From NCBI GenBank assembly GCA_027083445.1, contig JALWOP010000401.1, positions 1-40,495 of the forward strand: a stretch of DNA of 40,495 nt, given 5' to 3'. The stretch is from Planctomycetota bacterium. Its GTDB lineage: Bacteria; Planctomycetota; UBA1135; GCA-002686595. The notes under the pieces are model-generated. The model was given only the letters and a program-made list of their open reading frames with translations. It made no database searches and was not told the origin of the DNA. The translations under genes were made by a program, and so were the position numbers. Positions 1 through 40,495 of this stretch are shown here, in pieces; positions within the stretch are counted from its first letter, which is position 1, and each line of letters opens with the position of its first letter.

Positions 1-35
1 CTCCCGAGCCCGCGGCGGCCGATGATCCGCGCGTC

Positions 36-839
36 TTGGCCCTACGCCGTTTGATCGGCATCGTCGACCGGCTCCGTGATCCGGACGGTTGCCCCTGGGA
101 CCGCAGCCAGACCGAACTGTCGATGGCACCCTGCGTCGTCGAGGAGGCTCACGAACTGGTCGAAGCGATCGAGGAGGGCGATGCCGAGGAGGAGGCGGCC
201 GAGGCCGGCGACGTGCTCCTCAACGTGCTCCTGATCTGTCGCATCGCCGAACAGGGGGGGCGCTACGACCTGACCCGGGCCGCACAGACCTGTTCGGACA
301 AGCTCATCCGTCGCCATCCCCACGTCTTCGGCGACCGCGAAGCGGCCGATGCACAGGCCGTGCTCTCCAACTGGGAGGCGATCAAGAAGAGCGAACGGGC
401 AGTGGAGAACAAGGATGCCAGCGCCCTGGCCGGAGTGCCCCGGGCCATGCCCGCCCTCCTGCGCGCCATGCGCATCAGCGCCAAGGCGGTCCGCGCCGGT
501 TTTCGCTGGAAGGATGTCGGTGGAGCACTCGACAAGGTGCGCGAGGAGATGCGCGAGCTGGTCGAGACCCTGCCCGAGGAGGCCCTGCGGAGCCAGGGAG
601 CGCCGACGCTCCCTTCGGAGAGTTGGGAGCGTATCGACCACGAACTCGGCGACCTCTTGATGTCCGCCGCTTTCCTGGCCAGCTATCTGGGGCGCGATCC
701 CGAGGGCCTTTGCCGTCGCGCGACCCTGCGCTTCGAGCGTCGCTTCCGCGCCATGGAGGCCGATCTGGGAGGGGAGCTTCAGCGTCCCCTGGAGGAACTC
801 GAACGGGCCTGGTGCCGGGTCAAGGAGCAACACGCGTGA
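36..839 (+). CDS. mazG: MazG-family nucleoside triphosphate pyrophosphohydrolase
   Basis: All-alpha NTP pyrophosphohydrolase, which hydrolyses (d)NTPs to NMP and pyrophosphate in the cytoplasm (house-cleaning of abnormal nucleotides; known for the family). The sequence opens with the family signature RLRDPDGCPWDRSQT, then the metal-binding helix pair VVEEAHELVEAIEEGD and AEAGDVLLNVL, then the marker KLIRRHPHVFGD. A second MazG repeat follows in the C-terminal half (VREEMRELVE, then HELGDLLMSAAFLASYLG), so this is the full-length two-domain form of about 267 residues. I use the TTG at 36 because it places the start a few residues before the conserved block. The frame stays open to the left edge, so a start outside the window is possible. 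The stop is TGA and overlaps the GTG start of the next gene. Confidence 0.9.
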   Translation: MALRRLIGIVDRLRDPDGCPWDRSQTELSMAPCVVEEAHELVEAIEEGDAEEEAAEAGDVLLNVLLICRIAEQGGRYDLTRAAQTCSDKLIRRHPHVFGDREAADAQAVLSNWEAIKKSERAVENKDASALAGVPRAMPALLRAMRISAKAVRAGFRWKDVGGALDKVREEMRELVETLPEEALRSQGAPTLPSESWERIDHELGDLLMSAAFLASYLGRDPEGLCRRATLRFERRFRAMEADLGGELQRPLEELERAWCRVKEQHA

Positions 840-1627
840 ATGTCGTCCTCTCCCTCTGCTTGATCACCCTGCTCGGAGCGCCCGAGACGGGCAATGACTA
901 CGAAGCCCTGGTCCTGCCCTATGCGGCCCATGGCCTGGCCGATTGGGCTTCCACCCCAGAGCGGCCACGGCCGGTGATCAACGTCACTTTCGACGGCGTT
1001 CTGCACGCCTCGGGTCGCGTCCTGGAAGGCATGGAGCACTTGCAGGCCTTCTTGGCGGCGACCCTGCAGCACTCGCCCGACGCGCCGCTCCTCCTGCGGG
1101 TGGACCTGGTCGGCGAATTCTCGCCTGTTTTGAAGCTCTTCACGGCCGCACGCACCGCCGGATTCGAGGAGGTCCACCTGGCGGTGGGGGACATACGTCA
1201 TCCGCGCCTCGACGAGGACGGGAGCCTGCTCCCCTGCGCGGAGCCGGTGCACTACCTTCCCCTGCCTGCTGACGAGGATTGGGAGGAGGGTGAGGGGGTT
1301 CCTCCGCCCGGGTGCCTCCGCGTGCGCGTCGAGACTCCCGGCCGCAAGTTGGAGGCCACCCACGCGAGCGACGAGCCCTGGAAGGGGGTGGCCGGGACCC
1401 GCTTCCGCTGGGATCTGACCCAGCGCGAGGTGAGCTACCGCATCGGTGGCTTCGAGACCCGTGATCGCCGGGCCCTCCTCACCCGCCTGAACGGGATGGG
1501 CAAGCTCCTGCGCGCCAGCGGGGTGGAGCTCGACCTCGGGCCCGGGGTCACCGTGGCCGAGGCGGTCTTCGTGCTCGACACTCTGCGCGGCCTGGGGGTA
1601 GAGCATCAGCGTTTCGTGTCCGAATAG
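836..1627 (+). CDS. Secreted ExbD-like domain protein
   Basis: Unnamed protein of 263 residues. The GTG start overlaps the mazG stop (GTGA), which suggests translational coupling. A short hydrophobic N-terminus (NVVLSLCLITLLGA) looks like a signal peptide or anchor. Residues about 45-120 follow the ExbD/TolR periplasmic-domain pattern: a beta strand (VINVTFDGVLHASG), a helix, then LLLRVDLVGEFSPVLKLFTAARTAGFEEVHLAV, which mirrors the strand-helix-strand 'R-D-x-x-x-x-x-x-V-x-x-x-x-A-R-x-A-G' element of ExbD. A second such block may lie at the C-terminus (RALLTRLNGMGKLLRASG onward). No partner ExbB or TonB lies nearby, so a role in energy transduction is not supported. The function is unknown; the fold assignment comes from pattern only. 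Confidence 0.6.
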   Translation: MNVVLSLCLITLLGAPETGNDYEALVLPYAAHGLADWASTPERPRPVINVTFDGVLHASGRVLEGMEHLQAFLAATLQHSPDAPLLLRVDLVGEFSPVLKLFTAARTAGFEEVHLAVGDIRHPRLDEDGSLLPCAEPVHYLPLPADEDWEEGEGVPPPGCLRVRVETPGRKLEATHASDEPWKGVAGTRFRWDLTQREVSYRIGGFETRDRRALLTRLNGMGKLLRASGVELDLGPGVTVAEAVFVLDTLRGLGVEHQRFVSE

Positions 1628-1664
1628 ACCGACCTCTCGAGCGGGTCGACCCGCGAGGTATGAC

Positions 1665-3191
1665 ATGACAATCGCGCAAGATTGCGGTGGAGACATCGCT
1701 GTGGAGCCGGCGCCGGAAACGGGCCGTCATTCCGAACTCGTGGCCGAGATGGACTGGGTCCAGCGGCTCGCCCGCAGGCTGCTCGGTGGGAACCCCGGGG
1801 CCGAGGATGCCTCCCAGGAGGCTCTCACCCTGGCCCTGGCCAGTGCCGGGGGACGACCGCGGCGGGGCCGCACCCTGCGTGCCTTTCTCGCTACCACGAC
1901 CCGTCGTGTGGTGCGTGACGAGCGGCGGGCCGAGCGGAGGCGGCAGCGCCGGCAGGCCGAGGTCGCCCGGCCCGAGGCCGGCGAGTCGACGCTCGAGGGC
2001 TTGGAACAGGCTTCGTGCGCCCAGGCCCTCGCCCGTGCGGTCGAGGCGTTGGACGAGCCCTATCGCTCCACCGTGCGCCTGCGCTATCTGGAACAGTGCA
2101 GCGTAGCCGTCATCGCCGAGCGCCTCGCAATCTCCCCCGCGACGGTGCGCAAGCGCCTCTCACGGGGGCTAGCCATGCTGCGCGCCCGCCTAGGCGCGGA
2201 TTGGCGCGAGCGCAACGCCGCCTTCGGGGTGTTGCCGCTCGGGACGCGTTGGGTTCACCAGAGGACGGCTGCGGTTCTGGCCGCCGGCCTCCTGGGGGGA
2301 TGGTTCCTGCTCGATCGCGTAGCCCCGGAGCCGGCCGGGGACGGCAGGGGGAGTGCGCCTCGGATCGCCGCGCTGGTGGCGCCCACCTTCTCGGGCGGCG
2401 ACGGGAAGGCCGCTCGAACCGCGCTGGTGCTCGCCGCGCAACCCTCGTCCCCGGGTGACTCCCGCGCCGATGCGGAGGGTCCCGGAACAACGATGCCTCC
2501 CCTCGCTGCCTCCCTTCCGAAAGGCGATCCAGGCGACTACGCCCTCCTGGCAGCCGCCTTCGCCACCCTGCACCAGGTGAGCCGCCTGGGAGAGGAGGTC
2601 TGCCGCAGCGCACAGGAGCAGCAGCAACTGGACTGCGCCGTTTGCCACGGGCCGGATCGCTTGGGAAGTGAGGAGCTGCCCGACGAGGGTTTCGTCCGGC
2701 TCGTCTTTGACGATGGGAGTCCGCGTGCCGAAGGCCAGGTGCTGCACGGGAAGCGTAGCGGTAGCTGGACCGAGTGGTATCCCGGCGGGATTCTGGCCGG
2801 GCGAGGTGAGTACTTCGACGGGGATCGCAACGGTCCCTGGGAACTCTACACACCGGCAGGGGACCTGCGTGCCCGAGGCGAATACCTCTACGGTAAGCGT
2901 GAGGGTGAGTGGATCGAGTACGACTCGAGCGGGGCCGTGGTCGAGCGCTCCTCTTGGCGGGCCGGCAAGCGGCACGGTTGGACTCGGCGTTTCGTTCCTG
3001 GAACGGCCCTCCTTTCGAGCGAGGTCCAGTGGTATGCGGGCGAGCGCGAGGGTTTGGCTCGGACCTTCCATGCTGATGGTTCTTTGGCCGGCGAAGGGCG
3101 CTATCGGCGGGATATCCCTGTTCCGGGGAGCTGGCGTTTCTGGGACGCCCGCGGCGCGCTGGTCGCCTCTCGCATCGAGACGATCGAGTAG
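1665..3191 (+). CDS. ECF sigma factor fused to TM segment, CxxCH motif and MORN repeats
   Basis: A 508-residue fusion. Residues about 25-95 are sigma-70 region 2 (LVAEMDWVQRLARRLLGG, EDASQEAL). Residues 120-175 are region 4, with the helix-turn-helix SVAVIAERLAISPATVRKRL. A hydrophobic segment at 201-218 (TAAVLAAGLLGGWFLLDR) follows, then a low-complexity linker. A CAVCH motif (324-328) comes next, with another Cys at 313. MORN/YwqK-type repeats fill about 345-500 (repeated G-x-W-x-E-[WY]-x-x-G). The arrangement predicts a sigma factor tethered to the inner membrane with a periplasmic sensor-like tail. CxxCH can bind haem c or a metal; that is inference. ATG 1665 has GAGG six bases upstream. 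No separate anti-sigma gene is adjacent, so the tail may do the regulating itself. Confidence 0.85.
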   Translation: MTIAQDCGGDIAVEPAPETGRHSELVAEMDWVQRLARRLLGGNPGAEDASQEALTLALASAGGRPRRGRTLRAFLATTTRRVVRDERRAERRRQRRQAEVARPEAGESTLEGLEQASCAQALARAVEALDEPYRSTVRLRYLEQCSVAVIAERLAISPATVRKRLSRGLAMLRARLGADWRERNAAFGVLPLGTRWVHQRTAAVLAAGLLGGWFLLDRVAPEPAGDGRGSAPRIAALVAPTFSGGDGKAARTALVLAAQPSSPGDSRADAEGPGTTMPPLAASLPKGDPGDYALLAAAFATLHQVSRLGEEVCRSAQEQQQLDCAVCHGPDRLGSEELPDEGFVRLVFDDGSPRAEGQVLHGKRSGSWTEWYPGGILAGRGEYFDGDRNGPWELYTPAGDLRARGEYLYGKREGEWIEYDSSGAVVERSSWRAGKRHGWTRRFVPGTALLSSEVQWYAGEREGLARTFHADGSLAGEGRYRRDIPVPGSWRFWDARGALVASRIETIE

Positions 3192-3242
3192 GCTTTCCGA
3201 CCCCGGACCGAAGAGCAGGGAATACTTGGGGCGCAGGGCCCC

Positions 3243-4412
3243 ATGTCTTCCCGATCCACACTCTCTTCCCGATCCATACTGCGGACGACCGCGCCGCGCC
3301 CGCTGCCCTTCGACCAGGAGCAGCGCTACCGGTTGATCGGTGCGCTCATCGAGCGCCGCCGGAGGGCTGATGAGGGTCTGCGCGTCCTCGATGTCGGTGG
3401 GAGGACTGGAGTTCTGGCGGACTACCTGGGGGAGAGGGATGAGCTCGTTCTCGTCGATCCCCAGCCATCCCAAGCCCCCCGTCTCGTTTTGGGTTCGGGC
3501 TGTGCCCTGCCTTTCCAGGACGAGAGCTTCGATGTCGTCGTTGCGGCGGACACCCTAGAGCACATTCCCGGTGAAGAGCGGCAGGCCTTCGTAGGTGAGT
3601 GTCTGCGCGTGGCACGGGGCTGGGTGGTCCTGGCCGGGCCCTACCACCATCCACGGGTCGAAGAGGCCGAAGAGCGCCTGGCCGAGTTCGTGCGCGAGCG
3701 CCTGGGTCGCCCGCACCGGTATCTCGAAGAGCATCGCGCGCTGGGTCTCCCGGATCGCGGGCGGGTCGCAGCCTGGTGCCGAGCGGCGGGAGCCCACAGC
3801 GTGTGCTCCCTCGGCCATGGGAATCTGGAGCGCTGGCTGGGCCTGATGTGCCTGGCGCTCCTGCTCGATCGTGATCCAGCGACGAGGGGGGCGGCCGAGA
3901 GGCTGCACCGCTTCTACAACCTGGCGCTGCTTCCCGAGGACAACCAAGGAGAGGTCTATCGCCACGTGCTCCTGGCCGTGAAGGGGGAGGAGGCACCCAC
4001 GGAGTTGAATGACCTCCTCGCACCGCGGGAGGTGGAACCGGAGGCGCAGCAGGCTGTGCTGCACGCTTTGGAGGAGCTGCGGCGCTTCGATCAGACCCGT
4101 CATGTGCTGCACGCCGAGCGTGCGCGCCTGGAGGGGGAGATTGCCCGGCGCGACCAGGATCTGGAAGGCCACCGCCTGGCCCTGGCCGAGGCGCGCGGAG
4201 AGCTCGATCGGCACCGCAGGGCTCTGGGCACCCTCCGAGAGGATCTCGAAGGCCACCGCCTGGCCCTGGCTGCAGCTCGGAGTGAAAACCAGCTCTTGCA
4301 TTCGGAGCTGGAGCAGGTCCGGGACGATGCGCGCCGAATCCAGGCCGAACTCTTGCGCAAAACCCGGCTACGGAGACGATTCTGGGCCCTCCTCGGCCGC
4401 CGTGCCGGATAG
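3243..4412 (+). CDS. SAM-dependent methyltransferase with C-terminal coiled coil (copy 1)
   Basis: Class I SAM methyltransferase (Methyltransf_11 type), 389 residues. Motif I is VLDVGGRTGVLADYL (about 48-62). The acidic motif follows (LVLVDP), then SFDVVVAADTLEHIP, typical of the family. From about residue 275 the protein becomes a charged heptad coiled coil built on an L-x-x-H-R-x-A-L unit, and it ends in a basic tail (RLRRRFWALLGRRAG). Such tails are common in methyltransferases linked to cell-surface glycan assembly and may serve as a chain-length ruler or anchor (inference). It sits 10 bp upstream of a paralog with the same layout. Homology with that paralog starts at PLPFDQEQRYRLIG (about residue 20), so a start slightly downstream of the ATG at 3243 is possible. 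The acceptor is unknown. Confidence 0.82.
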   Translation: MSSRSTLSSRSILRTTAPRPLPFDQEQRYRLIGALIERRRRADEGLRVLDVGGRTGVLADYLGERDELVLVDPQPSQAPRLVLGSGCALPFQDESFDVVVAADTLEHIPGEERQAFVGECLRVARGWVVLAGPYHHPRVEEAEERLAEFVRERLGRPHRYLEEHRALGLPDRGRVAAWCRAAGAHSVCSLGHGNLERWLGLMCLALLLDRDPATRGAAERLHRFYNLALLPEDNQGEVYRHVLLAVKGEEAPTELNDLLAPREVEPEAQQAVLHALEELRRFDQTRHVLHAERARLEGEIARRDQDLEGHRLALAEARGELDRHRRALGTLREDLEGHRLALAAARSENQLLHSELEQVRDDARRIQAELLRKTRLRRRFWALLGRRAG

Positions 4413-4422
4413 TAGAGCACCC

Positions 4423-5691
4423 ATGAGCGACTCCGTTCCCCCCACCCCCTTCGACCAGGAGCAGCGCTATCGGCTGATCGGCGAGCTCTTGCGTGCCGTG
4501 CGTGGGGACGGCCCGCCCCTGTTCATCCTCGATATCGGGGGGCGTACCGGAGTTCTGCGGCGCTACCTGGCCGATGACGACCGCGTCATCCTGGCGGATG
4601 TCGAAGAGTCCGAGGAGGCGGATCTGGTGCTCGCCAGCGGCTCCGCCCTGCCCTTCGTCGATCGGACCTTCGATGCGGTGGTGGCGGCGGACACCCTCGA
4701 GCACGTCCCGCCGGAGTTTCGCGAAGCCTTCGTGCGGGAGGCCTGCCGCGTGACTCGCGGGGTGACGGTGCTTGCCGGGCCCTACTACCACCCGAGGGTC
4801 GCTGAAGCGGAGCAGCGTCTGGCGGAGTTTGTCCGCTCGCGCATCGGAGAGCCGCACCGCTACCTGGAGGAGCACCTGGCCCTCGGCCTTCCCGATCGGG
4901 AAGCGGTCGAGCGTTGGGCTTTGGAGAGCGGTGCGCACGAGGTGCGCGCCCTGGGGCACGGCAACCTGGAACGCTGGCTGGGGCTGATGGCGATCGCCCT
5001 CCTGCTCGACGACGACCCGGCCACGCGGGACCTCGCCGGCCGCTTCCACTCCTTCTACAACCTTTCCCTGCTCCCCGAGGACCGCAGCGGCCAGGTCTAC
5101 CGCCACGTCGTCGTCGCGGTCATGGGTGAGGCTCTCCCCGAGCGGGTCGAACAGGTCTTCGCTCCCCGAGAGCTGTCCGCCAAGAGCGGCGCTGCCGTGC
5201 TGCACGCGCTCGACCACCTGGCCGCCTTCGATCATGCCCGAGACCTCTTCGAGGCGGAACGCAACCGACTCGAGGAGGAACTCGCCAGGCGCAGCGAAGA
5301 CCTGGCCCAGCACAAGATCTCCCTGCATGAAGCCGAGGAAGACCTGGCTCAGCACAAGGTCGCCCTGGCCGATGCCCAGCGACAGCTCGCCGAACACAAA
5401 AAAGCCCTGCGGGACGCCGTGGCGGATCTGCGTGGACACGCCGAGACCTTGACCCGCGTGCGGGACGAACTCGCGAATCACCAGGCCGGGCTGGTCGAAG
5501 CGCGTGATTCTCTCGAAGCCGCCTATGCCGAGATCGATGCTCGGGGCAAGGCGATCGAAGAGGCGCGGGCCGAGGCCCATGCGATCCACGAGAACTACCA
5601 GGCCCTGCTGGCGGAAACCGCCCGCTACCGGAAGGTGATGGGCTTCTTCAGGCGCATGCTGAGAAGGGCGCCCCAAGCGGGAGAGCAGTGA
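4423..5691 (+). CDS. SAM-dependent methyltransferase with C-terminal coiled coil (copy 2)
   Basis: Paralog of the preceding gene, 422 residues. The two share PFDQEQRYRLIG at the start, then ILDIGGRTGVLRRYL (SAM-binding motif I), FDAVVAADTLEHVP, a PHRYLEEH block and a GHGNLERWLGLM block, so this is a tandem duplication that has diverged. The coiled coil (about residues 275-410) is longer than in copy 1. It carries regular L-x-x-H-K-x-x-L-x-[DE]-A repeats and ends in a basic segment (YRKVMGFFRRMLRRAP). ATG 4423 follows the stop of copy 1 by 10 bp, so the two are co-transcribed. Divergence in the linker and coil suggests different partners or acceptors. The substrate cannot be read from the sequence; surface glycan genes nearby point to polysaccharide modification. 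Confidence 0.85.
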   Translation: MSDSVPPTPFDQEQRYRLIGELLRAVRGDGPPLFILDIGGRTGVLRRYLADDDRVILADVEESEEADLVLASGSALPFVDRTFDAVVAADTLEHVPPEFREAFVREACRVTRGVTVLAGPYYHPRVAEAEQRLAEFVRSRIGEPHRYLEEHLALGLPDREAVERWALESGAHEVRALGHGNLERWLGLMAIALLLDDDPATRDLAGRFHSFYNLSLLPEDRSGQVYRHVVVAVMGEALPERVEQVFAPRELSAKSGAAVLHALDHLAAFDHARDLFEAERNRLEEELARRSEDLAQHKISLHEAEEDLAQHKVALADAQRQLAEHKKALRDAVADLRGHAETLTRVRDELANHQAGLVEARDSLEAAYAEIDARGKAIEEARAEAHAIHENYQALLAETARYRKVMGFFRRMLRRAPQAGEQ

Positions 5692-5697
5692 GGAGGG

Positions 5698-6315
5698 TCA
5701 GGCGCCTTCGCCTGCCATCAGGATCGGGAGCCCTGCGAGGAGATAACCGACGATCGTGGCCAGGTGCCAGCGTGGATGTAGGTCTTCGTGGGGAAAGAGC
5801 AGTGCCGTGGCTCCCCCGTAGACCGCCAGGGCGGCGAAGGTCGAGAGCATGGGCAGGCTGAAGAGCGGCCCACCATAGTCGAGGGTCGGTACGACCGTGG
5901 AGGCCATGGCGATGTAGATTCCCATGACCACTCCCCGCCGGGCCTTCGCACCCCGCAGGAAGCGATAGCCGATCCCTGTCAGGGTCAGGGCCCACAGGAT
6001 GGCGAGCATGGGCCGCACACGGGAGAGCTGGATCGCGGGCAGAACCTGCATGTGCAGCGTGCCGGTACCGGCGACGAGTAGGTGGATTCCCAGGTGATCG
6101 AGCTTGTTCATCGCCTCTTCCAGGCGTGGGCCGTTCACGCTGTGAAAGAGTGTCGAGAAACTGAACATCGCCAGGCCCAGCCCCAGGTAGGTCGCGAGCC
6201 CGCCCCACCACGGGGGTAGAGGGAGCACGAGCAGGCGGTAGACGGCCGGGATCAGGCCGAGGGCGAGGGCGACGATGACCGCCGGCACGAGATGCGTGCG
6301 CTGATTGGCACTCAC
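5698..6315 (-). CDS. PAQR / haemolysin III family membrane protein
   Basis: Integral membrane protein of 205 residues, mostly hydrophobic, with about seven predicted helices. It shows the three PAQR/Hly-III signatures: FSTLFHSV in the second helix, LDHLGIHLLVAGTGT in the third, and HPRWHLATIVGYLLAGL in the last. The conserved S, H, D and H residues form a metal site in the family, which is thought to include lipid hydrolases (ceramidase-like); the bacterial role is not settled. I choose the GTG at 6315 because it gives the usual length; the frame is open a further 30 residues upstream but these are charged and proline-rich. The gene is convergent with the methyltransferases (6-bp gap) and divergent from asnB. 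Confidence 0.82.
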   Translation of the reverse strand: MSANQRTHLVPAVIVALALGLIPAVYRLLVLPLPPWWGGLATYLGLGLAMFSFSTLFHSVNGPRLEEAMNKLDHLGIHLLVAGTGTLHMQVLPAIQLSRVRPMLAILWALTLTGIGYRFLRGAKARRGVVMGIYIAMASTVVPTLDYGGPLFSLPMLSTFAALAVYGGATALLFPHEDLHPRWHLATIVGYLLAGLPILMAGEGA

Positions 6316-6409
6316 CCATGAATGCTGGGCGGGAGGATGCCGGGGGTCAAGGATTCTCTCGCCGCGAGCTCGCCTCCGCACCGGAGGCGGAGGCATCTTT
6401 TCCAAAGCG

Positions 6410-6436
6410 CAAGCCTCTTCCGTTCAAGCCTCTTCC
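6410..6436. repeat. 12-bp direct repeat upstream of asnB
   Basis: CAAGCCTCTTCC occurs at 6410-6421 and again at 6425-6436, a 15-base period, in the 153-bp divergent region between the PAQR gene and asnB. It could be an operator or leader element for asnB. No clear sigma-70 boxes were recognised. Confidence 0.45.
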
Positions 6437-6468
6437 CAAGGGAGGCGATACTCTGCGGGACCCCTCCC

Positions 6469-8394
6469 ATGTGCGGCATCTCCGGCATCTTCTTCCTGGA
6501 CGAACCCTCCCCGATCGACCGTGCGCTCCTGGAGCGTATGAATGATCGGCTGTCGCACCGCGGACCCGACGGGTCAGGACTCTTCTTCGATCCGGGTGTC
6601 GGTTTGGGCCATCGGCGCCTCTCGATCATCGACCTGTCGACCGGCGCCCAGCCCCTGGCCAACGAGGACGATTCGGTCTGGGTCACCTTCAACGGCGAGA
6701 TCTACAACTTCGCCGCCCTGCGAAGTGACCTCGAGGCCGCCGGCCACGTCTTCCGCACCCATTCCGACACCGAGGTCATCGTGCATGCCTGGGAGGAGTG
6801 GGGCGAGGCCTGCGTCGAGCGTTTCAACGGCATGTTCGTCTTTGCCCTCTGGGATCGGGGGGCGGGGACGCTCTTGCTAGCTCGGGATCGGCTGGGCATC
6901 AAACCCCTCTACTGGGCGATTACGGAGAAGCGCGAGCTGATCTTCGCTTCCGAGCTGAAAGCGCTTCTCGCTCATCCGAACCTCGGGCGCGAGCTCGATG
7001 AACGCGCCATCGTCGACTATCTGGCCCTGGGGTACATTCCCGAACCACGCACGATCTTCCGGAGCGTGCACAAGCTCGAGCCCGGGCATCTCGTCCGGGT
7101 GCGGCGCGGAGCAGAGCCCCAGCCTCGTCCGTACTGGAGCCTCACGCCGACCCAGGGATTGCGCGGCCTCTCCGAGGGGCAGCTTCAAGAGCGCTTGCGC
7201 GAGGTGATCGACGGTGCAGTCGGTCTGCGCATGATCGCGGACGTGCCCCTGGGGGCCTTCCTCTCCGGTGGCGTCGATTCGAGTGCGGTGGTGGCTTTCA
7301 TGGCCGGACGCTCCGAAGCCCCGGTCAAGACCTGCTCGATCCGTTTCGATGATCCGGCCTTCAACGAGAACGAGTTCGCCCGCATGGTCGCCGATCGGTA
7401 TCACACCGATCACCGCGTCGAAGAGGTCACCGTCAGCGACTTCGGGCTGCTCGATACGTTGGTCGGTGTCTATGACGAGCCCTACGCGGACAGTTCCGCC
7501 ATTCCGACCTATCGAGTCTGCGAGCTGGCACGCAAGCAGGTGACCGTCGCGCTCTCCGGCGATGGGGGGGATGAACTCTTCGCGGGGTACCGTCGCTACC
7601 CCTTCCATCTGCACGAGGAGCGCATCCGCGGCTTCCTGCCGGGGGGGCTGCGCTCGAGTCTTTTCGGTGCTCTGGGGCGCATCTACCCGGGAATGGCTTG
7701 GGCACCACGCTTCCTGCGAGCGAAGTCGACCCTGCTCGCGCTGGCCAAGTCGAGTGCCGAGGGGTACTTCGACAGCGTCTCCATCCTGCCGCCGGAGTTG
7801 CACCAGGCACTCTATACGGAGCGCTTCCGCCGTTCCCTCGACGGCTATCGGCCCCAGGACCTGATTCGACGTCACTACGAGGCCGCACCGGTCGGGGATG
7901 CCCTCTCCCGGGCCCAGTACACCGACATCAAGACCTACCTGGTGGGCGATATCCTGACCAAGGTCGATCGGGCCAGCATGGCGCACAGCCTGGAGGTACG
8001 CGTTCCCCTGCTCGACCACCGTTTGGTGGAGTTCGCCCTGGGGGTCGACCCCGATCGACGTCTGCGCGGCGGCGAGGGTAAGGCCATCCTGAAGAGTGCA
8101 CTCGAGCCGCTTCTGCCTCGGGATGTGCTCTACAGGAAGAAGATGGGTTTCAGCGTTCCGCTTGGGGCGTGGATCGCAGGGCCCCTACGGGATCGCGTCG
8201 AGGCTGCGCTGCGGAGCGAGCGCCTGCGCTCCCTCGATGTTTTCGATGCCGGAGTACTGGAAAACCTGGTCCAGGCCCACTGCGCAGGCCGGCGCGACTA
8301 CGCTCCGACCCTCTGGGCTCTCTTGATGTTCGAGGGCTTCTTGCAGTCGCTGGAAGCCGACGCACCGCCGCGGTGTGAGCGGCTTGGGGCATGA
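6469..8394 (+). CDS. asnB: Glutamine-hydrolysing asparagine synthase-type amidotransferase
   Basis: 641-residue AsnB-family enzyme. The ATG at 6469 is chosen because it puts the nucleophile at Cys2 (MCGISGIFF), exposed after Met removal. The N-terminal Ntn glutaminase domain has HRGPDGSG, NGEIYNF and SDTEVI. The synthetase domain carries the PP-loop ATP site LSGGVDSSAVV (about 266-274) and SGDGGDELFAGYRRY. The family makes asparagine, but polysaccharide loci use paralogs such as WbpS to amidate sugar uronic acids. A GT4 gene overlaps its stop by four bases, and WbpP-like and TviB-like genes follow, so amidation of a GalNAcA-type sugar is a fair alternative (inference). True asparagine synthesis cannot be excluded. 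Confidence 0.92.
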   Translation: MCGISGIFFLDEPSPIDRALLERMNDRLSHRGPDGSGLFFDPGVGLGHRRLSIIDLSTGAQPLANEDDSVWVTFNGEIYNFAALRSDLEAAGHVFRTHSDTEVIVHAWEEWGEACVERFNGMFVFALWDRGAGTLLLARDRLGIKPLYWAITEKRELIFASELKALLAHPNLGRELDERAIVDYLALGYIPEPRTIFRSVHKLEPGHLVRVRRGAEPQPRPYWSLTPTQGLRGLSEGQLQERLREVIDGAVGLRMIADVPLGAFLSGGVDSSAVVAFMAGRSEAPVKTCSIRFDDPAFNENEFARMVADRYHTDHRVEEVTVSDFGLLDTLVGVYDEPYADSSAIPTYRVCELARKQVTVALSGDGGDELFAGYRRYPFHLHEERIRGFLPGGLRSSLFGALGRIYPGMAWAPRFLRAKSTLLALAKSSAEGYFDSVSILPPELHQALYTERFRRSLDGYRPQDLIRRHYEAAPVGDALSRAQYTDIKTYLVGDILTKVDRASMAHSLEVRVPLLDHRLVEFALGVDPDRRLRGGEGKAILKSALEPLLPRDVLYRKKMGFSVPLGAWIAGPLRDRVEAALRSERLRSLDVFDAGVLENLVQAHCAGRRDYAPTLWALLMFEGFLQSLEADAPPRCERLGA

Positions 8395-9602
8395 GCCGCG
8401 CGCCGCTGCGCATCCTGGTTTTCACGACCCTCTATCCCAACGCGGCTGACGAGGGGCATGGGATCTTCGTCGAAAACCGCCTGCGACAGCTCGTCGCCTC
8501 CGGTGAGGTCGAGGCTCGCGTCGTCGCTCCCATCCCGCGTTTTCCCTTTAAGTCCCACCGCTTCGGTCGCTATGGGCGCTTTGCTCGCGCGCCGCGTAGT
8601 GAGACGCGCCACGGGATCGAGATTCTGCATCCCCGTTACTGGGTGCTGCCCAAGGTGGGCTGGACCCTCGTTCCCCGTTGGTTGGCGAGTGCCGGTATTC
8701 GCGCCGCGCAGGGGCTGCGCGCTCAGGGTTTCGACTTCGACCTCATCGACGTCCACTACTTCTACCCCGACGGCGTCGCCGCGGCCCACCTGGCCCGCAA
8801 GCTGGAACGCCCACTCGTCATCACCGCGCGGGGGACGGACCTGAACGTCATCGCCCGCTACAAAAGACCCCAGGCACAGGTCCTCGAAGCGGCCCGGGTC
8901 GCCAGTGGATTGATCACCGTCTCCTCGGCCCTAGGCCGGGTGTTGACCGACATGGGCGCCGATGGGAGCAAGCTGAGGGTGCTTCCCAATGGGGTGGACG
9001 GGCACATCTTCCACCCGACCGAGGACCGCAGCGGACTGCGGGCGGATTTGGGAATCGTGGAGCCCTTGGTGATCTCCGTCGGTCGGCTGGTGCCGATCAA
9101 GGGGCATGAGCTGCTTCTGCGAGCCCTGGCCCTGCTCCCCGGCGTGAACCTGGCCCTATTCGGAGAGGGGCCGCTACGGGAGTCGCTCGGCAACCTGGCG
9201 CGGGAGCTGGGCCTGGAGGCGCGGGTGCGCTTCATGGGGCGTGCTCCCCATGCCGACTTGGCTCGCTGGTACGCCGCGGCGGACGTGGTCGCTCTGGCCT
9301 CCGAGAACGAGGGTTGTCCCAACGTCCTGCTCGAAGCCCTGGCCTGCGGCACCCCCGTCGTCGCCAGTGCGGTGGGAGGCATCCCCGAACTGGTCACCGA
9401 GGAGTGTGCCGGAGCGCTCGTCAGGGAGCGTACACCGCAGGCCTTCGCCGAGGCTCTGGGCAGCGTCCTCGGGCGGGAGCGGGACGAGGGCGCTGTCCTG
9501 GCCTATGCGCGGCGTTTCTCCTGGGAGGCTACGACCCGCGGCCAGCTCGAGCTCTTCCGCTCCGTGGACGCCCGTGCGCGAAAGCAGCGGGGAGTTACTT
9601 GA
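8391..9602 (+). CDS. Glycosyltransferase family 4
   Basis: 403-residue GT-B fold glycosyltransferase. The N-terminal half has the GT4-like acceptor domain (ILVFTTLYPNAADEGHGIFVENRL; VITARGTDLNVIARY). The C-terminal Glycos_transf_1 domain shows VISVGRLVPIKGHELLLRAL, then ADVVALASENEGCPNVLLEALACGTPVVAS, which holds the nucleotide-sugar-binding E-x7-E motif. It is probably a cytoplasmic or membrane-peripheral retaining transferase that adds a sugar from an NDP-sugar during lipid-linked glycan assembly. The ATG overlaps the asnB stop (ATGA), so the two are translationally coupled. The 3' end overlaps the end of the convergent epimerase gene by 8 bp. Donor and acceptor sugars cannot be told. Confidence 0.88.
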   Translation: MSRAPLRILVFTTLYPNAADEGHGIFVENRLRQLVASGEVEARVVAPIPRFPFKSHRFGRYGRFARAPRSETRHGIEILHPRYWVLPKVGWTLVPRWLASAGIRAAQGLRAQGFDFDLIDVHYFYPDGVAAAHLARKLERPLVITARGTDLNVIARYKRPQAQVLEAARVASGLITVSSALGRVLTDMGADGSKLRVLPNGVDGHIFHPTEDRSGLRADLGIVEPLVISVGRLVPIKGHELLLRALALLPGVNLALFGEGPLRESLGNLARELGLEARVRFMGRAPHADLARWYAAADVVALASENEGCPNVLLEALACGTPVVASAVGGIPELVTEECAGALVRERTPQAFAEALGSVLGRERDEGAVLAYARRFSWEATTRGQLELFRSVDARARKQRGVT

Positions 9603-10593
9603 GGAACCACTCGACGGTGCGGGCCAATCCCGTGGCCACGTCGATCTCCGGCTCGTACCCGAGGCGCTCTCTGGCCTTGGAGACATCGGCCAGGGAGTGA
9701 CGCACGTCTCCGGGGCGCTCGGGACCATGCTCGGCATCGTGGGTGACGAGGTCTGGTGAGATGCGCGCGATCTCGCCGCGAATCATGGAGTAGAGCTCGT
9801 TCAGGGTCGTGCGCGCCTCACAGGCGACGTTGTAGGCCTCGCCGGTGACGTTTTCCCCCTGGGCGGTCGCCGCCAAGAGGTTGGCCTGGACGGTGTTGTC
9901 GATGAAGCAGAAGTCGCGGCTGGTTTCGCCGTCCCCGTTGATGCGGCAGGTTTCCCCGGCGCGAATGCGACCGATCCAGCGCGGGATCACCGCGGCATAG
10001 GCGCCCTCGGGGTCCTGGCGCGGGCCGAAGACGTTGAAGTAGCGCAGCCCGCAGACCTCGAGGTCGTAGAGATCCTGGAAGTTGCGGGCGTAGAGTTCGT
10101 TCGCGGCCTTGGTCGTGGCGTAGGGGGAGAGGGGCCGTCCCGTCTCCTGTTCGACCTTGGGCAGGCCGGGGTGGTCGCCATAGACCGAGCTGGAGGAGGC
10201 GTAGACGAAGCGCCGCACCCCTGCGTCCCGGGCGGCGATGAGCATGTTGAGGAAGCCGGTGACGTTGGCCTCGTGCGACTGCAAGGGGTCGGCGATCGAA
10301 CGGGGGACCGAGCCGAGAGCCGCCTGATGCAGGACGTAGTCCACCTCGCGGCAGGCCCGGGCGCAGTCCTCGGGACGGCGGATATCCCCCTCGATGAACT
10401 CCAGGCGATCCAGGCCGACCTCTTCCAAGTTGGAGCGATGGCCGGTTGCGAAGTTGTCCAGGGCGATCACCCTCTGGTCGAGATCGAGCAGGCGCTCACA
10501 GAGGTGGCTGCCGATGAAGCCGGCGGCCCCGGTGACGAGCCAGGTGCGGGGGTTGGTGCGGAGGTGGGTCTGTAGATCTTGATAGGCGCTCAC
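9595..10593 (-). CDS. wbpP: UDP-N-acetylglucosamine 4-epimerase (WbpP-like)
   Basis: Extended short-chain dehydrogenase, 332 residues. It has the NAD site TGAAGFIGSH (about 21-30), LDNFATGH, the Ser of ASSSSVYGD and the catalytic pair Tyr158/Lys162 in SPYATTK. The opening (SAYQDLQTHLRTNPRTWLVTGAAGFIG spread over residues 2-28) and DNFATGHRSNLEEV match the WbpP group, which interconverts UDP-GlcNAc and UDP-GalNAc, better than GalE. GTG 10593 is chosen because the longer frame adds only 13 unconserved residues. It is divergent from the UDP-sugar dehydrogenase gene, 107 bp away. Together they would supply UDP-GalNAcA, the route known for Vi antigen and Pseudomonas O6. Confidence 0.86.
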   Translation of the reverse strand: MSAYQDLQTHLRTNPRTWLVTGAAGFIGSHLCERLLDLDQRVIALDNFATGHRSNLEEVGLDRLEFIEGDIRRPEDCARACREVDYVLHQAALGSVPRSIADPLQSHEANVTGFLNMLIAARDAGVRRFVYASSSSVYGDHPGLPKVEQETGRPLSPYATTKAANELYARNFQDLYDLEVCGLRYFNVFGPRQDPEGAYAAVIPRWIGRIRAGETCRINGDGETSRDFCFIDNTVQANLLAATAQGENVTGEAYNVACEARTTLNELYSMIRGEIARISPDLVTHDAEHGPERPGDVRHSLADVSKARERLGYEPEIDVATGLARTVEWFLK

Positions 10594-10668
10594 CCCCCCA
10601 TCATCGGCTGATCGGGGGTCGGGAGCGAGCAAAGGGCGTCAGATCTGGCGGATGACTCGCCGATGAAG

Positions 10669-10684
10669 GAGACTCCCGAGTCTC
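10669..10684. promoter_or_regulatory. 16-bp palindrome upstream of the UDP-sugar dehydrogenase
   Basis: GAGACTC-CC-GAGTCTC is a perfect 7-bp inverted repeat with a 2-base spacer, ending 16 bases before the ATG at 10701, in the shared region between wbpP and the dehydrogenase. Symmetry and position fit an operator. It could also fold as a 5-bp hairpin in the leader. Its function is inferred. Confidence 0.4.
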
Positions 10685-10700
10685 TCGGAAAGATATTCCC

Positions 10701-11984
<1,284 letters not shown>

Positions 11985-12032
11985 GCCCGCACGCAGGAGC
12001 AGGCCTCCCCGACGCCGGCCACAGCCCGGTTC

Positions 12033-14429
12033 TCACTTCTCCTCGTCGTCAGGTCCCAGGTAACCGATTCCGCGCAGCATTTCGCGGCCGGCTGCTCCGA
12101 CTCCGACCTTTTGCTTTGGGGCCCAGGATTCCTGAGCCTCGAGGCGCGTGCGGAGCTGGGAAACGAGGCGCTTTGCGACTTCGGGCTCGGACTCGGAAAT
12201 GTCGTCTTGCTCAGCGAGGTCCCGTTCGACATCGTAGAGCCAGAGGGTTTGGGCGTTCGGGCTCGGCTGATCGGGTCGCTTCCACCAGTGCAGGACCCAG
12301 CGCCCGTCACGCAGACCGTAAAGATGCTGCCCCCCGCGCCTGCCCAAGCGTCCCTTCTGGGTGGCGAACATCGGGGCGATCTCGTGGGGGTCGAGGAGCG
12401 TTCCCGGACGATCCATGCCGGGGAGCTCGACTCCCCCTAGCAGGGCCAAAGTGGGGCCGACGAGACGGTTGGATGTCGGGAACTCGACCCGCTTCCCACG
12501 CTCGATGCCCGGTCCCGCGAGGACCAGAGGGACATGGGTGAGTTCGCGATGGACACTCTGGGAGTGACCCAGGGCACCGTGATCGAGAAACTCTTCGCCG
12601 TGGTCGGCGGTGAATAGGACGACCGTGCGCCCTGTGAGCCCCAGGAACTCCAGGCGCTCCAGAATCGAACCGATGCAATGATCCCCAGAGCGGATACTGG
12701 CGTCGTACGCCCCGCGCAGCCAGTCACGGAGAGATTCATCGACCGAGTCGAATCCTTCCCTCTGCGCAACGGCAATCCGCTGGTCCAATCCCTGCTCGGG
12801 ATCGGGCACACCGAAGTGCTCGAGTGCCTCGCTCGTCGGTGCGTAGGGCCTGTGTGGATCGACTAGATGGAGGTAGAGGAAAAACCGTGCCCCGGCGTAC
12901 CCATCGAGCCAGCGCAGGATCTCGGGCACCACCGCCTCACTCTTGCGCATGCGGTTGTCGTAGTGGAAGCTCTCGAATCCTTGATCGAACTGGCGATCGG
13001 GCACGATGAGTGGGTTGCAGGACCAGGCGGCAGTCGTATAGCCGCGCCGCTGCAAGACCTCCGCCACCGTGTCGATGCGCAAATCGAGCGTGCAGGAAGA
13101 GTTACTGGTCACCCCGTGAGCATCCGCCGGCAGACCGGTCAGGATCGATGCCGTCGAGGGCCAGGTCCAGCTCGCCGCCGAGAAAGCCTCCTCGAAAAGG
13201 GTTCCCCGGGCCGCCAACCGCTCGAGGAAGGGCGTCGTCTCCAGGGAGTAGCCATACGCCGAACAGTGGTCGGCGCGCAGAGTGTCCTGCACGATCAAGA
13301 GCAGGTTGGGCGCTTCGGCGGTTGGGCGCAGTCTTTCGGTCGCGACGCGCGATTCGATGCGGAGTTCCCCAAAACCCATCAAGAGCTTCGAGGCTGGGAT
13401 AGAAGGGGGCGAGGTCTCCGGGGCCCAGGAGGTGCGCAAAGTGATTCGGTCGCCCCCTCGAACAGGAATACCATCCACCCTCGAGCCCACCCCCTCGTCA
13501 ACGGCGTCATCACTCTCCTCCTTGGCGCGATGCCAAATCCAGCCATCGGTCAACCAGGGCTGGGAGGAGGAGACGCTTCTTTGGGCGCGGGTCGACCAGA
13601 CCGGCTCGCCGTTGCGAAGGACTTCGAAATCGATGGCGACACCGCCGGGGATGCGCCGCACCAGCGGGCGCAGGCTGCGGTCGATACCCGCCGTAGCCCG
13701 AAAAGTTCCCGGCGGCAGCTCTTCGGGAACCTCCAACTCGACGCTGCACGGCGGGGCCATCCACAGGGAGTTCTTGTCGGCTGCATCGTAGGTGGAGGCC
13801 AGCGAAGGTGTGATGACTCTCGGCTGCACTTCGCTGCCGGGAAGCTGACTTTGGACTCTCCAGGTCTCGGGATGCGCCAGGAACTCGAAGATGACCTCGC
13901 GCCGGCCGAAGACGGGGGGGTGGTGTGCGAGGAGGAAGCGTCCTGCGAAGAGAGCGGCTACGGAGATGACGATGCAGGCCAGGTTCGAGCGTGCTTTGGG
14001 AGCGCGGCGCCAGGCGGCGAGCATGAGGATGGCGATTCCAGCCCCCGCCAGCGACAACCACAGAGGCCCGCCGGGCGCCAGCGCCGGTGACCAGCGCGTT
14101 CGCCAGGCCGGTGCATCGAACACGCCTCCAGCGACGAGGGCCAGGGCTGCGCCCGCGGGGAGAATCGCAAGCAGCGCGGACCGGCCGCGTCCCGCCGCCC
14201 AGCGAGTCACGAGCGCAGCGCAGAGCCCCGCCGCCAGGGCCGGGCCCAGGGCCCGATCGAGGGCCTGCAGCGAGGACCAGGTCGCCAGCTCGAACTCCTC
14301 GGGGGTGGGATCGACCGCCTGTCTGAGGTAGGCCGAGCGGTAAACCCAGACGCGCAGAAGCAGGACTGCGGCGCCGGAGGCACAAGCGAAGGCGGCCAGG
14401 GGAAGCGATGCTTGGCTCTTGCGATTCAT
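12033..14429 (-). CDS. Five-TM sulfatase-fold (alkaline phosphatase superfamily) protein, Thr at nucleophile position
   Basis: 798 residues. The N-terminal 170 residues hold about five hydrophobic helices (about 10-30, 62-78, 85-103, 124-140, 150-168). A beta-rich insert follows (about 180-365), then a sulfatase/phosphotransferase domain. Metal ligands appear in LLIVQDTLRADH (Asp382) and TADHGEEFLDHG. The sulfatase signature C-x-P-S-R reads T-W-P-S (Thr422), so formylglycine cannot form. The five-TM plus extracellular domain layout and Thr nucleophile recall LtaS/EptA-type phosphotransferases, so transfer of a phospho-group to a surface glycan or lipid is more likely than sulfate hydrolysis (inference). 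The C-terminus ends in LRGIGYLG, also seen in the other two family members in this window. It is the last gene of the minus-strand run from 16944. Confidence 0.82.
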   Translation of the reverse strand: MNRKSQASLPLAAFACASGAAVLLLRVWVYRSAYLRQAVDPTPEEFELATWSSLQALDRALGPALAAGLCAALVTRWAAGRGRSALLAILPAGAALALVAGGVFDAPAWRTRWSPALAPGGPLWLSLAGAGIAILMLAAWRRAPKARSNLACIVISVAALFAGRFLLAHHPPVFGRREVIFEFLAHPETWRVQSQLPGSEVQPRVITPSLASTYDAADKNSLWMAPPCSVELEVPEELPPGTFRATAGIDRSLRPLVRRIPGGVAIDFEVLRNGEPVWSTRAQRSVSSSQPWLTDGWIWHRAKEESDDAVDEGVGSRVDGIPVRGGDRITLRTSWAPETSPPSIPASKLLMGFGELRIESRVATERLRPTAEAPNLLLIVQDTLRADHCSAYGYSLETTPFLERLAARGTLFEEAFSAASWTWPSTASILTGLPADAHGVTSNSSCTLDLRIDTVAEVLQRRGYTTAAWSCNPLIVPDRQFDQGFESFHYDNRMRKSEAVVPEILRWLDGYAGARFFLYLHLVDPHRPYAPTSEALEHFGVPDPEQGLDQRIAVAQREGFDSVDESLRDWLRGAYDASIRSGDHCIGSILERLEFLGLTGRTVVLFTADHGEEFLDHGALGHSQSVHRELTHVPLVLAGPGIERGKRVEFPTSNRLVGPTLALLGGVELPGMDRPGTLLDPHEIAPMFATQKGRLGRRGGQHLYGLRDGRWVLHWWKRPDQPSPNAQTLWLYDVERDLAEQDDISESEPEVAKRLVSQLRTRLEAQESWAPKQKVGVGAAGREMLRGIGYLGPDDEEK

Positions 14430-14489
14430 GGCAACCGGCCGGGAAGGGACGGGAGATCCATCCTACCCCGATCCAGCATCGCGCGCCGG

Positions 14490-15485
14490 TCAGGCGGCAA
14501 GGGAGGGAGCCTCGTGGCCGTCCCCACTCTCGTGGGCCTTGCGCCGCTCCGCCCGGGCCTTGCGGCGGGCCTCACGCTCGATTTCCCGCTGCAAGTTCGC
14601 CTCCCGCTGCGCACGCGTCGCCTCCATGATCCTCGAGCGGACGGTCTCCAGGTTCCAGTCGATCGCCTGCTCGGTGATGTCCGAACGCGCCTGGATGAGC
14701 TGGTCGAGGGCGATCCAGAGCAGGCCGATATCGCCTTCGAGGGTCGGGTGGAGCCGGTCGGCTTGCAGCAAGCGCCCGCTCTCCTCGGGGGACCAGCGGT
14801 GCCCGTGGATTTCGAGCTCCTTGCCCTCGGTCATGCGCGAGACGAACGCGTGCATGGGAACCAACACGACATCTCCCCTCTCTTTCGCCCACTGCTGAAT
14901 GCGCGTATTGAACCGGGCGATCTCTTCGGCGGTGGGAACCATGGCGGGCGTGAGCAGAGGGATCCCAAAGGGACCCTTACCGTCGAGGGCACCGTGCATG
15001 TCGGGGATGTCGCCGATGATGAGCGGGCAGTGCAGCCGATCGAGGAGAGCGATGCCCTGTTCGAGCCGCACCAGGCGGGTCTGGGTCGAAAGCTCCTGGC
15101 GAAACGGCGAATAGGTGAACCAAAAGAGGAAGTCGACCCCGACCGCGAGGGTGGGTTTTGCCTCCAAGGCCCGGTCGATCTGCTCCGAAGCTTTACGCAG
15201 CGGATCCCGGAAGAGCATCGTGTCGCCCAGGTCGAGGATCGGCTCGTGCCGGCCGACGAGGAGTGCGTCGAGGAGCGTACCCAGCTTGACCTCGGCCTTC
15301 AGATCGGCATATAGGCCATAACCACCCGAGACACTGGCGCCGAAGCAGACAATGCGTTGCAGCAGAGCGGGGCGTTGCAGCAGAGCGGGTGCTCGAGGCT
15401 CGTCACCCACCTTCTCCTGGGCACCGAGGGGAGCGAGCAGGCCGACCAGGGCGAGGCAGACGGGGATCACGCTGCGCACAGACAT
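14490..15485 (-). CDS. Secreted SGNH-like hydrolase domain protein
   Basis: 331 residues with an N-terminal signal peptide (RSVIPVCLALVGLLAPLGAQ). The mature part has SGNH-like blocks: FGASVSGGYG (48-57; Ser51 takes the place of Ser in GDS) and ADRLHPT with Asp243 and His246, the usual D-x-x-H pair. In between are VDFLFWFTY and IIGDIPDM. This suggests an extracytoplasmic esterase or acetylhydrolase of the GDSL/SGNH type. Block II/III residues are not clear, so activity is unproven. The C-terminal 50 residues are a charged helix rich in Arg, Glu and Ala. ATG 15485 is chosen as the start of the signal peptide. It lies 31 bp after the OYE gene and 60 bp before the sulfatase-fold gene. Confidence 0.68.
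   Translation of the reverse strand: MSVRSVIPVCLALVGLLAPLGAQEKVGDEPRAPALLQRPALLQRIVCFGASVSGGYGLYADLKAEVKLGTLLDALLVGRHEPILDLGDTMLFRDPLRKASEQIDRALEAKPTLAVGVDFLFWFTYSPFRQELSTQTRLVRLEQGIALLDRLHCPLIIGDIPDMHGALDGKGPFGIPLLTPAMVPTAEEIARFNTRIQQWAKERGDVVLVPMHAFVSRMTEGKELEIHGHRWSPEESGRLLQADRLHPTLEGDIGLLWIALDQLIQARSDITEQAIDWNLETVRSRIMEATRAQREANLQREIEREARRKARAERRKAHESGDGHEAPSLAA
15354..15389. repeat. Perfect 18-bp tandem duplication inside the SGNH gene
   Basis: GCGTTGCAGCAGAGCGGG is present twice in a row (15354-15371 and 15372-15389). It is a multiple of three and duplicates six residues (PALLQR twice) just after the signal peptide, in the linker, so the frame is kept. It is probably a recent slippage event. 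Confidence 0.85.
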
Positions 15486-15516
15486 GGCCCCAGCATCGGT
15501 CCGGATCGCTTCAGGC

Positions 15517-16944
15517 TCAAGGGGTCCAGGGGGGAGGAAGCAGTCTGCGGCGCCCATCCCGGGAGCGAGAGATCCCTCCCGAGGCGTCGGGCCGGCTCCA
15601 ATCCCGGTCCCAGAGGCGACAGGTGACCTCCTTGTGGCGCTGGTCGAGTCCCTCGCAGTAGTTGGTGTACTCACAGCGGCGCACCTCGCAACCGCGTCCC
15701 AGCTCCATCTTGCGCCACCAATCCGGGTCGGCCAGGCTCTGGCGCGCCGCCGCGACCAGATCGCAGTCACCCCGCTCCAACGCCTTTTCGGCCAGGGCGA
15801 AGCTGCCGATACCCCCCGCGGCGACGATGGGTGTGCGCCGGCCGTCCCCACGCACCGCGCGGCGGATGCTGCGTGCCAAGGGCAGGTTGCGACCGAAGGG
15901 ACCGGGGGCTGCGATGCGCACGGTCGGCATGCACTCGTGTCCGCTGGGACCCGTATAGGGATAGGCCGCTTCACCGACCCGCGGCCGGCGAGCATCCTCG
16001 AACTTGCCCCCCTTGGAGATCGATAGAAAGTCCATGCCCGCGGCGGCCAGGGCCCGAGCGTAGGCGACGGCATCCTCGATTCTGCTGCCCCCTTCGATGA
16101 CCTCGTCACCCAGGAGGCGACAACCCACCGTGTAGTCGTGACCGACCCGTTCGCGCACGGCGGCGTATACCTCGAGCGGAAGTCGCAGTCGTCCTTCCAA
16201 ACTGCCTCCATAGCCGTCCTCCCGCGTGTTGGTGCGCGAGAGAAACGAGGCCATGGTGTAGGCGTGGGCGTAGTGCAACTCGACGCCGTCGAATCCAGCT
16301 CGCCGGGCGCGGTCCGCGGCATCGGCGAAGAGGGGGGGAAGGATGCGGGGGAGCTCCGCGATGTGGGGCAGGTGGGTATCGGTGACCCGCTCCCGTGCAC
16401 CAAACTCGAGTGCCTCCCACTCACGGGGGGAGAGTAGCCGGCGCAGTTCGACATCGGATGCCGCGAGGAGGCGCTCGCGCACCGCGGCTTCGTCTTCACC
16501 CGGGCGCCGGTGGGCGTCGGTGATCTCGAGGAATTCGCCCAGGAAGCGCTCCCGGCTCGGGCGCCGTCGAATGCGCAGGAAGTCGATCAGTTGGATGAGG
16601 AGTCGGGTACGGCCCTCGCTGCGCTCCCGCACGGTTTCGACGAGTCGGCGCAGGCCCGGGAGGTAGCGTTCGTGGCCGATGCGCAGCAGCGGACCGCTGG
16701 CGATGTCGCGGATGCCGGTGGCCTCGACGACCAGAACCCCCGGTCGGCCTTCGGCGAAGCGCCCGTACCAGGCGAGAACCTCGGGGGTGACCGACCCATC
16801 CTCGGCGGCCCGCCAGGGGACCATGGCGGGAACCCAGGCCCGGGTACGCGCCGTGAATGAGCCCACCCGCAGCGGGGAGAAGAGGCGACTGCCGGCGGCC
16901 TCCTGCGCGCTGGGCCAATCGGGGTCGGGGAGCGAATGACGCAT
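15517..16944 (-). CDS. NADH:flavin oxidoreductase (Old Yellow Enzyme family)
   Basis: About 475 residues; FMN-binding TIM barrel of the OYE family. It starts with RLFSPLRVGSFTARTRAWVP, typical of the first strand. It has FDGVELHYAHAYTMASFLS and NTREDGYGGSLEGRLRLP, the conserved H-x-x-H/Y and R-x-x-x-YGGS-x-x-x-R blocks, and late FMN-phosphate glycines (IVAAGGIGS). The C-terminal Cys-rich tail (CEVRRCEYTNYCEG, CRLW) could hold an Fe-S cluster as in 2,4-dienoyl-CoA reductase, but the following FAD/NAD domain is absent. In 2-aminobenzoyl-CoA monooxygenase/reductase an OYE domain reduces the ring; this protein might be a separate version (inference). Start 16944 is preferred; ATG 16971 is an alternative that would overlap the divergent mtfA start. 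Confidence 0.83.
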   Translation of the reverse strand: MRHSLPDPDWPSAQEAAGSRLFSPLRVGSFTARTRAWVPAMVPWRAAEDGSVTPEVLAWYGRFAEGRPGVLVVEATGIRDIASGPLLRIGHERYLPGLRRLVETVRERSEGRTRLLIQLIDFLRIRRRPSRERFLGEFLEITDAHRRPGEDEAAVRERLLAASDVELRRLLSPREWEALEFGARERVTDTHLPHIAELPRILPPLFADAADRARRAGFDGVELHYAHAYTMASFLSRTNTREDGYGGSLEGRLRLPLEVYAAVRERVGHDYTVGCRLLGDEVIEGGSRIEDAVAYARALAAAGMDFLSISKGGKFEDARRPRVGEAAYPYTGPSGHECMPTVRIAAPGPFGRNLPLARSIRRAVRGDGRRTPIVAAGGIGSFALAEKALERGDCDLVAAARQSLADPDWWRKMELGRGCEVRRCEYTNYCEGLDQRHKEVTCRLWDRDWSRPDASGGISRSRDGRRRLLPPPWTP

Positions 16945-16969
16945 CGCGCGCAGGGTACCCTGCTCTGCC

Positions 16970-17716
16970 ATGTTCTTCGGTTGGTTTCGGCGGCGGAAGC
17001 CCAAGCGCGCGCTTCCGGAGGAAGTCCCGGCGGATTGGCGACCCCATCTGGAGGCGCAGCCCTTCGTCTCCCTACTCTCCACCGAGGAGACTTGCAGGCT
17101 CGTCGATTTGGCTCGCTCGTTCGAGGAGCGGGTTCATTTCGAGGGTTGCGCGGGGATGCAGGTCGATGACGAGGTGCGGCGCTCGATCGCGTTGCAGGCC
17201 TGCCGCCTGATCCTCTACCTGGGATCCGAAGCCTATCGGCGCGTCAAGACGGTTCTGGTCTACCCGAGCTCCTTTCAAGCGGAGATCGAGGGGAAACGGC
17301 AGGATGTGAGCGGGCTTGCGGTGCCGGATGGGCCGGTGCTCCTGGCCTGGGATCAAGTGCGCCTCGGAGCAAGGGACGCTCGCGACGGGAAGAACCTCGT
17401 CTACCACGAGTTCGCGCACAAGCTCGACATGCTCGACGGTCAAACCGACGGGACGCCACCCCTGCCGAGCCGGGAGCAGGCGGATGCTTGGCGGGAGATC
17501 ATGGGGCGCCAGCACCGGCGGCTGCGTTGGGCGGCCCGGCGTCGGCGCAGGACCCTGATCGATCCCTACGGCGCGACCTCTCCGGCGGAGTTCTTCGCCG
17601 AGGCGACCGAAGTCTTCTTCGAGAGGCCGCGCAAGCTGAAAAAGGCGCACCGCCGCCTCTATCGCACCCTCGCGCGCTTCTACCGCCAGGACCCCGCGCG
17701 TAGAGTGCGTCCATGA
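16970..17716 (+). CDS. mtfA: MtfA-family zinc peptidase
   Basis: 248 residues, M90 peptidase family. The zinc site is HEFAHKLD (His146-Glu147-x-x-His150), with the downstream acidic helix AEFFAEATEVFFE supplying the third ligand. VLVYPSSF, VLLAWDQV and KLDMLDG are also typical. In E. coli MtfA binds the glucose PTS repressor Mlc and has aminopeptidase activity; whether that role exists here is unknown. The N-terminus is basic and hydrophobic (FFGWFRRRKPKR). Its ATG (16970-16972) lies in a CATG palindrome shared with a possible minus-strand start of the OYE gene. The 3' end overlaps the SDR start by four bases (ATGA). Confidence 0.87.
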   Translation: MFFGWFRRRKPKRALPEEVPADWRPHLEAQPFVSLLSTEETCRLVDLARSFEERVHFEGCAGMQVDDEVRRSIALQACRLILYLGSEAYRRVKTVLVYPSSFQAEIEGKRQDVSGLAVPDGPVLLAWDQVRLGARDARDGKNLVYHEFAHKLDMLDGQTDGTPPLPSREQADAWREIMGRQHRRLRWAARRRRRTLIDPYGATSPAEFFAEATEVFFERPRKLKKAHRRLYRTLARFYRQDPARRVRP

Positions 17717-18465
17717 AGGAACTCGCCCTGGTCACGGGGGGCGGCGGGGGGATCGGTGCCGCGATCTGCCGCGCCTTGGCCCCCGAGTATCGACTTCTGG
17801 TTGCCGGCCGGAATGCGGCCCGGTTGCAGGCGGTCGCCGAGGAGGTCGGCGCGACGCCCCTCGAACTCGACGTCACCGACTCTCGCCGCTCGCAGAAGGT
17901 GGCCGCCGAACACGACATTCGCTGTCTGATCGCAGGCGCGGGCTTTGGTCGCAGTGGGCCGGTCGGTGCCGCGGACGCCATCGCCTCGCTGCGCAGCCAC
18001 CTGGAGACCAACTTCATCGGTGCCGTGCGGCTCGTGGAGCTTCTGGTTCCCCGTTGGAAGGAGTCGGGGGGCGGTCGCGTGGTGTTCATCGCCTCCTCCG
18101 CCGCTCTCGACGGTTACCCCTATGTCTCGGCCTACGCCGCCTCGAAGCACGCCCTGCTCGGCTACGCGCGCTCGGCAGCCAAGGAACTGGCGCGCCATCG
18201 CATCGCGATTCAGATCCTCTGTCCGCACTACGTCGACACCCCCATGACCGCGGCCAGCGTCGCACGCATCTGCGAGACCACCGGCCGCACCGAGGCGGAG
18301 GCACGCGCTTCCCTCGCCCAGAAAAACCCCGGCGGCCGTTTGATCACCCCTCGAGAGGTGGCCGAGGCTACCCTGGAGCTGCTGCGCTCCCCGCGCACGG
18401 GCGTCGTCCTGGAGCTGGTCGGCGGCGACTCGATCGAGCGGGAGCCGGGCCTCTCCTTGGACTGA
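17713..18465 (+). CDS. SDR-family NAD(P)-dependent oxidoreductase
   Basis: Classical short-chain dehydrogenase, 250 residues. The cofactor loop is VTGGGGGIGAAI (T-G-x3-G-x-G). The NNAG element is altered to IAGAG. The catalytic set is Ser128/129 in FIASSA, Tyr141 and Lys145 (YAASK). It probably reduces or oxidises a hydroxy/keto group on a CoA ester or other small molecule. The ATG overlaps the mtfA stop (ATGA), and the TGA stop overlaps the RidA ATG (TGATG), so the three genes are tightly coupled. SDR, RidA, crotonase, acyl-CoA dehydrogenase and benzoate-CoA ligase genes recur together in 2-aminobenzoyl-CoA clusters. That context suggests a hydroxyacyl-CoA dehydrogenase-like role (inference). 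Confidence 0.88.
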   Translation: MKELALVTGGGGGIGAAICRALAPEYRLLVAGRNAARLQAVAEEVGATPLELDVTDSRRSQKVAAEHDIRCLIAGAGFGRSGPVGAADAIASLRSHLETNFIGAVRLVELLVPRWKESGGGRVVFIASSAALDGYPYVSAYAASKHALLGYARSAAKELARHRIAIQILCPHYVDTPMTAASVARICETTGRTEAEARASLAQKNPGGRLITPREVAEATLELLRSPRTGVVLELVGGDSIEREPGLSLD

Positions 18466-18869
18466 TGCGCATCCACACGATCCAACCCCCTGCTTGGGCC
18501 AAGCCCAAGGGCTACGCCAACGGTATCCTGGTCAAGGATCCCTCCCGTTTCGTCTTCACCGCCGGCCAGGTCGCTTGGGATGCCGAGCAGAGGATCGTCG
18601 GCGCGGGAGACTTCGCCGCCCAGTTTCGCCAGGCCCTGGCCAACGTCCTGGCCGTCGTACGCCAGGCGGGTGGTCATCCCGAGCATGTGGTGCGGCTCAC
18701 GATCTACGTCAGCGACAAGGATGCCTACCTGGCTGCGCTCGCGGAGTTGGGGCCGATCTACCGCGAGCTGATGGGGCGCCACTATCCCGCCATGGCCCTG
18801 GTTCAGGTCGCCGCCCTGGTCGAGGAGGGGGCCATGCTGGAGATCGAGGGCACGGCGGCCCTGCCCTGA
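18465..18869 (+). CDS. RidA family (YjgF/YER057c/UK114) protein
   Basis: 134 residues, the usual RidA size. It begins with the typical IQPPAWAKPKGYANGI and FVFTAGQVAWD, then QFRQALANVLAVVRQAGG, VVRLTIYVSD, and ends LVQVAALVEEGAMLEIEGTA. RidA trimers hydrolyse reactive enamines and imines. The arginine that binds the substrate carboxylate in canonical RidA (R-x-x-V-E-V near the C-terminus) is Met-Ala-Leu-Val here, so this is a different Rid subgroup and may act on a substrate without that carboxylate, for instance a CoA thioester. Its place between SDR and beta-oxidation-like genes fits deamination of an enamine formed from an aminocyclohexene-carbonyl-CoA (inference). The ATG overlaps the SDR stop. 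Confidence 0.88.
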   Translation: MRIHTIQPPAWAKPKGYANGILVKDPSRFVFTAGQVAWDAEQRIVGAGDFAAQFRQALANVLAVVRQAGGHPEHVVRLTIYVSDKDAYLAALAELGPIYRELMGRHYPAMALVQVAALVEEGAMLEIEGTAALP

Positions 18870-18900
18870 CGGGCCGCGGAAGGCGGAGTAGGATCGCCAC

Positions 18901-20118
18901 ATGCTCCAGGCCCTCCTCCTCTGCGCCGCACTGGCGCAGGATCCCGCCGCCGCACCCTTGCCCTCCTGGTCCTCCGACCTGCCGCGGGCCCTCGCTCAGG
19001 CGCAAGAGAGGCTTCGGCCGCTCCTCTTCGTCTTTCGCTGAGAGGCGTGAAAGGACTGCGTCTCCTTCGACGGGCAGGTTGTCCGTCCCACCAGCGACCA
19101 CATCCGTGCCCTCTACCGGCGCTTTGAGCTCGTGCGCGTGACCGACATGCGTGGAGTCGACCTCGCTCGCTGGCGCTTCGACTGGGACCTGACCTTCGCC
19201 GTGCTCATCGCCGATCCCGACGGCACGGTGCTGGGCCGCTACGGTGGAAGAGACGAACGTGGCGCGGATCACTGGCTGACGGAGGCCTCCTTCGCGCGCT
19301 TTCTGGAGGGGGGATTGAGAGCCTACGCCGAACACGAATCGCGGGCGGTCGAACGGGAGGAGCTGCACCTGGAAGATGTGCCCGCCTTCGCGGCGCGCGA
19401 TGATGGCCAGTGCATCCACTGCCACAGCGTTTTCCCGGCCCTGCGGGAGCAGGCCATCGAAGAGGGCACCTGGAAGCGCTCCGGGCTCTGGGTCTATCCC
19501 TCCCCGGGGCGCATCGGGTTGGACCTCGATCGCGACCAGCAGACCCTCATCACCCACGTGGGTGAGGCTTCTCCCGCCGGGCGAGCCGGGCTGAAGCCGG
19601 GGGAGCGCATCGCGCGTCTGGGCGGTGTTTCCATCGTGAGTGCGAGCGATTTGATGTACGCCCTCGATCGCTTTGACGAGGAGGGCGGCGAGCTGTCCCT
19701 CTCGCTCGCCTCCGGGCGCCGGGTGTGGCTGCGCCTGGAGCCGGGTTGGAAGCGCGCCACCCCCCGGGAGTTCGCCTGGAGGCCCTCCAAGTGGGGGTTG
19801 ACCCCGGCGCCGGGCTTCGGCGGGCCCGCGCTCACGGCCTCCGAACTGACCCAGGCGGGTCTCGACCCGGGGAGCTTCGCTTTCCGCGTCGACTACCTGG
19901 TCACCTGGGGGGAGAATGCACGCTTCGGGAGGGGGGCGCGGGAGCAGGGGCTACGCAAGGGGGAGATCGTCCTGGGAACCTCCCTGAAGAGGGATTTCGA
20001 CAGTGTCGACCACTTCCATGCTTGGTGGCGGCTCACCCGGAGGCCGTCGGAGCACTTCGACCTGCTCGTCTGGCGCGGTGGAAAGGTCGTGCGATTGCCC
20101 TGGAGAGTGGTCGAGTAG
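18901..20118 (+). CDS. Candidate selenoprotein: thioredoxin-like/PDZ protein with UxxU site (two in-frame TGA)
   Basis: One frame runs from ATG 18901 to TAG 20118 if TGA at 19039-19041 and 19048-19050 encode selenocysteine (Sec47, Sec50), giving 405 residues. An N-terminal hydrophobic stretch (LQALLLCAALAQ) is a likely signal peptide. Next is a thioredoxin strand (PLLFVFR), then U-E-A-U-K-D-C at the CxxC position, then helix SFDGQVV and later strands (LTFAVLIADPDGTVLGRYGG). A single CIHCH motif (171-175) follows, then a PDZ domain (about 205-285: EASPAGRAGLKPGERIARLGG) and a second PDZ-like segment near the end. RefSeq, as I recall, names a family like 'Trx7/PDZ domain-containing (seleno)protein'. 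A conventional start inside the frame (19132) would lose the whole active site. It sits 31 bp after RidA and 29 bp before the crotonase. Function: extracytoplasmic thiol/selenol redox (inference). Confidence 0.85.
19046..19084 (+). promoter_or_regulatory. Candidate bacterial SECIS hairpins after the two TGA codons
   Basis: Two mutually exclusive hairpins can form. For the first TGA (19039), 19046-19072 gives a 9-bp stem (C46-G72, G47-C71, U48-G69, G49-C68, A51-U67, A52-U66, G53-C65, G54-C64, A55-U63; bulged A50 and A70) with loop CUGCGUC 15-21 bases after the TGA. For the second TGA (19048), 19053-19084 gives 3+4+3 bp with loop UCCUUC. Bacterial SECIS elements lie just downstream of the UGA, as here. 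The folds were drawn by eye; no energies were computed. Confidence 0.5.
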
Positions 20119-20147
20119 ACCTTCCCGCCGGCGCTATCCTGACGCCA

Positions 20148-20960
20148 ATGGACCCCCAGCACTTCGACTACCAGGAACGGGACGGGGTGGCGATCGTGCG
20201 CCTGAACCGGCCCGAACGCTTGAATGCGCTCACCTTCGAGTCTTACGCCGAGCTACGCGACACCTTCGCGGCTCTCGCCCAGCGCGATGCGGTGCGCAGC
20301 GTGTTGATCACGGGTACCGGGCGCGCCTTTTGTTCCGGGGGGGACGTCAAGGAGATCATCGGGCGCCTGTTCGATGTCGACGAGGCGGAGCTGCTCGCCT
20401 TCACGCGCATGACCTGCGATCTGATCGAGAACATCCGGCGTTTGGAGAAACCGGTCGTCGGCGCGCTGAATGGGACCACCTGTGGTGCCGGCGCGGTCAT
20501 CGCCGCCGCCTGCGACATTCGCGTCGCTTGCGAATCGGCCAAGATCGCCTTCCTCTTCACCAAGGTTGGACTGTGCGGAGCGGACATGGGCGCCGCTTGG
20601 CTCTTGCCGCGCATCGTGGGGCTGGGCCATGCGAGTGAACTCCTGATGACCGGCGACTTCATCGATGCTCACCGCGCGGCGAGCATCGGTCTCTACAACC
20701 ACGTCGTTCCCGCCGCTGAACTCGAAGAGTTCGCCTGGCAGCTCGCCCTGCGCCTCGCCCGCGGGCCGAGCATGGGGTTGGCCATGACCAAGCGCATGCT
20801 GAACGCCGAGGCGAGCCTACCCCTGGATGAAGCGATGCAGGCCGAGGGATGGATCCAGGCCGAATGCATGACCCACCCCGACTACCGCGAGGCCTTCGAC
20901 GCTTTCGTCGAGAAGCGCGAGGCCGACTTCACACGCACCGCCAAGGGAGGCGGGGCTTGA
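20148..20960 (+). CDS. Crotonase/enoyl-CoA hydratase family protein
   Basis: 270 residues with the crotonase fold: VAIVRLNRPERLNALT, VLITGTGRAFCSGGDVKEI (first oxyanion-hole block) and VVGALNGTTCGAGAVIAAACDIRVA (second). Where true hydratases carry Glu144 and Glu164 this protein has Val in GAGAV and Phe in IAFLFTKV, so both classic acid-base residues are missing. An acidic residue nearby, GADMGAAWLLPR, may replace them, as in isomerase or ring-cleaving crotonases. The enzyme therefore probably acts on a CoA ester but need not be a hydratase. The TGA stop overlaps the TTG start of the acyl-CoA dehydrogenase (TTGA), and the selenoprotein gene ends 29 bp upstream. Confidence 0.86.
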   Translation: MDPQHFDYQERDGVAIVRLNRPERLNALTFESYAELRDTFAALAQRDAVRSVLITGTGRAFCSGGDVKEIIGRLFDVDEAELLAFTRMTCDLIENIRRLEKPVVGALNGTTCGAGAVIAAACDIRVACESAKIAFLFTKVGLCGADMGAAWLLPRIVGLGHASELLMTGDFIDAHRAASIGLYNHVVPAAELEEFAWQLALRLARGPSMGLAMTKRMLNAEASLPLDEAMQAEGWIQAECMTHPDYREAFDAFVEKREADFTRTAKGGGA

Positions 20961-22066
20961 GTGGCCTCGCGCAGCGTGTTCGGGAGTTCGCCGCGCGGGC
21001 TGCCGACTCGATCGAGGCCGAGGCCGATCTCAACCTCGCCGCGCGCAGGGCCCTTGCCCTCCTGGGTGAAGAGGGGCTCTTGGAGTTGACCGTCCCCGGG
21101 GAAGGAGGGGGTGGCAAGGGGGTCTCGGTTCGACATCTCTGCGTCGTGCGCGAGGGGCTGGCTTACCAGAGCGGATTGCTCGACGTGATGTTCGTTATGC
21201 AGGGGCTGGGTTCCTTTCCCATGACCCTGGCCGAAGATCCTTCCCTGGGGGAGGAGCTCGCGGCCATCGGTGCCGGCAAGCTCATCGCTGCCTTTGCGTT
21301 GACCGAGCCGGAAGCCGGATCGGACCTCTCCGCGATCGCCACCCGGGCGCGACAGGTCGATGGGGGATGGCGGCTCGACGGTCACAAGACCTTCATCTCG
21401 AACGCGCCCCTGTGCGATCGGATCACCGTCCTGGCTCGCACGTCGGGGGAGAGCGGGGACGAGCAGGGACTCTCGATGTTTCTCGTCCAGGGAGACGCTC
21501 CCGGCCTGCGGCGCGAGTCGTTCGACGTCATGGCACCCCATCCGATCGGTGATCTCTACTTCGAAGAGACCCCCGCCCGTCTATTGGGCGAGAGGGGGGC
21601 GGGGCTCGAGATGGCGCTCGGGACCCTGAGTCGTTTTCGGACATCCGTCGCTGCGGCGGCCTGTGGCTTTGCGGCTCGAGCCTTGGATGAATCGCTGCGT
21701 CACCTCCAGCGGCGCAAACAGTTCGGCCGGCCCCTGGCCACCTTCCAAGGATTGCGCTTCGACCTGGCGGAGATGGATACGCGACTCGCCGCGGCACGTC
21801 TTTTGGTGTCCGAGGCCGCCCAGCGGGTGGACGACGGAGCCGATGCGCGCTGCGAAGTCGCCCGCGCCAAACTCTTCGCCACCGAAAGCGCCTCCTGGAT
21901 CTGTGACCGGGCCGTTCAGCACCTGGGCGGGCGAGGAGTGCGCCAGGGCGAGGTGGTCGAGCGCCTCTACCGCGAGGTCCGGGCCCTGCGGATCTACGAG
22001 GGGACGAGCGAAGTCCAGAAGCTGATCCTGGCCCGAGAGCTGCTCAAACGCTCGAGCGAAGCCTGA
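20957..22066 (+). CDS. Acyl-CoA dehydrogenase family protein
   Basis: 369 residues, FAD-dependent acyl-CoA dehydrogenase fold: an N-terminal helical domain, then FALTEPEAGSDLSAIATRA and WRLDGHKTFISNA (beta-domain FAD/substrate motifs), then RKQFGRPLATFQGLRFDLAEM, QHLGGRGVRQGEVVERLYREVRALRIYEGTSEVQK. Glu in IYEGTSE is the usual catalytic base position. It should alpha,beta-dehydrogenate a CoA thioester and pass electrons to ETF. The TTG start at 20957 overlaps the previous stop and leaves no gap. No other start is in frame close by. In context it would act on a ring-derived or dicarboxyl CoA ester (inference). A 119-bp gap follows before the ferredoxin gene. Confidence 0.9.
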   Translation: MSGLAQRVREFAARAADSIEAEADLNLAARRALALLGEEGLLELTVPGEGGGGKGVSVRHLCVVREGLAYQSGLLDVMFVMQGLGSFPMTLAEDPSLGEELAAIGAGKLIAAFALTEPEAGSDLSAIATRARQVDGGWRLDGHKTFISNAPLCDRITVLARTSGESGDEQGLSMFLVQGDAPGLRRESFDVMAPHPIGDLYFEETPARLLGERGAGLEMALGTLSRFRTSVAAAACGFAARALDESLRHLQRRKQFGRPLATFQGLRFDLAEMDTRLAAARLLVSEAAQRVDDGADARCEVARAKLFATESASWICDRAVQHLGGRGVRQGEVVERLYREVRALRIYEGTSEVQKLILARELLKRSSEA

Positions 22067-22185
22067 CTGGCGGTTCCCCAGCGACTGGCGGAGAGACCCC
22101 ATGCCCTGGTAGGATGGAGGTTTGACCCGTCCACCGCGGCGGGCATGCACCGCAACTCGGGCAGGGGGGCTGCCCGCACCGGACC

Positions 22186-22551
22186 ATGGCCAAGTTCCAA
22201 CGCCACATCTTCGTTTGCGTCAATCAGCGACCCGAGGACGATCCTCGGGGTTGCTGTGCCGGCAAGGATGGCGCCCGCGTCGCCAAGGCGCTCAAGAAAC
22301 GCCTCTACGACCGGGGGTTCCGGCGCATCGTGCGTGCCAACCAGTCCTACTGCCTCGATCAGTGCGCCAAGGGTGTGACGATGGTCGTCTACCCGGAGGG
22401 GGTCTGGTACGGAGGCGTGACGGTAGACGACGTCGACGAGATCATCGAGGAGCACATCGTGGGCGGGCGGCCGGTCGAGCGACTGTGCATACCTGAATCC
22501 GAACTCACGGGTCGGGAGCCCACGGAGATTGAGCCGGAGGAGACGACATGA
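22186..22551 (+). CDS. Thioredoxin-like [2Fe-2S] ferredoxin
   Basis: 121 residues. It starts FQRHIFVCVNQRPEDDPRGCC, and the four ligands follow the thioredoxin-like ferredoxin spacing: Cys11, Cys23 or Cys24, Cys56 and Cys60 (SYCLDQCAKG). VTMVVYPEGVWYGGVT is the late strand pair of the family, which includes Azotobacter Shethna protein I and NuoE-like domains. It is a soluble one-electron carrier. The acidic C-terminal tail (about 100-121) is an addition. The stop lies inside a 20-bp tandem duplication that also carries the ribosome site of the next gene, so the two are translated together and may be partners. Confidence 0.88.
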   Translation: MAKFQRHIFVCVNQRPEDDPRGCCAGKDGARVAKALKKRLYDRGFRRIVRANQSYCLDQCAKGVTMVVYPEGVWYGGVTVDDVDEIIEEHIVGGRPVERLCIPESELTGREPTEIEPEETT

Positions 22552-22573
22552 GCCCGGAGGAGACGATATGAGC
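22534..22573. repeat. 20-bp tandem duplication of an SD/start junction
   Basis: CCGGAGGAGACGACATGAGC (22534-22553) is followed at once by a copy differing only by C to T at 22567 (22554-22573). Each copy holds GGAGGAGA plus ATGAGC. Copy 1 contains the ferredoxin stop as an ATGA overlap; copy 2 supplies the SD and ATG (22568) of the next gene. The ATG in copy 1 opens only a 7-codon frame. The duplication turned an overlap into a spaced junction. Confidence 0.85.
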
Positions 22574-23272
22574 TCTGTCGAGTTGGATCCGCGAGCCGGG
22601 GAGCTCTTGCTCCAGATCGCCGAGCGGCATGCCTTTCGTCACCACGCCGCGGTCAATCTACGCGGGCACGGTCTGCAGTACCTGGGCGGTTCGAGGGAAC
22701 TGCGCGAGTACTTGCAGGAGCTCGACTTTCATTTGGGCCTGCTCGAGGATGTCGAGCGCATCCATGGGGAGCTGGGGGGGCAGGGCCTGGACGATGCAGT
22801 CATGCTGCGCCTGGAGCGCGTGCCCTATCCCGCATCACGCCTGGAACTCTCCTGTTGCCTGTCGGTGACGCGCCGAGGTGAGCGGGCGGCCGCCAAGAGC
22901 TATGTCGAGTGTGTCCATCCCGGCTTTGCCGATGTGGCCCGCCGTGTCCTCGAAGCGGAACGCGGCACGAGGGAAGAGGACATCCTGGTCGACTTCTGCC
23001 GCCATGAGGATCAGCGCGCCATCGCCCAGGAGTACTGGTCGCGCTGGATCCGGCTCAGTCTGGGGTCGGTGGGGCGCATCGGTACCCGCACGGACCAGCT
23101 CACCGTCGAACTCGGTCTGCGCGACCGCCCCGCAGAGGAGGTGATTCGAATGTTCCTCGACGACCTCGAGCCCCTGGGCCAGGCCTGCAAGCTCTCCCTC
23201 CCGCCCCTGGACGAGGTCGAGGCGGAGCTTCCCGAGGATCTGCGCAGCCGCTTTCCCACCCGAAAAGCATGA
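22568..23272 (+). CDS. Unrecognised all-helical protein, possibly ferritin-like (PaaA/PaaC-like)
   Basis: 234 residues, no family recognised with certainty. It is predicted almost wholly helical. Possible metal ligands are two E-x-x-H motifs (Glu63-His66 in VERIH, Glu114-His117 in VECVH) with Glu51, Glu93 and Glu105 on nearby helices. RLERVPYPASRLELSCCLSV and the closing pattern TVELGLRDRPAEEVIRMFLDDLEPL remind me of ring-epoxidising phenylacetyl-CoA oxygenase (Paa) subunits, but the ligand spacing is shorter than in PaaA. It sits between a ferredoxin and a kynureninase-like gene, each directly abutting, which would suit an oxygenase fed by the ferredoxin. This is a hypothesis only. ATG 22568 is chosen for its GGAGGAGA site; the frame extends to a TTG at 22529 without support. 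Confidence 0.45.
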   Translation: MSSVELDPRAGELLLQIAERHAFRHHAAVNLRGHGLQYLGGSRELREYLQELDFHLGLLEDVERIHGELGGQGLDDAVMLRLERVPYPASRLELSCCLSVTRRGERAAAKSYVECVHPGFADVARRVLEAERGTREEDILVDFCRHEDQRAIAQEYWSRWIRLSLGSVGRIGTRTDQLTVELGLRDRPAEEVIRMFLDDLEPLGQACKLSLPPLDEVEAELPEDLRSRFPTRKA

Positions 23273-24498
23273 CTGAAGACCCTACGGAGCGATCCCTCGA
23301 CCTGTCCCCCGCGTGGCCCGAAAGGTGGCGTGACCGCTTCCCCATCCTGGCGGAAACGACCTACCTGGTGACCCACAGCTTGGGTGCGATGCCAAGGGGG
23401 GTCGAGGAAAAGCTCAGCGCCTTCACCCGGCAGTGGGCTACCCGCGGCGTGCGTGCCTGGGCCGAGGGGTGGTGGGACACTCCCGTCGAGGTGGGCAATC
23501 TCTTGGCGCGCATCATGAATGCACCAAAGGGCAGTGTGACCATGCACCAGAACGTCTCGGTGGTGCAGGCCATCGTCGCCTCGGCGATCGACTTCGGTGC
23601 CGGGCGTGACCGGGTCGTCTACACGGACCAGAACTTCCCCTCGAACTCCTATGTTTGGGAGTCCTGGCGGCGCTATGGGGCGCAGCCGGTGGTGGTCCCC
23701 AGCGAGGCGGACGGGCGTGTCCCCACCGAGCGTCTGCTCGAGGCGATCGATGAACGCACCGCGATCGTTCCGATCAGCCACGTCTGTTTCCGGACCTCCT
23801 TCCTGCAGGATGCCGCGGCGATCTGCGCCCGGGCGCGAGAGGTGGGCGCGTTGGTCCTGCTCGACGCCTACCAGTCGCTTGGAACGGTTCCCATCGACGT
23901 CGAGGCCCTGGGGGTCGACATGGTCTGCGGAGGGTCGGTCAAGTGGCTCTGCGGAGGCCCGGGGGCGGGCTATCTCTATGTGCGCGAGGAGCTGGCGCGC
24001 ACTCTGCGTCCGGCGATCACCGGGTGGGCCGCCCACAGCTCACCCTTCGCCTTCGACATGGGCGAGCAACAGTGGGCGGATGGGGCACGTCGCTTCCTGC
24101 ACGGGACACCGGCGGTAGCGAGCCTGCTCCAGGCCTCCGCCGGTTACGAGGTGGTCCTCGAAGTCGGCGTGGAGAGAATCCGTGCCTGGTCGATGCATCT
24201 GCTCGAGCGCCTGCGCAGGGGGCTCGAGGAGCGGGGCTTTACCATTCACGGACCGCGCTCGAAGGACGAGCGCGGCGGGACGCTCACGGTCGCCCTGCAC
24301 GAAGATGAGCATGGACCGGCCTTCGTCGCCGCCTTGGAGGCGCGCGGGATCCTCGTCGATCACCGGCCCGAGGCCGGCCTGCGGGTCAGCCCCCACTTCT
24401 ATACCCTCGAGGAAGAGGTGGACGCTTTCATTTCGGCGGTGACCGAGTTGCGTGCCAGCGGAGCCTGGCGGGGCCACGTCACCTCGGGGGCCTACTGA
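23269..24498 (+). CDS. Kynureninase-like PLP enzyme (aminotransferase class V fold)
   Basis: 409 residues. YLVTHSLGAMPRGVEEKL and WAEGWWDTPVEVGNLLARIMNA match the kynureninase opening (YLxxxSLGxxP, then W...WW). LVLLDAYQSLGTVPIDVEALGVD carries the PLP-pyridine Asp199. GGSVKWLCGGPGAGYLYV carries the Schiff-base Lys225, with the GGPG block typical of KynU. Kynureninase splits L-kynurenine to anthranilate and alanine. The enzyme could also act on a related beta-keto amino acid or be a cysteine desulfurase-like enzyme, but the GGPG and WW features favour KynU. The ATG overlaps the previous stop (ATGA). With the benzoate-CoA ligase family gene downstream, anthranilate would be the natural link (inference). 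Confidence 0.75.
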   Translation: MTEDPTERSLDLSPAWPERWRDRFPILAETTYLVTHSLGAMPRGVEEKLSAFTRQWATRGVRAWAEGWWDTPVEVGNLLARIMNAPKGSVTMHQNVSVVQAIVASAIDFGAGRDRVVYTDQNFPSNSYVWESWRRYGAQPVVVPSEADGRVPTERLLEAIDERTAIVPISHVCFRTSFLQDAAAICARAREVGALVLLDAYQSLGTVPIDVEALGVDMVCGGSVKWLCGGPGAGYLYVREELARTLRPAITGWAAHSSPFAFDMGEQQWADGARRFLHGTPAVASLLQASAGYEVVLEVGVERIRAWSMHLLERLRRGLEERGFTIHGPRSKDERGGTLTVALHEDEHGPAFVAALEARGILVDHRPEAGLRVSPHFYTLEEEVDAFISAVTELRASGAWRGHVTSGAY

Positions 24499-24526
24499 GC
24501 GCACCGGCGCGGGCGGGCTTGCTGGA

Positions 24527-25207
24527 ATGGAGGGGCCGGATCGGGTGGAACGTATCGATCTCCCGCGCTGCGAGCATCCGGCCGAGCGGTGGCCGGCGGT
24601 GGGCGAGGGGTCGGGCCGGGCCGTGATCCTGGTTCCCGGCTCGCAAGGGATCGATGAACCGGTGCGTGCCGTGGCGCGTCGCTTCCAGGAGGCGGGTGCT
24701 ACCGTCCTCGTCCCCGAGCTTCGGGGAGCGGACGGGAAAGCAATCCCTGACCGGGAGGTGACGCGCGTCCTCCACAGAGCTCAAGAGGCTCTCTGCGCCG
24801 ATCCCACCGTGCAGCCGGGCCGCATGGTCTGCTGTGGCGTGGGAGATGGCGTGGCGCCGGCCCTGCTCTACGCCTGCCAGGCCCGCGGGTTGAGTGGGGT
24901 TCTCCTGCTCCTGGGCTCCGTGAGCTACCCCGAATTGGACGAGAGACACCCGACGCAACCCCTGGAGATGACCCTGGGGCTGGAGTGTCCATTGTTGGCG
25001 GTTTTCTCGGCCGATGATGGGAGCGTACCCGCCGCGGAGATCGAGGATCTCCGCGCACGGCTCGATGCCTTCTCCAAGCCTTATCGCATCGAAATCCTGC
25101 CGGGAGTGAGCCTGGGATCCCTGGATCCCACGGTCAAGGGTTACGCTGGAGTGCCTGTTGAGCCCTTCTGGGCCGTCATCTTGGGCTTTCTCCAGCAATC
25201 CCCCTGA
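24527..25207 (+). CDS. Dienelactone hydrolase-like alpha/beta-fold protein, nucleophile not evident
   Basis: 226 residues. AVILVPGSQGIDEPVRAVARRFQEAGATVLVPEL is the first half of a dienelactone-hydrolase-type alpha/beta fold. CPLLAVFSADDGSVPAAEI is the strand with the expected Asp region, and YRIEILPG comes before the usual His. The nucleophile elbow reads MVCCGVGDGVAPALL, where one expects G-x-[CS]-x-G-G, so no Ser or Cys sits at the turn unless one of the two Cys is shifted. The final His is also not obvious. It may be a degenerate or non-catalytic relative. ATG 24527 is 28 bp after the kynureninase-like gene; the next gene starts 2 bp after its stop. Confidence 0.62.
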   Translation: MEGPDRVERIDLPRCEHPAERWPAVGEGSGRAVILVPGSQGIDEPVRAVARRFQEAGATVLVPELRGADGKAIPDREVTRVLHRAQEALCADPTVQPGRMVCCGVGDGVAPALLYACQARGLSGVLLLLGSVSYPELDERHPTQPLEMTLGLECPLLAVFSADDGSVPAAEIEDLRARLDAFSKPYRIEILPGVSLGSLDPTVKGYAGVPVEPFWAVILGFLQQSP

Positions 25208-25209
25208 GT

Positions 25210-26079
25210 ATGGCCACCTCCCTCAGCCTCTTCGATCTCAAACCCGGCAAGCTCCTCCTCGACCGCTACCAGATCCAGCGCCGCTTCCGCGAGGGGGGGA
25301 TCTTCGGGGCCTTCGAGGTCCAGGACACCCTGGATCAGTCCCGCAAGGAGCTACAGGTCTTCCATGCCGGCCTCTTCGAGGGCAAGCCGCAGGCGACCCA
25401 GTTCGCCGAACGCCTCGAAGCCTGGCAAGCCGCGCGCATCGACGGCATCGCGCAGGCGGAGGGGGGAGCGGTTTTGGACGACGGGTCGGTCATCCTGATC
25501 CGGGAGTTCCCGAGGGGGATGTCCCTGCGCCAATGGCTGGCCGAGAACACGCGCATGGATCAGGGGACGGCCGTCGCTCTCGCGAACGACCTCCTGCAGG
25601 CGTTGACCGAAGCCCACGCCCAGGGGCTGATCCATGGTGATATCAAGCCCGCGACGATATACGTCGAGCCGGGAGAATCGGGAGGACAACTCGTCGACGC
25701 AGGAATCACGCCCGCGATGTGGGCGGCCAAACACCTGGGGACGCGCACGGCGCTGATCGGGACGCCCTACTACGCTCCGATCGAGCAGTTCACCGGTGAT
25801 TCCCCCGACGAGCTCTCCGATCTCTACAACCTCTCGACGGTCCTCTACGAAGCCCTGACCGGAGTCATGCCCTGGTCCGGAAAGGGGTATATCGAGGTCT
25901 TCCAGTCGAAGATGGAGCCCGCGCCACCCGCGATGGCAGAGCGCGCACCCGAGGTGGAGGTGGCACCGGAGCTGGAGCAGGTCATCGCCACCGGCCTGCG
26001 GGCCAAGCGGCAAGAGCGTCACGTCGACGCCGCCACCTATCTGGAGCGTCTGCGGGCCGTGAGTCCGGCTCGTGCCTGA
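25210..26079 (+). CDS. Hanks-type protein kinase-like protein, probable pseudokinase
   Basis: 289 residues covering one kinase fold with no C-terminal receptor part. The Gly-rich loop is weak (REGGIFGAFEVQD). The VAIK lysine appears to be Gln (KELQVFH). The catalytic loop is HGDIKPATIYV in place of HRDLKPxN, keeping Asp but losing the metal-binding Asn. DFG reads DAG. The activation end GTPYYAPIEQF and lobe features (DLYNLSTVLYEALTGVMPW) are normal. Loss of the Lys and Asn points to little or no phosphotransfer; it may act as a scaffold or ATP sensor. No TM segment is seen. It starts 2 bp after the hydrolase-like gene, so it belongs to the same transcription unit. A 141-bp gap follows. Confidence 0.78.
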   Translation: MATSLSLFDLKPGKLLLDRYQIQRRFREGGIFGAFEVQDTLDQSRKELQVFHAGLFEGKPQATQFAERLEAWQAARIDGIAQAEGGAVLDDGSVILIREFPRGMSLRQWLAENTRMDQGTAVALANDLLQALTEAHAQGLIHGDIKPATIYVEPGESGGQLVDAGITPAMWAAKHLGTRTALIGTPYYAPIEQFTGDSPDELSDLYNLSTVLYEALTGVMPWSGKGYIEVFQSKMEPAPPAMAERAPEVEVAPELEQVIATGLRAKRQERHVDAATYLERLRAVSPARA

Positions 26080-26220
26080 GCCATCCGGCCTGTCGTAGCG
26101 GAAAATACAACCAGAAGAGACGTCCGGAAGAGAGGGCTGACCCAGATCGGGATGAATGGGTGACCCCGGAGGGAGAGGGGACTAGGCCCCGCGTACCTGG
26201 CGGTATGCTCAATAGCTCCC

Positions 26221-27018
26221 ATGAAGATCACCCGCCTCACGCTCCTCTTTCCGCTGCTCTCCCTGGTCGCCTGCGGTTCCGGCGGTTCATCGGGCTCCTC
26301 TTCGGGCGGCGGTTCGCATGGACCGACGGTCTCCTTCCTCTCATCAGCCAGCTCGGTGACCGAGGACACGGTCAGCGTTCCGGTGACGCTCTTTCTGGAT
26401 GAGGCTCCGACCGCCGACCTCGACGTCAATTTCACCTGGTCGGGATCGGCGACGGAGTTCGCCGACTATTTCGTCCCCGGGAGTACTCCGGTGACCATTC
26501 CCAAGGGTAGCCAGACCGCGACGATCCAGATCCAGGTCAATGAGGACGTCTTCGGAGAGCTCGACGAGACGGTCCAACTGAACCTGGTCGCCTCCCTCGA
26601 CTACAACCTGGGAGCTCCCTTCCAGCACACGCTCACCATCATCGACGAGGATGAGGTTCAGATCAACGAGATCGAACCCAACGACGACCACCTCAATCCC
26701 CAGGACATCGGCTCGATCCAGACGACCCTGGCCTATCAGATCTCCGGGGACTCCTTCGGGGGAGATCCAGATGTCTTCAAGTTCACCGGCGTGGGGAGTT
26801 GTACGGCGGATGTCACCCTCGACCCGGCCAGCGGGGTGAGCCAGGTGGTGATCAACGTCATCGACGAGAACGGCCAGGTTGTCGACATCATCGATGACGA
26901 CCTCCCGGGGACCACCCTGCACACCTCGTTCCCCGTTGCCGACGGCCAGGTCTTCTTTCTCGGGATCACGACCGACGGAGTGGGAACGGCCTACCTCTTG
27001 GATGTGGTTGGCGTCTGA
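26221..27018 (+). CDS. Lipoprotein with Calx-beta and PPC-like domains
   Basis: 265 residues. The signal peptide KITRLTLLFPLLSLVAC ends in a lipobox (LVAC, Cys18), followed by a Ser/Gly-rich linker, so it is a lipid-anchored envelope protein. Residues about 40-145 are a Calx-beta domain (VSFLSSASSVTEDTVSVPVTL, ATIQIQVNEDVFGELDETVQLNL, HTLTIIDEDE), a calcium-binding beta sandwich. Residues 150-265 match the bacterial pre-peptidase C-terminal (PPC) pattern: NEIEPNDDHLNPQDIG, DPDVFKF, ... VFFLGITTDG. It probably serves in adhesion or cell-surface structure. It sits between metabolic genes without an obvious functional link, after a 141-bp gap that may hold its own promoter. Confidence 0.84.
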   Translation: MKITRLTLLFPLLSLVACGSGGSSGSSSGGGSHGPTVSFLSSASSVTEDTVSVPVTLFLDEAPTADLDVNFTWSGSATEFADYFVPGSTPVTIPKGSQTATIQIQVNEDVFGELDETVQLNLVASLDYNLGAPFQHTLTIIDEDEVQINEIEPNDDHLNPQDIGSIQTTLAYQISGDSFGGDPDVFKFTGVGSCTADVTLDPASGVSQVVINVIDENGQVVDIIDDDLPGTTLHTSFPVADGQVFFLGITTDGVGTAYLLDVVGV

Positions 27019-27042
27019 GCTGGAGCGGGTAGGCTGGCGGGT

Positions 27043-28620
27043 ATGAGCGCCATTCCCGATCCGCCCCGGCAGTTCAACCTCTCGGCCTACTACCTCGATC
27101 GCAACCTGGAGGAGGGTCGGGCCGGCAAGACGTGCGTGATCTCTGAGGGCCGGAGGGTGACCTACGGTGAGCTCCACGAGCGCGTCTGCCGCTTGACGGC
27201 AGCCCTGCGCGCGGGTGGTTTGACGGCCGAGGAGCGTGTCCTGATCGTGCTCCCGGACGGAATCCCGTTCGTGGAGACCTGGCTCGCGGTGCTACGGGCG
27301 GGTGGGGTCTTTGCGATGGTCAACCCGTTGCTCAAGGCCAAGGATTATCGCTACTACCTGCGCTACACCAAGGCTCGCGCATTGGTGACGACCCGCGATG
27401 TGCTCGCGGAACTCGGGGATGCGGCGAGGCAGTCGCCTTACCTGCGCCAGGTCCTCGTCGTCGGGGGTGGGGAGCCCGGCTTCACTTCCTACGAAGGGGC
27501 CATCGAGGAGGCCGATCCCGCTCTTGGCGCGGTCGAAGAGACCGGGCCGGACGATCTGGCCGGCTGGCTTTTCACCTCGGGCTCGACCGGGGAGCCCAAG
27601 GCGTGCGTCCACCTGCAGCGGGACTTTTACTACTCCACCGAAACCTACGCCATGCAGGTCGCCGGGTACCGCGAGGAGGACATCTGTCTCTCGGTTCCCA
27701 AGCTCTTTTTCGGCTATGCGACGGGGACCAACCTGATGTTTCCCATGCGCGTGGGTGCGACCATCGTCCTTTTTCCGGAACGTTCCACCGCGGATGCCAT
27801 CTTCGATCAGATCGAAGCTCACCGGCCGACCTTCCTGACTTCGGTACCGACACTGATCAACAACATGCTGCGCTCGCCGCGCTGCGAGGGGGCCGATCTC
27901 TCCAGCCTGCGCCTCTGCCTCTCTGCGGGAGAGGCACTCCCCGAGCACCTCTATCGGGAATGGATGGAGCGCACGGGAGTCGAGATCCTGGACGGCATCG
28001 GTTCGGCGGAGATGTTCCACATCTACATCTCCAACCGGCCGGGAGAGGTGCGTCCGGGGAGCCTGGGCCGCATCGTTCCCGGGTACGAGGCGGAGATCAT
28101 CGATGCCGAGGGCAAACCGGTGCCGGACGGGGAGCCTGGACGTCTGCGCATTCGGGGGGGATCCACAGCGCTCTGCTACTGGGGGGCCAAGGCCAGTTCC
28201 GTCGAGACCTTCCAGGGAGATGCCTGCACCACCGGCGACATCTTTCGCCGCGATGCCGAGGGCTACTACTACTACGTGGGTCGAGCAGACGATCTCCTGA
28301 AAGTCTCGGGGATCTGGGTCTCGCCCCTCGAGATCGAGAACTGTCTACTCGAGCATCCCGCCGTGGCGGAGGTCTGCGTCGTGGGGCGCGAAGACGACGC
28401 GGGCATGACCAAGCCCCTCGCCTACGTAGTCCCGGCCGCCGGATTCGAGGGCTCCGACGAGCTGGCGCGCACCCTGAAGGATCACCTGCAGGGCCGCCTG
28501 GCCCTCCACAAGTACCCGCGCTGGTTCGAGTGGTGCTCCGGCCTCCCCAAGAACGATCGAGGCAAGGTCGATCGCAAGCAGCTACGCCGGGCCGCCACCG
28601 AGCCGGGTTCGCCAGCGTAG
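27043..28620 (+). CDS. Benzoate-CoA ligase family AMP-forming acyl-CoA synthetase
   Basis: 525 residues, ANL superfamily. The P-loop is GWLFTSGSTGEPKACVH (about 174-190). FGYATGTNLMFPMRVGATIVLFPERST and GIGSAEMFHIYISNRPGEVRPGSLGRIVPGYE match benzoate/2-aminobenzoate-CoA ligases closely. The hinge GRADDLLKVSGIWVSPLEIE and the A10 lysine region KNDRGKVDRK (Lys about 508) are present. It should adenylate an aromatic acid and load it on CoA. The specific acid is not readable, but a kynureninase-like gene upstream makes anthranilate the leading candidate, giving 2-aminobenzoyl-CoA. It is followed 11 bp later by the creatininase-family gene and then the thioesterase and metF. Confidence 0.9.
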   Translation: MSAIPDPPRQFNLSAYYLDRNLEEGRAGKTCVISEGRRVTYGELHERVCRLTAALRAGGLTAEERVLIVLPDGIPFVETWLAVLRAGGVFAMVNPLLKAKDYRYYLRYTKARALVTTRDVLAELGDAARQSPYLRQVLVVGGGEPGFTSYEGAIEEADPALGAVEETGPDDLAGWLFTSGSTGEPKACVHLQRDFYYSTETYAMQVAGYREEDICLSVPKLFFGYATGTNLMFPMRVGATIVLFPERSTADAIFDQIEAHRPTFLTSVPTLINNMLRSPRCEGADLSSLRLCLSAGEALPEHLYREWMERTGVEILDGIGSAEMFHIYISNRPGEVRPGSLGRIVPGYEAEIIDAEGKPVPDGEPGRLRIRGGSTALCYWGAKASSVETFQGDACTTGDIFRRDAEGYYYYVGRADDLLKVSGIWVSPLEIENCLLEHPAVAEVCVVGREDDAGMTKPLAYVVPAAGFEGSDELARTLKDHLQGRLALHKYPRWFEWCSGLPKNDRGKVDRKQLRRAATEPGSPA

Positions 28621-28631
28621 AATCCCCGCCT

Positions 28632-29396
28632 ATGCATCAGCTAGCCAAGTGTACTTGGCCCGAGGCGGATTCCTTCTACGGTCCCGACATCCTGGCCTTC
28701 TTGCCGATCGGCAGTACCGAGCCCCATGGTCCACACCTGCCGCTCGATACCGACGTGTCGATTGCCGTGGCCCAGGCGCAGGCGGCGGCCGAGCGGCTGG
28801 AGGAGGCGGGCGTCACGACCATGCTCTTGCCCCCCATTCCCTATGGGGTGACCCGCTGGACGGGGGGCTTCGCGGGGACCGTGGGGTTGCGACCGGGAAC
28901 CCTTTGGGCCCTGGTCGAGGATGTGATCGGGGCGCTGGAGGACCAGGGCGTACGGCGCATCGTGCTCTGCAACGGGCATCTGGAACCCGAGCACGTCCAG
29001 GTCCTGCGCGGGGTCATCCTGGACCACCAAGGACAGGACGAGGAGACCGCGCAAGTGCTTTTTCCCGACAACACCCGTCGGCGGTGGGCGCGCACCCTGG
29101 GCGAGGAGTTTGCGAGCGGTGAGTGCCACGCGGGGCGCTACGAGTCGAGCATCGTCTTGGCTGCCGACCCCGAATCGGTGCGCGAGGATGTGCGTCGCTC
29201 CCTGCCGGAGGTTTCTATCGCCCTGATCGAGCGCATCCGCGAAGGGGCGCGCAACTTCCGCGAGTGTGGGGCGGAGCAGGCCTACTGCGGCGCGCCCGCT
29301 GCGGCCAGTCGAGAAGAGGGAAACGAGTTGATCGCCGCCCTGGCGGAGATGGTCGTGACCAGCGTGCGTGAGGCTTGGCCGGAACTTCTGCGATGA
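28632..29396 (+). CDS. Creatininase family amidohydrolase
   Basis: 254 residues. The metal site is GSTEPHGPHLPLDTD (E-x-H...D), a family hallmark. IVLCNGHLEPEHVQ and SGECHAGRYESSIVL supply the later His and Glu ligands. The family hydrolyses amide C-N bonds and includes creatininase, the archaeal formamide hydrolase ArfB and MftE. Given the deformylase member, one possible role here is N-formylkynurenine formamidase, which would precede kynureninase; no sequence feature proves that. The ATG at 28632 is 11 bp after the ligase stop. The stop overlaps the thioesterase ATG (ATGA). Confidence 0.84.
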   Translation: MHQLAKCTWPEADSFYGPDILAFLPIGSTEPHGPHLPLDTDVSIAVAQAQAAAERLEEAGVTTMLLPPIPYGVTRWTGGFAGTVGLRPGTLWALVEDVIGALEDQGVRRIVLCNGHLEPEHVQVLRGVILDHQGQDEETAQVLFPDNTRRRWARTLGEEFASGECHAGRYESSIVLAADPESVREDVRRSLPEVSIALIERIREGARNFRECGAEQAYCGAPAAASREEGNELIAALAEMVVTSVREAWPELLR

Positions 29397-29809
29397 GTCA
29401 GTTCAACACCGTTCTTCAGGTTCGCTTCGGGCATGTCGATCCCGCCGGGATCGTCTACTTTCCTCGGATCTACGACTATCTCCACGATGTCTTCGAGGAG
29501 CTCTGGGAGGTCTACGTCGGGCAGCGCTACTACCACCTGCTGCTCGATCAGCGCATCGGGTTCCCGCTGGTCCACTCGGAGGTCGATTTTCGCTCGCCCC
29601 TGCGTTTTGGAGACCGCCCGATCGTCTCGGTGACTTGCTTCAAGTTGGGACATTCTTCCCTGGGCCTCAGATACGTCTTCCGTCTGGCCGATCGGGAACT
29701 GGTCCATGCGCGTCTGGTGACCTCGTGCGTGGACCTCGAGACGATGCGTCCCATCGCCATTCCCGAGGCCTACCGTTCCCGTTTTGCCGAGCTCTTGGAG
29801 TCCCCTTGA
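29393..29809 (+). CDS. 4-hydroxybenzoyl-CoA thioesterase family (hotdog) protein
   Basis: 138 residues, single hotdog domain. VRFGHVDPAGIVYFPRIYDYLHDVFEELW is the 4HBT signature, with the catalytic Asp16. PLVHSEVDFRSPLRFGD and LRYVFRLADRELVHARLV follow the family. It should hydrolyse an aromatic or short-chain acyl-CoA, freeing CoA from dead-end or excess aryl-CoA. Its pairing with a benzoate-CoA ligase family gene supports an aryl-CoA substrate. The ATG overlaps the creatininase-family stop and the stop overlaps the TTG of metF (TTGA). Confidence 0.9.
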   Translation: MSQFNTVLQVRFGHVDPAGIVYFPRIYDYLHDVFEELWEVYVGQRYYHLLLDQRIGFPLVHSEVDFRSPLRFGDRPIVSVTCFKLGHSSLGLRYVFRLADRELVHARLVTSCVDLETMRPIAIPEAYRSRFAELLESP

Positions 29810-30684
29810 AGAGAATCGACAGCCTTTACGATCAGGGCCGCCCGGTCTTCAGTTTCGAGTTCTTTCCGCCCAAGACCGACCGTGGCGCGGAGAACCTGAT
29901 GCGCACCGTCGCGGATCTCAAGGCATCGGTCGAGCCCGACTTCGTCTCCGTGACCTATGGGGCGGGTGGTTCGACGCGCGACAAGACGCACGCGGTGGTG
30001 ACCCGCATCCAGTCCGAGCTGGGCACGACGGCGATGGCGCACCAGACCTGTATCGCTGCCGGTCGCGGGGCGATCGAGGGCAACGTGCAGGCGCTCCTGG
30101 ACGCAGGCGTGTGCAACATCCTGGCCCTGCGCGGGGACAAGCCCAAGGAGAGCGCGGGCGAGGCCCAAGAGGCGCACTTCGAGCACGCCACCGACCTGAT
30201 CTCTTTCCTGCGGGAGCGCTACGGGGATCAGCTCTCCATCGGCGCGGCCTGCTATCCCGAGGCGCATCCCGAATCCGAGAGTGAGGATCGCGACCTCCAC
30301 TGGGCCAAGCGCAAGCAGGAACTGGGGGCGGGTTTTCTGGTCTCCCAGCTCTTCTTCGATACGGGGCGTTTCCTCGACTTCGTGAAGCGAGCACGGGCGG
30401 CGGGCATCACCTGTCCCATCGTGCCGGGCATCATGCCCATCACGAACGTCGCCCAGATCGAGCGTTTCACCAAGATGTGTGGAGCCACGATTCCAGAGGA
30501 GCTGCGCGAGCGGTTGCGGGCGGTGGAGGATGACCCGGGTGCGGTCATGGCCACGGGGGTGGAGCACGCGATCACCCAGTGCCGGGAGTTGCTCGAAGCC
30601 GGGGTGGAAGGGCTCCACTTCTATACCCTGAACCGTAGCCACGCCACCCGTTCCATCCTGGCCGCGATCCGGCAGTTGGCCTGA
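29806..30684 (+). CDS. metF: Methylenetetrahydrofolate reductase
   Basis: 292 residues, the usual bacterial size. FSFEFFPPKTDRGAENL contains the catalytic Glu. FVSVTYGAGGSTRDKT, ILALRGDKPKES, IGAACYPEAHPES and FLVSQLFFDTGRFLDFV are all conserved FAD/folate sites of the (beta/alpha)8 barrel. It reduces 5,10-methylene-THF to 5-methyl-THF for methionine synthesis. The TTG start overlaps the thioesterase stop by four bases (TTGA). The frame is open upstream but only opposite the thioesterase gene. Its place at the end of this run may reflect one-carbon recovery or chance. A 93-bp gap follows. Confidence 0.93.
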   Translation: MKRIDSLYDQGRPVFSFEFFPPKTDRGAENLMRTVADLKASVEPDFVSVTYGAGGSTRDKTHAVVTRIQSELGTTAMAHQTCIAAGRGAIEGNVQALLDAGVCNILALRGDKPKESAGEAQEAHFEHATDLISFLRERYGDQLSIGAACYPEAHPESESEDRDLHWAKRKQELGAGFLVSQLFFDTGRFLDFVKRARAAGITCPIVPGIMPITNVAQIERFTKMCGATIPEELRERLRAVEDDPGAVMATGVEHAITQCRELLEAGVEGLHFYTLNRSHATRSILAAIRQLA

Positions 30685-30777
30685 CCCGCGTCATCCAATA
30701 GCGGTCGTCGGCGAATCCTCTCGCCACAAAGAAGACCCCAAGGTTGCAAGGGCGCCGCGGATCCCTACAACGGTGCC

Positions 30778-31731
30778 GTGTCCCAAACGGTCGCCCTCAT
30801 CCCCAGCTACTGTTCCTGGGACAATCTCGAGCGCTACCTGCCTTCTCTATTGGAGGAGTTGCGGCCGCGCGGTGTCGAGGTTGTCATCAGTGATGATGCC
30901 AGCCCGGATGGCACGCCCGAGCGCATTGCGCGTGTCTTCCCCGGTGTGCGGCTCCTGCGGCGGGATAGCAACGGCGGCTTTGGGCCCAACTGCAACTGGG
31001 CCATCGAGCGCATCGAGGCGGAACGGATCCTGCTCCTGAACGCGGACGTGCGTGTCTTGCCCGGGTTCCTGGAACCATTGGAACGCGCTCTCACCGGCGA
31101 CGTCTTCGCCGTCTCCGCAGTCTCGGTCGATGAAGCGGGCAAAGTGGTTGATGGTGCCCGCTTGGCACTCATGAAGCGCGGCCTCTTTCGTTGGCGCCCG
31201 CTCGATCTCGATGCACTCACGGAACTGCACGTGAGCGCCTATCCCGTCGGGGCGCACGTACTCATCGACCGCGCACGCTTCCTGGAGCTGGGGGGCTTCG
31301 ATCCTCTCTACCGTCCCTACTACTGGGAAGACGTCGATCTGGGCTATCGAGCCTGGAAACGGGGCTGGCGCGTCTTGATCGAGCCCGCCAGTCGAGTCGA
31401 GCACCACCACGACCACTCCGACATCGAGCGCACGCAGGGTGAGAAGCATGTCGATGGGGTCAATGTTCGCAATCGGCTGCTCTTCCACTGGGCCAACCTG
31501 CACGAACCGGGCTGGTTCTGGGGCCGCCATCTCCTGCCCGTGGGATGGAAGTTCGTGACCGGATGGCTCGCCCTGGACCTGCGCTTCTACCGCGCCTTCT
31601 TTCGTGCCCTGGGGCGGGTGGGGGAGGTGCGGCGCTCGCGGCGGCGCAATCGCGCAGCGGCCAAGCGCAGCGACGGCGAAGTGTGGGCACTTCTGAACGC
31701 AGAGCTCGCGCCCCATCTGCGCCGCCGCTGA
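30778..31731 (+). CDS. Glycosyltransferase family 2
   Basis: 317 residues, GT-A fold. It has VALIPSYCSWDNLERYLPSLL, VVISDDASPDGTPERI, NGGFGPNCNWAIERI and ILLLNADVRVLPGFLEPL (metal/nucleotide site; N-A-D in place of D-x-D). The catalytic ED motif is in YYWEDVDLGYRAWKRGWRV. This resembles rhamnosyl- and other GT2 enzymes of polysaccharide loci. The C-terminal part has an amphipathic, aromatic stretch (FYRAFFRALGRVGEVRRSRRRNR) that may associate with the membrane. GTG 30778 is the start. It is followed 38 bp later by a sulfotransferase gene, so they may form a pair that builds and sulfates a surface glycan (inference). Confidence 0.88.
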   Translation: MSQTVALIPSYCSWDNLERYLPSLLEELRPRGVEVVISDDASPDGTPERIARVFPGVRLLRRDSNGGFGPNCNWAIERIEAERILLLNADVRVLPGFLEPLERALTGDVFAVSAVSVDEAGKVVDGARLALMKRGLFRWRPLDLDALTELHVSAYPVGAHVLIDRARFLELGGFDPLYRPYYWEDVDLGYRAWKRGWRVLIEPASRVEHHHDHSDIERTQGEKHVDGVNVRNRLLFHWANLHEPGWFWGRHLLPVGWKFVTGWLALDLRFYRAFFRALGRVGEVRRSRRRNRAAAKRSDGEVWALLNAELAPHLRRR

Positions 31732-31769
31732 GGCCCAACGCTTCGGAGCGGTGTAGACTGCCGCCCGCA

Positions 31770-32528
31770 ATGCCTCTCTTCCGACGCCGCAAGGTCCTGC
31801 TCCACTACCACATCTTCAAGAACGCCGGCACCTCGATCGACCACGTTCTCGAGGAGTGCTTTGCCCGTACCTGGCGCACATTCGACAAGGATCGACCCGG
31901 TGCCAAGATCACGGCGGCGGAGATGGACGCTTTCCTCAGGGAGCACCGTTCCGTCCGTGCCGTCTCGTCGCACCAGGTGATCCCGCCCCTGCCCTCACGG
32001 GTGGCCGATATCTATCCGATCCTCTTTCTGCGGCATCCGATCGACCGTGCCTACTCGGCCTATCTCTTCGAGTGGGGCAAGCAGGTCGGTCAGGCTCGTC
32101 CGGAGCGCCCCTTCGCCGAGTACGTCGAGGAGAAGTTCCAGCACCCGCGCCAGAGTGCGATCGAGGATTTCCAGGTGCAGCACCTGGCCAACACGAACTA
32201 CGACACCCCAGCGATCCGTCCGGATACCCCTGCGGCGGAGGTCTTGGAGCGTGCCACGGCCTTTCTGGACAGCCTGCCCTGCTTCGGCCTCGTCGAGCGC
32301 TATGAAGAGTCCCTGGCGCAGTTCGCGGACACCTATCGGCGAGCCTTCCCCAAGTTCCGCCCCAGGGTCGTACGGGTCAATGCTCTTCAGGACGCCGCCT
32401 TGACCCTCGAGGAGAAACTCGCTCGCATTCGCGGTGAACTCGGTGCGGAGCGCTACGCGGAACTGGAGGCGCGCAACAAGGGGGATCTGGCTCTCTACGC
32501 CCACGCGCTGGAGCGTTTCGGCGCATGA
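31770..32528 (+). CDS. Sulfotransferase family protein
   Basis: 252 residues. The P-loop-like PAPS 5'-phosphosulfate loop is HYHIFKNAGTSIDHV (about 12-26; K-x-x-G-T-S). The 3'-phosphate site is FLRHPIDRAYSAYLF (about 90-104; R-x-P-x-x-R-x-x-S). Helices with HLANTNYDTP and LVERYEES follow, as in the Sulfotransfer_2 (carbohydrate/heparan) group. It should move a sulfo group from PAPS to a sugar hydroxyl. ATG 31770 is 38 bp after the GT2 gene. It is convergent with the sulfatase-fold gene, 4 bp apart. Confidence 0.86.
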   Translation: MPLFRRRKVLLHYHIFKNAGTSIDHVLEECFARTWRTFDKDRPGAKITAAEMDAFLREHRSVRAVSSHQVIPPLPSRVADIYPILFLRHPIDRAYSAYLFEWGKQVGQARPERPFAEYVEEKFQHPRQSAIEDFQVQHLANTNYDTPAIRPDTPAAEVLERATAFLDSLPCFGLVERYEESLAQFADTYRRAFPKFRPRVVRVNALQDAALTLEEKLARIRGELGAERYAELEARNKGDLALYAHALERFGA

Positions 32529-32532
32529 GGGA

Positions 32533-34014
32533 TCAGCGCTCGTCACTCTCCCCGTCGCCGAGATAGCCCATCCCGCGCAAGCCTTCGATGACCGAGTCGT
32601 CGACCTCCTCCAGGGAGACGTGGGTGGCTTCTTCCCGGTTCCTCGTGAGGTACTCGTTCCAGCGCCAGAGGGAGCGGTGTAGCTGCTCCTCTAGGCCATG
32701 CGGGACCCCGCCGGTGAGGTCATGCTTCTCGGTCGGATCCGCGGCGAGGTCGTAGAGCTCGTAGGGTCGTGAGCTTTTCTTCCCGCAGTTGTGGATCAGC
32801 TTCGCATCATCGAGCCAGACCGCTTGGAGTTCGAACCGGCCCAGGCGCAGCTCCGCGTAGAGCCGCTGTGAGCCCGTGCCGCGCTCGCCGCTGCGCCAGA
32901 GGGGGGCGAGATCGCGACCTTCGATGGGGCTGGGCGCCACGATACCTGCACGTGCAAGCAGCGTGGGGGCCAGGTCGACCAGGCTGACCGGCGTCGAGAT
33001 GACCCTGCCCCGCTCCTGGCCCGGCAGGTGGAGGAGCAGGGGCACATGGACGCTCTCTTGATAGAGATCGTGGCCGTGGGCACGCCAGCCGTGATCCCAC
33101 AGACCCTCGCCGTGATCCGAGGTCAGAGCGATCAGAGTCTCGGAAGAGAGTTTTCGCGCATCGAGGCCGGCGAGAAACTCCCCAACCCAGTGGTCGACAT
33201 AGCGGACTTCACCCGCGTAGAGCTGGCGAATACGCTCCTCATCGGGGGGAGTGCGTTCCTGTGGAGGGAGGGCATCCAGTCGCTTCAGGTCCCGGCGGGA
33301 ACCCTCGAAGCGTGCACCGTTCTTTGGGAGGGGATGCAGCTCCGGGTGGGGCAGGTAGGGGTCGTGGGGATCGGTGTAGAGCAGAAAGAGGAAGAATCGC
33401 TCGCCCGGTTCGAGCGTGTCGAGGAGCGCGAGGCCCCGCTTCGTGACCACTTCGGCGGGGACCATGGCGAAGTCGTCGGGGTAGCCTGCCGTGCCTTCGG
33501 GTTCGTCGTAGGTCTCGAAACCCTGGGCGAAGCCCCAGGTGGCGGAGGCGTTCTTGTTGGTGCAGACCGCCAGACAACGCCACCCGGCGGCGCTGAGGCA
33601 CTCGGCCAGAGTCGTGCTCGTCGCGGGGATGGCATCCTCCTGACCAAGGACGTTCAGGACGGCGGGATGGCGTCCGGTGAACATGGCTGCGACCGAGGAG
33701 CGTGTCCACGAGGAGGTCGAGCGCACCTCTTCGAAGCGCTGGGATCGCCCCGCCAGTGCATCGAGATTCGGTGTCAGTCCCCGCTCGCTCCCATAGCACC
33801 CCAGGTGATCCGCTCGCAGGGTGTCGATCATCACCAGGACGATTCCCTGCGCGGATGGCGGGGAGTCGGGAGGCGAGGGCGGGTTTTCCATCGGTAGGAC
33901 GACGTCGGAGAGGTCCTGGCCCGAATAGTCCCAGGGATCACCTCCGCAGGAGGCGAGGGCGACCAGGCTCAGAGCGAGGAGGCCCGACAGGGCAAGGCAG
34001 TGGCGAGAGGGCAT
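32533..34014 (-). CDS. Sulfatase-fold lipoprotein, Thr at nucleophile position
   Basis: 493 residues from ATG 34014. The signal peptide RHCLALSGLLALSLVALASC ends in a lipobox (LASC, Cys23), so it is a lipid-anchored envelope enzyme. The alkaline-phosphatase-type domain follows: IVLVMIDTLRADHLG (Asp64), LTSDHGEGLWDHGWRAHGHD, YTDPHDPYLP. The sulfatase signature reads T-R-S-S (Thr104 in SSWTRSS), so no formylglycine can form and the Pro is lost too. It ends in LRGMGYLG. It is probably a phospho- or phosphonate-type hydrolase/transferase or an inactive relative rather than a sulfatase (inference). The start is 2 bp after the stop of the GT2-GT4 gene, indicating co-transcription. Confidence 0.83.
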   Translation of the reverse strand: MPSRHCLALSGLLALSLVALASCGGDPWDYSGQDLSDVVLPMENPPSPPDSPPSAQGIVLVMIDTLRADHLGCYGSERGLTPNLDALAGRSQRFEEVRSTSSWTRSSVAAMFTGRHPAVLNVLGQEDAIPATSTTLAECLSAAGWRCLAVCTNKNASATWGFAQGFETYDEPEGTAGYPDDFAMVPAEVVTKRGLALLDTLEPGERFFLFLLYTDPHDPYLPHPELHPLPKNGARFEGSRRDLKRLDALPPQERTPPDEERIRQLYAGEVRYVDHWVGEFLAGLDARKLSSETLIALTSDHGEGLWDHGWRAHGHDLYQESVHVPLLLHLPGQERGRVISTPVSLVDLAPTLLARAGIVAPSPIEGRDLAPLWRSGERGTGSQRLYAELRLGRFELQAVWLDDAKLIHNCGKKSSRPYELYDLAADPTEKHDLTGGVPHGLEEQLHRSLWRWNEYLTRNREEATHVSLEEVDDSVIEGLRGMGYLGDGESDER

Positions 34015-34016
34015 GG

Positions 34017-36713
34017 CTAGGAGTTGGCGTAGCCCCGCACCCGTGTCCAGGTCCGGCGCCATCCCGCGGGGAGTGGGGCGAGCGAGAGCACGCTCTCCCC
34101 GAGGCGACGCGCGACGGCCTCCTCTGAATAATCCTCGCGAATACGCTCGACGCCGCGCTCGGCGAGGCGCGACCAGAGCTCTTCATCCTGTTCCAGGCGG
34201 GTGATCTGGGCGACGAACTCCACAGCGCTCTCCGCGTGCAGGTAGTGCTCGCCGGGGACCAGCCCCATCCCCTCAGCGCCCACCGCCGTCGTGATTACCG
34301 GTAGGCCATAGCTCAAAGCCTGGCCGACCTTACCCTTGGCTCCCGCGCCGAAACGTAGGGGCGCCACGAGGGCTAGATGGCTGTCGAGGTGGGGCTCGAG
34401 GTCATCGACGAACCCGAGGAAACGCACGCGCGGGCTCGCAAAGCGGTCCAGATCGCCCCGTTCGCCGCCGCCGATCACATCGAGGGAGAGCTCGGGCCGC
34501 TCCTTCCAAAGCAGGGGCAGCACCTCGCCCAGGAGGTAGTTCAGCGCGTCGATATTGGGGGGGTGGTTGAAGGAGCCGATGAAGAGTAGGTCCCTCCGCC
34601 CATCGCGGCCCGGCCGCTTGCCCGGCAGGGGGTGGATGTTGGAGAGCACACTGACCGGGACTCGTCCCAGCTCCCGGCGCAGGAGCGCGGCTTCATCCTC
34701 GGAGATGGCGATGACATGGTCGCTCTTGCGATAGGCGGCCAGCTCCCTGCGACGCACCTTGCGCGCTTCGGCCGCCTTGGCGGAAGAGCCGGTCAGGTCG
34801 GCTTCGCGTTGCAGGCGTCGATAGTGCACGTCCACGCTGTCGGTCACGATGCGCGTGCCCGGAGAGTGGCGCCGCAGGAAGCGTAGGGCCCGGCGTGTCG
34901 TGTGGTAGTGCCCCAGGATCGCCACGTCGATGGGGTACTCCCGGGATAGGGCGACCAGGCGCGGGCCGAGACAGCGACGCGTGGGCCAGTCCCCTTCCAG
35001 GTGGCTGCGTCCGACGATGGTCTGCACCCCGAGGTTCTCGAGGGCGCGCCGGTGGGAGAGGTTTCCCAGGTAGCAGCGGCTGACGAAGCTGACCCGCTTG
35101 CCGGAGGCGCGCAGCGCCTTCACGATGTGGAAAAGGCGGAACGAACCCGAGTCCCGATCGAACATGGGAAACGAGGGGTGCACGATGAGTATGTGCCCCT
35201 CGGCCCGCTCCCGGGCGTGGTGGGGATCGCTGCCCGCCGGCGCATGCTCCCGATCCAAAACCTCGGCCCATTTCTCTCGAAAGCGCGTGCGGTTGGTCAC
35301 CTGATGGCGCTTCTCGCCGCCGCTTTCGTCCGTGCCGCAGGTGTGGCCTTCGAGATGGACGACCCTGGCGCGCGGTTCATAGATCACGCGGAGTCCGCGC
35401 TTCCTGACCTGGAAGCAAAGGTCGGTGTCCTCGTAATAGGCGGGGGCGAAGCGCTCGTCGAAGCCACCGAGCTCCTCCCAGAGACGGCGGGCGATCAAGA
35501 GGGCTGCGCCCGAGACGTAGTCGACCTCACGTCGGTACTGGTAGCGGTCGCGACTTGGATCGTCGAACTTGCCGTAGTTGCAGCCACTGGCATCGCGGTA
35601 GATGATGCCCCCCGCTTCCTGGAGCTTGCCGTCGGGATAGAGCAACTGGGCGCCGACGACACCGACTTCGGGGCTGCTCTCGGCGGCCTCGACGAGAGCA
35701 TCGAGCCAGCCAGCCAGGGGCTCGGTGTCGTTGTTCAAGAGCAGGAGGTATCGGCCGCGTGCCTGTCGGGCAGCGGTGTTGACCGTGCGCAGGAAACCCT
35801 GGTTCTCCTCGGCCCGCGAGAGGCGCACGCGCGGGTCCGCCAGGATGGCGGCCTCTTCGGGGAAGTGTTCGGGCCCGGCATCATCGCGCAGGATGATCTC
35901 GAAGCGCGGACCCGTGGGCAGGGCATGGTCCAGGATGGCGCGCACGCAGGCCTCGGTCACGGCGACCTCGCCGTAAAAGGGGATCACGATCGAGACGTCG
36001 ATCGGCCCCTCGTCAGAGGCGGCTTTTTCGCCCAGGGCCGCCAGGACGGGGGCGGGGTGGGAGTTGCGCCAGTGTTCGCCTACGCAGGAGGCATCGCCTT
36101 GGGCCTCTCCCTGCAAGAGAGATGCGCCATAGCGGGAGAGACAGGCATCGAGCATGTCGACCGCTTCGAGCCTGCCCGAGCGAGGCCCCTCGAAGCGAAA
36201 GCCCTGCCCCGGGCGGCAGGCGATGAGTGTGCGGCCCTCGATCGGCAGCACCCGGTCCAGCCGTGAGTGGAACCAGCGCGCCTCCATACCGAAGCAGAGT
36301 GCACGCGGGGCGCGTTCGCAGGCGCGCAGGACTTCGACCGGGTCGTCCAGGAACTCGCCGGCGCCCAGCACCAGGACGTCGTGGCAGCCAAGCTCCGAGA
36401 GGGCGGCGTTCAGCACCTCGGCCTGGGGTCCGGAGCGAAGGAATAGTTCGCCTCGCCCGGCGGCGCCGAGCGCTGCGCGCACGGCTGCGGTGCGCTCCTC
36501 GTCGGGGCGAATCTCATGCCCTCCGGTCGGCAGGGTGATCTCTCCGGGATCGAACTCAAAGCCCTCCCCCTGGGCTCCGGGCACCACCAGGATGCGGCTC
36601 ACCAGCGGAGCGAGGGAGAGGAGCTGGGCCGGAAGCCACTGGGGTTCGTCACCGGCGAGGATCAGCGCTCCCCAGCGTGTGCGGGGGTCGGGGCGAGGCG
36701 CGTTGGAATCCAT
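34017..36713 (-). CDS. Two-headed glycosyltransferase (GT2 + GT4)
   Basis: 898 residues. Residues 1-220 look like a divergent GT-A-type domain (WGALILAGDEPQWLPAQLLSLAPLVSRILVV). Residues about 235-490 are a GT2: DVSIVIPFYGEVAVTEACVRAIL, YLLLLNNDTEPLAGWLDAL, ED motif in YYEDTDLCFQVRKRGLRV. Residues about 500-880 are a GT4-like GT-B domain: ILIVHPSFPMFDRDSGSFR, LLFIGSFNHPPNIDALNYL and FGAGAKGKVGQALSYGLPVITT. Such fusions are known in O-antigen and S-layer glycan synthesis and can add two sugars in succession. ATG 36713 is chosen because homology starts soon after; the longer frame overlaps the upstream gene. The gene is 55 bp from the methyltransferase-sulfatase fusion on the same strand. Confidence 0.87.
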   Translation of the reverse strand: MDSNAPRPDPRTRWGALILAGDEPQWLPAQLLSLAPLVSRILVVPGAQGEGFEFDPGEITLPTGGHEIRPDEERTAAVRAALGAAGRGELFLRSGPQAEVLNAALSELGCHDVLVLGAGEFLDDPVEVLRACERAPRALCFGMEARWFHSRLDRVLPIEGRTLIACRPGQGFRFEGPRSGRLEAVDMLDACLSRYGASLLQGEAQGDASCVGEHWRNSHPAPVLAALGEKAASDEGPIDVSIVIPFYGEVAVTEACVRAILDHALPTGPRFEIILRDDAGPEHFPEEAAILADPRVRLSRAEENQGFLRTVNTAARQARGRYLLLLNNDTEPLAGWLDALVEAAESSPEVGVVGAQLLYPDGKLQEAGGIIYRDASGCNYGKFDDPSRDRYQYRREVDYVSGAALLIARRLWEELGGFDERFAPAYYEDTDLCFQVRKRGLRVIYEPRARVVHLEGHTCGTDESGGEKRHQVTNRTRFREKWAEVLDREHAPAGSDPHHARERAEGHILIVHPSFPMFDRDSGSFRLFHIVKALRASGKRVSFVSRCYLGNLSHRRALENLGVQTIVGRSHLEGDWPTRRCLGPRLVALSREYPIDVAILGHYHTTRRALRFLRRHSPGTRIVTDSVDVHYRRLQREADLTGSSAKAAEARKVRRRELAAYRKSDHVIAISEDEAALLRRELGRVPVSVLSNIHPLPGKRPGRDGRRDLLFIGSFNHPPNIDALNYLLGEVLPLLWKERPELSLDVIGGGERGDLDRFASPRVRFLGFVDDLEPHLDSHLALVAPLRFGAGAKGKVGQALSYGLPVITTAVGAEGMGLVPGEHYLHAESAVEFVAQITRLEQDEELWSRLAERGVERIREDYSEEAVARRLGESVLSLAPLPAGWRRTWTRVRGYANS

Positions 36714-36768
36714 GGGGCGCGCGCATCCTAGCAGGTAGAATCGAGAGCGGAGGAGCCCTCGCGGGAGC

Positions 36769-39003
36769 TCACTCCGAGTTCCCCGTGTAGCCCAGGGCAT
36801 CCATCTTGGCCCGCTTGGAGGCGCTTTTCTTCTTGGGGAGCCAGGCCTTGGGCAGGTCATCGCGGGAGGGGCGCCGAGCCGCGGTCAGTTCCGCGAGGCG
36901 GCCGGGGTACTTCTCGGCAACGTCCTTGGAGAGATCACCTTGGAGATCGAAGAGCTGGGGCTTTCTGTCGCCTTCGACGACGAGCTGGAATCTGCCGTCG
37001 GTGATGCCCCACCAGCGCGATCCATTCATGGTGCTGACCAGCTCCTGGATGGCGAACGAGCGGCGGGGCGGGGCGAAGAGGGAGGCTCCGAAACCTTCGG
37101 TTGGTGCCAAACCGAAGGCGTCGAGCACGGTCGCATGGAGATCGAGGAGGCTCACGAGACGCTCATCCTTCGCCGGTTGAACTTGGCCCGGGAAGCGCGC
37201 GATGAGAGGCACGTGCACCATGCAGGGATAGGTCGTCTCCCCATGGCAGAACCAATAGTCGTGCTCGCCGAGAGCCTCGCCGTGATCGGCGGCGAACAGG
37301 ATCAGGGCCTCGTCCGCCCGGCCGTTGGATCCGAGGTAGGCGAGGAGCTCCCCGAGAGCGTCGTCCATGCTCCGTATCTCGGAGCGGTAGAGCTCGCGAT
37401 AGGTCCCCGCCCGGCACTCCCCGTCCAGGTCCTGATAGCGAGGAATCTGCCCCTTGCCGGAATGCGAGGTTCCGATGGGCAGGCAGGGTCCGGGATCGAG
37501 GGTCCCGGCATCGCGCGCGGCGAACTCCGCCGGTGGCGTGTAGGGACCGTGCGGGTCCATGTAGTGCACCCACAGGAAGAACTCCTCGATGCCGTCCCTC
37601 TCGAAGCTGCGCAGAATGCGAAGCGCAGCAGAGGTGGTATCGACGGCGTTGCGCTCGGGTATCTTGCGGTTGAGTTCCGTGTCGGGTAGCTCGTCATCGT
37701 AGAGGTCGAATCCCTGGGAGATCCCGACCAGTTCTCCCTCGACCGTCTGGCGATGCAGGACGAAGTTGGAGACCACGGCTGCCGTTGGGATTCCGCGGTA
37801 GGCGAGTTGCTCGGTGAACGTGTCGATTTCGGAGGCCAGTTGGTAGCGATTCCCCTTCAAGACCCCGACCTCGGAGGGGAGGAAGCCGGTGAAGATGCCG
37901 GCAAAGGAGGGGCCGGTCGTCGGTGCCGTCGAGAAGGCGCGCGGATAGACCGTTGCTTGGCGAGCGAGGTCATCCAGGGCTGGGGTCAGTCCCAGGGCGC
38001 CACCCACATGATCCGCGCGCAGGGTGTCGCAGGTGATCAGGATCACCCTGCGTGCTCGGCGTACACCGGTCGCCCGGGCGGGGTGTTGCAGTTCGACATC
38101 AGAGGTAGGGGGCTCCGCGTTCTCCTGTGAGCACCCCAGGAGCAACGCGAGGAGTAGGGCCAAAAAGAGCAGGCCGGCGACGGTCTGGGCTTGCTTGCGT
38201 TGCCGGCGTAGACGCCTGCCGGCAGCACGCTCCTGTTCGAGTACCTCGCGCGTCTGTTCGAGACGCCCCTGGGCGTCCGTGTGGCCCTCCTCCACGAGAA
38301 TGCCCCCGGGTAGACAGGGTAGGGTCCCGTCGGAGCAGAGCGCGGTCGTGTACATCCCATCGGGGAGGCCCTCTTCGAACGAGGCCTTCTCGAGGTCGGC
38401 TTGGTAGCGTCCGAAGGGGGTGCCCTCGGTAGGGGGGTCGGGAACGAGCAGGGATCCGAAGACCACGCGTTGGCGGTAGAGGCGCACGTTTCGAAAGGCG
38501 CCGCGCACGAACTCACCGAACTCCTCGTGGTAGAGCTCGCGCACGTGGAATTCGTTCTGGTAATCGCGATCGTCCGAGTAGACCTTCTTGTCGGGCGTGC
38601 AGACCAGAAAGATCCCGCCGGGGACGAGGACCCGGCGCACTTCGGCCAGGAATTCCTCCTGGGTGTGGATGTGCTCCAGGGTTTCGAAGCTGACGACTAC
38701 GTCCACCGTCTCCCGGCCGAGGGGAATGGCATCACAGGAGCCGGCGAGATAGGCATGGCCGTATTTCGCTCGGGCATGGGCCGCCGCCGCGGGTGCGATA
38801 TCCACGCCGATGACTCTGGCCGCTCGGGTGGCCAGGAGATGGGTGCCGTAGCCCTCTCCGCAGGCGATGTCGAGCACGCGCTTGCCCCGCACCACTTCGA
38901 GGGCGGCCGCATAGCGATGGAGGTGTTCGAGGACCAGGTCACCTCCGACCTCGGGCATCAAGCGCTCCCCAGTCCAAGCGAGCTCGGAGTTGTCCGCGGG
39001 CAT
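36769..39003 (-). CDS. Methyltransferase-TM-sulfatase-fold fusion protein
   Basis: 744 residues in one open frame. Residues 1-230 are a class I SAM methyltransferase (RVLDIACGEGYGTHLLA, about 42-58; VVVSFETLEHIHTQEEFL). A short charged coil (240-272, ending RRLRRQRKQAQ) leads into a TM helix (274-290, VAGLLFLALLLALLLG) and Cys291. Residues 300-744 are a sulfatase-fold domain: VILITCDTLRADHVG (Asp326), TGPSFAGIFTG (Thr363 at the nucleophile position), FAADHGEALGEHDYWFCHGE. The basic side before the helix places the methyltransferase in the cytoplasm and the hydrolase outside. LLLGC resembles a lipobox, so an internal start making a lipoprotein was considered, but no good start or SD is seen near it. 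It ends in ALGYTGNSE, a version of the shared GYLG tail. Confidence 0.85.
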   Translation of the reverse strand: MPADNSELAWTGERLMPEVGGDLVLEHLHRYAAALEVVRGKRVLDIACGEGYGTHLLATRAARVIGVDIAPAAAAHARAKYGHAYLAGSCDAIPLGRETVDVVVSFETLEHIHTQEEFLAEVRRVLVPGGIFLVCTPDKKVYSDDRDYQNEFHVRELYHEEFGEFVRGAFRNVRLYRQRVVFGSLLVPDPPTEGTPFGRYQADLEKASFEEGLPDGMYTTALCSDGTLPCLPGGILVEEGHTDAQGRLEQTREVLEQERAAGRRLRRQRKQAQTVAGLLFLALLLALLLGCSQENAEPPTSDVELQHPARATGVRRARRVILITCDTLRADHVGGALGLTPALDDLARQATVYPRAFSTAPTTGPSFAGIFTGFLPSEVGVLKGNRYQLASEIDTFTEQLAYRGIPTAAVVSNFVLHRQTVEGELVGISQGFDLYDDELPDTELNRKIPERNAVDTTSAALRILRSFERDGIEEFFLWVHYMDPHGPYTPPAEFAARDAGTLDPGPCLPIGTSHSGKGQIPRYQDLDGECRAGTYRELYRSEIRSMDDALGELLAYLGSNGRADEALILFAADHGEALGEHDYWFCHGETTYPCMVHVPLIARFPGQVQPAKDERLVSLLDLHATVLDAFGLAPTEGFGASLFAPPRRSFAIQELVSTMNGSRWWGITDGRFQLVVEGDRKPQLFDLQGDLSKDVAEKYPGRLAELTAARRPSRDDLPKAWLPKKKSASKRAKMDALGYTGNSE

Positions 39004-39117
39004 GGCGGGGCGGATCCTACCGGCGGAGTGGACAGCGGGCCACAGGTCCCGATCGGCACCGAGATCGGCCCGGTAGGAGCGCGGTGGGTGCCCGCCTCCA
39101 GCCAGGGCCTTCGACTC

Positions 39118-39525
39118 TCACCGCACGGCGGCGTCCAGGACCCCGGGTGGGGCGGTGGGCTCGCCCTCCGGCGCGGGGAGCACTCCCCCTACCTCGTACC
39201 CCAGGGGCCGCAGGCGGGCGGCGATCCGGGGGACGAGGTCCTCCTCGCGACAGAGGTCCGCGTCATAGAGAACCGAGACCGAGCCGGCGGCCACGTCCAC
39301 TCCGATTTTCCAGATGCAGGGCAGCCCATCCAGGGCGCCGGCGACCCGAATGGGTCACCAGGTCGGTCAGTGCAGACCGGAGACCGCGAGTTCCACACGA
39401 CCCAGGTTTTCAGGAGGCGGAGCTTCGCGGCTCTTCCACCACCCGAGAAAGACGAGAGCGCAGACCAAGAGACCCGCACCCAGACGGATGGCGAGCACGC
39501 TGCGATCGATTCGGCGGGTGGGCAT
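39118..39525 (-). CDS. Candidate selenoprotein: membrane-anchored HMA (MerP-like) domain with UPTWU site (two in-frame TGA)
   Basis: From ATG 39525, with TAGGAGGA six bases upstream, one frame runs to TGA 39118 if TGA at 39369-39367 and 39357-39355 are read as Sec53 and Sec57; 135 residues. A TM anchor (about 10-30, VLAIRLGAGLLVCALVFLGWW) is followed by a heavy-metal-associated domain. It reads VELAVSGLH-U-PTW-U-PIRVAGALDGLP, then VDVAAGSVSVLYDADLCREEDL and LGYEVG, which is the HMA plan: beta strand, metal loop C-P-x-x-C, helix with V-x-x-A-L-x-x-L, strand, helix, GYEV. Both Sec fall exactly on the two metal-ligand cysteines. Read with plain stops, only a 60-residue fragment without the metal loop would remain. 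Role: selenolate/metal or redox chemistry at the membrane (inference). It is upstream of, and on the same strand as, the methyltransferase-sulfatase fusion (114-bp gap). Confidence 0.85.
39325..39354 (-). promoter_or_regulatory. Candidate bacterial SECIS hairpin directly after the second TGA
   Basis: On the minus strand the 30 bases following TGA 39357-39355 begin CCCAUUCGGG and end CCUGGAUGGG. They pair as ten continuous base pairs, with two G-U pairs (U6-G25 and G8-U23), closing a 10-base loop, UCGCCGGCGC. The loop starts 11 bases after the second TGA and 23 after the first, in the range used by SelB-dependent elements, and contains several G. Folding was done by eye. Confidence 0.62.
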
Positions 39526-39710
39526 GAATCCTCCTACGGAGAGGGGTTGGATTTGGGACAGCTAGGTTACGGAGCGTTCAACTTCGTCTATCGGATTTCC
39601 CTTGTGACCCCGTCTCCCGGGCATGTCAGGCGCTCTCTTCCCATATCCGAGCCATATCTCAGAAAACTGTCTGCTTCTGACACTCGTGGAGCGAGAAGAC
39701 CTCTGGGCAG
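39526..39710. promoter_or_regulatory. Divergent intergenic region with CCATATC direct repeat
   Basis: A 185-bp region between the HMA selenoprotein gene (minus) and the MshEN-like gene (plus), less GC-rich than its surroundings, so both promoters probably lie here. CCATATC occurs at 39641-39647 and 39652-39658, an 11-base period (one helical turn), which fits a tandem binding site. No confident -10/-35 boxes were assigned. Confidence 0.4.
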
Positions 39711-40145
39711 ATGCAACCGGTCGATGTGAGAGAAGCGATGGAAGAGCCGCTGAACGGTACGAATGAGTTCTGGAGAATCATGGTCGAGGGAGGCGTTTTG
39801 GACGAGCGCCTGGCCGGCGAGTTCCGCCGCCGAACCCACAAGAAGTGGACTCCCCTGGGCCAGATCCTGGTGGAGCGTCGCATTCTCGACATCAGCCAGG
39901 TGATGGGTCTGCTTGCGATGCAGGCGGACGAGCCCGAGATGCGTCTGGGGGACCTGGCCGTGCGTGAGGGCATGTGTACCTCCGAGCAGATCTCCGCCGC
40001 CCTGGTCGAGCAGCGTCAAGCCTGTCCCCACCCGATCGAACTCTTGCTCGAGGATCGCAGGATCGAGAAGGCGGGCTTCTTCACGACCCTGATCGACTAT
40101 GTGCGTTGGCTCGAGGGACAGCTCTACGCGAGCCGCGTGGGCTGA
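39711..40145 (+). CDS. MshEN-like (GspE N-terminal type) domain protein
   Basis: 144 residues. The pattern PLGQILVERRILDISQVMGLLAMQ, then RLGDLAVREGMCTSEQISAALVEQR resembles the tandem 'LGxxLVxxGxIxxxQLxxALxxQ' units of the GspE/PilB N-terminal (MshEN) domain, here without any ATPase. MshEN units can bind cyclic di-GMP in some proteins; the arginine and glycine pattern for that is not clearly present. A stand-alone protein of this type may be a regulator or adapter (inference). ATG 39711 is used; ATG 39738 (residue 10) is an equal alternative. It is followed 45 bp later by a TPR gene on the same strand. Confidence 0.6.
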   Translation: MQPVDVREAMEEPLNGTNEFWRIMVEGGVLDERLAGEFRRRTHKKWTPLGQILVERRILDISQVMGLLAMQADEPEMRLGDLAVREGMCTSEQISAALVEQRQACPHPIELLLEDRRIEKAGFFTTLIDYVRWLEGQLYASRVG

Positions 40146-40190
40146 GCGCCCGCCGGGTCGGCCTGGTGGAGTCGGGGTAGACTTGGCCCC

Positions 40191-40495
40191 GTGACCTCGA
40201 AGAAGGCCCGTCAGCGGGATCGGCGCGCCAATGAACGCCTGCGTGCCCAGGCCCAGGAAGAGCTCCGCGCCGGACGTCCCGATCGGGCCCGGCGCCTGCT
40301 CGAACGGGCCATCGCCCGCCACCCGGCCAACGCCCGTTTCTGGTTCGATCTGGGGCGACTCGAAGCGGGCGAGGGGGATCACGGGGCCGCCCTGCGGGCT
40401 CTCGAACGGGCGCTCGAACTCTCCCCGACCTACACTCGGGCACGCCGCGCCCTCGTCGACCTGGGCGGGACGCCCCCGCCCCCCCCGCCCCAGGG
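40191..40495 (+). CDS. TPR-repeat protein, 3' end outside window
   Basis: The frame opens at GTG 40191 and runs off the right edge (about 101 residues visible). After a basic, charged start (TSKKARQRDRRANERLRAQA) come two to three tetratricopeptide-type helical pairs: AQEELRAGRPDRARRLLERAIARHP, NARFWFDLGRLEAGEGDHGAALRALERALELSP and TYTRARRALVDLG. A proline run (GTPPPPPPQ) lies at the edge. TPRs mediate protein-protein contact; the specific role is unknown. The start is chosen as the first GTG after the upstream stop. Confidence 0.75.
   Translation, partial: MTSKKARQRDRRANERLRAQAQEELRAGRPDRARRLLERAIARHPANARFWFDLGRLEAGEGDHGAALRALERALELSPTYTRARRALVDLGGTPPPPPPQ

Follow-up and report, generated by a model that had tools for sequence, protein, structure and literature searches.

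Gene, reading frame and genomic setting

The window (the whole stretch of DNA analysed, 40,495 nucleotides from a member of the Planctomycetota) contains a 135-codon frame on its minus strand (39,121–39,525). The frame starts at an ATG at 39,525, behind a Shine–Dalgarno-like AGGAGG located inside the 20 nucleotides 5′ of the start (39,526–39,545, minus strand), and is terminated by a TGA at 39,118–39,120. It also contains two in-frame TGA codons, at 39,367–39,369 and 39,355–39,357 (minus strand), which are taken here as selenocysteine (Sec, U) codons for residues 53 (site 1) and 57 (site 2). Start codon, AGGAGG, both TGA codons and translation are as described in an earlier note made from the sequence alone. 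Codon usage scores 0.26 bits per codon before the two TGA codons and 0.31 after them in the same frame; both parts are similar to chunks of known genes in the window (mean 0.30, s.d. 0.20).

The source assembly, probably metagenomic, is a draft that is 87% complete and consists of 477 contigs. Upstream, 970 bases separate the gene from the end of its contig, and most of that side is therefore unseen. The seven nearby open reading frames (ORFs) that were scanned include no metal gene; they encode a methyltransferase–sulfatase, a glycosyltransferase, a sulfatase, MTHFR, an AMP-binding enzyme and two proteins without a match. At 36,769–39,003 (minus strand), methyltransferase and sulfatase domains are joined in one ORF.

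Protein fold, ligand loop and topology

The AlphaFold model of the protein, built from six sequences, has a mean pLDDT of 80.4, with residues 125–135 below 50. Residues 8–32 (39,430–39,504, minus strand) form a helix in the model, bearing out the N-terminal transmembrane anchor that had been proposed. Residues 41–116 (39,178–39,405, minus strand) are predicted to form a ferredoxin-like HMA domain with the order β-α-β-β-α-β, in which residue 57 starts the first helix. Using Foldseek, the top match in the PDB is an oxidised MerP (1osd; TM score 0.84 by target, 0.48 by query). The earlier note had called this a textbook HMA fold; the modelled fold agrees with that description, but it was too generous on sequence, because the match to Pfam PF00403 (HMA) barely clears its cut-off (24.9 bits against 24.8). 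Among seven Sec-containing relatives, five pass the same model, G013 falls short at 22.5 bits and G197 gives no match.

Both TGA codons fall on the HMA ligand positions, as had been claimed, but the spacing differs from what was expected: the loop reads UPTWU (U-x-x-x-U, or UxxWU), whereas C-x-x-C is the typical HMA ligand spacing. When the family was aligned by HMM with solved HMA domains, 48 PDB chains were matched and the three displayed have a gap at the Trp; the loop therefore exceeds CxxC by one residue. Lys and Arg are more numerous before the helix than after it in 15 of the 17 family members. The window protein itself is tied (3 and 3), and a periplasmic orientation of its domain is thus suggested by the family.

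Trp-loop homologues with Sec or Cys

Homologues were sought in overlapping sets of genomes: 61 relatives, 81 members of the same family, 154 genomes at class level and 392 sampled across the phylum. Together they gave many HMA matches. The class and phylum searches are not exhaustive, because at most 27 and 10 candidates per genome, respectively, were scored. We examined 16 homologues that share the loop Trp. Eight have a TGA at ligand 1 (G013 and G197, UHVWC; G014, UGVWC; G095, UGLWC; G101, UGMWC; G187, ULVWC; G169, UTTWC; G303, UKMWU), and eight are Cys-Cys forms (G091, G092, G139, G128, G129, G130, G296 and G322), the kind of homologue that the earlier note had proposed to look for. With the window gene included, site 1 is a TGA in 9 of 17 Trp-loop genes, more than chance would produce. 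At ligand 2, G303 is the sole homologue with a TGA; the other 15 have Cys. As G303 belongs to a different class from the window genome, UxxWU cannot be put down to an accident in a single genome. The 17-row alignment has three invariant columns only, residues 53, 56 (the Trp) and 57.

A further difference lies just before site 1, where residue 52 is His in 8 of the 9 Sec rows and in none of the 8 Cys rows (Fisher P = 4 × 10−4, for a contrast spotted post hoc between rows that are not independent). His 52 may be a third ligand, a partner of the selenolate or part of the recoding context. A tree of the 17 proteins has good support on just 4 of its 14 inner branches and is thus weak; parsimony on this tree gives three undirected changes between Sec and Cys, only one of which is forced by the well-supported branches. 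Apart from the gene itself, no cluster of ORFs is common to more than 3 of the 17 loci.

Several other searches added little. No match was obtained in the same-genus genome G001 (72% complete) or in a plasmid search, and no new member in class-level searches of 12 genomes around G303 and one around G169. An earlier scan of named contigs gave no relative; a further search found relatives on five, three from Planctomycetota and two labelled 'bacterium'. All five are Cys forms, from which we infer that the search pattern could not see TGA forms.

Selenocysteine machinery

The Sec machinery expected for such a gene is present in the source genome, which encodes SelA, SelB, SelD and tRNA-Sec, with selA, selD and the tRNA-Sec gene on one contig. 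Its SelD itself carries the motif CAGUAAK, with a TGA at U. Given this machinery and the Cys-Cys homologues, two of the three outcomes that the earlier note had named as refuting did not occur. We also scanned 18 further genomes: eight with Sec Trp-loop genes, eight with Cys Trp-loop genes, G001 and G018. SelB is over its cut-off in all 18 and SelA in 16, the exceptions being G092 (76% complete) and G296 (84% complete). Bacteria that possess Sec machinery thus include hosts of the Cys forms as well.

RNA structure after the TGA codons

The 48 nucleotides after site 1 were folded and compared with 400 codon-preserving shuffles, for which, as a simplification, the codon usage of the window was applied to all genomes. 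The window segment has a z score of −3.0 (0 of 400 shuffles). All nine Sec rows are negative (z = −0.57 to −3.00; combined −4.98), whereas the combined value for the eight Cys rows is −0.55 (Sec versus Cys, Mann–Whitney P = 2.9 × 10−4).

The single-Sec rows have in common a hairpin of eight pairs (hairpin A), the loop of which lies 18 nucleotides after the first TGA. Across the nine Sec rows, 80.6% of cells pair, compared with 28–43% at slid positions. Covariation is 0.375, against 0.03–0.08 at slid positions, and is equally high in 2 of 500 shuffles; on two of the five covariation measures, the hairpin is not above the shuffles (201 and 124 of 500). Six of the seven single-Sec rows form seven or eight of the eight pairs, a count that is not rare for any of the six under the codon null (P = 0.045–0.19), and G187 forms four. 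In the UxxWU genes, the count is four (window) and five (G303), and in the Cys rows one to six. With four of eight pairs, hairpin A does not form in the window and was rejected as its SECIS.

The minimum-energy fold of the window segment consists instead of two other hairpins, B and C, side by side. Hairpin B (39,320–39,339, minus strand) has the core GCCC-UGGAU-GGGC and is a candidate SECIS; its loop lies 22 nucleotides after the second TGA and 34 after the first. Hairpin C (39,340–39,359, minus strand), GGUGACCC-AUUC-GGGUCGCC, contains the second TGA and places its loop 15 nucleotides after the first. In the window alone, neither hairpin is significant (P = 0.20 for B and 0.08 for C), whereas the z score of the whole segment is.

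A published model of the bacterial SECIS, as given in a review, has a loop of 3–9 nucleotides with a G in the first two positions, a distance of 16–37 nucleotides from the UGA and an MFE of −7.5 or lower (PMC13188914). Hairpin B agrees with this model for both TGA codons (34 and 22 nucleotides; UGGAU loop; −14.3 kcal/mol), and the loop of hairpin C, 15 nucleotides from the first TGA, falls just outside it. The model is permissive, because at site 1 it accepts not only all nine Sec rows but also five of the eight Cys rows. Rfam gave nothing above its gathering score over the whole window; a sub-threshold match near the gene lies on the opposite strand and was taken as chance.

Double-Sec HMA genes

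A broader set of 38 Sec-HMA loci was assembled, hand-chosen rather than exhaustive, in which each place counts a single time. It comprises 24 UxxxC, 7 UxxxU, 5 UxxU and 2 UxxC loci. A wider hairpin scan found a model-like hairpin 12–44 nucleotides from the first TGA in 37 of the 38 (L034 has none). A stem of 4 bp or more carrying a UGGAN loop exactly 22 nucleotides after the second TGA, the arrangement of hairpin B, is present in 9 of the 12 double-Sec genes, against 1.58 expected from codon-preserving shuffles; L074, L079 and L115 are without it. The same stem occurs in 2 of 26 single-Sec genes and in none of the 8 Cys genes (Fisher, 12 versus 26, P = 6 × 10−5). In the nine genes, 57 of 63 pairs form, compared with 17–38 at slid positions, and 43 sequence pairs are changed on both sides, compared with 0–13.

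Several features limit the weight of these figures. The UGGAN pattern was spotted in the same data, so that its P of 7 × 10−8 is not that of a pre-stated test; the Leu-Glu/Asp codons of the protein dictate UGGA to some extent, and among genes that have UGGA the contrast is 9 of 9 versus 2 of 5 (P = 0.03); and L053, L077 and L078, within the double-Sec set, are 60–73% alike. The form corresponding to hairpin C, GACCC-nnnn-GGGUC, takes in the last two letters (GA) of the second TGA and is found intact in 6 of the 12 double-Sec genes, with 0.95 expected (P = 1 × 10−4, post hoc). For this hairpin, single-Sec and Cys genes provide no control, because a Cys codon breaks one pair.

The UGGAN-loop hairpin 22 nucleotides after the second TGA is likely to be a SECIS. 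More tentatively, and at somewhat under even odds, we propose that the Planctomycetota contain a large, mostly uncatalogued radiation of Sec-HMA proteins (Cys-Cys, Sec-Cys and Sec-Sec) with a dedicated two-hairpin element for decoding double UGAs. As part of this single proposal, the UGAs of the double-Sec genes would lie only 9 or 12 nucleotides apart, one hairpin would contain the second UGA, and the UGGAN hairpin would keep a fixed distance of 22 nucleotides from the second UGA at any distance from the first.

Other architectures were encountered among the loci. The Sec-HMA frames at L081:4503–4868 (+) and L129:4981–5334 (−) reach a second G-M-x-U motif, so that each of these proteins may contain Sec-HMA repeats in tandem and several Sec. 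The UxxU HMA frames at L039:1360–1797 (+) and L053:334–789 (−) continue to LLDF-x-APG and then a TGA, which suggests a thioredoxin-like part with an additional Sec. The Trp-loop HMA proteins at L123:6205–6909 (−) and L125:6652–7332 (−) are extended at the C terminus by about 115 residues; HMA is the sole Pfam match in L123.

A putative double-Sec soft-metal binder

The best explanation of the locus, to which we give a probability of roughly two in three, is a selenoprotein gene with Sec at both UGA codons, encoding a periplasm-facing, MerP-like binder of soft metals. The ribosome would insert Sec at both UGA codons, guided by hairpins just 3′ of them, with hairpin B as the guiding element, probably together with hairpin C. 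The product, 135 residues long, would be anchored by a single N-terminal membrane helix and carry an HMA domain, most likely in the periplasm, with Sec53 and Sec57 of the U-x-x-W-U loop as its two ligands. On the outer side of the inner membrane, the protein would probably bind a soft metal ion, either Hg(II) or Cu(I), in the manner of MerP. Sec is strongly supported at site 1 and well supported at site 2, where Cys in 15 of the 16 homologues counts against the proposal. Other points against it are that hairpins B and C do not reach significance in the window alone, that the SECIS model is permissive, that hairpin A fails to exceed the shuffles on two covariation measures, that G001 gave no match, and that the seven nearby ORFs include no metal gene, although the contig ends close by.

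An alternative is that both UGA codons specify Sec, but that the residues form a diselenide or selenolate redox pair, which would reduce or oxidise a partner in the periplasm, any metal binding being incidental. Most uncharacterised selenoproteins are likely to be redox proteins according to the covered portions of a review (PMC13188914), and the top fold match is to an oxidised form of MerP. Thioredoxin-like parts in some siblings, L115 (Thioredoxin_7, over the Pfam cut-off) and L116 (TIGR01068, E = 4 × 10−11, under the cut-off), likewise suggest a redox function and count against a metal role. However, the fold is of the metal-binding type, and the window protein has no thioredoxin family match in Pfam and NCBIfam scans. 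Moreover, MerT-like N-terminal parts adjoin the Sec-HMA domain in L133:554–1213 (−) and L115:883–2052 (−), where they are over the Pfam cut-off, and in L114:1480–2661 (−), where the part is just under it; none of the three reaches the NCBIfam cut-off for MerTP or for MerT/CopZ. These MerT-like parts, the HMA/MerP fold and the location of the ligands lead us to place the metal role ahead and to consider a dedicated redox centre unlikely.

It is improbable that the first UGA alone encodes Sec, with the second arising from a Cys codon through an assembly or sequencing error or through recent mutation. Such an origin would suit the prevalence of Cys at ligand 2 and the draft, probably metagenomic assembly, but it leaves unexplained why the same UxxWU is found in another class (G303) and why the coding signal persists past the second TGA. 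It also fits poorly with the hairpins: A is degraded in both UxxWU genes (as it is in G187), and B and C are present. A decayed gene, in which the TGA codons are ordinary stops, would agree with two in-frame stops and a marginal Pfam score, but was rejected as very improbable because both stops hit precisely the two ligand positions, site 1 is recurrently a TGA among the Trp-loop genes, the Sec machinery is present and codon usage is normal beyond the stops. Genome-wide reassignment of TGA (for example, to Trp) would also produce in-frame TGA codons, but was rejected as very improbable, as TGA terminates both this frame and selD of the same genome, which has a Sec system.

If the window protein is a double-Sec metal binder, its all-selenolate two-ligand site and its naturally occurring Cys-Cys, Sec-Cys and Sec-Sec relatives, which share a scaffold, would make it possible to test directly what selenium contributes to soft-metal binding or redox. 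Double-Sec HMA genes also provide a compact test of bacterial recoding, with two UGAs 9 to 12 nucleotides apart. Gene callers that take TGA as a stop would truncate or overlook such genes.

Comparison with known systems

NCBIfam already names a family of metal-binding proteins with two Sec, NF041115 (UxxU_metal_bind), which makes the idea less unprecedented than it might seem. In the examined portions of Table 1 of a review, NF041115 appears as a metal-binding (seleno)protein with two Sec, credited to Zhang and Gladyshev 2007, and those portions contain no UxxxU HMA entry (PMC13188914). The covered parts of two other papers list a UxxU putative mercuric reductase (PMC9312934) and a row for a Sec-containing MerP (PMC2398784). 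The terms 'heavy metal' and 'mercur' each occur zero times in the main texts of the deep-Sep paper (PMC12013277) and of a paper on planctomycete selenoproteins (PMC4807772). No title or abstract describing the Trp-loop subfamily was found in the open literature, the scope of this search being papers outside subscription.

NF041115 is likewise an HMA-like metal-binding protein with two Sec. The window protein differs from it in score (24.4 bits against a cut-off of 95), in its UxxWU loop, which is one residue longer, and in its N-terminal transmembrane helix. The best NF041115 score among the 17 Trp-loop proteins is 43.7 bits, and none of the 27 relatives scanned reaches the cut-off (highest 78.1, L136). 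None of the 17 reaches the cut-off of any listed NCBIfam model; the sibling L114 passes a CopZ N-terminal model. NF045683, a MerT/CopZ fusion-like heavy metal transport selenoprotein, shares the HMA-like part and the handling of soft metals, but its MerT part is absent from the window protein, which is unlisted at E = 1; the G013 homologue scores 17.2 bits against 375.

MerP (TIGR02052; PDB 1osd) has the same HMA fold and is the best structural match to the window protein, although the latter scores 20.0 bits against the TIGR02052 cut-off of 92.55, and the solved HMA domains displayed have CxxC, unlike the UxxWU of the window protein. MerP usually has mer operon neighbours, whereas the seven nearby ORFs include no mer genes, on a contig that ends shortly upstream. 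With HMA domains in general (PF00403), the window protein shares the fold and a bare pass of the cut-off; what sets it apart is a loop one residue longer, a Trp that is invariant in all 17 rows and the probable presence of Sec at both ligand positions.
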